From: Wenzhouxiangella sp. XN79A
Lineage (GTDB): Bacteria > Pseudomonadota > Gammaproteobacteria > Xanthomonadales > Wenzhouxiangellaceae
Assembly (NCBI RefSeq): GCF_012272825.1
Contig: NZ_JAAWWS010000146.1
Coordinates: 62,001-126,000, forward strand
Reading direction: 5' to 3'
Length of the DNA: 64,000 nt
Below the pieces are notes generated by a model. It did no database searches and had not been told where the DNA came from. It saw only the letters and a program-made list of their open reading frames with translations. A program made the position numbers and the translations under genes. Shown piece by piece: positions 1 through 64,000 of the stretch. Each line of letters begins with the position of its first letter. The stretch's first letter is position 1.

Positions 1-5
1 CGACG

Positions 6-569
6 ATGAAGGAGACAACCGGTTATCCCGAGAACGCCGAGGGCCTGTTCAGCCCGGCGGAGTACCGTGTCCTGGCGCACTACCTCGACGGCTCGCCACG
101 CTATGTCGGCCTGGCCGAAGACCTTGCGGAAATCCTCCCGGACGCCCGCTATCGATCTGTCGAGTCGGCCGTGGCCCTTGTCGCGCTCGAGCGAATCCAG
201 CAACGGCTGCCGCGATGGCTGGTGCGCAATTCGCAGGGCGACATCGTCGAGACGCGAAAGCAGCGACCTGTCTCGAAGAATCGAAAGGTCCTGCTCAAGC
301 CCGTCTACCTCGGTTCGGACGAAGGTTTCGGTGCCGGACCCGGGATGAGTTGGAGAGTCGAATATTTCGCTACGTGGATTCCGCTGTTCGATCGATTCGT
401 GATCACTCAGTCCGACGATGATGGAAACGACGAGTTGATCGGCGTTCTGGACTCTCTCGATGGGTCCGGGAGGCAGTCGCCACATCATCTGCTCGATCAG
501 TGGAGAGCGGAAATGCGCGAGGACGAAGAAGCCATCGCGCGGCTCGATCGCATTGACGACGTGGAGTAG
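6..569 (+). CDS. Hypothetical protein, 187 aa
   Basis: I do not recognise this protein. It is acidic at its C-terminus (last 30 residues rich in D and E) and shows no signal peptide, membrane segment or familiar motif. The ATG lies only five bases inside the window, so a true start further upstream cannot be excluded. The stop is 44 nt before the next co-directional gene, the DUF559-like nuclease, so the two may be co-transcribed. Codon choice has normal third-position GC bias, which supports real coding. Function unknown. Confidence 0.5.
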   Translation: MKETTGYPENAEGLFSPAEYRVLAHYLDGSPRYVGLAEDLAEILPDARYRSVESAVALVALERIQQRLPRWLVRNSQGDIVETRKQRPVSKNRKVLLKPVYLGSDEGFGAGPGMSWRVEYFATWIPLFDRFVITQSDDDGNDELIGVLDSLDGSGRQSPHHLLDQWRAEMREDEEAIARLDRIDDVE

Positions 570-613
570 GCGCGGCGCCGTCCAATGCCTGAAGAGGCGG
601 GAATTCTGCCCGA

Positions 614-1837
614 GTGCTGGATAATTTTTCTACAAGCCTGAATCGGCCGAAGCAGCCCATGGTGACCCTCCAGACGTGGATAGCGCAGAACTCGGAAAAG
701 CTCGGCAGTAGATACGAGGAATTGTTCCTGCGGACTGTCCTGCCGCGGGTCCCCAACCTTGACCTGCATTACCTGCAGGCCCAGATGTCGTTCGAGGACC
801 TGGACGGCAAGCGCCGCTATTGCGACTTCGCGATCGCCGAAACAGAGGATCTGAAGGTCGCGATCGAGATCGACGGGTACGACAAGACCGGGCGTGGCCA
901 GGGCATGACGCGAAACGAGTTCCTGGATTGGCAGCGGCGCCAGGCCGGCCTGACATCGCAAGGATGGCACGTGCTGCGATTCGCGAACATCGATGTTCGG
1001 GATCGACCCGATGACTGCGCCGAGCACATTACGCTGCTTCTTCGCAAGTTGCGCGCTCGCCTTGAGCACCATACGAAATTGCACAAGCGTTTGATTGAGC
1101 TAACCCAGCGACTGGAAAAAGCCAACAAAGAAAATCGCAAAGCGATTCAAGATGAAGTCGGGAAATACGGCGGCGCACTGAAGCAGAAAGAGGGTGCGTA
1201 TCAGAAGGAAAAAACGCGACGAAGCGAAATCGAGAAGGAACTCTCTGAGGTTCGCAAGCTGCTGGAGCGAGCCGAAGCCGAGAAAACGCTAGGCCCCTCC
1301 GAAGAACTAAGGTTGCGATCGCTGGAACAGACCCAACGCATCGAAAAGCTCGAAGAAGAGGGAGGCATTATGAAGACGACCATCTGGGCGTTCGCTATCA
1401 TCATCATTGCTGTGATCGCAGCCGGCGTTGTCCTGATCTCCGGCGGACTAGAGCGAGGTGCCTTGCAAAGCCCCGCGCTGAACGTCCAACCGCCCATCAG
1501 CCCTCGGGTTCCCGCAGGGGCAAGCTGCGAAAGCCCGATTCGTTGGTCGGAAGCCGGCTCGCATGTCGGCGAATCAATGTCAATAACAGGACCAGTGCGC
1601 TCGATCACCTATCGCAGTCAAAGCCGAGGTCAGCCGACATGGATCAACATCGGAGAGGACTTCCCGAGTTCCAGACGGCTTGAACTTGTTATCTGGGGCC
1701 GAAACCGAGCTTCATTCGCCTCACTATTGGACCAACTTTCGGTAGGCGATGTAATTTGCGTGACCGGAGAAGTATCCAGCTATGAGGGGAGGAGCCAGAT
1801 CGAATTGCGTTATCCCGGCCAACTCGAGACCGGTTGA
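614..1837 (+). CDS. Membrane-anchored DUF559-like endonuclease with coiled coil and C-terminal OB-fold
   Basis: Seen: residues 30-135 resemble the very-short-patch-repair/DUF559 nuclease fold, with an N-terminal Glu pair (E35/E36), D71, the core strand VAIEIDGYD (E85, D87) and Q108 followed by GWHVLRF. Residues 140-250 are a charged, heptad-like coiled coil. Residues 253-275 form one hydrophobic membrane helix. Residues 310-405 look like a small beta-barrel (TGPVRSI, WINIGEDF, VGDVICVTGEV), in the style of OB-fold nucleic-acid-binding tails. The GTG start at 614 gives the full reading; ATG at 659 is an alternative that keeps every domain. Inferred: a nuclease tethered to the inner membrane, acting in DNA restriction, uptake or repair. 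The domain order is unusual and I know no named family with it. Confidence 0.7.
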   Translation: MLDNFSTSLNRPKQPMVTLQTWIAQNSEKLGSRYEELFLRTVLPRVPNLDLHYLQAQMSFEDLDGKRRYCDFAIAETEDLKVAIEIDGYDKTGRGQGMTRNEFLDWQRRQAGLTSQGWHVLRFANIDVRDRPDDCAEHITLLLRKLRARLEHHTKLHKRLIELTQRLEKANKENRKAIQDEVGKYGGALKQKEGAYQKEKTRRSEIEKELSEVRKLLERAEAEKTLGPSEELRLRSLEQTQRIEKLEEEGGIMKTTIWAFAIIIIAVIAAGVVLISGGLERGALQSPALNVQPPISPRVPAGASCESPIRWSEAGSHVGESMSITGPVRSITYRSQSRGQPTWINIGEDFPSSRRLELVIWGRNRASFASLLDQLSVGDVICVTGEVSSYEGRSQIELRYPGQLETG

Positions 1838-2097
1838 CTCGTCCCGCAGTGATTCCAAACGCAACTAATATTTTTCAACGTCGAACAGTGTAGCGGAACG
1901 ATTGCCAACCGGGATGCCGTGATTGTCGCCGATGGAGATCGCTTTTCGTGACCCTCCGAGACAGGCCACGCGGCCACCGCACTTGTCGCGCTTCTTCCTA
2001 CAGGCGCGGTTGTACGGATGCAACCGCTCTACAGATTCCGGCCGGTCGTCACCGACGAGCTACAAACAGGCATTCATCCGAGCGGTCGGGCGCTGGA

Positions 2098-2763
2098 CTA
2101 ACACCCGTTCCGCACGCGCAGGTCGAGCGGCACATCGGGCTGAGCGATTCTACCGCGGGTAATCAGGTGGGCTTCCTGCCAGCTTCTGCCGATGCCCGTG
2201 AGCAGAAACGGCTTCGGCGGATCGCGCAGGTCGGCCAGACCGACGACGTCGAGCGTGTTGTCCAGTTCCTTTGCCAGAGCGCGGGCGAGAACCACGCCGT
2301 TCCATGCGGCATCCAGCAAGACGTAGAAACGACCGAAACGTCCGGCTACACCCCGCTGCCCTACTCGGCGTACGCAACGGCCGAGCGCTCTCATGATCTT
2401 CAGGCGACGACCTTCGGGCCCCACCCCTCGCAGCGCCTTCAGGCCCTTGACCTTCACGGCAAGCACGGGGCCGAAGTGCATCTCGGAATAGCTCGCCAGC
2501 GATCGGAAATCGGCCAGCCGAGTGAAGGTGTCCAGCAGGCGGGCCAGATTGAACTCGTAGAGCCCCATCTCTTCAAGTGGTACATCAAGACCCGTTCGTT
2601 CAGCCGCAGCCTGGATCAGGTGGTGATGGCGACGTAGCAGTTCCGGGAGCGGCACATGAGGATCGCTGTTCTGATCGACAGGCACCCGGTTCAGCATTCG
2701 TTGGTGACCGAGATAGAGTTGCTTTTCGTTTTCCGTCCAGATTGGGTTCGGGGATTCGGACAT
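2098..2763 (-). CDS. Hypothetical protein, 221 aa
   Basis: Unrecognised. The N-terminal half (MSESPNPIWTENEKQLYLG) is hydrophilic with a His-rich stretch (RRHHHLIQ), followed by a basic middle segment and an Arg-rich C-terminal end. No signal peptide or membrane helix. I preferred this strand over the overlapping plus-strand reading (1948-2637) because it has a balanced composition and a credible start. It stands alone, with 260 bp of featureless sequence downstream (1838-2097). Function unknown. Confidence 0.5.
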   Translation of the reverse strand: MSESPNPIWTENEKQLYLGHQRMLNRVPVDQNSDPHVPLPELLRRHHHLIQAAAERTGLDVPLEEMGLYEFNLARLLDTFTRLADFRSLASYSEMHFGPVLAVKVKGLKALRGVGPEGRRLKIMRALGRCVRRVGQRGVAGRFGRFYVLLDAAWNGVVLARALAKELDNTLDVVGLADLRDPPKPFLLTGIGRSWQEAHLITRGRIAQPDVPLDLRVRNGC

Positions 2764-2784
2764 GGGTGATCGTTACCGTAGGCT

Positions 2785-2895
2785 CGGATTCAGGATCCGA
2801 CGAATTGTTCTCAATTGTTGAGACGGCGTCGTTGCAGTAGTGGCGGCGCCGGCGACGGAACAAGGCGCTGGGTCCCGGCTCGAGGCCGGGATGAC
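2785..2895. repeat. Dispersed ~110 bp repeat, copy 1
   Basis: A segment beginning GGATTCAGGATCCGACGAAT and ending in CCCGGCTCGAGGCCGGGATG recurs at 6199-6310 with the same order of blocks (TTCTCAATTG, GAGACGG.GTCGTTG, GGCGCCGGCGACGGAACAA, GCTGGGTCCCGGCT). The last block is a hairpin (CCCGGC..GCCGGG) that occurs alone at several other places in the window (14.1, 15.6 and 16.05 kb). It abuts a possibly truncated reading frame at 2959. Confidence 0.75.
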
Positions 2896-2958
2896 ACCTT
2901 TGCCCTCACTGAAACGCCTATCAATATCACAATCAAAGACAATCCGCCGAAGGAGTAC

Positions 2959-3162
2959 ATGGCCTGGATGTCGAATCAAGTCTCCACGGGTGTGCTTCGC
3001 ATTGGGGAGATCACAGATCAGGCCGACCTGGAGGTAAATCTGAAGGAAAGCGCCATTCCGGACTTCATCGATGAAGTCACGGGCGCGAACTATCCCGAAT
3101 TCCTTGAAGCTCGCAGAAAACTCATGGCCGATATGATCCGGGAGTATTACAAGTCGCTGTAG
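2959..3162 (+). CDS. Small hypothetical protein or 3' remnant of a larger gene, 67 aa
   Basis: The frame MAWMSNQVSTGVLRIGE...MIREYYKSL is acidic and helical, and looks like a genuine protein end. Coding-like residues (TPINITIKDNPPKEY) run upstream of the ATG at 2959 and then into the dispersed repeat at 2785-2895. That suggests the repeat cut off the 5' part of a longer gene. No ribosome-binding site is obvious at the ATG. It may be a remnant; function unknown. Confidence 0.35.
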   Translation: MAWMSNQVSTGVLRIGEITDQADLEVNLKESAIPDFIDEVTGANYPEFLEARRKLMADMIREYYKSL

Positions 3163-3460
3163 TGCAGCATTTGGGCCGCCAGAAGCACCGTAAATTGGTG
3201 ACTGGTCATTCGCCTATAGCATCATATTCTTCGCTTGCATTGGTCGCCGACGATCCTTGATTCCCAGGGTCGAGAGCTTGTCGTCGTTCGGTGGCGCGAA
3301 ACCGGGATACGCAGGTTACTGATCGCGACCCAGCCAATCCCACGCGGCTCGGCGGATCGATCCGGGCCTGTATCAGAATATCGCCCTGACATTGCCGCAG
3401 ACAGCGGTGGCATCGATCAAAGCCCGCCAGCCTGATTTCAGCGGAATGCCAGCGCTCAGG
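3163..3460. other. Intergenic gap, nothing recognised
   Basis: About 300 bp between the small frame ending at 3162 and the convergent SEC-C gene. Short frames exist on both strands but none has a family resemblance or a good start. No strong hairpin followed by T-run was found. Confidence 0.4.
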
Positions 3461-5299
3461 TCACGAACGAAAGCGCCGCGCCCAGCCGAGTGCATCGAGG
3501 CGCTGCCAGATCGGCCGATAGGATTCGCGGTAGAGCCAGGCCTCATCGTCGCCGCCCAGTGTGACAGCGCTGGGGTTGATGGCCGGGCGCCGAATGCGGG
3601 ATTTGAGCAGCGCGTCGAGAATCTTCGGGTAGTCTTTCACGACCGCCGCCATGACATGATCCGCCTGCTCAAATCGCTCCAAGGCGTAAAGCGCCAGCGC
3701 GTGGTTGTACTGCATCTCGGGAAAGTCGTCCGGATAGCGCTCGGCCAGTTCAACCGCGTCATCGAAGCGCCCGGTTTCAAGGTAGCGCCGAGAGAGTGGC
3801 ATACGCATGCCCTGATTGTCGTTCGGGTTCAGGGCCAGCAAGCGTTCTAGCCGCCGCAGATGGTCGGGCATGGCCGGCTTGTCGAGATCCATGCCGATTC
3901 GCCAGGCCAGGAGGTCGAGAGCCGGGCGATTCTCCCAGAACCCCCACTCCAGGCAGCACGCTTCGGCGCCGCTCTCCCTCAGTACGGCATCGATCAACAC
4001 TTCAGCCCGGTCGAGCAGCGGGATGATCACGCTCTCGTCTGTCCCGAGGATATCCAGCCCCCGCACGGCATAGGCCATGTCGGCAAGCACCTCGAAACTC
4101 TGCCAGAGTTCCGGATCGTCTTCGAGCAACGTGACCATGCGGGCCAACTTCTCGGCGGGATCGCCGGGCAGTCGGCCGGCGCCCGGAAAATAGTCGGTCG
4201 CTTCGATGGCACCCTGCCAGGCATTCATCGCCCGCGCCAGGCGGGGTTTGGGCATCAGTGGGCCGGCATTGCCGTCGACCGGATCCAGTGAATACAGCAC
4301 GGCCGGTGCCGGCGCGTTCTGGACCAGGGAAACCAGCTGCCCCGCTCCGACCTGTTCGGCCATCGTCTCGGCGATGGCAGCGGAACCGCGTCGCGCGACC
4401 TCCTTCAACCAGCCCACCAGATCAGACAGCTCCGGTATCCTGCGACGCGCCAGGCGACGCGCCCAGAATTCCGCGCGTTGACGCGCTTCATCCTCCCGCC
4501 CCTGATGGATCAGTATGACGACTTCGAGATGGGCCAGATTGGGAGCGTCAGGCTCGATTCTCTGGGCCTTCTCGAATGCGGCCCAGGCGTCCTGGAATTT
4601 GCCCCGATCGGCCAGCATGCTGGATTTCCGCTGCAAGGCGGCGCTCTGGATCGTCCGGTCGCCGTTTTCGATGCCGTGCTCGATCAGGCGGGTCTTCTTG
4701 CGCGGATTACCCAATTCGGAGTAGGCGTCGAGGAGACTGTCGAACAGGAACTCATCGCGGGCGCGAATGGCCCGGCCCTTGGCAAACCAGGGCTCGAGCA
4801 GGGCCACCACGGCTTCCTGATCGTCCTCGTCCTGCCACTGGTGCACGGTGTCCATGACTCGCTCGGGGTCGACCCGACTTCCCGCCAGCGCTTTCCAGTG
4901 CTTGCGCGGAAGCGCTTCGAGCAGGCAGGGCAGGAAATTTGCGTCGATGATCGGAAGCTGCCGCGCAAGGGGCTGGCAACACTGCTTGTATTTCCGGCCC
5001 GACCCACAATGACAGGGCTCGTTGCGGCCCGGCTCAAGGAGCCTTGGCAAGGCGAAGTCGGCATCCGGGTGCGGCGTCTGGCTCCAGATGCCGCGCACCA
5101 GAACGCGCAGCATTCGTCGTCGCAGGTCAGGATCGTCTCTCAGAGCGCCCTGAGGCGGGGCCGGAAAGAACGTATCCAGCCCCAGGTCCATGCGCGCCAG
5201 CAAGTCATCGAGGCTTTCGCCCTTGACGATGGCTCGGCTGCAAAGCTGGCTGAGAAGAACAATATCCGGCCCGGCCGGACGGTCAGGGAATTCGGTCAT
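3461..5299 (-). CDS. SEC-C motif protein with helical (TPR-like) repeats, 612 aa
   Basis: Seen: a SEC-C zinc-binding motif, RNEPCHCGSGRKYKQCC, at residues 92-108 (C96, C98, C107, C108), close to the N-terminus. The rest is alpha-helical with TPR-like stretches (around 200-260, GKFQDAWAAFEKAQRIEPDA; around 480-560, RRYLETGRFDDAVELAERYP). No signal peptide or membrane helix, so probably cytoplasmic. SEC-C motifs, first known at the C-terminus of SecA, bind zinc and mediate protein contacts; in large helical proteins like this one the role is unknown. It is monocistronic, with the VapBC module 190 bp upstream on the same strand. Confidence 0.75.
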   Translation of the reverse strand: MTEFPDRPAGPDIVLLSQLCSRAIVKGESLDDLLARMDLGLDTFFPAPPQGALRDDPDLRRRMLRVLVRGIWSQTPHPDADFALPRLLEPGRNEPCHCGSGRKYKQCCQPLARQLPIIDANFLPCLLEALPRKHWKALAGSRVDPERVMDTVHQWQDEDDQEAVVALLEPWFAKGRAIRARDEFLFDSLLDAYSELGNPRKKTRLIEHGIENGDRTIQSAALQRKSSMLADRGKFQDAWAAFEKAQRIEPDAPNLAHLEVVILIHQGREDEARQRAEFWARRLARRRIPELSDLVGWLKEVARRGSAAIAETMAEQVGAGQLVSLVQNAPAPAVLYSLDPVDGNAGPLMPKPRLARAMNAWQGAIEATDYFPGAGRLPGDPAEKLARMVTLLEDDPELWQSFEVLADMAYAVRGLDILGTDESVIIPLLDRAEVLIDAVLRESGAEACCLEWGFWENRPALDLLAWRIGMDLDKPAMPDHLRRLERLLALNPNDNQGMRMPLSRRYLETGRFDDAVELAERYPDDFPEMQYNHALALYALERFEQADHVMAAVVKDYPKILDALLKSRIRRPAINPSAVTLGGDDEAWLYRESYRPIWQRLDALGWARRFRS

Positions 5300-5485
5300 G
5301 GTTACAGTTTAATCTGGGAAGACACTGCCAACCCATAAATGAAAATTTGAGAGGTTCTAGTGACTCGGTGACTCCGAGAATTCACGCCGGTAGATTTACG
5401 TCCCTTCATTCGAAATCTCATTGCGCAAAGTGCGAAACAGCCAAGGCATTGCAGTCACTCCTTGCAAAGCGCTGTCCGCCCGAGT

Positions 5486-5857
5486 TCAGGCATCGGGCGT
5501 AGAGGCCAGCCCGAGTTTTTCTGCTGTCTGGTGGAGGCGGCGGTCGTTTGTCCAGAGGGTGGCATCCGCCGCAAGTGCAGTGGCGGCCAGGAGGTGGGCG
5601 TCTATGAAACCGATGCCAGCGCCCATTAGGCGGTTTGACTCGATAAAAGCCAGAACTTCGTCATCCGATGCCTTCGATGCGCCGGGCAGGCTGGACAGGA
5701 GTTGGAGTGTCTGCCTGTGCTCTCGCAGGTTGCCGCAGGCGATCTCGCCGAGGACGAAGGGATGCATCAGCACGCGGTTGTGGTCAAGCAGCTCGGCCAG
5801 GGCCCTCAGCCCGATTCGAAAATGGTCGATCCAGATCGAGGTGTCGACCAGGACCAT
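5486..5857 (-). CDS. vapC: PIN-domain toxin VapC
   Basis: A 123-residue PIN-domain ribonuclease of the type II VapBC family. The four acidic positions expected for metal binding are visible: D5 (VDTSIWID), E38 (FVLGEIACG), D86 (GFIDAHLLAATAL) and D105 (LWTNDRRL). VapC toxins cleave tRNA or rRNA and are held inactive by VapB. The start codon overlaps the last base of the antitoxin stop, which indicates translational coupling. Length and motif spacing are normal for the family, so it looks intact. Confidence 0.92.
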   Translation of the reverse strand: MVLVDTSIWIDHFRIGLRALAELLDHNRVLMHPFVLGEIACGNLREHRQTLQLLSSLPGASKASDDEVLAFIESNRLMGAGIGFIDAHLLAATALAADATLWTNDRRLHQTAEKLGLASTPDA

Positions 5858-6054
5858 CAGGCTTCAGTCGTCTGCCGGCGAGGGATCGGTTTCAATTGCG
5901 GCTGGGAACCGCCGAGTCGCGCGAGGCGCCGGGCGCTTTCACGTTCGATCAGTGCCCGGATGCCTTCATTGACCAGCGCCGCTCGTTCGGTGATGCCGGA
6001 CAGGCGTTGCGCTTCGGCGAGCAATTCATCGTCCAGATTGACGGTTGTTCTCAT
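5857..6054 (-). CDS. vapB: Antitoxin VapB (ribbon-helix-helix)
   Basis: A 65-residue antitoxin. MRTTVNLDDELLAEAQRL is the typical ribbon-helix-helix strand and first helix, followed by TERAALVNEGIRALIE. The C-terminal tail (about residues 45-65, basic, proline-containing) would wrap VapC. It lies first in the operon and overlaps vapC, the usual VapBC order. Such antitoxins repress their own promoter; palindromes just upstream (6074-6100) are candidate operators. Confidence 0.9.
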   Translation of the reverse strand: MRTTVNLDDELLAEAQRLSGITERAALVNEGIRALIERESARRLARLGGSQPQLKPIPRRQTTEA

Positions 6055-6072
6055 CGCCAGCTCTCCATTTCC

Positions 6073-6100
6073 TAACGCGCTTAGTCTACATCAATTGATG
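6073..6100 (-). promoter_or_regulatory. Candidate vapBC operator
   Basis: Twenty to forty-five bases upstream of vapB lie two adjacent palindromes: CATCAATTGATG (6089-6100, perfect) and CTAACGCGCTTAG (6071-6083, near-perfect CTAA/TTAG arms). A further TTGATG copy lies at 6107-6112. This position fits autoregulation by the RHH antitoxin. Based on symmetry only. Confidence 0.45.
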
Positions 6101-6167
6101 CGGATATTGATGCTGTGGGCTCGATCTGGCACAAGCATCGATTCTGCGAGCGGGAAAGCTCGATGCC

Positions 6168-6200
6168 GGCCAATTCGCGGCCAATTCGCGGCCAATTCGG
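6168..6200. repeat. Three tandem copies of an 11-bp unit
   Basis: GGCCAATTCGC is repeated head to tail at 6168-6178, 6179-6189 and 6190-6200, the last copy ending in G instead of C. It lies between the vapBC promoter and the dispersed repeat. No coding frame crosses it. Confidence 0.85.
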
Positions 6201-6330
6201 GATCAGGGTGCAACGAATCGTTCTCAATTGGTGAGACGGGGTCGTTGGATAAGGGATGGCGCCGGCGACGGAACAAGACGCTGGATCCCGGCTCGAGGCC
6301 GGGATGACACTGGTGGGGCCGGGATGACAC
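6199..6330. repeat. Dispersed ~110 bp repeat, copy 2, with an extra tail unit
   Basis: This matches the block order seen at 2785-2895, then adds a second GGCCGGGATGACACTGGTGG unit in tandem. The hairpin CCCGGCTCGAGGCCGGG is shared with both copies. The gap 6055-6426 otherwise holds only the vapBC operator and the 11-bp repeats. Confidence 0.75.
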
Positions 6331-6426
6331 TGGTGGGACGGGGTGAAGCAGTTGGGCGGGACGTATGACCAGCCGGATTCGCAAAACGCTGCTGATCGGT
6401 CAGGGTCGCACTGTAATCGACCGACC

Positions 6427-7653
6427 TCACTCCATTTCATCATCCGGCTCGTCGATCGGATTGTCGTTTCCAGGATCGAGATCACTGAACTTCGCGATCG
6501 CTTCGTCGTAGACCGCAAGCATGGCATCCAGCTGCGGAAGGAGCTGCTTGGCTGAAATCACTCGAGCAACGCGCTCCTTGTCCGGATCGATCCGAAGTTC
6601 CGGGACCAGTTTCTGGAGATCCCGAGCAAGCGCGACGACGTCTTCCTCGCCGACGCCGCTTCTGCGTAGCGCCTGTCGCAGCTTTGGCGGTGTCGTGAGC
6701 ACATTGCCGTTTCTGTACAGGCGGATCAGGATCAAGCCGGCTCGTGCGGTCGAAAAGGGAATCCGGATTGAGGCCGAATCGCCCTTGCTGGTGATTTCGA
6801 TCCAGCCACGCCGCCGACCCCACTTGAACAGACGCTCTCCGAATTGACGAACTTCGGGGTGCTGGATGCCCTCCAGGAACTCGCTCTCGGTCAGTTTGGG
6901 TGCTTTCTCGCCAGGATCGGCACTGACCGTGACCTCCACCTGCTCCGGCTGTGCGCCTCGAATCGTGACCACCGCCCGCTCGATTTCGGTCGAATGCGCA
7001 ACGACGTTCGGCACGACCAGGAGGTCACCGGTTTCGGTGGGCATTCTGTAGAGCTTGAGCTCGACCAGCCCGAAGGTGAAATGCAGCCGCGATTGATGAT
7101 GGAGGGAACCCAGAATGCTCTCCAGCCCCTCACGGATCCCATCGCCGACAACCAGCAGCAGGAAGCGGCCAGTGGCGAGGTTTTTCTGGAGGCGATCGAT
7201 GAATTCGGGTTCCCTTGGCGTCTCTTCGGGAAACGCGTCGCTGACAAGCGCGTAGAGATCGTTCGCCTCGCTGACGCGGGACTGGTTGGCCCCGGTGCAG
7301 CGCTGCTGGAACTCCTCGACACTCAGCGAAGACAGGCGATTGGCGTAGTCCAGGATCTGGGCCAGGACATGGCGCGTCGCCTGCGGATTGCGCCAGAGCT
7401 TGGTCTCGACCACGGTCAGTCGGCCGGTCGGGGAGATGAAGAGGTTGTCGATCCCCAGGATCTCCCGACCGACCGAAACGAGCGGCCCGAAGCTTTCGTC
7501 GAACCTCGAGACCGGCAACATCGCAGGGTTCCGCTCGAGAAGCTCTTGGAGAAAATTCTCCTGGATATCGCGACTTCGCAGGTCGATGGGCCGGAGCGCT
7601 GACGATGGCTGGTTCTCCCGAACCAGGTGGGGTTCGGCTTCGCTACGCATCAT
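6427..7653 (-). CDS. NucS/DUF91-like PD-(D/E)XK endonuclease, 408 aa
   Basis: Seen: residues about 35-120 carry a nuclease core of the NucS C-terminal type: NPAMLPVSRFDESFG, then GIDNLFISPTGRLTVVETKL (D of IDNLF and E-T-K as the metal-binding D...ExK), then a helix HVLAQILDYANRL. The rest, 130-408, is not recognised; it contains a beta-rich segment (WIEITSKGDSASIRI) and an acidic tail (DPGNDNPIDEPDDEME). No membrane segment. It is the last gene of a minus-strand cluster, 82 nt after a WYL regulator. Inferred: a DNA endonuclease in a defence-type locus. The long C-terminal extension is not that of NucS. Confidence 0.65.
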   Translation of the reverse strand: MMRSEAEPHLVRENQPSSALRPIDLRSRDIQENFLQELLERNPAMLPVSRFDESFGPLVSVGREILGIDNLFISPTGRLTVVETKLWRNPQATRHVLAQILDYANRLSSLSVEEFQQRCTGANQSRVSEANDLYALVSDAFPEETPREPEFIDRLQKNLATGRFLLLVVGDGIREGLESILGSLHHQSRLHFTFGLVELKLYRMPTETGDLLVVPNVVAHSTEIERAVVTIRGAQPEQVEVTVSADPGEKAPKLTESEFLEGIQHPEVRQFGERLFKWGRRRGWIEITSKGDSASIRIPFSTARAGLILIRLYRNGNVLTTPPKLRQALRRSGVGEEDVVALARDLQKLVPELRIDPDKERVARVISAKQLLPQLDAMLAVYDEAIAKFSDLDPGNDNPIDEPDDEME

Positions 7654-7735
7654 CGACCCTCGATCCGATTTCCGATTGATTGGTCAAGATTGTGCCTTGG
7701 CTCAGGTGCATGAATGATCCATCGGACCGATGGGC

Positions 7736-8728
7736 CTAGCTTCGATAGAGCTCGACTACGGCCCTGGCCTGTTCGACGAGAGCCTGCCTCAGATGAAGCG
7801 GCTCGACAACCTCCACCGCATCCCCGAACCCCGCCAACCACCACCGAAGCTGCTTGGTGTCGACCACCCGGGCTCGGATTTCCTTGCGGCCGTCGTTCAG
7901 CGCGCGAACGGTCTGCTCCGGCGCGATCGGCGATTCGATGAGGTGCTCTGCGGCGTATTCCTCGACCTGGAGGACCAGCTCGATGGGCCCGGTTTCAACG
8001 TAAGAAAATCCGCCCGAGGCGATGTACTCGTCCAGATCGAAGTCCTCGGGCTCGTTCGCGGGCTGGTGCAGCACGGTGGCGGCCTCGATCCGGTGGGCGA
8101 CGAGCTGGCGCAGGTCGGTGTAGTCGTCGATGGTGCCGAGCAGGTAGATCACCCCCTCCCGAAGGATCAGGCCCAGTGGGTGAACCCGCATGGATCGGGC
8201 CTTCTCCCGGCCCCGGCTGCGATAGTCGACCCGGAGCTGCCGGCCATCGAACAGGGCCGCATAGACCGGTTCCAGTACGGCTTCGGGCACGTCCGGTGTC
8301 TGGAGCTCGAAGGCGCGGGGAATGACGCGGACTCGCTGATGCCAGCGATCGATGCGATTCCTCGGCGTCTGCTTCAGGTACTTACGGGCGGCCGCGAACT
8401 GGGGCTGCGCCTCCTTGCGGGCAGCGAGCGGCATCAGGGGCTCGAGGTGTTCCTCGATCAGCGTCCACGTCAGCGCCGAGTAGGCATCATGGGCAGGCGC
8501 GGTCAGGCCGTCGCTGCCCTCCATCCAGGACCATCGAGGGATGTCCTCGCCGTCCGTCACCAGGGGAAAGTGCGCCGAGAGACGGATCAGATCGCGCTGA
8601 ATCGTTCTGCGGCTGACGACGTGGCCCTGGTCGTCGAGGCGGCGCTGTAATTCGGCCGTCGTCGCGCCGGGCGAGCGGCGCGGGACGAGTTGGAGCAGGG
8701 TGATCTGGCGGAGGGTGGAGTCAGGCAT
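7736..8728 (-). CDS. WYL-domain transcriptional regulator, 330 aa
   Basis: Seen: an N-terminal winged helix-turn-helix (TAELQRRLDDQG, VSRRTIQRDLIRLS), a central WYL domain (LRVDYRSRGREKARSMRVHP, then EGVIYLLGTIDDY) and a C-terminal WCX-like domain (PIELVLQVEEYAAEHL). I chose the ATG at 8728 over the one at 8749, because the shorter form begins just before the HTH. WYL regulators sense ligands, often nucleic acid, and commonly control anti-phage loci (BrxR and CapW are known examples). It sits inside a nuclease gene cluster and probably regulates it. Confidence 0.85.
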   Translation of the reverse strand: MPDSTLRQITLLQLVPRRSPGATTAELQRRLDDQGHVVSRRTIQRDLIRLSAHFPLVTDGEDIPRWSWMEGSDGLTAPAHDAYSALTWTLIEEHLEPLMPLAARKEAQPQFAAARKYLKQTPRNRIDRWHQRVRVIPRAFELQTPDVPEAVLEPVYAALFDGRQLRVDYRSRGREKARSMRVHPLGLILREGVIYLLGTIDDYTDLRQLVAHRIEAATVLHQPANEPEDFDLDEYIASGGFSYVETGPIELVLQVEEYAAEHLIESPIAPEQTVRALNDGRKEIRARVVDTKQLRWWLAGFGDAVEVVEPLHLRQALVEQARAVVELYRS

Positions 8729-8817
8729 GGTTCGGCCCCTCCAAGCCAAGCCTACTCGGACCGAGGGGTTGTTCTGCTACCTGGACCTGTGAAATCACCC
8801 GAGCACCTCGACCCGAA

Positions 8818-9510
8818 TCATTTGCCTTCTTGCCCGGAAAGACTGTAGATCTCTCTAACGGCATCAACCAAACCATAGTGCAACAGGTGACCTGCGCACC
8901 TTGCTTCCGGATGCGAATACGCAATGATGATCTGACCGCGAACAGGCTCGTGGTACCAGACCCCACGGTTCGTGCGCTTCCACTCCACCTCTCCGAGGTC
9001 CATCGTTGCATGAAATAAGTCGCTGGTTTCACTGCCGCAGCAGATCACTAGGTTCGGTCGGTAGAGATCGAATTGCTGCCGCAATCGATCTCGATCGACC
9101 CCCGCTGCTTCGCCGAGAGCAGCCGAATCCGCCGTGTGTCCGCCGGGAGACTTCTTCAAATTCATAGCGGCGATCGAGGCCAGCGCGTTTTGACGCCTTG
9201 TCTGGTCGACGGTCTCCAGTGAGCTCCAACCGAGATCTTCCGGAAGAGCACGGATCCCTTCGACCCAGCGAGTGATGTTATTCCAGGTTTGCCAACGATT
9301 GCCTTCCCGAATCAATTCGCAAAGGTCCCATCCGCCGCCGCCTGGGTCATTGACTTCCTTCAGCACGAAAAGCAACCTGATCTCGCTCTTCAGGTACTCG
9401 GCTTCATTGACGACTCCATCGGTGACGAGGTCTGGGCGAAGCTTTTTCCATTCATTGAAGAGCGTCTTTTCTTGTCGGGAAATGCTGCCTTCTTCATCCT
9501 TGTAACTCAC
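8818..9510 (-). CDS. Hypothetical protein with possible uracil-DNA-glycosylase-like fold
   Basis: About 230 residues. Three segments echo UDG-superfamily strands in order: LLFVLKEVNDPGGGGWDL (position of the GxNPGP loop), RPNLVICCGSETSDLF (strand plus helix), and GQIIIAYSHPEAR (position of the HPSP loop). The match is by pattern only and the catalytic residues of known UDGs are not clearly present. GTG at 9510 is preferred over GTG at 9519, because AGGGAGG lies 7 nt before it. The start overlaps the end of the upstream PD-(D/E)XK gene by 17 nt, so they are translationally coupled. An alternative is an unrelated alpha/beta protein. Confidence 0.5.
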   Translation of the reverse strand: MSYKDEEGSISRQEKTLFNEWKKLRPDLVTDGVVNEAEYLKSEIRLLFVLKEVNDPGGGGWDLCELIREGNRWQTWNNITRWVEGIRALPEDLGWSSLETVDQTRRQNALASIAAMNLKKSPGGHTADSAALGEAAGVDRDRLRQQFDLYRPNLVICCGSETSDLFHATMDLGEVEWKRTNRGVWYHEPVRGQIIIAYSHPEARCAGHLLHYGLVDAVREIYSLSGQEGK

Positions 9511-10291
9511 AACCGCCACCTCCCTTTATGGCCTCGATTTCCCATTCGTCCGATGAAGCGCTGGTTCGTTTCACTCGCATCTGGCCACCAATCTTTTCAA
9601 GATTCTCGTGCCACAGCCCTTCCCTCGGCTCCCCATTGATGCCTTGATATAGCCATTCATAGCGCTCATGATCCGGATCTTTATTCGCAAAGGGTCCTCT
9701 CGACGGACCGTTCCCAGGGGAAAGCAACACGAAATTCCACTGGATGAAGTCTTTAGTCACCAGCTTGTCTGCATCTTCTTTGATCAGCGTCAGTCGCTCC
9801 CGTTTCTTTTCGAACTGCTTTGAATCCCAACTCGAATCGAGTTTTGCCTCGATCAGCACCAGCCTGAACGGCTTCGCCCAACGTCGATCGAACCAGGCCA
9901 CCAGTAGGTCGACATCCTCCTGATTGTTCTGTATCGGACGCTGGTTTCTATCACCTATGGCGGGCCATTCTTTTTTATCCAATTGCCACTCATTGGGAAA
10001 CGGCCCGAGTTTCTTATTTTCAGGACTCTCAGCGTCGGCGCTACGAGCAGCATTGGCCAGCGCTGCATATAGCCAGTTCAGGTGATAGTCCATTTCTATG
10101 AAAATCAGCCTCGGGTTCGGCGGCGTTCCGCCATTGGAGATCAGATTCCAGAGCGCCTCTGAAATACGAGGCGTGGCAGGCTTGTCGCACAGAGCGAACT
10201 TCATCAAGTGGTCCCGCTCCTTCCGATTGAACTGGTGCAACCGCTGAATGATCCGGCGTGCCGTGTCTTCATTCGGGGCTTGGTCACTCAA
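9494..10291 (-). CDS. PD-(D/E)XK nuclease-like protein, 265 aa
   Basis: Seen: EDVDLLVAWFD (D128) followed by FRLVLIEAKLDSSWDSKQ (E148-A-K150). That is the D...ExK spacing of PD-(D/E)XK nucleases, with a Gln-containing helix after it. The N-terminal third (FNRKERDHLMKFAL, PRISEALWNLI) is helical and unrecognised. Its ATG overlaps the stop of the DUF2779 gene by 4 nt (ATGA) and its end overlaps the next gene, so it is the middle member of a tight three-gene operon. Probably a DNA-cleaving or DNA-binding subunit; the substrate cannot be inferred. Confidence 0.6.
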   Translation of the reverse strand: MSDQAPNEDTARRIIQRLHQFNRKERDHLMKFALCDKPATPRISEALWNLISNGGTPPNPRLIFIEMDYHLNWLYAALANAARSADAESPENKKLGPFPNEWQLDKKEWPAIGDRNQRPIQNNQEDVDLLVAWFDRRWAKPFRLVLIEAKLDSSWDSKQFEKKRERLTLIKEDADKLVTKDFIQWNFVLLSPGNGPSRGPFANKDPDHERYEWLYQGINGEPREGLWHENLEKIGGQMRVKRTSASSDEWEIEAIKGGGGCELQG

Positions 10292-11787
10292 TGTTCTTCT
10301 CCTCTCGAGGTTTTTGAGATCTGCAGCAGCGCATGGTGGAGCCGCACCATGGCCTCCGTATCCTGCTCGCAGTACGCCTTCAGCTCGGCGAAGACTTCGT
10401 CGCGCTGTTCGGCTCCTGTAATTTCAAGAGCATTCTCATAGGCCATCGCCGCTGCCATCCCATCGGCAATCTCCAGCTCGGCCCATCCCGAATCCGGATC
10501 GACGACCGGAAGGACGGCCTTGATCGAATAGGAGCCCTGGAAGTCGGGGTGGTAGAAGTTGTTCCGGACGATCGGCAGCAGGTCCCAGAGCCGTTCTCGA
10601 ATGGCTTCGAGCCGCTCAGCCCGATCCGGGCAAGCTTCGATCAGGTCGTTGATCATCCGTCGCTCGTAGGCGGAGTAGACGACGATGCTGCCGTGATCAC
10701 CGAGGTCTTCGATCAGGCGCTCGGCGATCGCCCGCCGGGGATCGGTCGGTTCTTCGTGCAGGTAGTCGAGGTGCTCGAGCGAGCCGTCGGGCGCCTGCTT
10801 GTGGATCCAGTACAGGAACGGCAGGCTCTGGAACGGCCGCGTGCCGGGATACGGCGGCAGTGCGGGCATGAAGGCTTCGAAATCGAGGAAGTACGCCGGT
10901 GGGGTGAGCGTTCGTAGCTCGTCGTGCAGGCGCGGCGAGATCCACGGCGTGCCTTCGATCACGGCCTGGCGCATGCGGGCCTGGACGGCGTTCAGGTCGA
11001 AGTCGCTCGGGATGTCGGCGATTTCTTCGACGCCGAGGGCGTCCAGCGCCTCGCGTTGCGATGCGCGGAGCCGATACAGGCTGCTGACCGGGTGATCGAG
11101 CTCCGGCAAGCCGGCGCAGCAGTGCGCGTAGTACGGACACTCGTAGGGCGTGAAACAGTGGTCGCCGACCGCGATATCGGGCGGCTGGTCGGCGCCCAGC
11201 ATGGCCTGGAACCGCTGGACATCGGCCTCGATCGCGCCCTGGACTTCGATGCAATGCTCCGTGGCGTCTCCGAAGCGGAACAGCTGCCGCAGGTCGTAGT
11301 CCCCGCCTTCGTAGAGGTAGTCGCGGTTCAGCACCAGCACGCCGGCGTTGACGATGTCGAGTCCGGCGCCGGTCAGGGTCCAGTACTGCACGGCGACGTC
11401 CTGCTGGAAGACCTCCTTCTCCGGTCGGGTGGAGGCCTTGACTTCGATCAGGTCCCAGCCGGAGCCGTTGCGGGCCAGCACGTCGACGCGCACGTACAGG
11501 CCGTGGTGCTCGAAGGCGGCCTCGTAGATGGCAGGCACGGAAGGATCCTGCATCAGGCGTTGTGTTTCAGCGATCGCGGGCTCGCGCTCCCAGGGCTTGT
11601 AGCCGACCAGCGTGCCGCCCGGATAGCGCTGGCAGGCCAACTCGCCGACCCGCGTGCCGCGGTCGAACACGGCCTGCTGGGTTTCGCCCCAGGGGGTGGC
11701 CAGTTCGCGGCGGTGGATATCGTTCCAGAGCCGCAGCTCGCACTGGCGGCCGGCGATGAACCGGGTCTTGCTCAAGCGTGCGCTCAT
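10288..11787 (-). CDS. DUF2779 protein: Cas4-like Fe-S nuclease fused to DEDDy exonuclease
   Basis: Seen (numbering from ATG 11787, which has GGGAG 7 nt upstream; GTG 11823 would add 12 residues): a RecB/Cas4-like domain with one N-terminal Cys (C16, RQCELRLW), D102 (VRVDVL), E115-V-K117 (DLIEVK) and a C-terminal Cys triad C211/C217/C223 (HCFTPYECPYYAHC), the arrangement that binds 4Fe-4S in Cas4/AddB. Next comes a DUF2779 RNase H-like domain with D302/E304 (FLDFEAF), the VVYSAYERRMI segment, and Y472-x3-D476 (YCEQD), a DEDDy exonuclease signature. Inferred: a two-activity DNA end-processing enzyme. First gene of the minus-strand operon, divergent from the AAA+ gene. Confidence 0.82.
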   Translation of the reverse strand: MSARLSKTRFIAGRQCELRLWNDIHRRELATPWGETQQAVFDRGTRVGELACQRYPGGTLVGYKPWEREPAIAETQRLMQDPSVPAIYEAAFEHHGLYVRVDVLARNGSGWDLIEVKASTRPEKEVFQQDVAVQYWTLTGAGLDIVNAGVLVLNRDYLYEGGDYDLRQLFRFGDATEHCIEVQGAIEADVQRFQAMLGADQPPDIAVGDHCFTPYECPYYAHCCAGLPELDHPVSSLYRLRASQREALDALGVEEIADIPSDFDLNAVQARMRQAVIEGTPWISPRLHDELRTLTPPAYFLDFEAFMPALPPYPGTRPFQSLPFLYWIHKQAPDGSLEHLDYLHEEPTDPRRAIAERLIEDLGDHGSIVVYSAYERRMINDLIEACPDRAERLEAIRERLWDLLPIVRNNFYHPDFQGSYSIKAVLPVVDPDSGWAELEIADGMAAAMAYENALEITGAEQRDEVFAELKAYCEQDTEAMVRLHHALLQISKTSRGEEH

Positions 11788-11963
11788 GCCTCGGCTCCCG
11801 GTGTCGAGGCCGCGTTCTTCCACGCGTCGCTGAATCGCCCTTGTGTGCTCATGTGCTCCCTCCTGCTCTTTGATTGTGCCCCAAGACTATTTCACGGGTG
11901 CGACAGATTCTGTCGCAGGCCGAACGCATGCTCCCTGCATCGATCACCGAAGAGGAACCAGTC

Positions 11964-14087
<2,124 letters not shown>

Positions 14088-14093
14088 TGTGCA

Positions 14094-14140
14094 TCGATGA
14101 ACAAGACGCTGGGTCCCGGCTCAAGGCCGGGATGACACAT
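14094..14140. repeat. Isolated hairpin repeat
   Basis: GACGCTGGGTCCCGGCTCAA followed by GGCCGGGATGACACA, the same hairpin unit as at 2855, 6262, 15632 and 16048. It begins right after the AAA+ stop codon and could act as a transcript 3' structure. The rest of the gap to 14246 shows nothing. Confidence 0.75.
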
Positions 14141-14246
14141 CAGAAGTACGGGCTGAACGGACATCTGAGGTTCACGAGAGGGCGAGCCCCGTTCCGGGCC
14201 GGGATGTTGCATGCGGACGGACGCTCGCCCTATCCACCTTGGCGAT

Positions 14247-14585
14247 CTACGCCAGCTTCACCAGGAACAGGTCGACGCCGAAGGAAAGCGAGATCATCAG
14301 GATGCCGCCAACGAGCAGGCCGTGCTCGAGAGGGCGCCAATCGGCGGCGCGCTGTTCGAGCAGGTGCGCGACGATCCGGCCGACTTCGTGGACGTCGACG
14401 GGGCCTTGGCTGTTTCCTGGATCTGCGGCTTTGCGCTCACCTGCTCGTTCCGCTTGAGCGCTGAGCGAGCGCAGGCGACTGACCCGTTTCATCGTCCTGC
14501 TGATGCGCCACCCGGGATAGAACAGCATGACGGTACCCACGAAGCCCAGGGCGCTGGCGAGCACAGGCCAGGTTTCAGCGTTCAT
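14247..14585 (-). CDS. Small membrane protein, 112 aa
   Basis: Two hydrophobic helices are visible: residues 6-25 (WPVLASALGFVGTVMLFYPG) and 90-109 (GLLVGGILMISLSFGVDLFL). A basic, hydrophilic loop lies between them (KRVSRLRSLSAQAERAGERK). It ends in the TA module's direction of transcription, 8 nt after the XRE antitoxin stop, so it may be the third gene of that operon. I do not recognise a family. Confidence 0.6.
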   Translation of the reverse strand: MNAETWPVLASALGFVGTVMLFYPGWRISRTMKRVSRLRSLSAQAERAGERKAADPGNSQGPVDVHEVGRIVAHLLEQRAADWRPLEHGLLVGGILMISLSFGVDLFLVKLA

Positions 14586-14593
14586 GCAAACGC

Positions 14594-15004
14594 CTACTCG
14601 CTGCCGGCGAGGAAGCTGCGCTGGACTTCGTCCGTGTCCAGGCGGTGGACCTGAATATTCAGGCCGACGCGCACGTTCAGCTGGTTCGTTTCCAGGTAGT
14701 GGTCGTAGGCGTTGATCACGCGCTGGATCGTCGTGGACGAAGGGCCACGAGCGCCGGTGCCGGCCTCGAGGCGGCTCAGTTCGGACTGGTCCATGCCGAC
14801 CAGCCGTGCGGCCTGGGTCTGATTGATCTTGAGAACGGACTCACGGAGCGAGCGAAGCGCCTCTCCCTGCTCGATCAACGCGCGGCGCTGTTCCCGACCG
14901 GCCTGAAAAGCGGGCACGTCGGCCAGTTGGCGCGCAACATCTTCGCTGTTGATCGTCGGCTTCGAGGACTTCTTCCGGACTTGTTTACCCGCAGATGCCG
15001 TCAT
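14594..15004 (-). CDS. XRE-family antitoxin (HigA-like)
   Basis: A 136-residue protein with a helix-turn-helix at about residues 70-110 (NQTQAARLVGMDQSELSRLE, then GPSSTTIQRVINAYDHYL) and a basic N-terminus (GKQVRKKSSKPT). Its ATG overlaps the toxin stop by 4 nt (ATGA), giving the toxin-first order typical of HigBA. It should neutralise the upstream product and repress the operon. Confidence 0.8.
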   Translation of the reverse strand: MTASAGKQVRKKSSKPTINSEDVARQLADVPAFQAGREQRRALIEQGEALRSLRESVLKINQTQAARLVGMDQSELSRLEAGTGARGPSSTTIQRVINAYDHYLETNQLNVRVGLNIQVHRLDTDEVQRSFLAGSE

Positions 15005-15306
15005 GTCGTGCTCCTTTCGCGCGCGTTGGCTTCGCAGTCGTCGCGCAGCTTCTGTGTCGTGGTTCGGCCGACCTTGACCACCTGGATCGGCGGCGGGACG
15101 ACCCGAACGTACATGCTGATGCCGTTGTCTTCCCACCACCGGATCTCGGGATTGCGGCCTCTTAGCCGGGGCAGCGTTTTCAAACGCCGCAGATCGAGCT
15201 CGATCGCCAGCTCCACGAGACTGCCGGCAGCCTCGGCCTCGAGGCGCTTTCGCGAGCGTGCGAATCGGGCGATTTCTTCCACAGCATCCGGGTGCCAATT
15301 GGTCAT
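15001..15306 (-). CDS. Putative RelE/HigB-like toxin, 101 aa
   Basis: A short basic protein with an N-terminal amphipathic helical pair (PDAVEEIARFARSRKRLEAE) and a beta-rich C-terminal half (IRWWEDNGISMYVRVVP, IQVVKVGRTT), consistent with the RelE/ParE fold. The identification rests mainly on size, charge and coupling to an XRE antitoxin; catalytic residues cannot be assigned. Ribosome-binding site AGGGAG lies 8 nt before the ATG, and TATAGT (15318-15323 on the minus strand) would be a good -10 box with a very short leader. Confidence 0.6.
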   Translation of the reverse strand: MTNWHPDAVEEIARFARSRKRLEAEAAGSLVELAIELDLRRLKTLPRLRGRNPEIRWWEDNGISMYVRVVPPPIQVVKVGRTTTQKLRDDCEANARERSTT

Positions 15307-15326
15307 GTTCTGCTCCCTACTATAAC

Positions 15327-15350
15327 AAAAACCCCATAGATTTCATGGGG
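15327..15350 (-). promoter_or_regulatory. Inverted repeat upstream of the HigBA-like operon
   Basis: CCCCAT (15332-15337) and ATGGGG (15345-15350) flank a 7-nt loop. Read on the minus strand the stem is followed by TTTTTG, so it has the shape of a rho-independent terminator. Yet it lies only 21 nt before the toxin start and just upstream of a TATAGT -10 box. It is therefore either an operator for the XRE antitoxin or a terminator for upstream transcription. Confidence 0.5.
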
Positions 15351-15740
15351 AATTCGTCATGGTGGCGAAATGACGAAGGAAGGGGGCCTCGCCAAGCGCC
15401 GGTGCAAGTCCCAGGTTGAGGATAGAACAGGGTTTGGTGGGGGTTCAATGGGATGGGTTTCCGGATCCGGGTGGCTCTGCCCAATGTGTCATCCCGCACT
15501 TGATGCGGGACCCAGTGACTTGCTGAAGCTTCAGAACACCTCGAAAGACGCTGGGCCCTGAGTCAAGCTCAGGGCGACGGAATGGAGGAGGTCGCAGCAT
15601 CGCGGGGCGGCAAGCGCATTGTGGAACATGCCGCTGGGTCCCGGCTCAAGGCCGGGATGACACATAAAGAATCGGCCGGGATGGCACGCCAGAGAGGGGC
15701 CGGGATGGCACAAAAAAATAGTGGCCGGGATGAGAAGAAG
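15351..15740. repeat. Intergenic stretch with several hairpin repeats
   Basis: This holds a CATCCCGCACTTGATGCGGGA hairpin variant (around 15489-15512), a CTGAGTCAAGCTCAG hairpin (about 15559-15573) and a full GCTGGGTCCCGGCTCAAGG unit (about 15631-15660). Three decaying GGCCGGGATG units follow (15674-15735). No gene is supported. Confidence 0.6.
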
Positions 15741-16034
15741 GGGTCGCTCCGTCCGAGGGCGGTCGCTTGCGGGCGCGTCTGTGGGAGGCCGCTTGCGGGC
15801 GAATGTTCGATGCACGCCTCCCGTCTTCCCGGGTCCGGCGCAGCCGGAACCCGCTCCCCAACCGTCATCCCGGGGCCGGCGCAGCCGGAACCCGCTCCCC
15901 AACCGTCATCCCGGGGCCGGCGCAGCCGGAACCCGGGATCTCGTGATGGAATCGCGTTTCAAATGGGGCCGTTGACCAGAAGCCGTTTCGTTACGAGATC
16001 CCGGGTTTGCCTATTCGGCGCCCCGGGATGACGG
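15741..16034. repeat. Long composite repeat, copy A (left flank of hipBA)
   Basis: It begins GGGTCGCTCCGTCCGAGGGC, contains a REP-like TGTGGGAGGCCGCTTGCGGG, then two to three tandem 41-bp units (TCATCCCGGGGCCGGCGCAG...). It ends with a large inverted repeat whose arms start TCATCCCGGGGC and end GCCCCGGGATGA. The same series occurs in direct orientation at 17914-18110, to the right of hipBA, where the 41-bp units and a 15-nt internal stretch are missing. A simple hairpin unit (GCTGGGTCCCGGCTCAAGG) follows at 16047-16082. Confidence 0.85.
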
Positions 16035-16189
16035 AACAATAAACACAAGACGCTGGGTCCCGGCTCAAGGCCGGGATGACACAGAAAAATAGCGGCCTGG
16101 ATGACACAGGAATGAGCGGCTGTAGTTCGTGCGGCGCAGTTGGTGGCTCTCATTCGCCTCGTGTCGTTCGTGAACCGATCTGGAAGAAT

Positions 16190-16303
16190 CAACCCGTTCG
16201 GTACGGAATCCTTGATTCACTCGCCTTATCTTGAAAATCAACCTGAACGGGTTGTTTTTCGCGCATTTCGCGCCTAGACTTTGGAAACGTACCGTTCGGG
16301 TTG
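16190..16303 (+). promoter_or_regulatory. Candidate HipB operators (three sites)
   Basis: Three related half-palindromes share the pattern CNNNC-N6-GNNNG: CAACCCGTTCGGTACG (16190-16205), CAACCTGAACGGGTTG (16239-16254, CAACC/GGTTG symmetric) and CGTACCGTTCGGGTTG (16288-16303). They are spaced about 49 bp apart, and the third lies just upstream of the hipB ATG. HipB dimers classically bind several such operators for autorepression. Identified by symmetry only. Confidence 0.6.
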
Positions 16304-16308
16304 TTGTG

Positions 16309-16518
16309 ATGTTCACGATGAAGCAGATCGGCGAGGCCGTTCGCGCCCGGCGCAAGGCGCTGGGACTGACCCAGATCGAAGCGGCGGGGCTGTGCGGTGT
16401 CGGTGAGAGGTTCCTGCGTGAGCTGGAGCTCGGCAAACCGACGGTGCAGATGGGCAAGGCGCTGCAGGTGCTCTCGGGGCTGGGGTTGAAGCTGTCGATC
16501 GAAGCCGGCGGCCGATGA
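16309..16518 (+). CDS. hipB: Antitoxin HipB (XRE family)
   Basis: A 69-residue HTH antitoxin: IGEAVRARRKALGLTQIEAA then VGERFLRELELGKPTVQMGK, the classic HipB helix-turn-helix, with a short C-terminal strand (GLKLSIEAGGR). Starts at 16309 and 16318 are both possible; a longer reading from 16231 would run through the second operator and is less likely. It overlaps hipA by 4 nt (ATGA). Expected to bind HipA and the upstream operators. Confidence 0.88.
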   Translation: MFTMKQIGEAVRARRKALGLTQIEAAGLCGVGERFLRELELGKPTVQMGKALQVLSGLGLKLSIEAGGR

Positions 16519-17837
16519 CCGAGCGTACGCTGGAAGCATGGTGGGACGACGGCTCGCAGGCCGGAACGTTCATCGAGCGTGCGTCGCGGCAGGTCGAGTT
16601 TGTCCCGGCCGAGCCGGCCCTCGACCGTTGGGTGTCGGTCTCCCTGTTGCCGGGCTCGGCGGCCGACACGCCGTGGACCGCATTCAATTTTCTCGACAAC
16701 CTGTTGCCGGAGAATGCGGCAATTCGAGCTCGGATCGCTCGGCAGCACGGGGTCGACCCCAACGATTCCTTCGGCCTGCTCGGTGCCATCGGCCGCGAGT
16801 GCGCCGGGGCGCTATCCCTGGTTCCGGCCGGAGAGGACTGGGACCCCGAAGCTGCGGCCTACCGGCCCCTGTCGGACGCCGACTTCGAGCGCTGGTTGGA
16901 GCTGCGTGACACGCAACCGCTGCTGAGCGACGAACGAGGCCGAGTCCGCTTGGCCCTGGCCGGCGCGCAGCCGAAGGCCGCGCTGTACTTCGACGAGACC
17001 GATGCACCCTTTGTCCCGGAACAGGGCGCCGCCTCGACGGACATCGTCAAACCCGCGATTCGCCGCGCGGTGCCGAACACGGTGCACATCGAGTGGTACT
17101 GCATGGCCCTGGCGCGCACGGTGCTCGGCGACGACCGAGTCGCCGCCGTGCAAGCCTGGCGTCGTTGCCTGCGCGTGGCGAGATTCGACCGGGTTCGTGA
17201 TCAGGATTCCGGTCGCGTTCGAAGGCTCCACCAGGAAGATCTCTGCCAAGCGCTCGGTTTGCCGGCGAGCAGCAAGTACGAAACGCTTCGTGGGACATCC
17301 GATCCGACGGACACGCTGCTGGCCCGCTGCGCGCGTCTGTTCGACCGCCTGGGCAGCGAAGGCCGCCTGGTGCCAGCGCTGGAAAAGCAGGCGCTGTTCC
17401 GCGGCGTGCTGTTCAACGGGCTGATCCTGAACGCAGACGCCCACCTGAAGAACTATGCGTTGCTGCATGGCGACGACGGCAGCCTGTCCATCGCCCCGCT
17501 CTACGACCTTCTCTGCACGGCGTGCATTCGGATGCGCGAAGGCGGATCGAGCGGCTGGGAGCGCGAGCCGACGGTCGAGGTGGAACTGGACCGCCAACTG
17601 GCGCTACGAATCGGCGATGCAGAGCGCCTGGACGATCTGCGGGACGAACACTGGCTCGACCTGGGGCAGCGCCAGATGGGCCTGACCCGGCGCTATGCCG
17701 CGCGGGTGGTGGAGGACGTACGAGGTCGTCTACTGGAGGCGCTACGACCGACGGCCGACCGATTGCTGAACGAAGCGCCAGAAGCCGAGCTTGCGATCGA
17801 AGCGGTCCGCCGGGAGATCGAGGCGCGCCACGGCTGA
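16515..17837 (+). CDS. hipA: Serine/threonine kinase toxin HipA
   Basis: A 440-residue HipA-family kinase. Visible landmarks are an N-terminal beta domain ending NFLDNLLPEN, the LAGAQPKAAL loop (about 155), STDIVKP, ARFDRVR (about 225), the catalytic NADAHLKNYAL (about 312) and APLYDLL (metal-binding Asp, about 330). Canonical HipA phosphorylates glutamyl-tRNA synthetase and so induces growth arrest. All kinase landmarks are present, so it is probably active. It forms an operon with hipB and is bracketed by direct repeats. Confidence 0.92.
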   Translation: MTERTLEAWWDDGSQAGTFIERASRQVEFVPAEPALDRWVSVSLLPGSAADTPWTAFNFLDNLLPENAAIRARIARQHGVDPNDSFGLLGAIGRECAGALSLVPAGEDWDPEAAAYRPLSDADFERWLELRDTQPLLSDERGRVRLALAGAQPKAALYFDETDAPFVPEQGAASTDIVKPAIRRAVPNTVHIEWYCMALARTVLGDDRVAAVQAWRRCLRVARFDRVRDQDSGRVRRLHQEDLCQALGLPASSKYETLRGTSDPTDTLLARCARLFDRLGSEGRLVPALEKQALFRGVLFNGLILNADAHLKNYALLHGDDGSLSIAPLYDLLCTACIRMREGGSSGWEREPTVEVELDRQLALRIGDAERLDDLRDEHWLDLGQRQMGLTRRYAARVVEDVRGRLLEALRPTADRLLNEAPEAELAIEAVRREIEARHG

Positions 17838-17913
17838 AGGGCGGCTTGCGGGAATGGCGGGCGCCGTTGAGGTTGCGGGTTCGCCTGGTCGGCGCCCAGG
17901 AACGACGGAAAAT

Positions 17914-18110
17914 GGGTTGCTCCGTCCGAGGGCGGTCGCTTGCGGGCGCGTCTTCTGGAGGCCGCTTGCGGGCAATTTTCTGGTGCAGCCCCCGCCCGTC
18001 ATCCCGGGGCCGGCGCAGCCGGAACCCGGGATCTCGTGATGGGGCCGTTGACCAGAAGCCGTTTCGTGACGAGATCCCGGGTTCGCCTATTCGGCGCCCC
18101 GGGATGACGG
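17914..18110. repeat. Long composite repeat, copy B (right flank of hipBA)
   Basis: Direct copy of the element at 15741-16034: it starts GGGTTGCTCCGTCCGAGGGC, carries a REP-like TCTGGAGGCCGCTTGCGGGC, then the large inverted repeat (arms CATCCCGGGGC / GCCCCGGGATG). Compared with copy A it lacks the tandem 41-bp units and 15 nt of loop. Its right end grades into the 32-bp tandem array. Confidence 0.85.
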
Positions 18111-18315
18111 AGGAATAGAGGTGCGGCGCCCCGGGATGACGGAGGAATAGAGGCGCGGCGCCCCGGGATGAAGGAGGAATAGAGGTGCGGCGCCCCGGGA
18201 TGACGGAGGAATAGAGGTGCGACGCCCCGGGATGACGGAGGAACAAAGATGCGGTGCCCCGGAACGACGGAAGAATAAAGATGCGGTGCCCCGGAACGAC
18301 GGAAGAACAAAGATG
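18092..18315. repeat. Tandem array of seven 32-bp units
   Basis: Units begin at 18092, 18124, 18156, 18188, 18220, 18252 and 18284 (for example CGGCGCCCCGGGATGACGGA then GGAATAGAGGTG). A decayed eighth unit follows at 18316. The first four are almost identical. Units 5-7 share substitutions (AACAAAGATG, CGGTGCCCCGGAACGACGG), so divergence increases to the right. The unit is the right end of composite repeat copy B, amplified. No coding frame is credible here. Confidence 0.92.
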
Positions 18316-18354
18316 AGGCGCACTGGCGCGACGGAAGAGTGACCGGAACGCCGC

Positions 18355-19542
18355 TCAGTGCACGGACCGCGGGCCGCCGCAGCATTTCTTGAATTTCTTG
18401 CCGCTGCCGCACGGACAGGATTCGTTGCGGCCGACCTTGGTGCTCGTTGCAGGTCTGGCATGCGCCGGTCGCGACGGAGGCCGGTTGGTTTGGCTGAACT
18501 GTCGGCCGATGGCGATGTATTCGCCCAGGCTGTCGAGGACGCCGAAGCGGAAGGTCTCGGCGATCGAAGGCAGCTGGTCAGGGCCCAGCCCCATGGTCTC
18601 GGCGGCCTGCTCGGCGTAGTCCCGGCCGATGAAGAAGGACAGGGTCAGCGCGGTCCTGCCGAGGATGCGGTCTTCTACAGTGCCTTCGGGGACGGCCTGC
18701 TGCCAGGCGTCGCTGAGCCAGCCGTGGGCCATGATCGCGCCGCGGCACCAGCGCGAGAAGCCCGTGTCCTCGTCGACGTCGACCATCGGATCGTCGGCGG
18801 GCGCGCAGCCGGGCGGCAGGGCCGGCAGGTCGTCGTTCCGGCACTCGGCGGCCCAGTTGTACAGCTGCATGCGCGCCTCCATGACGCGCTGGGCCTCGCC
18901 CTCGTCCTCGAACACGACATCGCCCTGGATCACTTCGGTCCACTCCGACGGCATGACCAGCTCGGGGCAGGCCAGCAGGCCGAAGAAGAAGCCGGCCAGC
19001 CTGTCGAAGTCCAGGGTCTCCTTGTCCTCCTGGCGGGCCGCGAAGTCGTCGAGGATGTCTTTCAACGCGGGGTCGACGGGCGGGATCTCGCTCATGAGTC
19101 GATCGCGGAAGTCTTCGAAGGATTCTTCTTCGATCCCGGGGGCGTCGGCCAGGGCGTCTTCCGCGAGCCGGGCGATGTGCTCGGGGTCGATTTCGGCATA
19201 GCCGCGAAGGAGGGAGGCGTTGGTGTCGATGTCCCCTGCCCTGCTCTCGTCCATCACCGTCTCGGCCAGCTCACCCACCACCTGCGCCATGGCGATCAAG
19301 GCCCGGTAGCGATCGAGACCGGCCGACTGCAGGCGCTGCATCGTGGCCCGGGCCTCGGGCGGCTTGTCGGCTGCGAGCTGGTTCTCGACAGCCAGCATCG
19401 ACGCGAGCACGTGCGCGGCTTCGACGTTTCCCGGAACGACGTCGCCCGCCCATTCCTCCATGGCCATCAGGCGGAGATCTTCGTCGGTATCCAGCCAGCG
19501 CTCCGGGTCGGGGGCGATCCGCGGGTCGTAGTCGAGGCTCAT
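18355..19542 (-). CDS. UPF0149/YecA-like protein with C-terminal SEC-C motif, 395 aa
   Basis: Seen: an UPF0149-type helical region in the middle ([20 protein letters not shown], then [20 protein letters not shown] and [12 protein letters not shown]) and a C-terminal SEC-C zinc motif [19 protein letters not shown]. The N-terminal 130 residues are helical and acidic. No export signal. YecA-family proteins are cytoplasmic and of unclear function; the SEC-C tail binds zinc and probably a protein partner. It converges on hipBA across the repeat array. The upstream gap to the next minus-strand gene is 92 bp. Confidence 0.8.
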
Positions 19543-19634
19543 GGTCTTCGAATCGTGTCTTGAATGAAATCAGAAACGCCCACGGCGCTCGGAATAGCGG
19601 CGGCGAGTGACGCTTCGCGCCGAAGGCCGACAGC

Positions 19635-20114
19635 TTATCGCGGCGCGCCGGGCGGTGCGATGCCCGACGACAGATAGCGCTCGTAGGCCGCGCAATGGGT
19701 CCGCATTTCGGTCCGGCCGGTCTCGGTCGGCATGTCCTCGTAGCTGCGGGTCCAGTCCGAGCAGTTCCCGGCCAGCCACTGGCCGGTGGTGCTCCGGGCG
19801 CGCTGTGCACGGGTGGCGCGGACGCGGGCGGCCTGTTCTGCACTCATCTGCTCGAAGCTCTCTTCGACGAGTTCGAGCTGCTCGGTGAGCACCTGCAGGG
19901 CCTGGCGCTGGTGGTAGCGGTCGACCAGGCGCTCGGTGAGGATGAACAGGCATAGCGCGCCGACGGCGTACAGGGCGAAGCGGACGGCGGGATCCAGCCG
20001 CGGGCGATCTGACGGCTGCGATTCTGGATCGAACGGAGTTCGCTCGGGTTCGGTCGGCGTCGGCGATCGACGCTCGAGATCGAACACGGGCTCGCGGCGA
20101 GGCGGTTCCGGCAT
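19635..20114 (-). CDS. Single-pass membrane protein, 159 aa
   Basis: ATG at 20114 is used; the longer reading from 20183 lacks support. Seen: a Pro/Arg-rich cytoplasmic N-terminus (about 45 residues), one membrane helix (FALYAVGALCLFILTERLV), then a helical segment rich in E and Q and a Cys-containing C-terminus (NCSDWTRSYEDM, THCAAYERYL) that would be periplasmic. Unrecognised family. A heptamer tandem repeat lies about 80 bp upstream. Confidence 0.6.
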   Translation of the reverse strand: MPEPPRREPVFDLERRSPTPTEPERTPFDPESQPSDRPRLDPAVRFALYAVGALCLFILTERLVDRYHQRQALQVLTEQLELVEESFEQMSAEQAARVRATRAQRARSTTGQWLAGNCSDWTRSYEDMPTETGRTEMRTHCAAYERYLSSGIAPPGAPR

Positions 20115-20190
20115 GGGGTCCCCCGGGTCTGTTCTGGTTTGCCAACCGGGGGAGAGTATGCCGCGTGTCGGTGGCGGAGGCAAAGGGGGT

Positions 20191-20239
<49 letters not shown>

Positions 20240-20280
20240 ATCGTCCCGGGTGCGCTGCGCTTACCCGGGCTGCAGGGCCA

Positions 20281-20935
20281 TATGCTGGAGCGAGCTTGCG
20301 CGCGAACCGGCCAAGTCACCCTTCGCCCGCGAGCGGCCTCCAACAGGCCTTCGTTCGGGCGTTGCGCTGGCTTCGCCTGTTGGAGGGCGCTTGCGCGCGA
20401 ACCGGTCGGGCCGCCCTTCGCCCGCGAGCGGCCTCCAACAGGCCTTCGTTCGGGCGGTCCGCTGCCTTCGCCTGTTGGAGGGCGCTTGCGCGCGAACCGG
20501 TCGGGCCGCCCTTCGCCCGCGAGCGGCCTCCAACAGGCCTTCGGTCGGGCGGTCCGCTGCCTTCGCCTGTTGGAGGGCGCTTGCGCGCGAACCGGTCGGG
20601 CCGCCCCTCGCCCGCGAGCGGCCTCCAACAGGCCTTCGGTCGGGCGTTGCGCTGGCTTCGCCTGTTGGAGGGCGCTTGCGCGCGAACCGGCCAAGTCACC
20701 CTTCACCCGCGAGCGGCCTCCAACAGGCCTTCGGTCGGGCGGTCCGCTGGCTTCGCCTGTTGGAGGGCGCTTGCGCGCGAATCGATCCGTCCACCCTTCG
20801 CCCGCAAGCGGGCTCCAACAGGCCTTCGATCGGGCGCCGGTGCTGATTCGCCTGTTGGAGGGCGCTTGCGCGCGAACCGGTCGGGCCGCCCTTCGCCCGC
20901 GAGCGGCCTTTAACAGGCCTTCAGTGGATTTCGGC
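20281..20935. repeat. REPIN array 1 (about seven units)
   Basis: Each unit is a left REP (TGTTGGAGGGCGCTTGCGCG), a GC-rich linker and an inverted right REP (GCCCGCGAGCGGCCTCCAAC), repeated with a period of about 94 bp. Unit spacers fall in a few recurring types (TTGCGCTGGCTTCGCC, GTCCGCTGCCTTCGCC, CCGGTGCTGATTCGCC). The array fills the divergent gap between the membrane protein gene (start 20114) and the Smr remnant. Long open frames across it are artefacts of the repeat. Confidence 0.93.
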
Positions 20936-21214
20936 GATGATTTCGAAGGGACGGAAGGGGCGCAAGGTCCCGGGTGCGGTGCGCTGACCCGGGCGACCAG
21001 GATTCACGTCCGGTGCGGCGCGCTGCACCGGGGCGGCGTTCGGCGATACGCTTTCGACCCAGCCTTCGACGGCACGGGTGCCATGGCCAAGCTGAAACTC
21101 GACCTGCACGACATCTACAACCGCGGCGCGGCGATCGACCAGGCGCTCGAGCGGGTGATCCGGGAGGCGGTCGACAAGAAGATCCGCGAGGTCGAGATCA
21201 TCCCCGGCAAGGGG
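20912..21214 (+). repeat. Segmental duplication, copy 1 (promoter and 5' half of smr)
   Basis: Aligned with 22382-22684 at a constant offset of 1470 bp, with no indels and seven mismatches by my count. It covers the last bases of a REPIN, about 170 bp of leader and the first 44 codons of the Smr-domain gene. Homology stops at GGCAAGGGG. Confidence 0.92.
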
Positions 21215-21334
21215 CGGTTCCTGAGCGATCAGGGTCGCTGCCGCACATCCGCGAGGATGTCCCTGGCGATCCGGCCGAGCAAGCGGTCGAAGGTGACCAG
21301 CGGTGCGCGGAGTTCGAGGGCGAGCTGCAGGTAG
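21083..21334 (+). pseudogene. Truncated Smr-domain gene copy
   Basis: Starts MAKLKLDLHDIYNRG and matches the intact copy at 22553 through EIIPGKG (residue 44). The frame then reads RFL and runs out of homology into antisense vapC, ending at 21334. The 27 nt encoding SGQLKKRVL are missing: CGGTTCCTG, which in the intact copy lies 27 nt further on, is joined directly to GGCAAGGGG. The second half of the Smr fold is lost, so this is almost certainly non-functional. Confidence 0.85.
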
Positions 21335-21672
21335 GCCGCATCATAGGCGGTCAGGCCGGTTCGTTCGGCCAGTCGGAATTGGGCGTCGGCCTCGACGCGG
21401 CAGCGAGTCAGTTGAATCGCATCGAGATCGACCAGCGCGTGCTCGGCGATGTCCGGATGGCCGGCGGCGGATTTCTTCAACGCGACGCTGACGATTTCAT
21501 GGTCGAGCAGATCGGGCGCGAAGAGCTCCTTGCCGGCCATCGCAAGGGCCGCGCCTTCTCGCTTGGGCTCATCGAACAATACCGCCGCGAGGACGCTGCA
21601 GTCGACGACCACGGGCGGCTTGCGTGCATAGCGCCCGGCCGGCTCGGCCACAAGCGGCGCCTCAGCGGGCAT
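21229..21672 (-). CDS. vapC: PIN-domain toxin (VapC/FitB-like)
   Basis: A 147-residue PIN protein with the acidic quartet D24 (VVVDCSVLA), E59 (LLDHEIVSV), D111 (TAYDAAYLQLA) and D129 (LVTFDRLL). It has about 18 extra N-terminal residues that overlap the antitoxin end; a later start would also give a complete fold. Its stop codon lies six bases from the point where the broken smr copy loses homology, so the module's right-hand end defines one edge of an insertion or rearrangement. Confidence 0.9.
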   Translation of the reverse strand: MPAEAPLVAEPAGRYARKPPVVVDCSVLAAVLFDEPKREGAALAMAGKELFAPDLLDHEIVSVALKKSAAGHPDIAEHALVDLDAIQLTRCRVEADAQFRLAERTGLTAYDAAYLQLALELRAPLVTFDRLLGRIARDILADVRQRP

Positions 21673-21949
21673 CGCGCTCGCGCCGGATCAGTTCCACGGC
21701 GCTCGGCGCATCGGCGATCGCTTCGGGCTGTCGATCGCGATGCTCCGCGGCGATCTGTTCGATGGTCTTGGTGCCGCCGGGCTCCGCGCGCAGGTGCGTC
21801 GTGCGGTCCGGTTCGCTCCCGACCGACGCTGCGGCTCGGCAGGCCAGGTCGAGCAGCTCGCCCTGCAGCGAACGGTGGTGAGCACGGGCCCGGGCACGCA
21901 AGCGCTCGACAACGTCTTCCGGGACGTTCTTGATCGAGAGGTTCGGCAT
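21662..21949 (-). CDS. vapB: FitA/VapB-like RHH antitoxin
   Basis: ATG at 21949 gives MPNLSIKNVPEDVVERLRAR, a FitA-type ribbon-helix-helix, then a Glu/Ala-rich C-terminal half (PSAVELIRRERDAR) for toxin binding. 95 residues. It overlaps the toxin start by 11 nt. Upstream (21950-22130) are a degenerate copy of the composite-repeat hairpin (GTCCCGGGTTCGCC, then GCGCCCCGGGACGACGGAGC, 22070-22103) and then REPIN array 2. Confidence 0.85.
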   Translation of the reverse strand: MPNLSIKNVPEDVVERLRARARAHHRSLQGELLDLACRAAASVGSEPDRTTHLRAEPGGTKTIEQIAAEHRDRQPEAIADAPSAVELIRRERDAR

Positions 21950-22130
21950 GGATGCGGCCCGGTTCCGGAATGAATCCATTATGGCGCCGTTTCCCATGCG
22001 GATGCAATTTGGGCCGGGGTTCGGGGTTCGTTGTCGTGCCCGGGTTCAAGGGGCGATTTCGTCACGAGGTCCCGGGTTCGCCTTCGGCGCCCCGGGACGA
22101 CGGAGCAATAGATGCTCCGGATGGGTTCGA

Positions 22131-22390
22131 CTGTTGGAGGGCGCTTGCGCGCGAACGGGGAGGCTCCGATCTTCGCCCGCAAGCGGCCTCCAACAGGCCT
22201 TCGGTCGGGCGTTGCGCTGGCTTCGCCTGTTGGAGGGCGCTTGCGCGCGAACCGGTCGGGCCGCCCTTCGCCCGCGAGCGGCCTCCAACAGGCCTTCGTT
22301 CGGGCGTTGCGCTGACTTCGCCTGTTGGAGGGCGCTTGCGCGCGAACCGGTCGGGCCGCCCTTCGCCCGCGAGCGCCCTCCAACAGGCCT
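22131..22390. repeat. REPIN array 2 (three units)
   Basis: Three REPINs of the same family as array 1 (left REP TGTTGGAGGGCGCTTGCGCG, right REP GCCCGCGAGCGGCCTCCAAC), leading into the second smr copy exactly as array 1 leads into the first. The REPIN array therefore appears to be part of the duplicated block. Confidence 0.93.
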
Positions 22391-22684
22391 TCAGTGGATT
22401 TCGGCGATGATTTCGAAGGGACGGAAGGGGCGCAAGGTCCCGGGTGCGCTGCGCTGACCCGGGCGACGAAGATTCACGTCCGGTGCGGCGCGCTGCACCG
22501 GGGCGGCGTTCGGCGATACGCTTTCGACCCAGCCTTCGACGGCACGGGTGCCATGGCCAAGCTGAAACTCGACCTGCACGACCTCTACAACCGCGGCACG
22601 GCGATCGACGAGGCGCTCGAGCGGGTGATCCGGGAGGCGGTCGACAAGAAGATCCGCGAGGTCGAGATCATTCCCGGCAAGGGG
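22382..22684 (+). repeat. Segmental duplication, copy 2 (promoter and 5' half of smr)
   Basis: The intact-gene copy of the segment at 20912-21214, about 97-98 percent identical by eye. It includes a leader with the hairpin TCCCGGGTGCGCTGCGCTGA / CCCGGG. Confidence 0.92.
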
Positions 22685-22807
22685 TCGGGCCAGCTGAAGA
22701 AACGGGTGCTGCGGTTCCTGGACCGTCCGGACATCAAGGCGCTGTATCACCGGGTCGACAAGGACTCGAAGAACCACGGGCGGCTGTTCGTGTACTTCCG
22801 GTTCTGA
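22553..22807 (+). CDS. Small Smr-domain protein, 84 aa
   Basis: A stand-alone Smr domain: KLDLHDLYNRGTAIDEALER, then VEIIPGKGSGQLKKRVLRFL, ending GRLFVYFRF. The LDLH and GKGSGxLK motifs are those of MutS2/SmrB C-terminal domains, which act as nucleases on branched DNA or on mRNA in stalled ribosomes. Here LDLHG is LDLHD and IxGKGSG is PGKGSG. It lacks the N-terminal extension of SmrA/SmrB. The leader is preceded by a REPIN array. Confidence 0.85.
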   Translation: MAKLKLDLHDLYNRGTAIDEALERVIREAVDKKIREVEIIPGKGSGQLKKRVLRFLDRPDIKALYHRVDKDSKNHGRLFVYFRF

Positions 22808-22814
22808 GCCCGTC

Positions 22815-22869
22815 GCGGCGCGCATCCTTGTGCGCCGCCCACCGCCAAGCCGGCGCACGGGGTGCGCCG
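22815..22869. terminator. Two GC-rich hairpins between convergent genes
   Basis: GCGGCGCGCA/TGTGCGCCGC (22815-22838, one mismatch) and CGGCGCAC-GGG-GTGCGCCG (22851-22869, perfect) lie between smr and the convergent DUF2855 gene. No T-run follows, so these are likely transcript-end structures and not classical intrinsic terminators. Confidence 0.5.
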
Positions 22870-22887
22870 AAGCCCCCTGAGCCCGCC

Positions 22888-23988
22888 TCAGCCGTCGCGA
22901 AGGCGGATGACGTGGCCGATCGCGGGATCCGTCGAGCCGTCGAGGAGCTCGGTCAGCACCGCCTTCGCGGCTTCCAGGCCCCGCTGTTCGCGGATGTCGA
23001 TCAGCTCGTGGCGGGCCACGTACTGGAAGAAGGCGGCGACAGCGTCGCCGACGCGGCGGTTGAACCCGTCCGAGCCCCACTCGGCCTGGCGGCGCGCGAC
23101 CCAGTCGGGGGCGAAGAAGAAGACGGGTTCGGGCCCGGGCAGGTCCGGGTCCGGCGGCGGCGGTTCGTGCGCGTGGGCCGCGCCCAGCGCGGCGTCGTGG
23201 ACCAGCCGGTCGCCGAAATGACGGTGGACCCGGCGCCGGATCTCCGCATTGCCGGCCACGTCGATGAACAGCGTCGGGCGCCCGGAGTCCAGCGATTCGA
23301 GGTCGTCGTAGGCCAGGGCGCGATCGTAGAGGCCCAGGCCGTCGACGAATTCGCGGTTCCGGGCCGAGGTCAGGCCGATCAGCTCGATGTCGGACTGCTG
23401 GCGGATGCTGAAGGCTTCCGAGTATCCGGTGCGGCTGGACGCGCTGGAGATCACCACCCGCTCGGCGCCGAAGAAGTCCCGCTCGGCCAGGGCATCGGCC
23501 AGGCCGTAGGCGGTGACGAACAGGGGCCGGAAGATCGCGTGCAGCGGCTCCAGCGCGGCCGATTGCTGCGGGTCGTTGTCCGATCGCTGGTACCAGTTGT
23601 AGACCTCGGGCAGATCGCGACGGTGCGCGGACTCGTCGCGGAAGCTGCGCTCGCCCGTCTTGCCGGGGGCGACCACCAGGTGCGTGGCCGACGGGTAGTA
23701 GCCGAAGCAGCGCTGGCCGACCTCGACGCCGTCGGCCTTCGACGCGACCACGTCGGCGTAGCCCCAGACCGGCAGCAGCCCCCAGCCGTCGAGGCCGGTC
23801 GGGAAGAAGTCCCAATAGCGCAGCGCGTTGCCGAAGGCGGCGTAGGTCACGTTGTTGATGGTCAGCGAGAAGCGATCGAGGGCGAGCACCACTTCGCCCT
23901 CCCCCGCTTCGGGCGCTTCGATGGTGTCGATGCGCATGTCGTCGAAGCGACTGCGGTTCATCAGGAGGCGGGTCAGGGTGTCGGTCAT
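22888..23988 (-). CDS. DUF2855 family protein (MDR-like), 366 aa
   Basis: Full-length DUF2855 protein. Typical features are an N-terminal beta-rich region (GEVVLALDRFSLTINNVTYA), the GYADVVAS strand, the motif FVTAYGLADAL and a Rossmann-like stretch (AERVVISSASSRTGYSEAFS, then IELIGLTSARNREFVDGLG). The family resembles zinc-less medium-chain dehydrogenase/quinone reductases, but substrate and cofactor are not established. No signal peptide. It stands alone, with REPIN array 3 in its upstream region. Confidence 0.85.
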   Translation of the reverse strand: MTDTLTRLLMNRSRFDDMRIDTIEAPEAGEGEVVLALDRFSLTINNVTYAAFGNALRYWDFFPTGLDGWGLLPVWGYADVVASKADGVEVGQRCFGYYPSATHLVVAPGKTGERSFRDESAHRRDLPEVYNWYQRSDNDPQQSAALEPLHAIFRPLFVTAYGLADALAERDFFGAERVVISSASSRTGYSEAFSIRQQSDIELIGLTSARNREFVDGLGLYDRALAYDDLESLDSGRPTLFIDVAGNAEIRRRVHRHFGDRLVHDAALGAAHAHEPPPPDPDLPGPEPVFFFAPDWVARRQAEWGSDGFNRRVGDAVAAFFQYVARHELIDIREQRGLEAAKAVLTELLDGSTDPAIGHVIRLRDG

Positions 23989-24132
23989 GGGCGGCGATCG
24001 TTTGTGAGCGGTGGGGTTTCAGCGTACCGGAACGGATCGAGGCGGAGGTTGCGGATCGGCCGTTCTCGTTCTGCCGTCCATCGCGCGATTCGCACCTTCG
24101 CGCCGTTGCGTGAATCCTGTGGAGATCGGCGC

Positions 24133-24548
24133 CTTTGCCGTTCGCGCGCAAGCGCCCTCCAACAGGTGAAACAAGCGGCGCAGTCGATCGAAGGCCTGTT
24201 GGAGGCCGCTTGCGGGCGAAGGGTGGGCGGGCCGGTTCGCGCGCAAGCGCCCTCCAACAGGAAAATCAGCGCCGGCGCCCGATCGAAGGCCTGTTGGAGG
24301 CCGCTTGCGGGCGAAGGGTGGGCCGGCCGGTTCGCGCGCAAGCGCCCTCCAACAGGTGAAACAAGCGGCGCAGTCGATCGAAGGGCTGTTGGAGGCCGCT
24401 TGCGGGCGAAGGGTGGGCGGGCCGGTTCGCGCGCAAGCGCCCTCCAACAGGTGAATCAGCGCCGGCGCCGGATCGAAGGGCTGTTGGAGGCCGCTTGCGG
24501 GCGAAGGGTGGGCGGGCCGGTTCGCGCGCGAGCGCCCTCCAACAGGTG
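24133..24548. repeat. REPIN array 3 (four to five units, opposite orientation)
   Basis: Alternating GCGCGCAAGCGCCCTCCAAC and CTGTTGGAGGCCGCTTGCGG elements with a period of about 97 bp, in the opposite orientation to arrays 1 and 2. The spacers (GTGAAACAAGCGGCGCAGTC, AAATCAGCGCCGGCGCCCGA) alternate. It lies between the start of the DUF2855 gene and the end of a secreted protein gene. The remaining bases 23989-24132 show nothing. Confidence 0.93.
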
Positions 24549-24591
24549 ATCGGTGGCGCTGTTCGACAGGAGCAGGCAGCGGTGCCGCGAA

Positions 24592-25002
24592 TCAGAGCGG
24601 GTCGTCTTCGGCCGGTTCGAGCACGAGGTCGAAGATCGCGCCGTTCTGGATGAAGTCGCCGGTGATGCGCTCGAGTTCGTATTCGCCCTTGAATTCGAAT
24701 CCGAGCGCGTCGGAGCGAACGTGGACGATCTGGTTGTCGAACACTTCGACATCGGACAGCGGCAGCTGGTCGATGTCGTGGTTGGGTACGCCGACGTCTC
24801 CGGTCACGCAGTCGTCCTCGGACTGAACGAAGCGGAACAGCAGGATGCGGCCGGCGCCTTCGACCTCGCCGCGCCACTGTCCGGTGAGCCAGCCGACGTC
24901 CGGGCAGGACGCGGCATCGCCGGTCTCGGGCGACTGGGCCGCGGCCGGGGCGGCGGTGATCAGGAGGGCGGTTGCAAGCAGGAAGGAGCGGAGATGCATC
25001 AT
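24592..25002 (-). CDS. Secreted hypothetical protein, 136 aa
   Basis: The ATG at 25002 gives a clear signal peptide (MMHLRSFLLATALLITAAPA, cleavage after AAAQ). The mature part has two Cys (ASCPDVGWL, EDDCVTGDV) likely to form a disulfide. It has a beta-barrel-like composition with GQWRGEVEGAGRILLFRFVQ, suggesting a small lipocalin-like or DUF1579-like domain. Periplasmic; function unknown. It ends in the acidic tail EPAEDDPL. Confidence 0.7.
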   Translation of the reverse strand: MMHLRSFLLATALLITAAPAAAQSPETGDAASCPDVGWLTGQWRGEVEGAGRILLFRFVQSEDDCVTGDVGVPNHDIDQLPLSDVEVFDNQIVHVRSDALGFEFKGEYELERITGDFIQNGAIFDLVLEPAEDDPL

Positions 25003-25237
25003 CGAGCTCCTGTACGTTTGAAGTGCCCTCATGCTAACGCGCCGATCGGGGGCGTTTCACGAGGTCGGCGGGCAGGCGAGCCGAGACCGGGATCCGGCGG
25101 CTTCGGCGTCCGCTGGCAGGTCGGGCGTCCGGACAAGCAGTCGTACAGGCAGCCAGAGGCGCCCGGCTGCCGTAGCGAGCGCCCTGCACGGCGCGAAGGA
25201 ACAGCGCGGCGCGAGGCCGTGGCCCCGCCCTCGGTCG

Positions 25238-26155
25238 TCACTCGGACGGGCGCGCCGCCGGGCAGGAGGCCAGCAGGTCGCGAGCCCGATCCCGGGCGCG
25301 AAGCGCGGCTGCCGCGGCGGGCACGTCGTCGACGCTGATGACTTCCGCGCCGTTGTCGGCCAGCAGGCGGTAGTCGGCGGTGCCGGCGCGTTCGCCGCGG
25401 AAGTCGCCGTAGCTGGTCTCGATGCCGCGCTCGGCAAGCTGCGCGTCCAGCGGCGGGTTGCCGGTGCCGGTGCCGAGCCAGGCGGTGACGCGGGTGAGAT
25501 CGACGCCGGCGTCGACCAGGCGCTTCAGGTCGCTCTCGTCGTCGAGGCCGACGGAGAACATCAGGTCCGGCAGGCGGCGATGCAGTTCGATGGCGTCGTC
25601 GATGGAGTAGGTAATGACGATGCTGCGATCGACGGCGCCGGCCTGCTCGATCGCCCGGGCAATCGTCGCGATGTCGATGCCCTTCAGGTCGATCTGGGCG
25701 ATGCCGCGGCCGTCCAGGGCGGCCAGCGCGGCGGCCAGCGTGGGCGGGGCTTCCGCGACGAGATCGCCGTCCAGGTCCTCGAGCTGCAGCGCGGCGAACT
25801 CGGCGGCGGTCATTTCGGTGACGATGCCCTGCCCGTTCGTGGTGCGGTCGACGGTGCGGTCGTGCATCAGCACCAGCACGCCGTCGGCGGTCCGCGCGAC
25901 GTCGATTTCCAGGAACACGGCACCGTCGGCCAGCGAGGCCTCGATGGCGCCGAGGCTGTTCTCGGCCGCGCCCGGGCGATCGCCGGCGCGGTGGGCCTGC
26001 AGCAGGGTGACGCTCTGCTCGCGGGCGCAGTCGAGGTAAGCGGCCAGGTCGATGCCCTGGAGCCAGCGGTCGGCCTGCGGTGCCCGCTGGGAGGTGGGCG
26101 CCAGGCTGCAGGCAGCGAGGAGCAGGGCGAGGACGGCGGCGAAGAGGCTGCGCAT
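25238..26155 (-). CDS. Glycerophosphodiester phosphodiesterase, lipoprotein
   Basis: A GDPD-family TIM barrel with a lipoprotein signal (MRSLFAAVLALLLAACSLAP; lipobox LAAC, C16). Active-site landmarks are QAHRAGDRPGAAENS (HR and EN), FLEIDVARTADGVLVLMHD (E-x-D...H) and QIDLKG. Such enzymes hydrolyse glycerophosphodiesters from phospholipid turnover to glycerol-3-phosphate and an alcohol, here at the membrane. The ATG is preceded directly by tandem CYCGAC hexamers (26157-26186) with no Shine-Dalgarno sequence. The 205-bp gap downstream is featureless. Confidence 0.9.
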   Translation of the reverse strand: MRSLFAAVLALLLAACSLAPTSQRAPQADRWLQGIDLAAYLDCAREQSVTLLQAHRAGDRPGAAENSLGAIEASLADGAVFLEIDVARTADGVLVLMHDRTVDRTTNGQGIVTEMTAAEFAALQLEDLDGDLVAEAPPTLAAALAALDGRGIAQIDLKGIDIATIARAIEQAGAVDRSIVITYSIDDAIELHRRLPDLMFSVGLDDESDLKRLVDAGVDLTRVTAWLGTGTGNPPLDAQLAERGIETSYGDFRGERAGTADYRLLADNGAEVISVDDVPAAAAALRARDRARDLLASCPAARPSE

Positions 26156-26156
26156 G

Positions 26157-26186
26157 GTCGAGGTCGAGGTCGGGGTCGGGGTCGGT
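26157..26186 (-). repeat. Five tandem hexamers abutting a start codon
   Basis: On the plus strand GTCGAG GTCGAG GTCGGG GTCGGG GTCGGT. On the coding strand this is ACCGAC followed by CCCGAC and CTCGAC units ending one base before the glycerophosphodiesterase ATG. Around 26275-26300 there is also one decayed REP (CTGGAAGGTGCCTGCGCCCG). Confidence 0.85.
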
Positions 26187-26349
26187 GCCTGGGGCGGGGG
26201 CGTACTTTAGCGGGAAACGGGGCTTCGGGGGCGGGGCCAGGTCGTCGATCGGGTGCAGCAAGGAGAATTCCGCCTGCTGGAAGGTGCCTGCGCCCGAATC
26301 GATCGGTCGGAACCGACCGCTGAGGACCGTCCGTGCGACGAGGCCCGGC

Positions 26350-26838
26350 TCAGTCGCGATGGCGCCCCATCAGGGCGTCGGGGTCGCTCGGCGGATCTTC
26401 GGCCAGGGCCGCGAACTGGGCCAGGATTCCGGCGGTGTAGCGATAGGGGTCGAAGCCGGCCAGGCCATGGCGCTGATGGAGCGTGTGGAGCTGATCGTGG
26501 TTACCGACGTAGCGCATCGCGCCCGGCGGGAAGGTGTGGGTCCGGATTTCCTCGGCGTGCAGCACTTCGACGCGCTTGTGGCGCGGGTCCCGGACCACGT
26601 GCTCGACGTAGGCGGCGACGTCCTCGACCGGGCCTTCGATGAGCTGCAGGTAGAACCGGTCGCCGGAGTGGAAGATGCCGCCGACGGCTTCGTGATGGGC
26701 GGTGCGCGGTGACGGATAAAGGATGCGCGAGACCTCCAGTTCGGGTCCGCGCGGATCGGCCCAGCTGGAGAAGTCGGCTTCCGAGCAGAACGCGACCCGA
26801 ACCAGTGCGTCGCGTGGGAAGGTTTCGAGCAGGTTCAT
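26350..26838 (-). CDS. Degenerate BLUF-domain protein 1, 162 aa
   Basis: The BLUF fold is recognisable: LVRVAFCSEAD (strand 1), GGIFHSGDRFYLQLIEGPVE (the LLxxxGxFxQxLEGP core) and VVRDPRHKRVEVLHAEEI. Of the flavin-signalling triad only the Gln (in YLQLIEG) is kept. The Tyr of strand 1 is Phe (VAFCS), and the Asn of the following helix is absent (PRTAHHEAVGG). The 45-residue C-terminal tail (LHTLHQRHGLAGFDPYRY) is shared with the paralogue at 29888. Probably not photoactive in the classical way. It lies 76 nt downstream of the acetyltransferase gene. Confidence 0.72.
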   Translation of the reverse strand: MNLLETFPRDALVRVAFCSEADFSSWADPRGPELEVSRILYPSPRTAHHEAVGGIFHSGDRFYLQLIEGPVEDVAAYVEHVVRDPRHKRVEVLHAEEIRTHTFPPGAMRYVGNHDQLHTLHQRHGLAGFDPYRYTAGILAQFAALAEDPPSDPDALMGRHRD

Positions 26839-26914
26839 GGCGGTCTCCGACAGACGTTCGGTGCACTATGCGCCATTGCCGGCCGCCGAGCATTGACGCG
26901 GAGCAATCCGGGCC

Positions 26915-29611
26915 TCAGGACGAAGGGCCGGGTCGAGTCGACGCCAGGTCGAGCACGACTTCGTGCAGACCGTCGGCGGGCGGGCCGATGTGGAAGCCGA
27001 ATTCGCGGGCCAGGGTCAGCATGCGGTCGTTGCCGATGAGCACCTGGCCGATCACGGTGGCCAGGCCGAGCGTGCGGCAGTAGGCAATGAGTTTCTGCAG
27101 CAGGATGCGACCGAGGCCACGGCCCTTGATGGCCGAGCGGACGACGACGGCGAACTCGGCGCGCTGCCGCTGCGCGTCGATCGCGATGCGAACCACGCCC
27201 AGGGTGCGCCGCTCGCCGTCGGTTTCCCTGGCGATGAAGGCCATTTCGCGGTCGTAGTCGATCTGCGTGAAGCGGGCCAGCTGGGTGTGGCTGGGTTCGC
27301 GGATGACGCCGAAGAAGCGGAAGCGAACGTCCTCGTCGGACAGGCTGCGGAAGAACTCGGCGTGGGCGGGTTCGTCTTCGGGGCGGATCGGGCGCAGTTC
27401 GATCGACCGGCCGTCGAAGTCGATCTGCTCGGCCAGGTGGCCGGGGTACGGCGCGATCGACGGACGCGGCCGGGGCCCGGCGCCCGCCGGCCGCACTGCG
27501 ATCCGCGCATCGAGCGCGATGACGCTCTCGGGGCCGGCCAGCAGCGGGTTGATGTCGAGCGAGTCGATGATGTCGATGTCGGCGATCAGGCGCGAAACGC
27601 GGACCAGCACCTCGCAGATCCGCTCGATGCGCGCCGGTGGATGGTGGCGGTAACCGGCCAGCAGCCGGGCCACGCGGGTTCGCTCGATCTGCCGCCGGGC
27701 CAGCGCCATGTTCAGCGGCACCAGGCCCAGCGCGGTGTCGTCGACCACCTCCACCGCCGTACCGCCCTGCCCGAACAGCACGACCGGGCCGAAGATGTCG
27801 TCGCTGTGGGCGCCACAGATCAGCTCGTGGCGGCCGGTGGTGTTGTGCATGGCCTGCACGGTGAAGCCTTCGAGCCGGGCGTCGCTGCGGGCCTCGACGC
27901 GGCGAGCGATGGCCTGCGCGGCTTCGCGCGCCGCGGCCGGCGACTCCAGGTCGAGCACCACGCCGCCGACGTCGGACTTGTGGGTGATGTCCGATGAAAG
28001 CACTTTGACCGCCACCGGAAAGCCGATCGCCTCGGCCTGCTCGGCGGCCTCGTCCGGGCCGTGCGCGATGCGGGTCTCGACGACCGGAATGCCGTAGGCG
28101 GCCAGGACGCGCTTGGCCTCGTGTTCGCTGAGCCAACGACGGCCGGCGGCGCGGGCCGGCTCGAGCAGCGCGCGCACGGCGTCGGGATCGGCCGGCGGGT
28201 CGCTGGGCCCGGGTCCGGGGGTCTCGATCAGCGCGGCCTGGTTGCTGCGATAGGCGCAGAGGTGGCGGAGGGCCTTGACGGCATCTTCGATCTCGGTGAA
28301 GCCCGGTCGGTCGGCGCGAGCGAACACCGAGGCAGCCGCGCGGGCCGATTCACCGCCCAGCCAGCAGCCGAACACCGACCGCTCCGGGGCGCCGCCGGGC
28401 GCTCGGCGCCGGTCGAGAAACGTCACGACCTGTTCGGCCACGGATTCGCTGTCGGCCATGGAGGTCGGGGCGTGCACCAGCAGCACGGCATCGACGCCGG
28501 CATCCTCGAGCAGCGGCTCGAGAGCATCGAGATAGCGCTCCGGCGGGGCGTCGCCGATGATGTCGACCGGGTTGTTGCGCGACCAGTGGGCCGGCAGGCG
28601 TTCGTGCAGCGCGGCCAGGGTCCGCTCCTCCAGCCGCGCCAGCTGGCCGCCGCTGCGCACCCAGGCGTCGGTGGCCAGGATGCCGGGGCCGCCGCCATTG
28701 GTCAGGATGACCAACCGTTCGCAGGCGGCCGGGCGCGGCCGGGACAGCACTTCGGCCATGCCGAACAGGTCTTCCAGGCCGTCGACGCGCAGCGCGCCGG
28801 CCCGCGCGATGGCGGCATCGAAGACCTCGTCGCTGCCGGCCAGCGCGCCGGTGTGCGATGCGGCCGCCCGCGCGCCCTCCGGCGCCCGGCCCGATTTGAC
28901 GATGACCAGCGGCTTGTTGCGCGCCGCGGCGCGTGTGGCGGACATGAATTTGCGGCCTTCGGCCAGCGATTCCATGTACAGCAGGATGGCCCGGGTCTTC
29001 GGGTCGTTACCCAGCCAGTCGATCACATCGCCGATGTCGATGTCCAGGCAATTGCCCAGCGAGACGAAGCAGGAAAACCCGATGTCGCGCTCGCCGGCCC
29101 ACTCCAGCGCCGCGGTGGCCAGCGCGCCCGACTGGGTGACGAAGGCCACGTGTCCCGGCTCCGCGGTGTTGGGCGCGAAGCTGGCGTTGACCGCGTGGTG
29201 AGGCAGGATGATGCCGACGCTGTTGGGCCCCAGCAGGCGCAGGCCATGGCGCCCGGCGGCCGCGAGCAGTTGCTCCTCCAGGTCTTCACCGGCCTCGGCG
29301 AAACCAGCCGAGAGAATGACCGCGGCCCGCACGCCGAGGCCGCCGGCGCGGTCGATCAGCTCGGGAATGACCGCCGCCGGGGTGCAGACCACGATCAGCT
29401 CGGGCACCTCGGGCAGCCGGTCGAGCCGACGATGGACCGGCAGCCCCTGGACGTGGTCGTGGCGGAGGTTGACCGCGTACAGCGCGCCCTGGAAGCCACC
29501 GCCGATCAGATTGGCCAGCACCGCCCGACCGACGCTGCCTTCACGATCGGACGCCCCGATCACGGCGATCGAGCGCGGACGGAACAGCGAGTCGAGATGG
29601 CGGACGGACAT
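26915..29611 (-). CDS. Bifunctional acyl-CoA ligase-like / GNAT protein acetyltransferase (PatZ type)
   Basis: An 898-residue protein with, in order, a CoA-binding Rossmann domain (RSIAVIGASDREGSVGRAV, 13-130), succinyl-CoA-ligase-like domains, a loop ASHTGALAGSDEVFD at about 250, an ATP-grasp domain (about 490-710, FPVAVKVLSSDITHKSDVGG) and a C-terminal GNAT domain (about 730-890, IKGRGLGRILLQKLI). In Salmonella and E. coli, Pat/PatZ acetylates acetyl-CoA synthetase and other lysines using acetyl-CoA. The His in SHTGALAG corresponds to the phosphohistidine of ADP-forming ligases and is retained here. Flanked by two BLUF-like genes on the same strand. Confidence 0.9.
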   Translation of the reverse strand: MSVRHLDSLFRPRSIAVIGASDREGSVGRAVLANLIGGGFQGALYAVNLRHDHVQGLPVHRRLDRLPEVPELIVVCTPAAVIPELIDRAGGLGVRAAVILSAGFAEAGEDLEEQLLAAAGRHGLRLLGPNSVGIILPHHAVNASFAPNTAEPGHVAFVTQSGALATAALEWAGERDIGFSCFVSLGNCLDIDIGDVIDWLGNDPKTRAILLYMESLAEGRKFMSATRAAARNKPLVIVKSGRAPEGARAAASHTGALAGSDEVFDAAIARAGALRVDGLEDLFGMAEVLSRPRPAACERLVILTNGGGPGILATDAWVRSGGQLARLEERTLAALHERLPAHWSRNNPVDIIGDAPPERYLDALEPLLEDAGVDAVLLVHAPTSMADSESVAEQVVTFLDRRRAPGGAPERSVFGCWLGGESARAAASVFARADRPGFTEIEDAVKALRHLCAYRSNQAALIETPGPGPSDPPADPDAVRALLEPARAAGRRWLSEHEAKRVLAAYGIPVVETRIAHGPDEAAEQAEAIGFPVAVKVLSSDITHKSDVGGVVLDLESPAAAREAAQAIARRVEARSDARLEGFTVQAMHNTTGRHELICGAHSDDIFGPVVLFGQGGTAVEVVDDTALGLVPLNMALARRQIERTRVARLLAGYRHHPPARIERICEVLVRVSRLIADIDIIDSLDINPLLAGPESVIALDARIAVRPAGAGPRPRPSIAPYPGHLAEQIDFDGRSIELRPIRPEDEPAHAEFFRSLSDEDVRFRFFGVIREPSHTQLARFTQIDYDREMAFIARETDGERRTLGVVRIAIDAQRQRAEFAVVVRSAIKGRGLGRILLQKLIAYCRTLGLATVIGQVLIGNDRMLTLAREFGFHIGPPADGLHEVVLDLASTRPGPSS

Positions 29612-29795
29612 GATCGTCGAACCGGGGGCCGGTTGGGGGTGATCATGGCACAGAGGAGTGGGGGCTCGCTACCGGGTGCGGGTCCCGGGTTCCGGTTCCT
29701 CGATCGAGCACATCGGCAGCGATCCACCTGTGGGAGCCCGTACCGCGCGCGAAGGGTTTGCGCTCGTCCGACCAAACGACCAACCGACAGATTCC

Positions 29796-29832
29796 CCCTT
29801 CGCCCGCAAGCGGCCCGCAACGGGCGAGGCCG
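29796..29832. repeat. Single decayed REP element
   Basis: TTCGCCCGCAAGCGGCCCGC followed by AACGGGCG resembles a right REP with substitutions. A matching left half (GTGGGAGCCCGTACCGCGCG) lies at 29730-29750, so this may be one old REPIN. It occupies the 276-bp gap between the acetyltransferase start and the second BLUF-like gene. Confidence 0.55.
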
Positions 29833-29887
29833 CCCGGACGAATCCGGTTCGACGTCGGGAGGCTGCCGGCGCGCCGGGCAGGACGAC

Positions 29888-30361
29888 TCAGCTGGCCCTG
29901 GCCGGCTCGGTGGTCGTTTCGGCAGCCAGGCCGACGAAGGCGGCGATCATTTCGGCACTGTAGCGGTACGGGTCGAAGGCCTCGAAGCCGTGCTGCCGGT
30001 GCAGCTCGTGAAGCTGCTCGTGGGTGCCGACATGGCGCAGCGTGCCGGGTCGGAACGCGCGCTGTTCGATGGCGTCGGCACAGATCAAGTGGAACCGGGT
30101 GTGCCGCGGGTCGTGTTCGGTGCGCATGAGGTACCACTCGACGCTTTCGACGGGGCCCTCGATGACCTGGAGATAGTACCGATCGCCGGAATGGAAGACA
30201 CCGCCGAGCACCTGGAAGTGCAGGCTCTGGGGGGCCGGATAGAGGATCCGGGAGACTTCGAGTTCCGGCCCGCGCGGGTCGGCCCAGTGGCTGAAGTTGG
30301 CTTCGGAGCAGAACGCCGCGCGCACCATCGCACCCGGCTTGAAGCGATCGGTGAGGTTCAT
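29888..30361 (-). CDS. Degenerate BLUF-domain protein 2, 157 aa
   Basis: Paralogue of the gene at 26350, sharing WADPRGPELEVSRILYP, FHSGDRYYLQVIEGPVE and the tail LHELHRQHGFEAFDPYRY. Again Phe replaces the BLUF Tyr (AAFCSEAN), the Asn is missing (PQSLHFQVLGG), and the Gln is present. ATG at 30361 is chosen, because it starts MNLTDRF in register with the paralogue's MNLLETF. It precedes the acetyltransferase on the same strand and follows the diguanylate cyclase gene by 90 nt. Confidence 0.72.
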   Translation of the reverse strand: MNLTDRFKPGAMVRAAFCSEANFSHWADPRGPELEVSRILYPAPQSLHFQVLGGVFHSGDRYYLQVIEGPVESVEWYLMRTEHDPRHTRFHLICADAIEQRAFRPGTLRHVGTHEQLHELHRQHGFEAFDPYRYSAEMIAAFVGLAAETTTEPARAS

Positions 30362-30451
30362 CGGCAGTTCTCTCGGGGTCCGGACCATGGCGTTATCTTG
30401 ACCCGGCCCGACGGGGCGCGTTTTGACTCGGCGCAATTGCCCGGGCGGGCG

Positions 30452-32284
30452 TCAGAATTCCGAGGAACATTCGGCGCGGTCGCTCTTGCGACGGCGCTCG
30501 CCGGTGTACTCCGGCTCGTCGATGGGCGACGGCTCGGATTCGCCGGCGACCGACAGGCGATCGCGCCCTTCGCGCTTGGCCACGTACAGCGCGTTGTCGG
30601 CCGAGCGGGTCAGTTCCTTGACCTCGCGCTGAGCCAGGTCGGCGGCAAAGGCCAGGCCGAGGCTGGCGGTGACGCGCAGCATCGGAAAGCCCTCGAACTG
30701 CAGGTGACCGATCGCTGCACGTGCGCTTTCGCACCAGTGCACCACCGCATCGCGCGGCCGGCCGTTGAACACGGCAATGAACTCCTCGCCACCGAACCGG
30801 GCCACGAAGATCTTCTCGTCGCTGCGCTCCATCAGCTCGGTCGCCACCGCCTCGAGGACCAGGTCGCCGATGTCGTGACCGTAGCGATCGTTGACCGCCT
30901 TGAAGTAGTCGAGATCGAGGATCGCAACGGCCAGGTCGTCGGGCCGCGCCGGGTGCTCGATTTCCGAATCCAGGCGCTGGACGGCGCGGCGGCGGTTCGG
31001 CAGGCCGGTCAGAGCATCGGTTTCCGACAGCCGACGGAACGCGGCGCTGCGACCGCGCTGCAGAAGCCCGAAGCCGAGCAGGCCGGCGGCGATCAGCCCA
31101 CCGAGCACGATGATGCCCAGCCGCCACGCCGCCCTGGCGCGTTCCTCGGCCAGCTCGCGCTGGGTCGATTCGTAGCGGTAGCGGGCGTTGAGCACGTCCA
31201 TGCGGCGTGCGTCCAGGCGCCGTTCGAGCTCGGCGTCGCCGTCGATCGAGCGCTGCAGCAGGTCGAGCGCGGCGGCCAGGTCGCCGCGCTCGCGCGCGAT
31301 CTCGCTGCCGAGCCGGGCCACGCGGGCCTGACGGCGCGGGTCGTCCATGGCCTCGGCCCGGACGGCCGCCGCGGCCGCGGCCTCGGCCGCGCGCTCGAGG
31401 TGTCCATCGCGGCCGGGCTCGGGCATTCGACGGGCCAGCGCCAGGTGGGTGCGCGCCGCGATCTCTTCGAGAAAGGCCGCCGCGCGGGCCTCTCCCGGCG
31501 GCAGCAGCGACCAGGCCTGCTCCAGTTCGGCCAGCGCTTCGGGCCGGCCCTGCTGGCCGAACAGCCAGGCGCGGTACATGCGGGCCATCGCCTGGCCGCG
31601 CAGGTCGTCGTCCCGGGCGTAGACCGAAAGCGCCTCGGCCAGGTTCGCTTCCGCGACCTCCAGGTCGCCCTCCCGCACGGCGATGTAGCCGAGGTTGTTG
31701 TAGATCGCGCCCAGCCCGCGGGTCAGCCCGTGCTCGAGCTTCAGGGCCAGCGAACGTTGCAGGTACTCGGCCGCCGCGTCGGTGCGCTCGACCTCGCCGA
31801 GCGCGCTGGCCATGTTGCTGAGCAGCGCCGAGGCACGGGCGACATCGCCGACCGACTCGTAGTAGCGGTGGGCGGTCTGCAGGTGGACCAGGGCCTCGTC
31901 GGTGAAGCCGGCCAGGGCGTAGGCGATGCCCAGATCGGTGCCCGCGCGCGCGGCAAGGTCCTCGCGCCCGGCGAGTTCGGCCCGTTCATTGGCCGAACGC
32001 ATTCGTTCGATGGCTTTGCCGAAGCGTCCGGCGCGCCGATCCAGGGTGCCGAGCACGATCTCGGCCCAGAAGGCCTGCTCGTGGGTATCGGCATCGGCCA
32101 GCCGACCGGTCACGCGTGCCCGCACCGTTTCCGGATCGTCGCCGGCCTCGCGCAACGCTTCGGCCACCCAGGCCGGCGCCGCCGTCTGCGCGTCGACCGC
32201 CGCGACGGGGCCGGCTGCCAGCACGCTCAGCAGGCAGGCCAGGGCGTACCCGCAGAGCGGGCCGATCGATGTTGCTGGTTTCAT
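30452..32284 (-). CDS. TPR-containing membrane diguanylate cyclase, 610 aa
   Basis: Seen: a signal/anchor sequence (GYALACLLSVLAAGPVAAV), a periplasmic TPR-like sensor region (about 60-370; repeats such as ASALLSNMASALGEVERTDA), one membrane helix (about 393-412, LGIIVLGGLIAAGLLGFGLL) and a cytoplasmic GGDEF domain (430-590) with DALTGLPNRR, DLDYFKAVNDRYGHDIGD and active-site FGGEEF. It should make c-di-GMP from two GTP. A canonical RxxD inhibitory site five residues before GGEEF is not present. The basic tail is RRRKSDR. The upstream gene is divergent. Confidence 0.92.
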   Translation of the reverse strand: MKPATSIGPLCGYALACLLSVLAAGPVAAVDAQTAAPAWVAEALREAGDDPETVRARVTGRLADADTHEQAFWAEIVLGTLDRRAGRFGKAIERMRSANERAELAGREDLAARAGTDLGIAYALAGFTDEALVHLQTAHRYYESVGDVARASALLSNMASALGEVERTDAAAEYLQRSLALKLEHGLTRGLGAIYNNLGYIAVREGDLEVAEANLAEALSVYARDDDLRGQAMARMYRAWLFGQQGRPEALAELEQAWSLLPPGEARAAAFLEEIAARTHLALARRMPEPGRDGHLERAAEAAAAAAVRAEAMDDPRRQARVARLGSEIARERGDLAAALDLLQRSIDGDAELERRLDARRMDVLNARYRYESTQRELAEERARAAWRLGIIVLGGLIAAGLLGFGLLQRGRSAAFRRLSETDALTGLPNRRRAVQRLDSEIEHPARPDDLAVAILDLDYFKAVNDRYGHDIGDLVLEAVATELMERSDEKIFVARFGGEEFIAVFNGRPRDAVVHWCESARAAIGHLQFEGFPMLRVTASLGLAFAADLAQREVKELTRSADNALYVAKREGRDRLSVAGESEPSPIDEPEYTGERRRKSDRAECSSEF

Positions 32285-32425
32285 TGAGGCGGGCGTTGAA
32301 CGACGACTGCGGGAAAACTACCACATGTGGTCGTGTTCCTGACACGAAACCGACGTTCGCGCGCCCGCCCCACCCCGGCTGCGCTACGCTTTGCGCTGGA
32401 CCGCGCTGCCCGACCCCGAGCCCCC

Positions 32426-33091
32426 ATGAACATCCCCGCCGAGTTCCTTCCCGCCTGGCTGCAGGTCGCCGCCCTGGCGCTGTTCCTGCCGCTCGTGGCC
32501 TGGCAGGCCTGGGGCGCGGGCTGGCGGTTGCTGCATCGAAATGCGCTGGAACACGTCTATATCGGCGCGGTGGCCCTGCTGACCGGGTTGTGGTGGCTGA
32601 AGGTCCAGTCGCTGGCCGGGCTGGAGCTGCACTTCCTGGCCATCAGCGCAATGGTGCTGGTGTTCGGCTGGCGACTGGCAATGGTCGGCGGCGCCGCGGC
32701 GCTGATCGCCCTGACCGCCGCCGGCAGCCACGACTGGGCAGCACTGGGCGTCAACGGCCTGCTGACCGTGGCGCTGCCGGTGGTCCTGGCCAACCGGCTG
32801 CACGCGCTGGTCTACCGCCGCTTTCCGAAGCACTTCTTCGTCTACGTGATCATCTCCGCGCACTTCAGCTCGATGCTGGTGATCGCCGTGACCATGACCG
32901 CCGGCGGCGTGCTGCTGTGGGCACTGGACGTGTACCCGTGGAGCCGGATCATCAACGACTACCTGATGTTCCTGCCGATCGCGATGCTTCCGGAAGGCTT
33001 CCTCAACGGCGCGATCATGTCGATGCTGGCGGCCTGGAAGCCGGAGTGGGTCCGGTCGTTCGATGACAGGGACTACATCGACGGGAAGTAG
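32426..33091 (+). CDS. CbiM-like (ECF permease family) membrane protein, 221 aa
   Basis: Six to seven hydrophobic segments from ATG 32426 (MNIPAEFLPAWLQVAALALF onward), with family-typical ISAMVLVFGWRLAMVGGAAA and LPEGFLNGAIMSML. It matches the energy-coupling-factor ABC transporter permease (CbiM/NikM) family found as an orphan in many proteobacteria. True CbiM/NikM begin MHIxxG, and His2 binds Co/Ni; here residue 2 is Asn. No CbiO/CbiQ/CbiN genes are nearby, so metal transport is doubtful. Confidence 0.75.
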   Translation: MNIPAEFLPAWLQVAALALFLPLVAWQAWGAGWRLLHRNALEHVYIGAVALLTGLWWLKVQSLAGLELHFLAISAMVLVFGWRLAMVGGAAALIALTAAGSHDWAALGVNGLLTVALPVVLANRLHALVYRRFPKHFFVYVIISAHFSSMLVIAVTMTAGGVLLWALDVYPWSRIINDYLMFLPIAMLPEGFLNGAIMSMLAAWKPEWVRSFDDRDYIDGK

Positions 33092-33428
33092 GGGTAGCGC
33101 CAGGGCGGGAGACTCGAGGGGTTCAGGGTTCCGGTTCTCGTTCGCGGTCGTTTCGGCTTTTCTTCTTCGCCAGCATCCTCTTGCGGATCGCAAGCCGTTG
33201 CCGGGTCGTTGGTTGCCTTCGTTCGGCGAGCGATTGCATCGCGAGGGTCTGGGTTCGCCTGCCGCGCCCCGCGACGACGGGGCTGGAGCGGGCGGTCCGG
33301 TCTGCCCGTTCGGCGCGGACCCTCGTCGTCGACGAGCCGATGAGTCGGCGATCGATTGATCAGGATCGGGCATGGCTTACGTGATCCTTCCTCGAACCCG
33401 TTTGATTGCCCATCGAGGGGCAGGAGCC
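33092..33428. other. Intergenic gap with a decayed repeat
   Basis: Around 33240-33290 the sequence (GGTTCGCCTGCCGCGCCCCG then CGACGACGGGG) resembles the right arm of the composite hairpin seen at 16.0 and 18.1 kb. Nothing else is recognised. A TTGATCAGGATCGGGC stretch precedes the next gene. Confidence 0.4.
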
Positions 33429-34781
33429 ATGAAATCGATTCGATCGAGTGCGGCGGCGTTGGCCGTCCTGATGTTCACAAGCGCCCAGGCCGGGCCCCTG
33501 CACCGCGCCGAGACCGGCATCGGCAGCGCGGTGATCGTGCCGTACTGGACGGTGCATGCCGAGCAGGATTCGCTGTTGACGGTACGCAATGACGCCGAGG
33601 AACCCAGCGCGGTGCGGGTGCGCGTGCTCGACGAGGAAGGCGAGGTCCGGCTGGCGCTGGGTCTGTACCTGAACGCGCGCGACCAGTGGATCGCGGCGAT
33701 CACCCGCGTCGATGGGGTGACGGAGCTGCGCGCCCCGGATGCCTCGTGCGTGCTGCTGGAAAACGGCATGGGCACGTCCGGCACCACGTCGAATCCGCTC
33801 AGGATCGATCTGGGCGACGCCCCGGCCGGCTCGGTCGAGATCGTCGAGATGGCTCGGGCGCAGCTCGAAAGCCAGGCGGTGCCGAACGGCCGGTGGCCCG
33901 GTTGCGCGACGATCGCCCAGCGGTTCGTCGATGGAATGTGGAGCCAGGACCCGAACGCCGGGCTGGCCGCGCCCGCCGACCGGATCGGCGCGACGATCTC
34001 GATTCTGCGCGTGGGCGGCGGCACGATGAGCACGATCGACGGCACCGCCCTCGCCGGCTTCAGCGACGAGGCCCAGCACGCACCGGCCAGCGCCCTGGGC
34101 CCGGACCTTTCGAAGGCCGTCGACAGCGAGGCCGGGTTCGGCCAGGTCCGCAGCCGGGTCTGCTTCGAGGATAGCTGCCGGGTCGACACCTGGAGCGAGC
34201 CGCTCGAGGCCGTCGCGGCTGCACTGACTGCGGTGGCCGTCCACGCGGAAATTTCGATTCCGCCGGGCGCCAACGGCAGGACCGACATCGTGATCCACCG
34301 ACCGCTGGAGCGCTACGAGACCCAGCCGGGGTATTTCACCGAAACGCGCGCCGGGCTGCGCGTGGTCGATCGCAACGGCGTTCGGGTGCTTGGCACCAGC
34401 GGCCTGGCGCGGATCAACCACGGACAGATCCTGCAGGTGCTGGGCTTCGACCTCGAGGCCGTGATCCTCGATCCGCCGGTCGCCGTGCCGTCGCCGGTCC
34501 TCGGCCACCCGGGCCTGCCGGAGTTTCCGATGACCCCGCTGGTCCAGGCCGGAACCGACGGCGGGATCGCCGAGATCCGCTTCGAAAGCGCGATCGTGCC
34601 GCCGGTGGAGCTGACGGCATCGGACGGGCATCGCTACATCGGCGAGGCAGTGATCGCCTTCGGTGTCCAGCAGTTCACCAACGGCAACATCGATATCGGC
34701 GGTCCGCAGACGGTGCTGTCGAACTACCGCGGCACGATCACGCCCCGGCTCGAACGCCGACTCGGTCCGCCGCTGTTCTGA
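33429..34781 (+). CDS. Secreted hypothetical protein, 450 aa
   Basis: ATG at 33429 gives a signal peptide (MKSIRSSAAALAVLMFTSAQ, cleavage near AQAG). The ATG at 33372 would place 19 unusual residues before it. The mature protein is beta-rich (GIGSAVIVPYWTVHAEQDSL at the start) with two or three Cys pairs (SCVLLENG, GCATIAQRF, CFEDSCRVD), suggesting disulfides. It has the style of surface or periplasmic proteins found beside extracellular-matrix genes, but I do not recognise a named family. Confidence 0.65.
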   Translation: MKSIRSSAAALAVLMFTSAQAGPLHRAETGIGSAVIVPYWTVHAEQDSLLTVRNDAEEPSAVRVRVLDEEGEVRLALGLYLNARDQWIAAITRVDGVTELRAPDASCVLLENGMGTSGTTSNPLRIDLGDAPAGSVEIVEMARAQLESQAVPNGRWPGCATIAQRFVDGMWSQDPNAGLAAPADRIGATISILRVGGGTMSTIDGTALAGFSDEAQHAPASALGPDLSKAVDSEAGFGQVRSRVCFEDSCRVDTWSEPLEAVAAALTAVAVHAEISIPPGANGRTDIVIHRPLERYETQPGYFTETRAGLRVVDRNGVRVLGTSGLARINHGQILQVLGFDLEAVILDPPVAVPSPVLGHPGLPEFPMTPLVQAGTDGGIAEIRFESAIVPPVELTASDGHRYIGEAVIAFGVQQFTNGNIDIGGPQTVLSNYRGTITPRLERRLGPPLF

Positions 34782-34805
34782 TCCGCCCCGCCACGGGTCG
34801 GCGAA

Positions 34806-34836
34806 CCGGCCGCGATGCCCCGGGCGTCGCGGCCGG
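34806..34836. terminator. Strong 10-bp stem-loop after a stop codon
   Basis: CCGGCCGCGA (34806-34815) and TCGCGGCCGG (34827-34836) pair perfectly around an 11-nt loop, 25 nt after the stop at 34781. No T-run follows. Probably a transcript-stabilising or terminating hairpin. Confidence 0.6.
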
Positions 34837-34879
34837 TCGTCGTGTCGGACCCGCGATCGCGACGCCGACGGATTCGACT

Positions 34880-35700
34880 GCCGGAGGGCGCTCGCGCGCG
34901 AACCGGTCGGGCCACCCTTCGCCCGCAAGCGGCCTCCAACAGGCCTTCGATCGGGCGGTCCGCTGACTTCGCCTGTTGGAGGGAGCTTGCTCGCGAACCG
35001 GGCGGGCCGCCCTTCGCCCGCAAGCGGCCTCCAACAGGCCTTCGATCCGGCGCCGGTGCTGATTCGCCTGTTGGAGGGCGCTTGCTCGCGAACCGATCGG
35101 GCCGCCCTTCGCCCGCAAGCGGCCTCCAACAGGTGAATCGAGCCGCCTCGCTTTGATCGACTGTTGGAGGGCGCTCGAGCGCGAACCGGTCGGGCCGCCC
35201 TTCGCCCGCGAGCGGCCTCCAACAGGTGAATCGAGCCGCCTCGCTTTGATCGACTGTTGGAGGGCGCTTGCGCGCGAACCGGTCGGGCCGCCCTTCGCCC
35301 GCGAGCGGCCTCCAACAGGCCTTCGATCGGGCGGTCCGCTGACTTCGCCTGTTGGAGGGCGCTTGCGCGCGAACCGGTCGGGCCATCCTTCGCCCGCGAG
35401 CGGCCTCCAACAGGCCTTCGTTCGGGCGTTGCGCTGGCTTCGCCTGTTGGAGGGAGCTTGCTCGCGAACCGATCGGGCCACCCTTCGCCCGCGAGCGGCC
35501 TCCAACAGGCCTTCGGTCGGGCGGTCCGCTGGCTTCGCCTGTTGGAGGGAGCTTGCTCGCGAACCGGCCGGACCACCCTTCGCCCGCAAGCGGCCTCCAA
35601 CAGGTGAATCGCGCCGCCTCGCCCTGATCGACTGTGGGAGGGCGCTTGCGCGCGAACCGGTCGGGCCGCCCTTCGCCCGCAAGCGGCCTCCCCACAGGAA
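34880..35700. repeat. REPIN array 4 (about nine units)
   Basis: Nine left REPs (near 34880, 34974, 35068, 35162, 35256, 35350, 35444, 35540 and 35632) each paired with an inverted right REP; period 94-96 bp. Left-arm stems vary in a base-paired way: GGCGCTTGCGCG, GGAGCTTGCTCG and GCGCTCGAGCGC. The array fills the gap between two convergent genes and its last half-element enters the 3' end of the glycerophosphodiesterase gene. Confidence 0.93.
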
Positions 35701-35743
35701 GACGTTCACGGGGATGGCCGCGAGCGTGCTGCGCCGGTAGGGT

Positions 35744-36736
35744 CTACGGCGCTTGCGCGCGAACGGCGACGGCGACGCCGGGGTGGTCCGTGAACAGGGC
35801 TTCGACCCGGAGTTCGTGGATGAACAGGCCCAGCATCGCTTCGAGCGTGACGCCTTCGGGCATCGACTCGCGACGGAAGGTGAACGGATGGACGACCAGT
35901 CCGCGTTCGCGGGCGGCCTGCAGGTGCACCGACGGGACGACGCCGTCGTCGGTTCGCTCGAGGAGCCGCGCCAGCGGCGGACCGACGCCGTCGGCGTAGG
36001 CCGCGACGGCATCGAGGCCGTCGGCGGCCCACATCGCGTCCCAGTCGACGTCCTCGTAGCCGGCCCATTCGCGCTCGGCCAGAAGCTGGATCAGCGTGAA
36101 GCGGTCGCCGTGGGCGTCACGGAGGTCGCGCAGCGTTTCGGGCTCGAAGCACTGGATCCAGACCGGCAGGTCGTCGGACGGCAGGGCGTGCCGGTCGAGG
36201 ACGGCGACGACCGCCGCGGCGATGTCCTGCCCGTGGTCGCGGTGGAAGGACGGAAACTTCAGCTCCGGGTACAGCCCGACCCGCCGGCCGGTCGAGCGGT
36301 TCAGCGATCGGGTGGTCTCGACCAGGGCCTCGAGCGTGACGATCCCGAAGCGGCCCTGCCCGACCGGCCAGCGATCCGGATAGCGCGCCTGGCCGGTCTC
36401 CGGTTCGACCCGCTCGCCGAAGTTCAGCCGCTCGAGCTCGGCCAGCGTGAAGTCGATCGCGTAGTGAAGCCCGTCGTCGCGCGCGCGACCCGGGAAGACC
36501 TGCGCCACGTCGCTGGTCGCATCGAGCGTCCGGTCGTGCAGCGCGACCGGCACGCCGTCGCGGGTCAGCACCAGGTCCGGCTCCAGAAAATCCGCGCCCT
36601 GCCCGTAGGCCAGCAGGTAGGCCGCCATCGTGTGCTCCGGCAGATGGGCCGACGCGCCGCGATGGGCGATGATGCGGGTGTCGGCCAGCGCCGTGGCGCT
36701 CACCGTGGCGGCCATGAACAGAACCATCCAGCGCAT
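35744..36736 (-). CDS. glpQ: Glycerophosphodiester phosphodiesterase, periplasmic (GlpQ-like)
   Basis: 330 residues with a signal peptide (MRWMVLFMAATVSATALADT). Motifs: IIAHRGASAHLPEHT (HR and E), GADFLEPDLVLTRDGVPVALHD (E-x-D, H), YPELKFPSFHRDHGQD and WIQCFEPETLRDL. These are the GDPD TIM-barrel landmarks, and length and calcium-type ExD spacing resemble GlpQ. It hydrolyses glycerophosphodiesters in the periplasm. The last codons (VAVRAQAP, stop) are read from REP sequence (GGCGCTTGCGCGCGAACGGC), so the C-terminus has been reshaped by a REP. The 5' region is REPIN array 5. Confidence 0.9.
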   Translation of the reverse strand: MRWMVLFMAATVSATALADTRIIAHRGASAHLPEHTMAAYLLAYGQGADFLEPDLVLTRDGVPVALHDRTLDATSDVAQVFPGRARDDGLHYAIDFTLAELERLNFGERVEPETGQARYPDRWPVGQGRFGIVTLEALVETTRSLNRSTGRRVGLYPELKFPSFHRDHGQDIAAAVVAVLDRHALPSDDLPVWIQCFEPETLRDLRDAHGDRFTLIQLLAEREWAGYEDVDWDAMWAADGLDAVAAYADGVGPPLARLLERTDDGVVPSVHLQAARERGLVVHPFTFRRESMPEGVTLEAMLGLFIHELRVEALFTDHPGVAVAVRAQAP

Positions 36737-36844
36737 GCGGAAACTCCGGGAGGCATGGCGATAGCGTAGGCGATGAACGTGTCGGTATTCTTGCAGGGAA
36801 AGTGCGGCGAGGGAACGAACCGCCGATCGGTCGCCGGCGATGGG

Positions 36845-37715
36845 TTCGACTGTCCGAGGGCGCTTGCGCGCGAACCGGTCGGGCCACCCTTCGCCCGCGA
36901 GCGGCCTCCAACAGGCCTTCGATCGGGCGTTGCGCTGGCTTCGCCTTTTGGAGGGCGCTTGCGCGCGAACCGGTCGGGCCGGCCTTCGCCCGCGAGCGGC
37001 CTCCAACAGACCTTCGTTCGGGCGTTGCGCTGGCTTCGCCTGTTGGAGGGCGCTTGCTCGCGAACCGGCCGGACCACCCTTCGCCCGCAAGCGGCCTCCA
37101 ACAGGCCTTCGTTCGGGCGTTGCGCTGGCTTCGCCTTTTGGAGGGCGCTTGCGCGCGAACCGGTCGGGCCGGCCTTCGCCCGCGAGCGGCCTCCAACAGG
37201 CCTTCGGTCGGGCGTTGCGCTGATTTTTCTGTTGGAGGGAGCTTGCTCGCGAACCGGACGGGGCGCCCTTCGCCCGCAAGCGGCCTCCAACAGGCCTTCG
37301 ATCGGGCGTTGCGCTGATTTTTCTGTTGGAGGGAGCTTGCTCGCGAACCGGTCGGGCCGGCCTTCGCCCGCGAGCGGCCTCCAACAGGCCTTCGTTCGTG
37401 CGGTCCGCTGGCTTCGCCTGTTGGAGGGCGCTCGCGCGCGAACCGGTCGGGCCATCCTTCGCCCGCGAGCGGCCTCCAACAGACCTTCGATCCGGCGCCG
37501 GCGCTGATTTTCCTGTTGGAGGGCGCTTGCGCGCGAACCGGTCGGGCCGCCCTTCGCCCGCGAGCGGCCTCCAACGGGCCTTCGATCGGGCGTTGCGCTG
37601 ATTTTCCTGTTGGAGGGCGCTTGCGCGCGAACGGCCGGGCCACCGTTCGCCGGTAATCGGCCTCCCCCAGGCCTTCGTTCGAGATCGGTGATGGTTCCGG
37701 CTGCGGGAGGGCGGA
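36845..37715. repeat. REPIN array 5 (nine units plus a decayed tenth)
   Basis: Left REPs occur near 36850, 36949, 37040, 37137, 37230, 37325, 37420, 37517 and 37611. A decayed element at about 37698 (TGCGGGAGGGCGGATTCCGC) ends the series. Period about 95 bp. The right arm near 37640 is also degraded. The array separates two co-directional minus-strand genes and forms the whole 5' region of the glycerophosphodiesterase gene. Confidence 0.93.
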
Positions 37716-37733
37716 TTCCGCGCGAAACGGTCG

Positions 37734-38720
37734 CTACTGGTAGATGGTCAGCACATAGTCGCCGGTGGCGTCGGACAGGGCGGTGACGTAGATCGTGTGG
37801 GCGCCGGTTTCGAACAGGCGGACGATGAGTTCGCTGTTGGTGCCGTCGGTGCCGTCGTCGTTGCGGCCCAGGTTGGTGCCGTCGGGGTTGGCGATGTAGA
37901 CGACGGTATCGAAATCGTCCGACTCCAGCGCGATCGACACGGTGTCGCCGGCCTGGCCTTCGATTTCGTAGGCGTCGTAGAGCTGGCCGTCGTAGGCCCG
38001 CGGGTCGTCGGGGGTAAGCGCACCCTCGTGCCGGACGACGTTCTCGGTGCTCAGCGGCTCGACCGCCAGCGTGTAGCGGCCGTCGGCGCTGCCCAGGCTG
38101 CCGGCCGTGATGGTGACGGTGCCGGCCTCGCGGAAGCTGTACTGCAGCCGGCTGTTGTAGCCCTCGTCGCCGCCGTCGTCGTCGGTGTACTCGTTGCCCG
38201 CCGAATCGGTGAGGGTGAGGAAGGCATCGAAGTCGTAGGACTTCAGGTCGATGACCACGCGGTCACCGGACTGGCCGACGACCTGGTACCGATCGCCCGT
38301 GCCGCCGATCAGGCGACCCTGGACCGTATCGCCGATCGCCATCGTGGCCGCCGGCGGCAGCGCCCGGACGATCAGTCTGTAACCGCCCTCGGCGGCGCTG
38401 CCGGACAGCGGACTGACTTCGACGCTGACGGTGCCGCCGGTGGCGAAGGTCCGCACGAAACCGGCATCGAGGCCGTCGTAGTCGTCGTTGTACAGCGACT
38501 CGCCGTTGGGCAGCGTGGCGTTCAGGGTGGTGTCGGCGCCCACGCCGATCCCGCGCGCGATGACTTCGATGGTCTGCCCGGCCTCGACGTCGAAACGGTG
38601 CTCGTTGGGCGAACCGGCGCCGAAGCGGCCCTCGGCGGTGAGGATCTCGGTCTGGCCCTGCGCCGCGACGGTCCACGACAGCCCCGCAGCGATCACGGAA
38701 GCAGCGATGATTCGATTCAT
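37734..38720 (-). CDS. Secreted protein of three PPC-like domains, 328 aa
   Basis: ATG at 38720 gives a signal peptide (MNRIIAASVIAAGLSWTVAA, cleavage near AQG). Three consecutive beta-sandwich repeats follow, each with the PPC signature of a DxFxxYxF/Y-like strand plus a GDRVxIDLKSYDFDAFLTL-type segment (about residues 45, 150 and 265; compare GDTVSIALESDDFDTVVYI). Bacterial pre-peptidase C-terminal domains usually sit beside secreted proteases; here there is no catalytic domain. Probably an extracellular binding or scaffolding protein. Very acidic. Confidence 0.82.
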   Translation of the reverse strand: MNRIIAASVIAAGLSWTVAAQGQTEILTAEGRFGAGSPNEHRFDVEAGQTIEVIARGIGVGADTTLNATLPNGESLYNDDYDGLDAGFVRTFATGGTVSVEVSPLSGSAAEGGYRLIVRALPPAATMAIGDTVQGRLIGGTGDRYQVVGQSGDRVVIDLKSYDFDAFLTLTDSAGNEYTDDDGGDEGYNSRLQYSFREAGTVTITAGSLGSADGRYTLAVEPLSTENVVRHEGALTPDDPRAYDGQLYDAYEIEGQAGDTVSIALESDDFDTVVYIANPDGTNLGRNDDGTDGTNSELIVRLFETGAHTIYVTALSDATGDYVLTIYQ

Positions 38721-38995
38721 GGGAACTCCCGGTTCCGATTGACTCCGCCGATGAGTATACGGCGAAGGGCAGTGCCCGCCGATGTCGATGCGGTGCGCAG
38801 CAGGACAATGCCGATTCCGGCGGCGGCAACGGGAAACCGAACCAGCGCCACCCGACGGCGCAGAGCTTCCTGACGCGCCACGCGCCCCCGTGCACGAATG
38901 CACTGAAAACCGGAAACCCGGGCACTGAATCCCACCCTCCCCAGCCCCCGCCCCAAAGCCGCTATCCTTTCTGCAACTCCATCGAGGAACCCGCC

Positions 38996-39214
38996 ATGAA
39001 TCGTCGTGAACTGGTCGAAGCGCTGTTCGAGGAATTCGACAAGAACAAGGACGGGGTGATCTCGCGCGGGGAGTTCGTCGACCTGATCGATTGCCTGCTG
39101 GGCCAGCACGGAGTGAAGACCCGGCAGGAGATCTTCGACGAGTTCGACGCCAATCACGACAACGTGATCTCGCGCGACGAGCTGGTCGATCTGATCATCG
39201 AGTACGCGATCTGA
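38996..39214 (+). CDS. Small EF-hand protein, 72 aa
   Basis: Two complete EF-hand loops: DKNKDGVISRGE and DANHDNVISRDE, each flanked by helices (LVEALFEEF, FVDLIDCLL, EIFDEF, LVDLIIEYA). This is a calmodulin-like pair expected to bind two Ca2+. GAGGAA lies 7 nt before the ATG. No signal peptide, so cytoplasmic. The second loop has Asn at the usual Gly position (HDNV), which may weaken binding. Confidence 0.9.
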   Translation: MNRRELVEALFEEFDKNKDGVISRGEFVDLIDCLLGQHGVKTRQEIFDEFDANHDNVISRDELVDLIIEYAI

Positions 39215-39341
39215 CCGCCACTTCCGATCTGCGCCTCTTTTCCGGAGTCTCGATCCGCCGTTCCTTGCGCTGCTGATCTTGCCGATCACCGGGCGGCTGA
39301 CGACGGGCGCGGCACAGCCCTGGCGCTGGCCATGCCGGTGT

Positions 39342-39363
39342 CCTTCCGACGCGCCGGAAGGAA
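39342..39363. terminator. 8-bp hairpin between convergent genes
   Basis: TCCTTCCG (39342-39349), loop ACGCGC, CGGAAGGA (39356-39363), between the EF-hand gene and the convergent serine hydrolase. No T-run; a possible bidirectional terminator. Confidence 0.5.
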
Positions 39364-39466
39364 TCGGATGACTTCGCCGTGAGCGCAAGCGAACGTCCCG
39401 CATCGCGATGGCCCGTCGTCGCCCCGCCAACGAGGGCGGACCGACCCGGATCGCCGGACCGCCGCT

Positions 39467-41404
39467 TCAGATGTACGGCGCGCCGTAGAAGTTCCAGCGC
39501 CACAGGATCCACGCCATTGCCGCCAGCGCCAGCGCGAAGGCGCTGTAGTGCAGCCGGCGGAAGACGCCCCAGTTCGAGCCCCGCCATGCCGGCCACAGAC
39601 CGAACAGCGCCAGCGCCGCGGCCGCGGCAAGCCCGTAGCCGGCGAACGCGAAGGCCTGGACCGATCCGGGCGGATAGGTCGTGAAGTCGGCCGCATCGAG
39701 CGACGACAGCGCAATGAGCGCCACGATGCCGAAGGCAATGTAGAGCAGCACCATGCAGGCCGCCACGAACGCGGCCAGCGCAGCGCGGCGGCCCGCGGCG
39801 CTGCGCTCGGGCACCTGCCGGAAGCGGCGCCAGAAGCCCAGCAGCGTGGTCAGGGTCAGCAGAATCGCGGCCCCCGCGATCACGCCCACGGTGGCCGGCG
39901 ACTCGACGCCGGCCACGCGCTCGTGGCTGTGCACGCCCGAGTGGTCCTGGAGCGCGACGACGGCACCGTCGGCGTCGCGCACGAACCGGATGCGCGCGCC
40001 GCGCGCGTTCTCGAACAGGTCCGGCGCGCCCTCGACCGGCGCGTACCGGTAGGCCGTCTCGCCGTCGTGGACCAGCAGTTCGCCGTCGTCGGTTGCCTCG
40101 ACCGACATCGACACCGACATCGCGAAGGCACGCATCATTGTGGTGAACGAGCGGCGGTTGTTGATGTAGGCGCCGGCGTAGTCGGACAGGCCCTCGGCCG
40201 GGCGCAGCGCGCCGCTCACCGGCGCGACGCCGGCCAGCTCGGCGGCCCGCTCGATGAGCCGATCGGTGATGGCCCCGACCGCCGCATAGCCGCCCTGGCC
40301 CGAGTTCTGGGAGACGAACACGCCGATGCCCAGATCGGGCGCCAGCATCATGTTCGAGTTGAACATGCCGGTCGAACCGCCGTGGCCGACCACGCGGATG
40401 CCGCGCAGGGTCCGGGACTGGAACCCGTGTGACACGCCGGAGGCCGCTTCGGGGCCGTCGAAGGCGCGCTGCCACAGCACGGCGTGGGTTTCCGGCGAAA
40501 GCAGCCGCACACCTTCGAGCTCGCCGCGATTCAGGTGGAAGCGCATCCAGCGCGCCATGTCCGCGGCGGTCGAAGCGATCGCGCCGGCCGGCGCGAACGG
40601 CCCGATCTGCATCGGCTCGCCGGCCAGGTGACGTCCGTCGCTGTATTCGTGACCGGTCGCCATCTGCTCGGCCAGCGGCGCCTCGAGCCGGGCCGGTGCG
40701 ACGATGGTGGTGTTGGCCATGCCCAGCGGCGCCAGCAGGTCCTCGGCGAGCAGATCGGCGAACGCCTTGCCCGCGACCTGCTCGACGATGTGCGCCGCCA
40801 GCGCGGAGCCCCAGTTCGAATACGAGGTCCGCGCACCCGGCGGATGGACCCGGGCCGGCCGGGTCTCGGCCAGCGCCCGGGCCAGCGATCGGGGGTCGTC
40901 GTCGGCGAAGGTGAAGACCTTGATCGAGTCCTCGAACCCGGCGGTATGGGTCATCAGGTGGCGCATCGTGACCGGTGCGTCGAAGGCCGCTTCGATCTCG
41001 AAGGCGTCGAGGTAGTCGTTGACGTCGGCGTCCAGGTCCAGCCGACCGGCCTCGACCTGCATCATGGCCGCGGTCCAGATGAAGGTCTTGGAAATCGACC
41101 CGATCCGGAACAGCGTGGTCTGCGGATCGACCGGGGCGCCGGATTCGGCGTCGGCGTAGCCGTAGCCGCGCAGCACGCGGACCGCGTCGGGCGCGGTCAC
41201 GGCCAGCGTGAGCCCCGGCAGGTTCTTGTCGTAGCGGTAGGCGGCGACCAGCCCGTCGGCGAACCCGAGCAAGGGGTCGGCCGGGGCCTGCGCTGTCGGG
41301 CCGGGCGAAACGGGCTCGGCGGCGGGCGACGGTTCCCGGGCCGGCGCGGCCGCGACCAGGGCAAGCAACATGGGCAATGCGATCCAGCGAATCAGCAGGG
41401 TCAT
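39467..41404 (-). CDS. Serine hydrolase (beta-lactamase/PBP-like) with C-terminal membrane domain
   Basis: 645 residues from ATG 41404. Signal peptide (MTLLIRWIALPMLLALVAAA), then a class C/DD-peptidase-type domain with SISK (SxxK, about residue 88), YSNWGSALA (YxN, about 180) and HGGSTGMF (HGG, about 340). A beta-barrel-like linker follows, then five C-terminal membrane helices (about 500-640, for example VIAGAAILLTLTTLLGFW and ALALAAMAWILWRW). Family members hydrolyse peptides or esters, with the catalytic domain in the periplasm. Neighbouring downstream genes belong to other strand units. Confidence 0.87.
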   Translation of the reverse strand: MTLLIRWIALPMLLALVAAAPAREPSPAAEPVSPGPTAQAPADPLLGFADGLVAAYRYDKNLPGLTLAVTAPDAVRVLRGYGYADAESGAPVDPQTTLFRIGSISKTFIWTAAMMQVEAGRLDLDADVNDYLDAFEIEAAFDAPVTMRHLMTHTAGFEDSIKVFTFADDDPRSLARALAETRPARVHPPGARTSYSNWGSALAAHIVEQVAGKAFADLLAEDLLAPLGMANTTIVAPARLEAPLAEQMATGHEYSDGRHLAGEPMQIGPFAPAGAIASTAADMARWMRFHLNRGELEGVRLLSPETHAVLWQRAFDGPEAASGVSHGFQSRTLRGIRVVGHGGSTGMFNSNMMLAPDLGIGVFVSQNSGQGGYAAVGAITDRLIERAAELAGVAPVSGALRPAEGLSDYAGAYINNRRSFTTMMRAFAMSVSMSVEATDDGELLVHDGETAYRYAPVEGAPDLFENARGARIRFVRDADGAVVALQDHSGVHSHERVAGVESPATVGVIAGAAILLTLTTLLGFWRRFRQVPERSAAGRRAALAAFVAACMVLLYIAFGIVALIALSSLDAADFTTYPPGSVQAFAFAGYGLAAAAALALFGLWPAWRGSNWGVFRRLHYSAFALALAAMAWILWRWNFYGAPYI

Positions 41405-41468
41405 GCGGCAATCTCCGAACAAGGTGGGGTCACCGAATCGGCCGGACGCGGCGCGGTCGGGACCATGA

Positions 41469-41765
41469 TCAGGCCTCGCTCGACACGGCGGCCTCGCGCC
41501 GTCGCCTGCAAAGCCGAACGATGAACAGGGGAATCGAGACCGCCGCGGCAGCCCAGGCCGCGTAGCGAACCGGGACGTGCAGCGGCGTGCTGCCGACCTG
41601 CAGCTCCGGCGCGAACAGGCGCAGGCCGAAGGTCGCGGTGAGCAGCGCGAAGGTGGTGATCGGGGCCAGGTAGTAGATCTCGCGGCGTTTCAGTCCGACC
41701 ACGAGCATCGGAACGAGGTGCGCGGCAAACAGCACGAACATCACCGGGTCGTACCAGGCGCTCAT
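41469..41765 (-). CDS. Small three-helix membrane protein, 98 aa
   Basis: Three hydrophobic helices (about 5-24 PVMFVLFAAHLVPMLVVGL; 30-50 YYLAPITTFALLTATFGLRL; 68-86 AAWAAAAVSIPLFIVRL) and a basic C-terminus (RRRREAA). The start overlaps the end of rraA by 4 nt, so it is translationally coupled. Unrecognised family, function unknown. Confidence 0.65.
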   Translation of the reverse strand: MSAWYDPVMFVLFAAHLVPMLVVGLKRREIYYLAPITTFALLTATFGLRLFAPELQVGSTPLHVPVRYAAWAAAAVSIPLFIVRLCRRRREAAVSSEA

Positions 41766-42250
41766 CCGGCGTCCAGGTCGCGATCGGCGACGATCACACC
41801 GTTGGCGTCGGCGTAGGCGAAGTCGCCGGGCCGGATGACCACCCCGCCGATGGTCAGCGGCACGTTCAGCTGCCCTTCGTCACGGCGAACGCTCTTGATC
41901 GGCACGCAGCCCAGCGCGCAGACGCCGAAGTCGATGCCGGCCAGCACCTCGACGTCGCGGCAGGCACCGTGGATGACGACGCCGGCCCAGCCGTTCTCGG
42001 CCGCCCTGGCCGCGATCATGTCGCCGATCAGGGCGTGACGCAGCGAGCCGCCGCCATCGACGACCAGCACCTTGCCGTGCCCGGGCTCGGCCAACCGTTG
42101 CTTGATCCGCGAGTTGTCCTCGAAGCACTTGACGGTCTCGACTTCGCCGCCGAACGCGCCGCGGCCGCCGAACATGCGCCAGTGCAGGCCGGTGATGACG
42201 GAGACGTGGTCGGGATGGGCATCGCAGAGATCGGGCGTGGCGGTGGGCAT
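41762..42250 (-). CDS. rraA: RraA family protein
   Basis: 162 residues, typical for RraA. Motifs: KCFEDNSRIKQRL, the substrate loop KVLVVDGGGSLRHALIGDMI, and GWAGVVIHGACRDVEVL (the G...RD metal-binding signature), with GVVIRPGDFAYADANGVIVA near the end. RraA binds RNase E and inhibits it in E. coli; close relatives are 4-hydroxy-4-methyl-2-oxoglutarate aldolases. Either role fits; the RD motif of the aldolases is present. First gene of a two-gene unit with the membrane protein. Confidence 0.88.
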   Translation of the reverse strand: MPTATPDLCDAHPDHVSVITGLHWRMFGGRGAFGGEVETVKCFEDNSRIKQRLAEPGHGKVLVVDGGGSLRHALIGDMIAARAAENGWAGVVIHGACRDVEVLAGIDFGVCALGCVPIKSVRRDEGQLNVPLTIGGVVIRPGDFAYADANGVIVADRDLDAG

Positions 42251-42305
42251 CGGTACAGTTCTCCTCGCAGGTGGTCGGGGCCGTGCTGCGAGGATACCGG
42301 CTCGC

Positions 42306-43283
42306 TCAGCGGTGGCGCCAGCGATCGCCGTTGCCGAGCAGGTCGCGCGCGGCCGGCCCGTTGAGCCAGCGGCGGGCGTCGGCGTCGTGGTTCAGCGTGG
42401 CCTTCCAGTACGCCGTGGTCAGCTCGCGGACGATGTGGTCGCGGTCGCCGGCGTTGCGACCGGGGTCGCGGCGGGGCTCGCGATGATAGGCCGTCAGCGG
42501 CGCCAGCGCATCGCGGAACACCAGTTCGTAGGAACCCGGCACGCGCAGCCCCTGCCAGACGGCCTCCGGTGCCGGGGCCCCGCCGCCCGGCCGGCCGCGC
42601 GGCTCCGGCGCGACCGGCACCCGCACGCTGCCGCGCCAGCCCCAGATCAGCATCCACGGGGTGCGCACGGCGCTGTAGGCCGACGGCGGCGCGATGGCGC
42701 CCGGGCCGACGGGGTCGAGCATCAGCGCGGCCCGGATGCGTCGGTCGGCGAGCACCGGCGGACCGCCGACGGGCCGGCGACCGGTCATGACTTCGGCGGT
42801 GTAGGCGCCCCAGAAGGCGCCGGCGACGCCGGTCCGGTCGAGATCGACCGCGCCGGCCAGCGGGTGAGCGGCCTCGCGGTTCCAGCCGGCCAGCGCGTCG
42901 AGCACGCCGCGGACGTCGCCGGCCCGATCGTCGATGCGGGCCTCGCGGGCCAGCGCGGGCCGCTCGCGACCGCGCGGCGGGCTCGGCCGTCCCGTCCAAT
43001 CGACCGAGGCGCCGCCGGGGTGGGCCACGAACACGCCGAGCACCCGGTGCTGCGCCCAGTGACGGCCCAGGTCGGCGTTGGCGTGGCAGCTGGCGCCGAG
43101 GTCCTGGCTGAAGACCACGACCGGAAACGGTCCCGGCCCGTCCGGTCGATACACGCAGAGCTCGACGCTGCGGCCGGGCGCGGCCGACGACGCGGTCAGT
43201 TCGATGACGCCGGAGGCGGCGTCGGCAACCGGCACGGCCGAGGCGAGCACCAGGGTGACGAAAAGCAGGACCGTGCGGATCAT
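42306..43283 (-). CDS. Dienelactone-hydrolase-like alpha/beta hydrolase lacking the nucleophile Ser
   Basis: 325 residues with a signal peptide (MIRTVLLFVTLVLASAVPVA, cleavage near ADAA). The alpha/beta hydrolase frame is clear: PFPVVVFSQDLGAS (oxyanion region), VFVAHPGGASVD, then the elbow. Where relatives have GHSFGA the sequence is TGVAGAFWGAYTAEVM, with the catalytic Ser replaced by Phe and the preceding His by Ala. Later landmarks (ALMLDPVGPGA, TPWMLIWGWRG) remain. It is therefore probably a catalytically dead periplasmic member, perhaps a binding protein. Start ATG 43283. Confidence 0.78.
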   Translation of the reverse strand: MIRTVLLFVTLVLASAVPVADAASGVIELTASSAAPGRSVELCVYRPDGPGPFPVVVFSQDLGASCHANADLGRHWAQHRVLGVFVAHPGGASVDWTGRPSPPRGRERPALAREARIDDRAGDVRGVLDALAGWNREAAHPLAGAVDLDRTGVAGAFWGAYTAEVMTGRRPVGGPPVLADRRIRAALMLDPVGPGAIAPPSAYSAVRTPWMLIWGWRGSVRVPVAPEPRGRPGGGAPAPEAVWQGLRVPGSYELVFRDALAPLTAYHREPRRDPGRNAGDRDHIVRELTTAYWKATLNHDADARRWLNGPAARDLLGNGDRWRHR

Positions 43284-43372
43284 CGGCAGCACTCGCTCAT
43301 GAATCGGGGGTTCGACTCTTCAAACGTGATCCGGCGGCGTGTCGCGCCACCGCGTCCGGCCCGGCCGCGAGC

Positions 43373-44410
43373 CTACCTGACCGCCACCACGGCCACCGCG
43401 ATCATCAGGACCGATGCGCCGAGCAGGCCCAGCACGATGACCCAGGCCATCGGCCGGCCGAAATTCAAGGTGTACCCCACCCCGAAGCGCTTTTCCAGCC
43501 ACAGCGCCGGATCGTCCGGGTTGAAATAGACCATGCCGAGCTTCCAGGCGGCATCGGGCGAGCGGTCACCCTCGTCGGGGTGGCCGGGCCGGTCGAAGCG
43601 TCCGCGCCACCGCATGACCAGCGGCACGGCCAGCAGGCCGAGGATCAGCAGGATCTGGACCGTCGCGCCCGGCCCACCGGTGATCCACCGCTCGCCGTAG
43701 AGCACGCCGAGGCTGATCCAGCCGCCGAGCAGGCCGCAGCAGACCATCATCCACAACAGCATCCGGTTGATCGCCCGGACCCGCGAGCGATGCCCCGGCA
43801 GCCGGCGGATCAGCAGCGCCATCGGCATGACCAGGTGCATCAGCACCAGGGTACCGAGCATCGACAGCGGTGCGCCGTAGGTCGCAGCAAACCCGATCGG
43901 CGCGCCGTCGGGCGCCGGGATCGGACCGCGGGCGGCCAGCCAGGCGATCGCGCCGAGTACCGGCAGGTACGGTAGCAGGTGCAGCCCGAGCGGGCGCGGC
44001 ACGACATCCACAAGACGGTCCGGCGGCAGGAGCTCGATGGCGCGTCGCGCCTGGTCGGAGCGACGGAAGGCCAGCGCCCGGCCACGGCAGTGCAGAAACG
44101 TGCCGAGTGCCCCGAACGTGATGATCAGCACCGCCACGGTGTGGGCGACGGTCATCGCCGGCTCCGGTGCCAGCCCGCCGGTGATCGGCGTGACGATGAT
44201 CGACACCGCGGCCAGCGCGATCAGGGTCGCTGCGATGACGCCGGCCAGGTAGCGGCGACGGATCGCTTGCCCGAGGTCGGACTCGGCGAAGCCGGCCGGC
44301 ACGGTGACGGCGAAGAAGGTGCTGCCGCGCGAAAGCCCGGGCATGGCAAGCATCAGGCCGCCGATCGCAAGAGGCACCAGGTAGGCAGAACCGAACATCC
44401 ATAGCGTCAT
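43373..44410 (-). CDS. DUF1648/DUF5808-like multi-pass membrane protein, 345 aa
   Basis: About eight hydrophobic helices. The C-terminal segment WKLGMVYFNPDDPALWLEKR then FGVGYTLNFG is the DUF5808 signature seen in SdpI/YdeH-type membrane proteins that sit beside YtrA-like GntR regulators in Gram-positive and some Gram-negative bacteria. It overlaps the GntR stop by 4 nt, so it is translated from the same mRNA. Likely the regulated membrane partner; substrate unknown. Confidence 0.78.
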   Translation of the reverse strand: MTLWMFGSAYLVPLAIGGLMLAMPGLSRGSTFFAVTVPAGFAESDLGQAIRRRYLAGVIAATLIALAAVSIIVTPITGGLAPEPAMTVAHTVAVLIITFGALGTFLHCRGRALAFRRSDQARRAIELLPPDRLVDVVPRPLGLHLLPYLPVLGAIAWLAARGPIPAPDGAPIGFAATYGAPLSMLGTLVLMHLVMPMALLIRRLPGHRSRVRAINRMLLWMMVCCGLLGGWISLGVLYGERWITGGPGATVQILLILGLLAVPLVMRWRGRFDRPGHPDEGDRSPDAAWKLGMVYFNPDDPALWLEKRFGVGYTLNFGRPMAWVIVLGLLGASVLMIAVAVVAVR

Positions 44411-44829
44411 GACGCGTCTCCTTCGGGGTCGAGAACTCGACGGGTTCGTTGATCCAGCGCGGCGCGCGCGAGTCCGCGGGCCTCGTAGTCGGCCCGCAGG
44501 TCGCGCAGCGCGCTTTCGTACTCGTCACCGAGCCGGGCCTGCTCGGCGTTCGACAATCGCGGCCTGCGGCGATCCAGCACCACGCTGCCGGCCCGCCGCT
44601 TCAAGGCCAGCCAGCCCTCGGCCTCGAGTTCACGATAGGCCTGGGCGACGGTATTGAAGTGCACGCCCAGGTCGCGGGCCAGCGCCCGCGAGGACGGCAG
44701 CAGATCGCCCGGCGCCAGCGCGCCGTCGAGCAGGCAGCGGCGCAGCCCGCGGGTGATCTGGTGCACCACCGGCACGTCCGACTGGAGGTCGATTTCGAGC
44801 CGGGGCGCGGCTTTTTGTACATCGCTCAT
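44407..44829 (-). CDS. GntR-family (YtrA-type) transcriptional regulator
   Basis: ATG at 44829 gives MSDVQKAAPRLEIDLQSDVP, then a GntR winged helix (HQITRGLRRCLLDGALAPGD, LPSSRALARDLGVHFNTVAQ, AYRELEAEGWLALKR). The short helical C-terminal domain, about 140 residues in total, marks the YtrA subfamily. The start codon lies inside a 9-bp-arm palindrome (44814-44836), so autoregulation is expected. The second site at 44865-44883 lies toward the divergent signalling gene. Confidence 0.9.
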   Translation of the reverse strand: MSDVQKAAPRLEIDLQSDVPVVHQITRGLRRCLLDGALAPGDLLPSSRALARDLGVHFNTVAQAYRELEAEGWLALKRRAGSVVLDRRRPRLSNAEQARLGDEYESALRDLRADYEARGLARAALDQRTRRVLDPEGDAS

Positions 44830-44836
44830 GTACAAA
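44814..44836. promoter_or_regulatory. GntR operator site 1, over the gene start
   Basis: TTTGTACAT (44814-44822), spacer CGCTC, ATGTACAAA (44828-44836): a perfect inverted repeat with 9-bp arms overlapping the ATG (44827-44829). YtrA-type GntR repressors bind such A/T-edged palindromes. Confidence 0.82.
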
Positions 44837-44864
44837 CTGTATCGAATCTGCCGCGCCGAGTCAA

Positions 44865-44883
44865 TGTATGGGCTCGCCATACA
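44865..44883. promoter_or_regulatory. GntR operator site 2
   Basis: TGTATGG (44865-44871), spacer GCTCG, CCATACA (44877-44883): 7-bp arms, the same 5-bp spacing and similar edges as site 1. It lies 36 bp further upstream, between the gntR gene and the CHASE-GGDEF-EAL gene. Confidence 0.8.
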
Positions 44884-44982
44884 AAACGCACCGAAACCCG
44901 GGCGCGGCAATCACCCCGGGCGGCGAAACATGGCATCCTGCACGGGACTTCGGCCCCGTTGGCTGCCAGAAGGCCCGTTCGC

Positions 44983-47709
44983 ATGCCTCGACGTTCATCG
45001 CGAAGCCTGACCGACCGGCTGTCGCACTCCTCGCCGGTGATCCTGGTGCTGATTGCGCTGGCGGGGCTGGCGGTGACCGCCTGGGCCACGTCCGGGGTGC
45101 TCGAAAGCGAGCACCAGCGCAAGCTCGGCGAGCTGTCCGAGCGCATCGAGCAGGTCTCGGGCACGGTCCGCGGCCACTACGCCAAGTACGAGACGCTGCT
45201 GCACGCCGGCCGCGCGCTGTTCGCCGGCTCCGACTTCGTCTCCGAAACCGACTGGGCGCTGTTCACCGGCGACGTGATGGCCGGCCAGAAGATGCCGGGC
45301 CTGGTCGGCCTGAGCTGGGTGGCGTTCATCGACGACCCGGTCGGAATGCAACGGCTGTCGAACGAGAAACTCCGCGCCGGCCGCCCTCCGCTGGTGATCC
45401 GGCCGCCCGGCGATCGACCGTTCTACTGCCTGATCGTCTACAACGAGCCGAGCGCCGAGAACGCGACGTCGATCGGCCGCGACGTCTGCACGGTGGACGC
45501 GCTGCAGGATCCGCTTCGGCTGACCCGCGAGCAGCCCTCGGTGTTCCTGTCCGAGCCGCTGAGACTGGTCCGACCGGACGGCGGGTTCGACCCCGGAGTG
45601 GTGATGCTGATCCGGGTCGAGGGCGATTCGAACCGTCACACCGGCTGGATCGGCGCCTCGCTGAGGCTTTCCGAACTGTTCGGCAGCCCCGATCCGACCC
45701 GGGACGGCGGCGGCTTCGAAGTGCTCGACATCACCGGCGGCGAACGCTTCGCCGAATCGGTCTACGGCGAGTTGCCGGACGACGACTCGCTGCTCGGTCG
45801 CGTGCTGCAGGTCGAGCGAACGCTCGAGGCCGGCGGACGGACCTTCCGGATGACCCTGGCCGAGACCGGTCGGGCGACCTGGGCGGCCGGCATGGTGCTG
45901 CTGGCCGGCCTGGTGTCCACCGCGCTGCTGGTCGCCTACCTGCTGACCCTGTTCCGGACCCGCGAGCAGGCGCGCGCTCTGGCGGCGCGAACCAGCGGCC
46001 AACTGGAGGAGAACGAACGCCTGCTGGCCTCGATTACCGACAACATCTTCGAGGGCATCTATCGCGGCCAGCCCGACGCGGGCCTGGTCTACGCCAACGA
46101 ATCGCTGGCCCGGATGTTCGGCTACGACGGGCCGGAGGCCATGCTCGAAAACGCCGGGCCGATCCTCTACGCGCGGCCGGAACAGCGCGATGAACTGCTC
46201 GAACGGCTGCAGCGCGACGGCTTCTACCGCGACGTCGAAGTCGAGTTCATCCGTGCCGACGGCAGTCGTTTCGTGGGCGTCAACAATGCCGTCGCCCATT
46301 TCGACGGCGACTGGAACGTGGAGTACTTCGACGGCGCGATCTACGACATCACCGAACGCAAGGAGGCCGAGGCGCAGGTCCACCGACTGGCCCACTACGA
46401 CATCCTGACCGGACTGCCGAACCGCGCCATGCTCGATCGACGACTGCGCCAGGCGATCCACCATGCAGAGTCGGTCGGCCAGTCGATGGCGCTGCTGTTC
46501 ATGGACCTCGATCACTTCAAGACCATCAACGACTCGCTCGGCCACAGTCTCGGCGACGAGCTGCTGGTCCAGGTGGCCAAGCGCCTCGGCAGCGGCCTGC
46601 GCAGCGAGGATTCGGTCAGCCGGCTGGGCGGCGACGAATTCCTGATCCTGCTGGCCGACGTCGATGCCGAGGGCGCCGCGCGCGGTGCCACGCGCATCCT
46701 GGACCTGTTCACCGATCCGTTCGTGCTGGAAGGCCACGAGCTGCGCGTCAGCCCGAGCATCGGCATCTCGATGTTCCCCGACGACGCGGTCGATGCCGAA
46801 GTGCTGATCCGCAACGCCGACGCGGCAATGTACGCGGCCAAGGAACGCGGCCGCGCCAACTACCAGTTCTTCGTGCCGGAAATGAACGCCCGGGCGCGCG
46901 AGCGGCTGACGCTGGAAAGCGATCTTCGCCAGGCGCTGCGTACCGGCCGGCTGTCGCTCCACTACCAGCCGGTGGTGCGGATCGCCGATCGCGAAGTCAT
47001 CGGCGCCGAGGCGCTGCTGCGCTGGTCGCACCCGGAACTCGGCGACATCCCGCCGGCGCGCTTCATCCCGATCGCCGAACAGAGCGGCCTGATCGTCGAG
47101 ATCGGCGACTGGGTGATCGGCGAGGCCTGCCGGCAGCTGGCCGAATGGATGCGCGCCGGCCTGCCGCCGCTGCCGGTGGCGGTCAACGTTTCGGCGCTGC
47201 AGTTCTGGCGCGGCGGCCTGGTCGACCAGGTCCGCAACGCGCTCGACGCCCACTCGCTGGATGCCGAACTGCTGGAGCTGGAGTTGACCGAAAGCGTGAT
47301 CATGCGCGATGCCGAAATCGCCAGCCGGGTCATCTCGCTGCTCAACGGGCTGGGCGTGCGACTGTCGATCGACGACTTCGGGACCGGCTATTCCAGCCTG
47401 TCGTACCTGAAGAAGTTCTCGATCAGCAAGCTCAAGATCGACCAGTCCTTCGTACAGGACCTCGGCCACGACCCCGACGACGCGGCGATCGTCTCGGCGA
47501 TCATCAGCATGGCCGAGGACCTGGGGCTGGAGGTGGTCGCCGAAGGCGTGGAAACCGACGACCAGCGGCGCCTGCTGCAGGCCCGCGGATGCGCGCTCGC
47601 GCAGGGCTTTCTGTTCGACCGGCCGATGACCGCCGAAGCGTTCCTGGAACGGTTCCGGGAGTCACGCCGCATCGAGCCGCCGTCGAGCGACGACAGCGAC
47701 CGGGACTGA
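44983..47709 (+). CDS. CHASE-PAS-GGDEF-EAL c-di-GMP signalling protein, 908 aa
   Basis: ATG 44983 fits the N-terminal helix (VILVLIALAGLAVTAWATSG). Order: membrane helix, periplasmic CHASE domain (about 50-300), second helix (about 305-325, MVLLAGLVSTALLVAYLL), PAS (about 350-460), GGDEF (about 465-630), EAL (about 640-895). GGDEF is complete (SRLGGDEF) with RSED, an RxxD inhibitory site five residues upstream. EAL is complete (GAEALLRW, LELTESVIM, IDDFGTGYSSL, KIDQSF, VVAEGVET). Both synthase and phosphodiesterase look active on paper; the sensor probably sets the balance. Confidence 0.93.
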   Translation: MPRRSSRSLTDRLSHSSPVILVLIALAGLAVTAWATSGVLESEHQRKLGELSERIEQVSGTVRGHYAKYETLLHAGRALFAGSDFVSETDWALFTGDVMAGQKMPGLVGLSWVAFIDDPVGMQRLSNEKLRAGRPPLVIRPPGDRPFYCLIVYNEPSAENATSIGRDVCTVDALQDPLRLTREQPSVFLSEPLRLVRPDGGFDPGVVMLIRVEGDSNRHTGWIGASLRLSELFGSPDPTRDGGGFEVLDITGGERFAESVYGELPDDDSLLGRVLQVERTLEAGGRTFRMTLAETGRATWAAGMVLLAGLVSTALLVAYLLTLFRTREQARALAARTSGQLEENERLLASITDNIFEGIYRGQPDAGLVYANESLARMFGYDGPEAMLENAGPILYARPEQRDELLERLQRDGFYRDVEVEFIRADGSRFVGVNNAVAHFDGDWNVEYFDGAIYDITERKEAEAQVHRLAHYDILTGLPNRAMLDRRLRQAIHHAESVGQSMALLFMDLDHFKTINDSLGHSLGDELLVQVAKRLGSGLRSEDSVSRLGGDEFLILLADVDAEGAARGATRILDLFTDPFVLEGHELRVSPSIGISMFPDDAVDAEVLIRNADAAMYAAKERGRANYQFFVPEMNARARERLTLESDLRQALRTGRLSLHYQPVVRIADREVIGAEALLRWSHPELGDIPPARFIPIAEQSGLIVEIGDWVIGEACRQLAEWMRAGLPPLPVAVNVSALQFWRGGLVDQVRNALDAHSLDAELLELELTESVIMRDAEIASRVISLLNGLGVRLSIDDFGTGYSSLSYLKKFSISKLKIDQSFVQDLGHDPDDAAIVSAIISMAEDLGLEVVAEGVETDDQRRLLQARGCALAQGFLFDRPMTAEAFLERFRESRRIEPPSSDDSDRD

Positions 47710-47761
47710 GCGCCCGGGCCGTCCGGCTCGCTCCCGCGGTTCGCGGGTCGCCGGCGGCCGC

Positions 47762-48646
47762 TCAGAGTTCCAGTTCGCCGCGCAGGAACGGCACCGCATG
47801 CCCGCCGACCCGGACGCTGAGACAGCGGCCGGCGTTGACCGACAGGCGAACGTAGATCCGACTCGGCCGGCCCATGGTTCGGCCCTGCTCGACCGTCCAC
47901 TCGTGCTGGCCGTCGGGCAAGGCCCCGGCGGCCAGACGATGGGCCGGAAGCCCGGCCGCGGCCGAGCCGGTGGCCGGATCTTCGTGGACGCCGATGTGGG
48001 GGGCGAACATCCGGGCCTCGAAGGTCGACGGTCCCGGCCGATCCTCGGCGTACAGATAGATGCCGCAGGCGCCGTCCAGACCCAGTGCGTCGAAGGCCGC
48101 GAAGTCGACGCGGGCCTCGGCCAGCGTCGCGCCATCGGTGCGCGCGTAGATGAAATCGATCCCGGCACCGGCACGGACCGGCGCGAAGTCGCTGCGGTCG
48201 ATCCGGCCGGCCGGCAGCGACAGCGCCCGCTCGAGGGCCTCGGCGCCGGGCGCTCGGCCGGTGAGGGCCGGCGGGTTGGGGTTCTCGAACTCGGCATAGT
48301 CGATGTCGCCGCCGGTCAGCCGGACCGGAAAACGGCCGGCGCCGAGCTCCAGCAGCAGCGCGCCGCGCCGGCCTTCGCCGCGGGCCAGCGCGCAGGCCGC
48401 GCCAACGGTCGGATGGCCGGCGAAGGGCAACTCGCCGGTCGGCGTGAAGATGCGCACGCGGGCATCGGCGCCCTCGTCGCCGGGCCGGCACAGGAAGACG
48501 GTCTCCGAATAGCCGAACTCCGCGGCGATGGCCTGCATGGTCGCGGTCGGCAGCGCGTCGGCCTCGAACACCACCGCCAGCGGATTGCCGGCGAAGCGGC
48601 GGTCGGTGAACACGTCCCAGGTCTCGAAGGTGCAGCGTGTGGTCAT
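47762..48646 (-). CDS. PhzF-family isomerase
   Basis: 294 residues from ATG 48646 (the longer reading to 48754 has no support). Typical PhzF landmarks are the catalytic Glu in FGYSETVFL (E48), GHPTVGAACAL, FIYART, and the second-domain motif HEDPATGSAAAGL with its Asp and PATGSAA loop. PhzF relatives isomerise small metabolites such as dihydro-hydroxyanthranilate; most chromosomal copies have unknown substrates. It converges on the GGDEF-EAL gene with a 52-bp gap. Confidence 0.9.
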   Translation of the reverse strand: MTTRCTFETWDVFTDRRFAGNPLAVVFEADALPTATMQAIAAEFGYSETVFLCRPGDEGADARVRIFTPTGELPFAGHPTVGAACALARGEGRRGALLLELGAGRFPVRLTGGDIDYAEFENPNPPALTGRAPGAEALERALSLPAGRIDRSDFAPVRAGAGIDFIYARTDGATLAEARVDFAAFDALGLDGACGIYLYAEDRPGPSTFEARMFAPHIGVHEDPATGSAAAGLPAHRLAAGALPDGQHEWTVEQGRTMGRPSRIYVRLSVNAGRCLSVRVGGHAVPFLRGELEL

Positions 48647-48750
48647 GCTGGCTTCCACGGGGCCGGTACCCCCTCGGCGATGAACCTGACCTTGATGGTA
48701 GCCCGGCCGGGCGCCGGATGTCCGGCTCGATGCTTCGTGCCGGTCGGCGG

Positions 48751-49443
48751 TCATTGACCGGAGCGACGGCCCGTGATCATGCCGCGGACGAAATTCTCCC
48801 GGTGCAGCAGCGACGACACCAGCACCCCGGCGACGTGCAGGGCGATCAGCAGCAGCAGGAGGTCGGCGCCGAATTCGTGGATGTCCTCGACGGCCTCCTC
48901 CAGCGCGCCCTCTTCGTCGTCGTGGCCCTCGTGCTCGTCGTCTTCGCGCTCGTTCGTTCCTGCCGACCCGCGCGCGCCGGCTACCGAATCGGCCACCGCG
49001 TCGCTCGGGGTCTCGGCCGCCAGCCAGGCGGCCAGCGGTCCCTTGCCCTCGTCCAGCGCGTACAGCGTCATGCCGCTGCCGACCTGCACACTCAGCGCCA
49101 CCAGCAGCAGCACGACCATCCAGCCGCCGGCCGGATTGTGGCCGCGGTGCGCTTCGGGCTCGCCGCGCACCAGGCTCTCCAGGTACCGGACGACGGCTGC
49201 GGGGCCGCGGACGAACTGGCTGAACCGGGCATTGTGCGGGCCGAACAGTCCCCAGGCGAAGCGCACCAGCAGGATCACGGCGATGGTGTAGCCGGCCAGC
49301 ACGTGGACCTGCTGGTACTCGTCACCGGCGATCCAGGCCGTGACGAAGGCCGCGGCCAGCAGCCAGTGGCCGATCCGGACCATCGGGTCCCAGGTCCCGG
49401 AGCGGGACGGTTCCGAACGGCGTTCGGGGGTCGTTGGGGTCAT
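48751..49443 (-). CDS. b-type cytochrome (cytochrome b561/hydrogenase-b family), 230 aa
   Basis: ATG 49443 gives MTPTTPERR then WDPMVRIGHWLLAAAFVTAW, the first haem-binding helix (H27 in RIGHWLL). Further helices (YQQVHVLAGYTIAVILLVRF, GGWMVVLLLVALSVQVGSGM, FGADLLLLLIALHVAGVLVS) carry the other His ligands. Between helices 3 and 4 there is an unusual 45-residue acidic insert (NEREDDEHEGHDDEEGALEE). It functions as a membrane electron carrier between a dehydrogenase or soluble cytochrome and the quinone pool. It is divergent from the LuxR-DsbD operon. Confidence 0.85.
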   Translation of the reverse strand: MTPTTPERRSEPSRSGTWDPMVRIGHWLLAAAFVTAWIAGDEYQQVHVLAGYTIAVILLVRFAWGLFGPHNARFSQFVRGPAAVVRYLESLVRGEPEAHRGHNPAGGWMVVLLLVALSVQVGSGMTLYALDEGKGPLAAWLAAETPSDAVADSVAGARGSAGTNEREDDEHEGHDDEEGALEEAVEDIHEFGADLLLLLIALHVAGVLVSSLLHRENFVRGMITGRRSGQ

Positions 49444-49536
49444 ACGACAGCTCCTTCGGATGAGTGACCCCAGACTGCGCGCCCGGCGATATGCTTGGAA
49501 TCCGGCACATGACGCAGCTCCGACTGCCGCAGATCG

Positions 49537-50133
49537 ATGAGCTCCGACCCGGCAAATGACGCATCGCCCGCGACCCCGCCGACCGGCCTGCTGCTGGCCG
49601 CGCTGGCCGCGATCGCGGTCCTGATCGGCTGGGACCTGAGCACCGATTACGGCGAAGGAGCCGGCGCACTGCACCTGGTGCTCGAGCTGAGCGTGCTGTT
49701 GCTGGCCACCGGACTGTTCACGCTGATCCTCGTCCAGCGCCTGCGTGCGGGCCGGCGAATGGACCAGCTGGAGCGCTCGCTGAGCGTCCGGACCGAGCAG
49801 GCCGACGCCTGGCGCGCGCGCTACCAGCAGACGCTGGCCGGACTCGGCGAAGCCATCCACGCGCAGTTCCGGGCCTGGCGCTTGAGTGAGGCGGAAGCGC
49901 AGATCGGCCTGCTGCTGCTCAAGGGCCTGAGCCTGAAGGAGATCGCGGCCGTGCGCGGCACCGGCGAACGGACGGTGCGCGAGCAGGCCCGCGCGATCTA
50001 CCGCAAGGCCGGGCTGGCCGGCCGTTCGGAGCTCTCGGCATTCTTTCTCGAAGACCTGCTGCTGCCGGCGCCGACCGACGACGTCGACGAAGGTGTCGAC
50101 GCCGTGACCGGCGATCGACAGGACGGGCCCTAG
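49537..50133 (+). CDS. Membrane-anchored LuxR-type regulator, 198 aa
   Basis: Two N-terminal membrane helices (TGLLLAALAAIAVLIGWDL; LVLELSVLLLATGLFTLIL), a coiled linker (RRMDQLERSLSVRTEQAD), then a LuxR/GerE helix-turn-helix (LSEAEAQIGLLLLKGLSLKE, RGTGERTVREQARAIYRKAG). The N-terminal signalling portion is very short, so it may sense membrane redox state or simply be tethered. It is the first gene of a unit with dsbD, the start being 11 nt after its stop, so it probably regulates thiol-redox genes. Confidence 0.85.
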   Translation: MSSDPANDASPATPPTGLLLAALAAIAVLIGWDLSTDYGEGAGALHLVLELSVLLLATGLFTLILVQRLRAGRRMDQLERSLSVRTEQADAWRARYQQTLAGLGEAIHAQFRAWRLSEAEAQIGLLLLKGLSLKEIAAVRGTGERTVREQARAIYRKAGLAGRSELSAFFLEDLLLPAPTDDVDEGVDAVTGDRQDGP

Positions 50134-50143
50134 GTCCAGGGCC

Positions 50144-52243
50144 ATGATCCCGATCCGACCCCCGCTGCCGCTGCTGTTGCTGGCGCTCGCCTTGCTGCCG
50201 ACCGGTGCGGCCGGAGCAGCGGCGTCCGGTCCCGTCCAGCGCGACCACGTCGTGGTCGAGCTGGTCAGTGCGGTCGAGCACGTGCAGCCGGGCACGCCGT
50301 TCCGGGTCGGGGTGACCTTCGAGCACGAACCGGAGTGGCACACCTACTGGCAGAACCCCGGCGATTCGGGGCTGGAAACGAAGTTCGCCTGGACCCTGCC
50401 CGCGGGCCTGGCGGCCGGCCCGATCGAGTGGCCGTGGCCGGAGCGTCACCGCATCGAGCACCTGGTCAACTACGGCTACTCCGACCAGCACCTGCTGCCG
50501 GTGACGATCACCCCGGCGGCCGACCTGACCGCCGACTCGGTCACGCTGGCGGTGAAGGCCGACTGGCTGATCTGCCGGATCGAGTGCATCCCGGGCTCGG
50601 CCGAACTGACCCTGAGCCTGCCGGTGCGCGATGCCGCGCCGACCCCGTCGCGGTTCGCCGCACGCTTCGACGCGACCGCCGCGCGCACGCCCGAGGCCGT
50701 CGACTGGCCGGCTGCCTTCACCACCGAAGGCGGGCAGTTCGGTCTGCAGGTGCAGGACGTGACCGGCCTGGACGCGAGCCGGCTCGAAGTATTCCCGGCC
50801 CACCCGACGCTGGTCGAGCACGCCGTCGATCCGTTCGTGGCGCTGGACGCTGGAACGCTTCAGGTCGTCCAGCCGCTGTCGCCGTTCTTCAGCCGCACAC
50901 CGGACACGCTGCGGGTGGTCCTCGTCGATCGCGAGGCCGGGCGCGGCGTGGAGGTCGCTGCCCGGCCGGGCGCGCTGGAATCGCTCGGCCCGGCCGCCAC
51001 CGCGGCGTCCGGCGAGCGTGAACCGCTGGCGCTGATCACCGTGCTGCTGCTGGCGCTCGCCGGCGGCGTGCTGCTGAACCTGATGCCGTGCGTATTCCCG
51101 GTGCTGTCGCTGAAGGCGATGAGCCTGGTCGGCAGCGGCGAGCGCGCCGGCCGGCACGGCGGGGCCTACACCGCCGGCGTGCTGGTGACCTTCGCGCTGC
51201 TGGCCGGTGCGCTGCTGGCGCTGCGCGCCGGCGGCGAGGCGATCGGCTGGGGCTTCCAGCTGCAGTCACCGGGCTTCGTCGCCGGACTGGTCTACCTGTT
51301 CTTCGCCATGGCCCTGTCGCTGTCGGGCGTGTTCGATCTGGGCACGCGCTGGATGGGCCTGGGCCAGGAACTGTCGGGCCCGGACGGCCTGCGCGGTTCG
51401 TTCTTCACCGGCGCGCTGGCCACGCTGGTGGCCAGTCCGTGCACCGCGCCGGCGATGGGCACGGCGCTGGGTGTGGCCGCCGCGCTGCCGGCGGCCCAGG
51501 CGATGGCCGTGTTCCTGGCGCTGGGCTTCGGCCTGGCGCTGCCGATGCTGGTGCTGTCGCTGGTCCCGGCGCTGGCCCGCCGGCTGCCCAGGCCCGGGCC
51601 ATGGATGGTCACGTTCCGCCAGGTCATGGCGTTTCCGCTGTACCTGACGGTGGTCTGGCTGCTGTGGGTCCTGGGCAACCAGGTCGGCAGCACCGGCATG
51701 AGCTGGCTGCTGGCCGGACTGGTCGCGCTGGCCTTCGCACTGTGGCTGGCCGGGCGCACGGCCGGCCGCGCTGCTGCTGCGCCCGGCCAGGCCCTGGCCC
51801 ACGTGCTCATCGGCCTGGCAATGCTCGGCGCGCTGGCCGCCTGGCTGAACGCGATCGATTTCGAAGCCCCGGGCCGGGCCGCCACCGCCGGGGCCGAGCC
51901 GTGGAGCGCCGAGCGGCTGGCCGAGCTGAACGCCGACCCGGCCCGCGGCGTGCTGGTCAACATGACCGCCGACTGGTGCGTGACCTGCAAGGTCAACGAG
52001 GCCGTCGCGCTGTCGACCGACACCGTCCAGGACGCGCTCGATGCCTACGGATTCGAGTACCTGGTCGGCGACTGGACCCGCCGCGACCCGGCGATCACGG
52101 GCTACCTGGAGACCTTCGGCCGCAACGGCGTACCGCTGTACGTGGTCTATCCGCCGGGCCCGGACCCGCGGCCGGTGGTCCTGCCGCAGCTGCTGACGCC
52201 GGGCGCCGTGGCCGCCGCGCTGCGAGAAGCGGCCGGCGAGTGA
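50144..52243 (+). CDS. dsbD: Thiol:disulfide interchange protein DsbD family (ScsB-like), 699 aa
   Basis: Signal peptide (LPLLLLALALLPTGAAGAAA), an N-terminal periplasmic domain with a Cys pair ICRIEC (about 145), an eight-helix core with NLMPCVFPVLS and ATLVASPCTAPAMG (the two membrane Cys), and a C-terminal thioredoxin-like domain with ADWCVTCKVN (about 607). All redox Cys are present, so it should carry electrons from cytoplasmic thioredoxin to periplasmic proteins. The N-terminal domain resembles ScsB/CcdA-type variants rather than E. coli DsbD alpha. Operon with a LuxR gene and a redoxin. Confidence 0.93.
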   Translation: MIPIRPPLPLLLLALALLPTGAAGAAASGPVQRDHVVVELVSAVEHVQPGTPFRVGVTFEHEPEWHTYWQNPGDSGLETKFAWTLPAGLAAGPIEWPWPERHRIEHLVNYGYSDQHLLPVTITPAADLTADSVTLAVKADWLICRIECIPGSAELTLSLPVRDAAPTPSRFAARFDATAARTPEAVDWPAAFTTEGGQFGLQVQDVTGLDASRLEVFPAHPTLVEHAVDPFVALDAGTLQVVQPLSPFFSRTPDTLRVVLVDREAGRGVEVAARPGALESLGPAATAASGEREPLALITVLLLALAGGVLLNLMPCVFPVLSLKAMSLVGSGERAGRHGGAYTAGVLVTFALLAGALLALRAGGEAIGWGFQLQSPGFVAGLVYLFFAMALSLSGVFDLGTRWMGLGQELSGPDGLRGSFFTGALATLVASPCTAPAMGTALGVAAALPAAQAMAVFLALGFGLALPMLVLSLVPALARRLPRPGPWMVTFRQVMAFPLYLTVVWLLWVLGNQVGSTGMSWLLAGLVALAFALWLAGRTAGRAAAAPGQALAHVLIGLAMLGALAAWLNAIDFEAPGRAATAGAEPWSAERLAELNADPARGVLVNMTADWCVTCKVNEAVALSTDTVQDALDAYGFEYLVGDWTRRDPAITGYLETFGRNGVPLYVVYPPGPDPRPVVLPQLLTPGAVAAALREAAGE

Positions 52244-52305
52244 ATGCAATCGACATCGGGATTTCGTACTCTGCCCTGCCCGATCCCTTCGAAGAGGACC
52301 CGACC

Positions 52306-52920
52306 ATGCCGAACCGACCGACCCTGTTGCTGACCACCCTGCTGCTGTCGATCGCACTCAGCGCGCCGCTGGCCGCCGCGCCGGTGATCGGCGAGCCTGC
52401 GCCCGAATTCGAACTGACCGACACCGCCGGCACCACCCACCGGCTGTCGGATTTCCGCGGCAGGACGGTGATCCTGGAATGGACCAACCACGAGTGCCCG
52501 TTCGTCCAGAAGCACTACGACTCCGACAACATGCAGGACCAGCAGCGCACCGCCGCCGGCGAACACGACGCGGTCTGGCTGACGATCATCTCCTCGAAGC
52601 CCGGCGCCCAGGGCCACGTCGGCCCCGAGCAGGCCGACGCGCTGACCGCCTCGCGCAGCGCCGCGCCGACCGCGGTGCTGATCGACGAGTCCGGCGACGT
52701 CGGCCGCGCCTATGCCGCGCAGGTCACTCCGCACATGTACATCATCGACGGCGAAGGCACGCTGGTCTACATGGGCGGGATCGACTCCAACCCCAGCGCC
52801 GACCCGGCCGACATCCCGACATCGACCCAGTACGTGCTGGCCGCGCTCGATGACCTGGCCGCGGGACGGGCCGTGGCCGAGCCGGTCACGCGGCCGTACG
52901 GCTGCACGATCAAGTACTGA
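52306..52920 (+). CDS. Secreted AhpC/TSA-type redoxin, 204 aa
   Basis: Signal peptide (LLLTTLLLSIALSAPLAAAP) and an AhpC/TSA fold: ELTDTAGTTHRLSDFRGRT, NHECPFVQKHYDSDNM (one active-site Cys in NHECPF, no CxxC), TPHMYIIDGEGTLVYMGGID. It is the subfamily with a lone Cys, usually found next to DsbD, and is thought to act as a peroxidase-like or thiol-linked partner. Ribosome-binding site GAAGAGGA lies 8 nt before the ATG. The three-gene unit ends with the hairpin at 52949. Confidence 0.88.
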   Translation: MPNRPTLLLTTLLLSIALSAPLAAAPVIGEPAPEFELTDTAGTTHRLSDFRGRTVILEWTNHECPFVQKHYDSDNMQDQQRTAAGEHDAVWLTIISSKPGAQGHVGPEQADALTASRSAAPTAVLIDESGDVGRAYAAQVTPHMYIIDGEGTLVYMGGIDSNPSADPADIPTSTQYVLAALDDLAAGRAVAEPVTRPYGCTIKY

Positions 52921-52948
52921 CCCGGGCGGCGTTCCGAACCCGGCACAG

Positions 52949-52974
52949 CCCCGACGGAACTTGCACCGTCGGGG
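52949..52974 (+). terminator. 9-bp hairpin at end of the dsbD unit
   Basis: CCCCGACGG (52949-52957), loop AACTTGCA, CCGTCGGGG (52966-52974), perfectly paired, 28 nt after the redoxin stop; followed by GTGTGAAGT rather than a T-run. Confidence 0.6.
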
Positions 52975-52995
52975 GTGTGAAGTCATCATCCCGGC

Positions 52996-53628
52996 ATGTC
53001 CCAGCCCCGCCCGAGACCGCCCGAACACGTCCACCTGCTGCGCGCCCTGGCCAGCCTGGCGCTGGACTATTTCCGCTGGACCCAGCTGGTGCCGATGCTG
53101 CTGGCCTGGACCTTCCTGCTGTTCATGGTCGCGGCCCTGCTGCTGACCAACTTCCAGGACGCCTCGTTCTCGCTGCTCGAGCGCGGCATCGGTATCTACG
53201 AACGCGTCATCGGACCGATCGACGGGGTCGCCGGTCCGCCGGCGGAGGCCGCCGGGCCGGACGCCGGCGAACCCGCGTACGGCGAGGCGCTGCGCTTCAG
53301 CGACGAGGACATCGTGCCGGTGGTGCTGCGCGCCTGGGCGCTGCTGGCGCTGGTCGGCTGGCTGTTCGGGGTGCTGCGCACGATGCTGTTCGGCCCGCGT
53401 GAGCCCACCGGGCTGGCCGGCAAGCTCCGGATCGCGTTCTACGCCGCGGCCGGCTGCTCGGGCCTGATGTGGATCGCCTACGGACTCGGCAGCGAAACCT
53501 TCCACGGCAGCGGCTTCGGCTGGGCGATGCTGTTCGTCGGCGGCCCGCTGCTGGTCTGGGGCATCAGCGCCTGGAGCCTGCTGATCGGCCAGCTGGTCTG
53601 TCGCCTGCAGCGGCGACTGCATGCCTGA
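52996..53628 (+). CDS. Four-helix membrane protein, 210 aa
   Basis: Hydrophobic helices at about residues 30-52 (LVPMLLAWTFLLFMVAALLL), 112-130 (AWALLALVGWLFGVLRTML), 146-165 and 175-198. The acidic loop 75-105 (GVAGPPAEAAGPDAGEPAYG) lies between the first two. Unrecognised family. It is followed by an overlapping ATG (53621) that begins a possibly frameshifted frame. Confidence 0.6.
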   Translation: MSQPRPRPPEHVHLLRALASLALDYFRWTQLVPMLLAWTFLLFMVAALLLTNFQDASFSLLERGIGIYERVIGPIDGVAGPPAEAAGPDAGEPAYGEALRFSDEDIVPVVLRAWALLALVGWLFGVLRTMLFGPREPTGLAGKLRIAFYAAAGCSGLMWIAYGLGSETFHGSGFGWAMLFVGGPLLVWGISAWSLLIGQLVCRLQRRLHA

Positions 53629-53900
53629 GGTGGCGCTGCGCTCGGACCTGCTCGAGCGTATCGGCCGCGACGACGGCTTCGGATCATCGGATCGGGCGCG
53701 GGCCGCAGGGGTTCTGGCTCCGATGAGCCGAAACGGCCTCGGCCGCGCACCGGGTTCCCGGCAGCCGCGAGGCTTGCCTTCGCCACGCTGGACCGGGCCG
53801 GTGAGGGCCTGGGCGAGCAGCTGCACCGGTTCCTCGCGCTGCAGCGGATCGAACTGCCGATCCCGGTACCCTGGCGCGGCCGAGCGGCCGCCACCGGCGA
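53621..53900 (+). pseudogene. Possible frameshifted small gene
   Basis: ATG 53621 overlaps the previous stop and reads MPEVALRSDLLERIGRDDGFG, then becomes Pro/Arg-rich. A coding-like continuation (AFATLDRAGEGLGEQLHRFL then ALQRIELPIPVPWRG) appears in another frame from about 53778. The two halves would make a plausible short soluble protein if joined by a shift. Overlaps the end of the channel gene. Weak evidence. Confidence 0.25.
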
Positions 53901-55631
53901 TCAGGCCGAGCCGGCGCGCCCGGCCCGCCGCCGCTCCAGCCAGTCCCAGAACCAGCCCTGCAGGATTTCCTTGCCGGTCAGCACGTAGGCCAGCGCCTGG
54001 TCGTTTTCCAGCAGTGCGCTGACCCGGCGCGCTGCACCGGGCCGGCCGGCCAGCAGCAGCCGATCGCCCGACTGCAGCGGCGTGTCCTCGTCCGGCCAGA
54101 GCAACGGCTCGTCGTCGCGAGCGATCATCAGCACCGACAGCGGCAAGCGCCGGTCCCGGTTGCCGGCATCGCGCAGCAGCGCACCGACCGACACCTCACC
54201 GCCTGCCTCCAGGACGCGCGCCACGGCCGGCGCGCGGCGGGCGCTGATCCGGCCCGAGGAGATTTCCGGCGGCGATTCGACCCCGTGCGACCGCAGCGCC
54301 TCGAGCACCTTGCCGGCGAAGGCATCGTCGGCCTCGAGTACATGATCGAGGAAGTCACCCATCAGCGACGAGCGGACCCGACCGAGAATGGCGCCGGCGA
54401 CCACGGTGCTGGGTTGGCCGAGGACGTCCGGCTCGGCCGCCCGGAACAGCGCATGGGTGGACAGGCCGTTTTCCAGCGCGCCGACGAACAGGTCCTCGTT
54501 CAGCGCCCGGGCGGTGATCAGGATCGACAGGTTGTCGGCGTCGTCGGTGGACGTCGCCAGCACGCCGACCGCCTCCTCGATGCCGGCGGCCTGCAGGTCC
54601 TCGGCGTCGGTGCCGATCGCGTCGATGAAGCCCGGCGGCGGATCGTCGGCGTCGGGCGCGATCACCGCGACCTCCATCCCGAGATCCTTCAGCGCCGCGT
54701 GGAGCGCCCGGCCCGGCCGACCGTAGCCGCACAGGACCCAGCGGCCGCGCGGCGGTTGCCGGGTTTCCGGGATCCGCGCCGACGGACCCGAGGCCAGCCA
54801 CTGGTAGAGCCGGAACGCGTTCGGCCGTTCGATCGCCAGGGTCATGCGGCGCACGAACTCGGCGACCGGGTTGATGACGTGATCGGTCTCGAACGAGCGC
54901 ATGTTGTCGGCCACCGCGCGCGAATCGGCCCGGGCATGGACCGCTGCCTTGTGGTTGAGCAGTTTCGACGAGATGGCGACCTTGAGGTTGGCCCGATCGT
55001 CGCCGGTGACCGCCAGCACGCCCAGGCACCAGCGGCTGCGCAGGCCGGCATCGACCAGGTGATCGGGCAGTCGGGCGTCGGACTGGAAGCTGATCACCTC
55101 GGCGCCGAATTCCTCGACCGACAGGCCGTCGATCTTGTCGCCGTTGTGCTCGATGACGACCACCGGGTGGCCCTGGTCGGTCAGCGCACGGGTCAGCATC
55201 CGCCCGGTGTCGCCGTAGCCGCAGACCATGTAGAACGGCTCGGCGAGGTGGCGCACGGCGCGCCGGCGACGGCTGTGCTTGAGCGCGCGGATGTAGGCCG
55301 GGTCCTGGACCAGCGAGATGATCGAACCGATCGAGAACAGCCAGGCGATCACGGTCACGTAGATGCTGACCATGGTCCACATGCGCTGGGCCGGCGTGAA
55401 GTCGTAGGGCACCTCGCCGAAGCCGATCGTGGTGCCGGTGTAGCTGACCACGTAGAAGGCTTCGAAGAAACTCATCCGCCAGGGATTGCCCTGATCGTCG
55501 ACGCCCGGCATCAGGGTGAAGCCGACGGTCGCGAACGCGTAGGCCGAGATCAACACGATCAGCGGTATACGCATCCGCCGCAGCAGCAGGAAGAGGAACG
55601 AGTCGCTCCTGCCCGAGGAGGTTTCGATCAT
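53901..55631 (-). CDS. Ion channel with two RCK/TrkA-N domains, 576 aa
   Basis: Two membrane helices (about 20-40 IPLIVLISAYAFATVGFTLM; about 85-108 WTMVSIYVTVIAWLFSIGSI) flank a pore loop with the filter-like TGTTIGFGE (about 70). Two NAD-binding RCK/TrkA-N domains follow (VCGYGDTGRML, about 138; LCGYGRPGRAL, about 300), then a TrkA-C-like region (about 480-560, QSGDRLLLAGRP). The filter GFG is a variant of the K+ channel GYG, so selectivity is K+-like but not certain. Forms an operon (13-nt gap) with the DUF6394 gene upstream. Confidence 0.88.
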   Translation of the reverse strand: MIETSSGRSDSFLFLLLRRMRIPLIVLISAYAFATVGFTLMPGVDDQGNPWRMSFFEAFYVVSYTGTTIGFGEVPYDFTPAQRMWTMVSIYVTVIAWLFSIGSIISLVQDPAYIRALKHSRRRRAVRHLAEPFYMVCGYGDTGRMLTRALTDQGHPVVVIEHNGDKIDGLSVEEFGAEVISFQSDARLPDHLVDAGLRSRWCLGVLAVTGDDRANLKVAISSKLLNHKAAVHARADSRAVADNMRSFETDHVINPVAEFVRRMTLAIERPNAFRLYQWLASGPSARIPETRQPPRGRWVLCGYGRPGRALHAALKDLGMEVAVIAPDADDPPPGFIDAIGTDAEDLQAAGIEEAVGVLATSTDDADNLSILITARALNEDLFVGALENGLSTHALFRAAEPDVLGQPSTVVAGAILGRVRSSLMGDFLDHVLEADDAFAGKVLEALRSHGVESPPEISSGRISARRAPAVARVLEAGGEVSVGALLRDAGNRDRRLPLSVLMIARDDEPLLWPDEDTPLQSGDRLLLAGRPGAARRVSALLENDQALAYVLTGKEILQGWFWDWLERRRAGRAGSA

Positions 55632-55644
55632 CGAGTCGCCGCCA

Positions 55645-56028
55645 TCAGCGCGCGAGGCCGGCGGTCTCCAGCGTCAGCAGCACGACCGACAGCAGGTTGG
55701 CCAGCAGTGCGCCGCCGGACAGCGACACGATCGAGGCCATGACCGCCGGGGTCAGTCCGGCCTCGGTCATGTTCACCGCCACGGCCCAGACGATGGCCGC
55801 GACGATCAGCTGAAGCGTGGCCACCAGGCTGGAGGCCAGCAGCACCGCACCCATGTGCGAACGTTCGCCGAACTTGAGCATCGTCGCGATCAGGCCGACG
55901 ATCAGCGCAGCGAACAACTCGTAGACATTGTGGTGGTCGGGGTTATCGATATCGCCGAGGAAGAACCCGAAGTTCAGCGTCAGTGCGAGCAGGACGAAGA
56001 ACCCGAAGACGACCTTGCTCATGTTCAT
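55645..56028 (-). CDS. DUF6394 family membrane protein
   Basis: 127 residues with four helices: MSKVVFGFFVLLALTLNFGF, ELFAALIVGLIATMLKFG, AVLLASSLVATLQLIVAAIV, and VSLSGGALLANLLSVVLLTL. The signature DIDNPDHHNVYELFA is conserved in this family, whose members are usually next to two-RCK K+ channels, as here. Likely an accessory subunit of the channel. Confidence 0.85.
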   Translation of the reverse strand: MNMSKVVFGFFVLLALTLNFGFFLGDIDNPDHHNVYELFAALIVGLIATMLKFGERSHMGAVLLASSLVATLQLIVAAIVWAVAVNMTEAGLTPAVMASIVSLSGGALLANLLSVVLLTLETAGLAR

Positions 56029-56089
56029 GCGGTGCGCTCCCGTTCGAAAGGTCTGGTCCCATTATGCATGGCGGCTGCGGCAGAGCGGA

Positions 56090-56266
56090 TCAGTCCGGTA
56101 CCGGACCGGTTCGTTCCGATGTCTCCTGCGCCGAGTCGACGGCGTCGGCGCCTGCGCCGTTCCATCGTTCGATGAGATTTGCGATCAACAGGCCACCGAA
56201 TACCACCGCCAGCACGAAGCCGATGACGCGGACGGTTTCGGCCAGCAGCTCGTTTCGCTCGACCAT
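56090..56266 (-). CDS. Short single-helix membrane protein, 58 aa
   Basis: ATG 56266 gives MVERNELLAETVRVIGFVLAVVFGGLLIANLIERWNG, with one membrane helix, followed by an acidic tail (DSAQETSERTG). Small and isolated; could be real but is not supported beyond coding style. Upstream frame to 56356 lacks a start signal. Confidence 0.4.
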   Translation of the reverse strand: MVERNELLAETVRVIGFVLAVVFGGLLIANLIERWNGAGADAVDSAQETSERTGPVPD

Positions 56267-56352
56267 CAGGGGCACACCCGGTGCGGGACCACGGAACGGA
56301 AGCCTACCAGAAGCCGGCCGAGCGGCCCGACCGGCTCGCCAGCCGGGTCGAT

Positions 56353-59300
56353 TCATGAATCGGGCTGGAACGGGATCACGCGGGCATCGCCGGGACGCAG
56401 CTCGAGGTCGCGGACCGTGCGATCCTGCGCGGCGCGGATGCGCACGCTGTAGCGTCCGGCCGGCACCTCGACCGGGTCCTCGCCGACGAAGCCCGAGGCG
56501 ACCACGTCGCCGGACTCGTCGATCACCTCGAACGGAATCCTCAGGGATTGTTCCAGCGCCCCGCCCAGCGCCTCGGCCTCATCGGCGTCGAGGTACTCGC
56601 CGCCGCCGAGTTCGGCCCAGGCCCGGAACTCGTCCTTCAGTGCCTCCTCGTCGATCGCGAAGCCGACGATGTTGACCCGCACGTCCACGCCCTGCTCGGC
56701 CAGCGCCTCGATCGCAGCGGCCGGATCGCCGTCGCAGGTCTCCTCGCCGTCGGTCAGCAGGATGACCAGCCGGCGGCCCTGCGCGTCGGCCAGGTCGGAG
56801 GCCACGGCGGCCAGCGAATCGGCGATCGGCGTGCGGGCCAGGTTGATCGCCTGGATGCCGTCGACCTGCTGCAGGAACGCGGCCTTGTCCAGCGGCGCCA
56901 GCGGCACTTCGAGGTCGGTCCGGCAGCTGCCGGCTTCCCTGTGGCCGTAGACGCGAAGCGCCAGCGGGATGCCGTCGGGCAAGCTGTTCTCGACGGTGTC
57001 GCGAATGGCCTGCTTGGCGATCTCGATCCGCCGCTCGCCGCCCATGCGCTTGAGCATGCTGCCGGAGGCGTCGAGGATGATCTCGACCGCGCCGCGTGCC
57101 TCGGGCGTGATCCCGGCCTCGCCGGCCTCGACCATGATCGTGGCCGGCGACGGATCCTCGACGGTCTCGAAGGCGACCTCGACCTCGAAGTCCACCGGCC
57201 GCTTCAGCCAGGCCACCGCCCGGTCGAAACCGCGGGCCAGGTCGCCGAGTCCGGTGACGTACTGGAAGTGGCCGCCGCGCACGCGCGCCCAGTCCTGCAT
57301 CAGGTCGATCTCGGCATACGGGTTTCCGGCGAAGGCACCCTCCGAGGAGACTTTCATCGCGAACACCTGCGGACGCCCCTCGCGCAATGCCGGCCAGAGT
57401 CCGGCATCGGTCGGCGTCGCCGCATCGGTCACCAGCAACACGGCCTTCTTGCCGGGCCGCTCGATCATTTCCCGCGCCGCGGCCGCCAGCGTGCGCTCGG
57501 CGTCGCTGGAGCTGGTTTCCTGCGGGTAGGCGGCCAGCATGCGCATCAGGGGGTACGGCTCGCCCTGCCACTGCTCGAGCAGCGGACGACCGAAACCGAA
57601 CGGCAATAGATTGACTTCGTCGCGGCCGGGCTGCACGGTCTCGGCATAGGTCATCAGCGCGTTGGCGATGGTCGGCAACCAGGCCGCGACGCTGCCCGAG
57701 GTATCCCAGCTGAAGATCACCGAGCGCGGCGGCTCGACGACTTCGATCCAGTAGGTTCGGCCCGGCTCGACCCATGCTTCCCAGGTCGCGTTCGTGCCGT
57801 CGGCTGCCAGCGGCCGAAGATCGACGCGCTCGCCGCCGTCGTCGAACAGACGCGGCGCGCCCTCCAGGGTCGGCCGGCCACGCAAGGTCAGCTCGAGCCG
57901 GTTGTCGGTGCCGGTCGGGGTGAAGCGGAACCACGAACTGTAGGCCTCGAGCAGCGCGCGGCCGGGTGCCGTGTCACCCGGGGTCAACGCCAGGGCACGT
58001 TCGCGGCTTCGATGGGTCGGCGTCTGTTCGAGCGATGGCGGTGCCGGCGGGAACGTCGATTCGTAGGGACCGGTATCCGCGAGTTGCCCCCACTCGGCCA
58101 GGATGCTGGGTCCCGCGGCCTCGTGGACCGCGATGCGGTCGGGCACGTTCAACGAGCGCGCGCCCTCCGGCGCGCCGAACTCGAAGCGCACGTAGCGCGC
58201 CCAGACCGGTGCGTCGAATTCGAGCGTCGTCGGATTCGCGCCGAGCGAAGCCTCGGTGACCGGGACCCACGGACCGAGCGGACTCTCGACGGCGACCGCG
58301 ATCCGGACCGAGTCCGGCAGCGTGCCGCCCCGCCGATCGGCCGGCATCGGTTCGAGGGTCACACCGTCGATGCGCGCAGCACGCGCTTCGTGGAAGCCGA
58401 GCACCAGGCGGGCCTGCGTTTCGCCGCGCAGCGTGAGGCGGGGCGATTGGTCGTCGGCCACCAGCATGGACGCCTCGAAGGCCGAGCCGCGAATCCAGGG
58501 TTCGGACCAGACCAGGTGGCCGCCGAGCGCGGGGTCGGCCAGATTCAAACGCTCGAACGGGGGCCGCCATCCTTCGGCGGCCATGACCTTGAATTCGCCG
58601 AGCTTCAGGCCCCGACCACTCGAAACCTCGGCCAACGCCGCATCGATCGGAATGAGGCGGGCGTAGCGTGCCGGCACCGGCTCGTCGAGGACGAACGCCT
58701 GCTCCTCGGTCAGCGGATCGAGCCTGCCGGCCAACACGGTCTCGAAGTTCTCGCCGTCCAACGACAGCGCGACCTCGAAACGACCCAGCATCCGGGCCGG
58801 CTGGATGGTCGAAGTCGGATCGATCAGGAAGCCGGCGACCGGTACCGGGGCATCGCCGGCGAGCCGGACGGTCGGCTGCTGATGGCCCTCGACTCCCTCC
58901 CGGGCCGTGGTCAGGTCGGTCTCGGTCCAGCGGCCATAACGGGTCAGGCCATCGAACAGCGGCAGTAGATCGTCGAGCTTGTCGTCCCGGATGTTCGGGC
59001 TGGCGACGGGCTCGGCGCCGAACCGCGTCGCCGCGGCGTTGAATCGCCCGCGCAGGGACTCGGGCACCGACCAGTGAAAGGCCGGCGAAACGGGTGCTGC
59101 ATCCAGCGCGGCCTCGATGGTCGCCAGCGCACCGGTCGATGCCGGGCCGCTGTGCGCTCGAATCGACAGCAGCAGGTCCGGCTGCGTGACCAGGTCGGGC
59201 GGCAGCTCGATCTGTACCGGCAGCCTCAGCACCTCGCCGGCCTCCAGTCGAACCGCCTCCGGCAGCCCCGACAACGACGCGCGAAGATCGGAAACCGCGG

Positions 59301-61695
59301 TCTCCAGTCGAAGCGCCAGCACTTCGGCGTGCGGGTTGGACACGACGACTTCGGCATCGACGCGCTGCGCCCACGGAGAGAACGCCTGGACCGGCACATC
59401 CGGCAGCTCGATGAGCAGCTCCGGCAGTCCACCGCCGGTGGTCGCACCGGCTGTCAGGGACGAAAGATCGATCCGGTACTCGCCGTTTCCATGGACCTTC
59501 AGCAACTGCGCCTCGCCGGGCTGCAGTTCGCCGAAGACGATCTGCTCCTCGCGACTCCGTTCGAGACGATCGTCGCGCGGGGCGTCGAGCGTGACCAGCG
59601 AGAACCGGACGCCGCTCTGGACCGGCCATTCGATCCGCGTCGGCGCCTCGACCACCGGCATCAGGTACCAGTCCTGGGCCGCGCGGGTCGCACCGACCCG
59701 GCCGGCCAGCACACCGTCGGCCGGGAACGGCACCGCGGCCCCGGGCCAGTCGTTGGGCTCCCGGTCGGCGATCGGTTCCAGCGGATCGCCACGCTCGAGC
59801 AGGAGCCGGTATTCGGCATCGGAGACCCGGTGGGCCGACAGCATGACCGCGTAGTCGCCGGGCGGCAGGAAGGCCTGCCAGGTTTCGACCCGGCCGGGCT
59901 CGCCGGCGCGCTGCAGTTCGGAGACCGTCCAGGCATCGTCGCCCATCACGATCCGGGTCCTCACTTCGCCGTCGGCCGGCGGCGTGAGCGTCAGCCGGAC
60001 CTGTTCGTGGCCCAGCAGCTCGAAGCGATAGAAATCCGTATCGCCGTCCTCGGCCAGCAGGCCGAAGTACTCCTGGCCGAACCGCATGCGCCGGGCGTCG
60101 GCCAGCGAATCGTTGGGCTCGATCTCCATGCCCGGCGGCGGTGGGCCCAGCGGCTGGACGCGCAGCGTGTAGTCGCTTTCGGTCCCCGAGGCGGCGATGA
60201 TGTATTCGCCGGGCAGCAGGAACTGGTTCTCCAGCCGGATCCGGGACTGCCCGCCGCCGCGCTCGCTCGAAATGGTCTCGCCCCCGGTCGTCTTCAGGTC
60301 CAGCTCGAACAGGTCGTCGCCCTGGACCTGCACGCGCCACAACTGGGGCTCGCCGGTGACGTTGAATCGCCAGTGGTCGGTCTCCCGGCCGCCTTCGAAG
60401 CGGCCTCGGCCGAACCCTCGGTCGTGCAGCGGCGAGGCCTGCCGAAGGTCGTTGTTCGGTTCGATCTCCTCGCCCGGCCGGATCGGCCCGAGCTCGGTCC
60501 AGCTCAGCTGCCAGTCGGCCCCGGCCGGACCGCGATCGGAAAGTCGGATCCGGTACTCGCCCGGCGAGAACCCCAGCGAATACATCCGGGTCTCGCCGTC
60601 CGAGCCTCGACGGCAATCCTGCAGTCCGTTCAACGCCGGGCGCTGCAGGCAGATCTCGATGCCCGATTCCGGCCCGCCTTCGACCTCCAGGTTCCAGCGC
60701 CGCCCTGCAGCGGCCTCGTCGATCGTGAACCGCAGCCAGTCGGTGTCGCTTTCGTCGAAGCGGCCGCGGAGGGTCTCGCCGAACGGCACCGTCATCGGCG
60801 TGGTGTCGTTGGGCTCGCGTTCCATGCCGTCGGTCACGTCGGGCGCCCCGCGCGGCAGGGCCAGCCACTGGACGCCGGCCGTCTTCTGCTCGGTGCGGAT
60901 CCGGTAGACGCCTTCGGCCAGCATCAGCCCCGGCCGGCGGATCGGTTCACCGCCGTCGGTATCGAGCACCAGCAGCGACGCGCCGTCCGGCCCGATCAGC
61001 TCGGCCGTGGACGGAATGCCCAGCGCGCTCTGGTACTCCAGGTCGTAGGGAATCGCCGCTTCGTCGGCGTCGAGATCGAATTCGAACCATGCCCCGCCCT
61101 GGCTGTAGACGACCTGGCGGCCGTTCGGCGAGATGCGCTGGGGGTTGTCCTCGCTGTTGCCGTCATCGAGCACCCGCACGCCCGATGAATCGTTCTCGAC
61201 CAGTTCGACGGTGTAGGCACCCTGCCCGCCCGAATGCGAAACGCCGAGGACGTAGACTCCGGCCGGCAGCAGCAGCGCGTCGGCCTGGACCGTCCGCCCG
61301 CCGTCGGCCGCTTCCATCGTCAGCAGGTTCACCGGCTGCGCGGTCAGTGTCTCCGGAATCCGCCCGCGGCCGTCCGCGGCCGCAGTGAAGTCGAACAGGT
61401 CGAGCCTGGTCAACGCACCGGCTCGTCCGGTCAGGCGCAGGTTGAAGCGCCGCCCGGACTGGTCCTCGTCGACGATCAGCCGGTAGGCATCCTGGTCGTT
61501 GCCGTCCAGCTCGCCGAGGATGCGCACGACGTCGTTGTCATCGGGCACCGAGAAGCCGACCGCTTCGTGCGGGGCGTCGTTGGGTTCGCTGTCGTAGACC
61601 AGCGAGGTCACGGCCAGCGCCGGAATGCCGATCAGCATCGACCCTCCCGCGACCAGCGCTGTAACGACCGTCGTTCTGTTCATCGTGTCCGCCAT
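56353..61695 (-). CDS. Large secreted protein with PPC-like repeats and two VWA domains, 1780 aa
   Basis: Signal peptide (MNRTTVVTALVAGGSMLIGI, ending LAVTS). At least five EPN[DN] beta-sandwich repeats follow (about residues 36, 299, 413, 531, 653; for example YDSEPNDAPHE, EIEPNDSLADARR), of the PPC type. A long middle region has galactose-binding-like stretches. Two von Willebrand A domains end the protein: VIFSWDTSGS (DxSxS MIDAS, about 1329) and VEIILDASGSM (about 1540), then VILLTDGEETCDGDPAAAIE. Inferred: an exported adhesion or complex-assembly protein. GGAG lies 8 nt before ATG 61695. It is 95 bp downstream of the membrane protein gene, on the same strand. Confidence 0.85.
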   Translation of the reverse strand: MADTMNRTTVVTALVAGGSMLIGIPALAVTSLVYDSEPNDAPHEAVGFSVPDDNDVVRILGELDGNDQDAYRLIVDEDQSGRRFNLRLTGRAGALTRLDLFDFTAAADGRGRIPETLTAQPVNLLTMEAADGGRTVQADALLLPAGVYVLGVSHSGGQGAYTVELVENDSSGVRVLDDGNSEDNPQRISPNGRQVVYSQGGAWFEFDLDADEAAIPYDLEYQSALGIPSTAELIGPDGASLLVLDTDGGEPIRRPGLMLAEGVYRIRTEQKTAGVQWLALPRGAPDVTDGMEREPNDTTPMTVPFGETLRGRFDESDTDWLRFTIDEAAAGRRWNLEVEGGPESGIEICLQRPALNGLQDCRRGSDGETRMYSLGFSPGEYRIRLSDRGPAGADWQLSWTELGPIRPGEEIEPNNDLRQASPLHDRGFGRGRFEGGRETDHWRFNVTGEPQLWRVQVQGDDLFELDLKTTGGETISSERGGGQSRIRLENQFLLPGEYIIAASGTESDYTLRVQPLGPPPPGMEIEPNDSLADARRMRFGQEYFGLLAEDGDTDFYRFELLGHEQVRLTLTPPADGEVRTRIVMGDDAWTVSELQRAGEPGRVETWQAFLPPGDYAVMLSAHRVSDAEYRLLLERGDPLEPIADREPNDWPGAAVPFPADGVLAGRVGATRAAQDWYLMPVVEAPTRIEWPVQSGVRFSLVTLDAPRDDRLERSREEQIVFGELQPGEAQLLKVHGNGEYRIDLSSLTAGATTGGGLPELLIELPDVPVQAFSPWAQRVDAEVVVSNPHAEVLALRLETAVSDLRASLSGLPEAVRLEAGEVLRLPVQIELPPDLVTQPDLLLSIRAHSGPASTGALATIEAALDAAPVSPAFHWSVPESLRGRFNAAATRFGAEPVASPNIRDDKLDDLLPLFDGLTRYGRWTETDLTTAREGVEGHQQPTVRLAGDAPVPVAGFLIDPTSTIQPARMLGRFEVALSLDGENFETVLAGRLDPLTEEQAFVLDEPVPARYARLIPIDAALAEVSSGRGLKLGEFKVMAAEGWRPPFERLNLADPALGGHLVWSEPWIRGSAFEASMLVADDQSPRLTLRGETQARLVLGFHEARAARIDGVTLEPMPADRRGGTLPDSVRIAVAVESPLGPWVPVTEASLGANPTTLEFDAPVWARYVRFEFGAPEGARSLNVPDRIAVHEAAGPSILAEWGQLADTGPYESTFPPAPPSLEQTPTHRSRERALALTPGDTAPGRALLEAYSSWFRFTPTGTDNRLELTLRGRPTLEGAPRLFDDGGERVDLRPLAADGTNATWEAWVEPGRTYWIEVVEPPRSVIFSWDTSGSVAAWLPTIANALMTYAETVQPGRDEVNLLPFGFGRPLLEQWQGEPYPLMRMLAAYPQETSSSDAERTLAAAAREMIERPGKKAVLLVTDAATPTDAGLWPALREGRPQVFAMKVSSEGAFAGNPYAEIDLMQDWARVRGGHFQYVTGLGDLARGFDRAVAWLKRPVDFEVEVAFETVEDPSPATIMVEAGEAGITPEARGAVEIILDASGSMLKRMGGERRIEIAKQAIRDTVENSLPDGIPLALRVYGHREAGSCRTDLEVPLAPLDKAAFLQQVDGIQAINLARTPIADSLAAVASDLADAQGRRLVILLTDGEETCDGDPAAAIEALAEQGVDVRVNIVGFAIDEEALKDEFRAWAELGGGEYLDADEAEALGGALEQSLRIPFEVIDESGDVVASGFVGEDPVEVPAGRYSVRIRAAQDRTVRDLELRPGDARVIPFQPDS

Positions 61696-61790
61696 GCGTT
61701 GCTCCGAAAGCTTCTATGGTGCCGAAGTCGCGCGGGCACCCATGCGCCTGCTTCGACACGGGGTCACCGCCGACCGCGCCCGCTGTCCGA

Positions 61791-64000
61791 TCAAGCGTCG
61801 CAGATCCGGTCTCTCCACTCGGCCACCGGAAGGAACCGCACCCCGACGCCCGTATAGGCCATGTTGATGAGAGCGGCCACCGCTTGCATGTTGGCGGCAC
61901 TGACCTCGCCGAGCATGACGACGCCGGGCATGGGCGCAGCCATGGAGGCCGAACCCGCCGCGATACCAGCGAGAATGATCTTCGTGATCGCCAGCATGAA
62001 CAGATAGATCAGACCGCCGAACAGCACGCTGGCTGCGAGGCAACAGACCAGGTCGAGACCGCTTTCATTCTCGTAGCAGCCGACCATGTTGTAGAGCACG
62101 AACATTCCGCCGATGATCAGCCCGAGCACCTTGATGTATTCGGCCGCGGCGACACCGCCGTAGCCGGCCGGCCCGAAGCCCATGGCGGCAACACTGCCGG
62201 TCTGCATATCGACCCGCCACCACGCCGACTCGGCCTGGGCCGAAGGCACCAGCAGTGCATAGCCGGCGGCAAGTTCGCGCTCGGCATGAGGTCGATAGGC
62301 ATCGCGCACATGCGCTCGGACCTCGGCCGACGATGCTTCGCCCGGAAGAATCAGCTGAAGGTCACCGGCGTCCTGGAGATTCTCGAATGCGCTGCCGATC
62401 CGGGCGAACCGGTCCTTTCGGAGCACGTTGGCTTCCTGAACGGATTCATACACGCCCTGGCGAAGGGATGCGGCCGGCGCAGGAACGGCGCGTTCGCCAT
62501 TCAGTACGTAAGACCGTCTCGAGTTCGAAAGAATGTCGACTTGTCGGAACGAGGTCACTTCATCGAGACGTTCTGCGACGCCTCGATTGAACGACACAAG
62601 CATCGGCTCATGCAGAAAGGTCACCTGTGTCGGCGAAATCCCGGAATTCGTGTTGGTCGCCGTCAGATACTCCATCCACAGCGTTTCGGGTAGCGGATCG
62701 AGCCCCTCCAGCGCCGAGAGCACCGATGCATTCGGGTCCTCGACGAACCGCTCCCGCAAGCGGTCGATAACGGACCTGCTCGTTGCTGCGGCCTCGATCA
62801 AGCGATCGGAGAGGAAATTCGGATTGGTCTGCCCGGTGACGACCGTGAGACTGCGCATCTGCATGAGACGGGCCCGGAGCTCACGCGACCAGGCGGCGGC
62901 CCCGTCGGCGTCGTCCGGGCGCGGACCGAGATCGGCTTCCGGCTCCACGATCGTGCGCTCGATCGTCTTGACTTCGCCGGAAGGGGCGATGGTCGAGTAT
63001 TCGATCCACAGCTTGCCGAGCTTGAACGGGGTGGCGCTGTCCGCCCGCGCTTGGTCGCCAGCATCACCGCCAAGTGCCGACAGCGAGGTGACCGCCTCGA
63101 CGCCAAGGTCCGAAACGGCCTTGACGAACTCTCCCTGCGCGGTCATCGCTTCCGGAGGCAGAACACGGCCATCGAGGGAAAACACGTTTTCCGAAGGAGC
63201 GGCCTGTTCACTGAAATAGGGCACGAACAGTTCGGCCCCGTCCAACGCATCGCTGATCTCGGCATTGCCATCGCCAGGCGCGCCCATGTATGGCACGAAT
63301 GCGATGGTCAACGGGGTATAGGCCGCGTTCGCGGCAGGCCGCTCCCAGCGCGGAATCAAAGAATGGGTCTGCAGGGACCCCGCGGTTTCACTGCGCAGGA
63401 ATACCTCGATGCGGACTCGATGCTGGAGCTCGACAGGGATCGAGTCACCGAAATAGCGCGTGGCGGTCACCTGCGGCGGCGTCGAATGTCCGAACGCAGG
63501 GTGAGCCTCGTTCCAGTCGTCCCCCGGGCCCAGACGGTATTCGGTCCAGAAGTAGGCTTCCGAATCTCCGGAGGCCGGGTCCGGAGCTCGGGACGGGGCG
63601 GCCTGACCCTCGAACAGCTTCTGCTCGAGCGCCGTCGACACACGGTCAACGAGCTCGGATTGCCGTTCGCGCTCCGAGGCCATCAGTCTGGCAAGTTCCG
63701 AAATCCCTTCCTGGTCTGCCAACGCCGGCGAGAACAACGCAACCACCCGAGCGAGGACGTCGTCTTCGGACTCGGCGAAGAGTTCCGGCCACTCGAATTC
63801 CGCGAACATGCCGGCCAGGAGCGCATTCATCGACTGGCGGCCGAGTGCACCCTCGACCACTCTCGCCTCGTAACCGGCATCGTTGAGCAGTTGCGCGAGC
63901 AGGACCGACTGGTCGAGCGAATTGCCTGCGCGCGCGATCAGCGTGCCATGCGCTGCGCGAAGCAGGCCGTCGTAATGCTGGTAGTGAATCTCCTCACTGA
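61791..64000 (-). CDS. Transglutaminase-like membrane protein, 5'-truncated by the window
   Basis: The frame is open to the right edge with no stop, so the start lies outside the window (about 735 residues visible). The first visible residues, HYDGLLRAAHGTLIARAGNS then LDQSVLLAQLLNDAGYEARV, resemble the core of the transglutaminase-like fold, although the catalytic Cys position reads as Ser/Asn (GNSLDQ). The C-terminal part has three membrane helices (about EYIKVLGLIIGGMFVLYNMV, LVCCLAASVLFGGLIYLFML, ITKIILAGIAAG). It sits 95 bp upstream of the VWA protein and probably belongs to the same unit. Confidence 0.7.
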   Translation of the reverse strand, partial: SEEIHYQHYDGLLRAAHGTLIARAGNSLDQSVLLAQLLNDAGYEARVVEGALGRQSMNALLAGMFAEFEWPELFAESEDDVLARVVALFSPALADQEGISELARLMASERERQSELVDRVSTALEQKLFEGQAAPSRAPDPASGDSEAYFWTEYRLGPGDDWNEAHPAFGHSTPPQVTATRYFGDSIPVELQHRVRIEVFLRSETAGSLQTHSLIPRWERPAANAAYTPLTIAFVPYMGAPGDGNAEISDALDGAELFVPYFSEQAAPSENVFSLDGRVLPPEAMTAQGEFVKAVSDLGVEAVTSLSALGGDAGDQARADSATPFKLGKLWIEYSTIAPSGEVKTIERTIVEPEADLGPRPDDADGAAAWSRELRARLMQMRSLTVVTGQTNPNFLSDRLIEAAATSRSVIDRLRERFVEDPNASVLSALEGLDPLPETLWMEYLTATNTNSGISPTQVTFLHEPMLVSFNRGVAERLDEVTSFRQVDILSNSRRSYVLNGERAVPAPAASLRQGVYESVQEANVLRKDRFARIGSAFENLQDAGDLQLILPGEASSAEVRAHVRDAYRPHAERELAAGYALLVPSAQAESAWWRVDMQTGSVAAMGFGPAGYGGVAAAEYIKVLGLIIGGMFVLYNMVGCYENESGLDLVCCLAASVLFGGLIYLFMLAITKIILAGIAAGSASMAAPMPGVVMLGEVSAANMQAVAALINMAYTGVGVRFLPVAEWRDRICDA

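Follow-up and report, generated by a model that had tools for sequence, protein, structure and literature searches.

Organization of the gntR locus

The window analyzed here, a stretch of 64,000 nucleotides, carries on its minus strand a gene encoding a 140-residue GntR-family protein (gntR, 44407..44829) and, overlapping it by the sequence ATGA, a gene for a 345-residue membrane protein (43373..44410), with eight hydrophobic segments in its hydropathy profile and a C-terminal DUF5808 domain (PF19124, 1.8e-13). A mechanical list of open reading frames opens the gntR frame at an upstream TTG (44910); the ATG was preferred here, as it fits the orthologues. A gene encoding a 908-residue CHASE-PAS-GGDEF-EAL protein (44983..47709, plus strand), with two hydrophobic segments and with the GGDEF and EAL motifs present, is transcribed divergently from gntR.

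The GntR protein is YtrA-like. Its N-terminal region matches the GntR winged helix (PF00392, 1.9e-14, 53.5 bits, cut-off 27), and a structure model built from 5 input sequences (mean pLDDT 79) places two helices (94-117 and 122-133) and a four-residue helix (135-138) after this domain, in agreement with the short two-helix C-terminal domain of about 50 residues that characterizes YtrA regulators. In this subfamily the regulator gene opens an operon that also encodes a membrane or ABC-transport protein; likewise, gntR precedes the gene for the DUF5808 protein. The best match among proteins of solved structure, both by sequence (1.2e-17) and by fold, was YtrA of Sulfolobus acidocaldarius (6sbs).

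Two palindromes at the ends of a predicted gntR promoter

The sequence-only reading had described two palindromes with common spacing in the region upstream of gntR, one of them over its start codon, and both were found as described. The proximal putative operator, O1 (44814..44836), is a 23-bp palindrome that reads TTTGTACAT-CGCTC-ATGTACAAA and contains the gntR ATG (44829-44827, minus strand). The distal putative operator, O2 (44863..44885), has the core TGTATGG-GCTCG-CCATACA (44865-44883). Both have a 5-nt loop and fit the common frame TGTA-N11-TACA.

The window contains 19 perfect palindromes in which arms of 7 nt enclose a 5-nt loop, and O2 alone is hence ordinary; only one has 9-nt arms, and O1 and O2 are the only pair of such palindromes lying less than 60 nt apart. 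The search for further genomic copies proposed in the sequence-only reading returned none, with O1 and O2 as the only instances of TGTAY-N9-RTACA in the 3.75-Mb genome, but the pattern read backwards gave an equal count, so that this number is not significant by itself. Single sites could therefore be due to chance; the adjacency, pairing and conservation of the two sites are not.

Promoter-like sequence, absent from the sequence-only reading and added here, was identified between the two palindromes. A strict scan of positions 44700-45050 returned a single match (9/12, shuffle mean 0.0), a predicted sigma70-type promoter directed toward gntR on the minus strand (44836..44864), with a near-consensus -35 box (TTGACT, 44864-44859), a 17-nt spacer and a -10 box that matches the consensus poorly (TACAGT, 44841-44836); a looser scan yielded further matches (7/12) on both strands. 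The O2 core is contiguous with the -35 box (CATACA-TTGAC), and O1 starts at the last base of the -10 box, which thus runs into O1.

With the start point set 7 bases beyond the end of the -10 box, transcription of gntR is predicted to begin at 44829 (minus strand), within O1. This position is the A of the gntR ATG and the gntR mRNA is therefore probably leaderless; the same rule applied to the sequences of the relatives described below predicts leaders of 0-3 nt. Relative to this start, O2 would be centered at about -45 and O1 at about +5. An RNA hairpin at O1 was considered and rejected, because the left arm of O1 would remain untranscribed if transcription starts at the ATG.

Conservation of the twin sites and their promoter

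Orthologues of gntR (E of 1.6e-66 or better, with a limit of 1e-30) were identified in 5 of 43 genomes of the family, 18 of which fall below 90% completeness or above 5% contamination. The twin pattern was found once each in the same five genomes, and its reversed control in none of the 43. The two features are thus jointly present in 5 genomes and jointly absent from 38, with a probability of about 1e-6 if the genomes were independent, which they are not. The gntR genes of G010 and G066 are 89% identical, and the five loci therefore represent about four lineages. Beyond these orthologues, the next match among 299 genomes of the order reached 1.2e-22, and one match besides that of the window itself (2.4e-25) was obtained in 369 genomes of the class, with 11-13 candidates per genome scored in both cases.

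The distance between the centers of O1 and O2 is 49, 49, 50, 50 and 50 bp in the five loci, whatever the neighboring gene. It corresponds to 4.7-4.8 helical turns, and contact between dimers is not implied, since the spacing is not a whole number of turns. Aligning the five promoters gives 87 columns, of which 29 are invariant; these are confined to the palindromes O1 and O2 and to the TTGAC of the -35 box, with none in the promoter spacer or the flanks. The invariant blocks are, in order, TGTAT, ATACATTGAC, TTTGTACA, a single G at the loop edge in O1, and GTACA. All five loci hence conserve TGTAT and ATACA in O2 and TTTGTACA and GTACA in O1, together with a fixed difference in the arms (TGTAT in O2 versus TGTAC in O1). 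The long palindrome with GT and AC distant from its center that is typical of YtrA operators is thus present as sequence in 5/5 loci (TGTA-N11-TACA), in agreement with the GntR consensus GT-Nx-AC and with the half-site placement of YtrA regulators as outlined in PMC4494728.

The coding sequences of gntR in the four relatives are 55-68% identical to that of the window, and the five genes agree at 10 of 78 third codon positions (columns 13-90). All five use GTA for the Val codon that lies under O1; GTA accounts for 6 of the 227 Val codons in six genes of the window, the O1 codon included, which indicates that constraint acts on the DNA at this site. The likeness between the window and G004 is high for the bracketed promoter (z 13.0), but the stretch between the -35 box and O1 is also alike on its own (13/23, z 4.7), so that part of this likeness reflects shared descent.

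The exact co-occurrence of the twin pattern with the gntR orthologue, and the absence of a second copy of the pair from the 43 family genomes, point to GntR as the likely binder of O1 and O2. Palindromes of the TGTACA type are used by other regulators, such as YefM antitoxins, and could in principle belong here to another DNA-binding protein controlling gntR; in view of that co-occurrence, we regard this reading as extremely improbable. The contiguity of O2 and the -35 box and the fixed difference between the arms, which suggests two affinities, could also be read as mixed control, with GntR at O2 (about -45) activating in the manner of a class II activator and at O1 repressing, so that a fixed set point results. 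Activated promoters seldom need a near-consensus -35 box such as the one found here, and the nearest relative of solved structure is a repressor, making this form of control very unlikely.

The conserved sites follow gntR and not the divergent gene

The genes surrounding gntR differ among the five loci. A relative of the CHASE-GGDEF-EAL gene (50% identity over the sensor part) lies beside gntR in only one of the four other loci (G004). According to our reading of the translations, the neighbor in G010 and G066 is a divergent ECF-sigma-like gene, and in G063 the nearest plausible upstream gene is oriented like gntR, apparently leaving gntR without a divergent neighbor. The twin pair hence persists in three of the five loci without the CHASE-GGDEF-EAL gene and, since both the pair and its spacing are kept while the neighbor changes, the sites follow gntR and not the adjacent gene.

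The sequence-only reading had assigned the second palindrome to the c-di-GMP gene and proposed that the regulator governs both its own membrane partner and this second-messenger protein. The first half of the proposal is supported by the conserved sites and their co-occurrence with gntR: the ATGA overlap suggests that the DUF5808 gene would be co-regulated with gntR, the predicted promoter of which is clamped by the two sites. The second half is not supported, given that O2 adjoins the -35 box of gntR and that the pair is kept beside other neighbors. Loss of the sites in relatives that keep both genes, which would have spoken against the proposal, was not observed, as G004, the one such relative found, retains both; this conservation is, however, explained by gntR alone.

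A divergon in which O1 serves gntR and O2 the CHASE-GGDEF-EAL gene, with a single regulator linking the membrane partner to c-di-GMP, nonetheless draws on several observations. The two genes diverge both in the window and in G004, where a weak plus-strand promoter-like match (7/12) overlies O2 at the same place, and the divergent neighbors of G010 and G066 leave room for a loose link to whichever gene lies there. Against it, the spacing of the sites is the same beside an ECF-sigma-like neighbor or in G063, and the interval between O2 and the start of the GGDEF-EAL gene (97 nt in the window, 160 nt in G004) is weakly alike (z 2.0, with 12 of 300 shuffles as good, for 97 versus 130 nt tested). 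As described in PMC4494728 for FadR and HutC divergons, double sites serving separate operons spread with intergenic length and those acting jointly hold their distance; the constant distance between O1 and O2 is unlike the former.

Comparison of the window, G004 and the three loci without the gene revealed no site or promoter conserved as the divergent gene's own, and the twin pattern was absent from eight family genomes in which the sensor part has distant matches only (26-34% identity). A plasmid search with the GGDEF-EAL gene returned no match. We consider the divergon unlikely, and the CHASE-PAS-GGDEF-EAL gene is probably not a target of GntR. To infer shared control from the divergent arrangement of the two genes would be misleading here, as the conserved sites track the regulator.

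Distribution of the membrane partner

A DUF5808 gene or its remnant was found downstream of gntR in all five loci. In G010 (L027, about 3080-3430, minus strand) the DUF5808 gene lacks its middle part and has lost its frame, and both operators are intact. Across the phylum, DUF5808 was detected in 2 of 398 genomes, namely that of the window and one from another family with a borderline match (L098, G991, near 1501-1575). The domain also matched in 3 of 14 control genomes, among them that of S. acidocaldarius. A search of the contig collection with the membrane protein matched a pattern in 187 stretches and confirmed none; this search is insensitive and missed the known relatives L034 and L035. 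Literature searches returned no paper for the term DUF5808 (open-access literature), nor for DUF1648 together with GntR.

Searches for further GntR targets

Searches for wider targets were conducted with the pattern TTGTAY-N9-RTACAA, to which the two sites of the locus present 0 and 1 mismatch in each of G000, G004 and G010. Allowing up to 2 mismatches, the pattern was found at 16, 11 and 24 places in these genomes, respectively, and its reversed control more often (42, 15 and 50); sites with 1 mismatch outside the locus numbered one in G000 and one in G010. In the 43 family genomes, a sequence-only promoter model recovered the five loci with values between 1e-16 and 1e-20, and all remaining matches were weak (best, 0.047). 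A wider regulon was therefore rejected, as there is no second pair in these genomes and one-site matches fall below the control count, and the GntR regulon probably consists of this operon alone.

A twin-site scan of the contig collection identified seven stretches, three of them the known loci L033-L035 and four in other phyla; no gntR gene was recognized by eye within 1.5 kb of the latter four. A Spirochaetes contig (L037, 4305-4357) carries a twin-like pattern before a pair of genes for 82 and 89 residues, the translations of which resemble a YefM-RelE toxin-antitoxin operon. As a paralogue control, 21 more distant GntR loci were inspected by pattern count only, given that a general test for twin sites proved too strict and recovered 2 of the 5 true loci; one locus (L048) contained one TGTA-N11-TACA site and none contained two. 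In L048 (G208, about 1821-1839, minus strand), the single site lies just before the ATG of a distant short GntR gene, with a membrane-protein-like gene downstream.

Proposed mechanism and relation to known YtrA systems

The position of the sites suggests that GntR represses its own operon. Specifically, we consider it likely that O1 and O2 are twin operators at both ends of the gntR promoter that mediate autorepression of a YtrA-type gntR-DUF5808 operon. A GntR dimer on O2 would block the -35 region, and a second dimer on O1 the edge of the -10 box together with the start point and the ATG; with both sites filled, the two-gene operon would be shut off, and the regulator would keep its own level and that of its membrane partner low until a signal releases GntR. 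Several points weigh against this reading, namely the poor -10 box, the fractional number of helical turns between the sites, the shared descent behind part of the likeness of the window and G004, the single sites usual in YtrA systems, and the broken membrane gene of G010, where both sites are kept. More tentatively, the two operators, each with its own conserved fifth arm base (T or C) and fused to the ends of one leaderless promoter, might be occupied one after the other, so that regulator and partner are kept at a graded level. No paper combining leaderless mRNA, autorepression and a start-codon operator of a GntR regulator was found in the literature search.

The closest known system is that of S. 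acidocaldarius (Saci_1851-Saci_1850; PDB 6sbs), described in PMC6746942, in which YtrA acts from a site over the start point to repress the operon that encodes it and a membrane protein; its regulon is very small, with one further locus. Like the protein studied here, it is a short GntR protein whose gene heads an operon shared with a membrane protein, and autorepression and an operator over the start are what is proposed for the window. In contrast to the 14-bp core site with flanking half-sites reported at each of the two YtrA target loci, here two TGTA-N11-TACA sites flank a single -35/-10 promoter of the bacterial type, and the pair was found at no other locus. The first C-terminal helix is also long here (94-117), while in the Sulfolobales it is described as 4-7 residues shorter than in Bacillus subtilis and Corynebacterium glutamicum (PMC6746942). 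The gntR-DUF5808 pair is possibly related to the Sulfolobus operon of YtrA and its membrane protein.

The likeness to the B. subtilis YtrA type, found in ABC-transporter operons, encompasses the winged helix followed by a short two-helix C-terminal part, the regulator gene in first position and a palindrome with GT/AC distant from its center; the partner is an ABC transporter in that type and a DUF5808 membrane protein here. According to PMC4494728, genes under YtrA regulators mostly have a single site and very few have two, as opposed to the two sites found here, and two full-size operators would, if true, be rare for a YtrA regulator. The gntR promoter would thus provide a clean, testable switch for a poorly studied pair formed by a short GntR regulator and a DUF5808 membrane protein.
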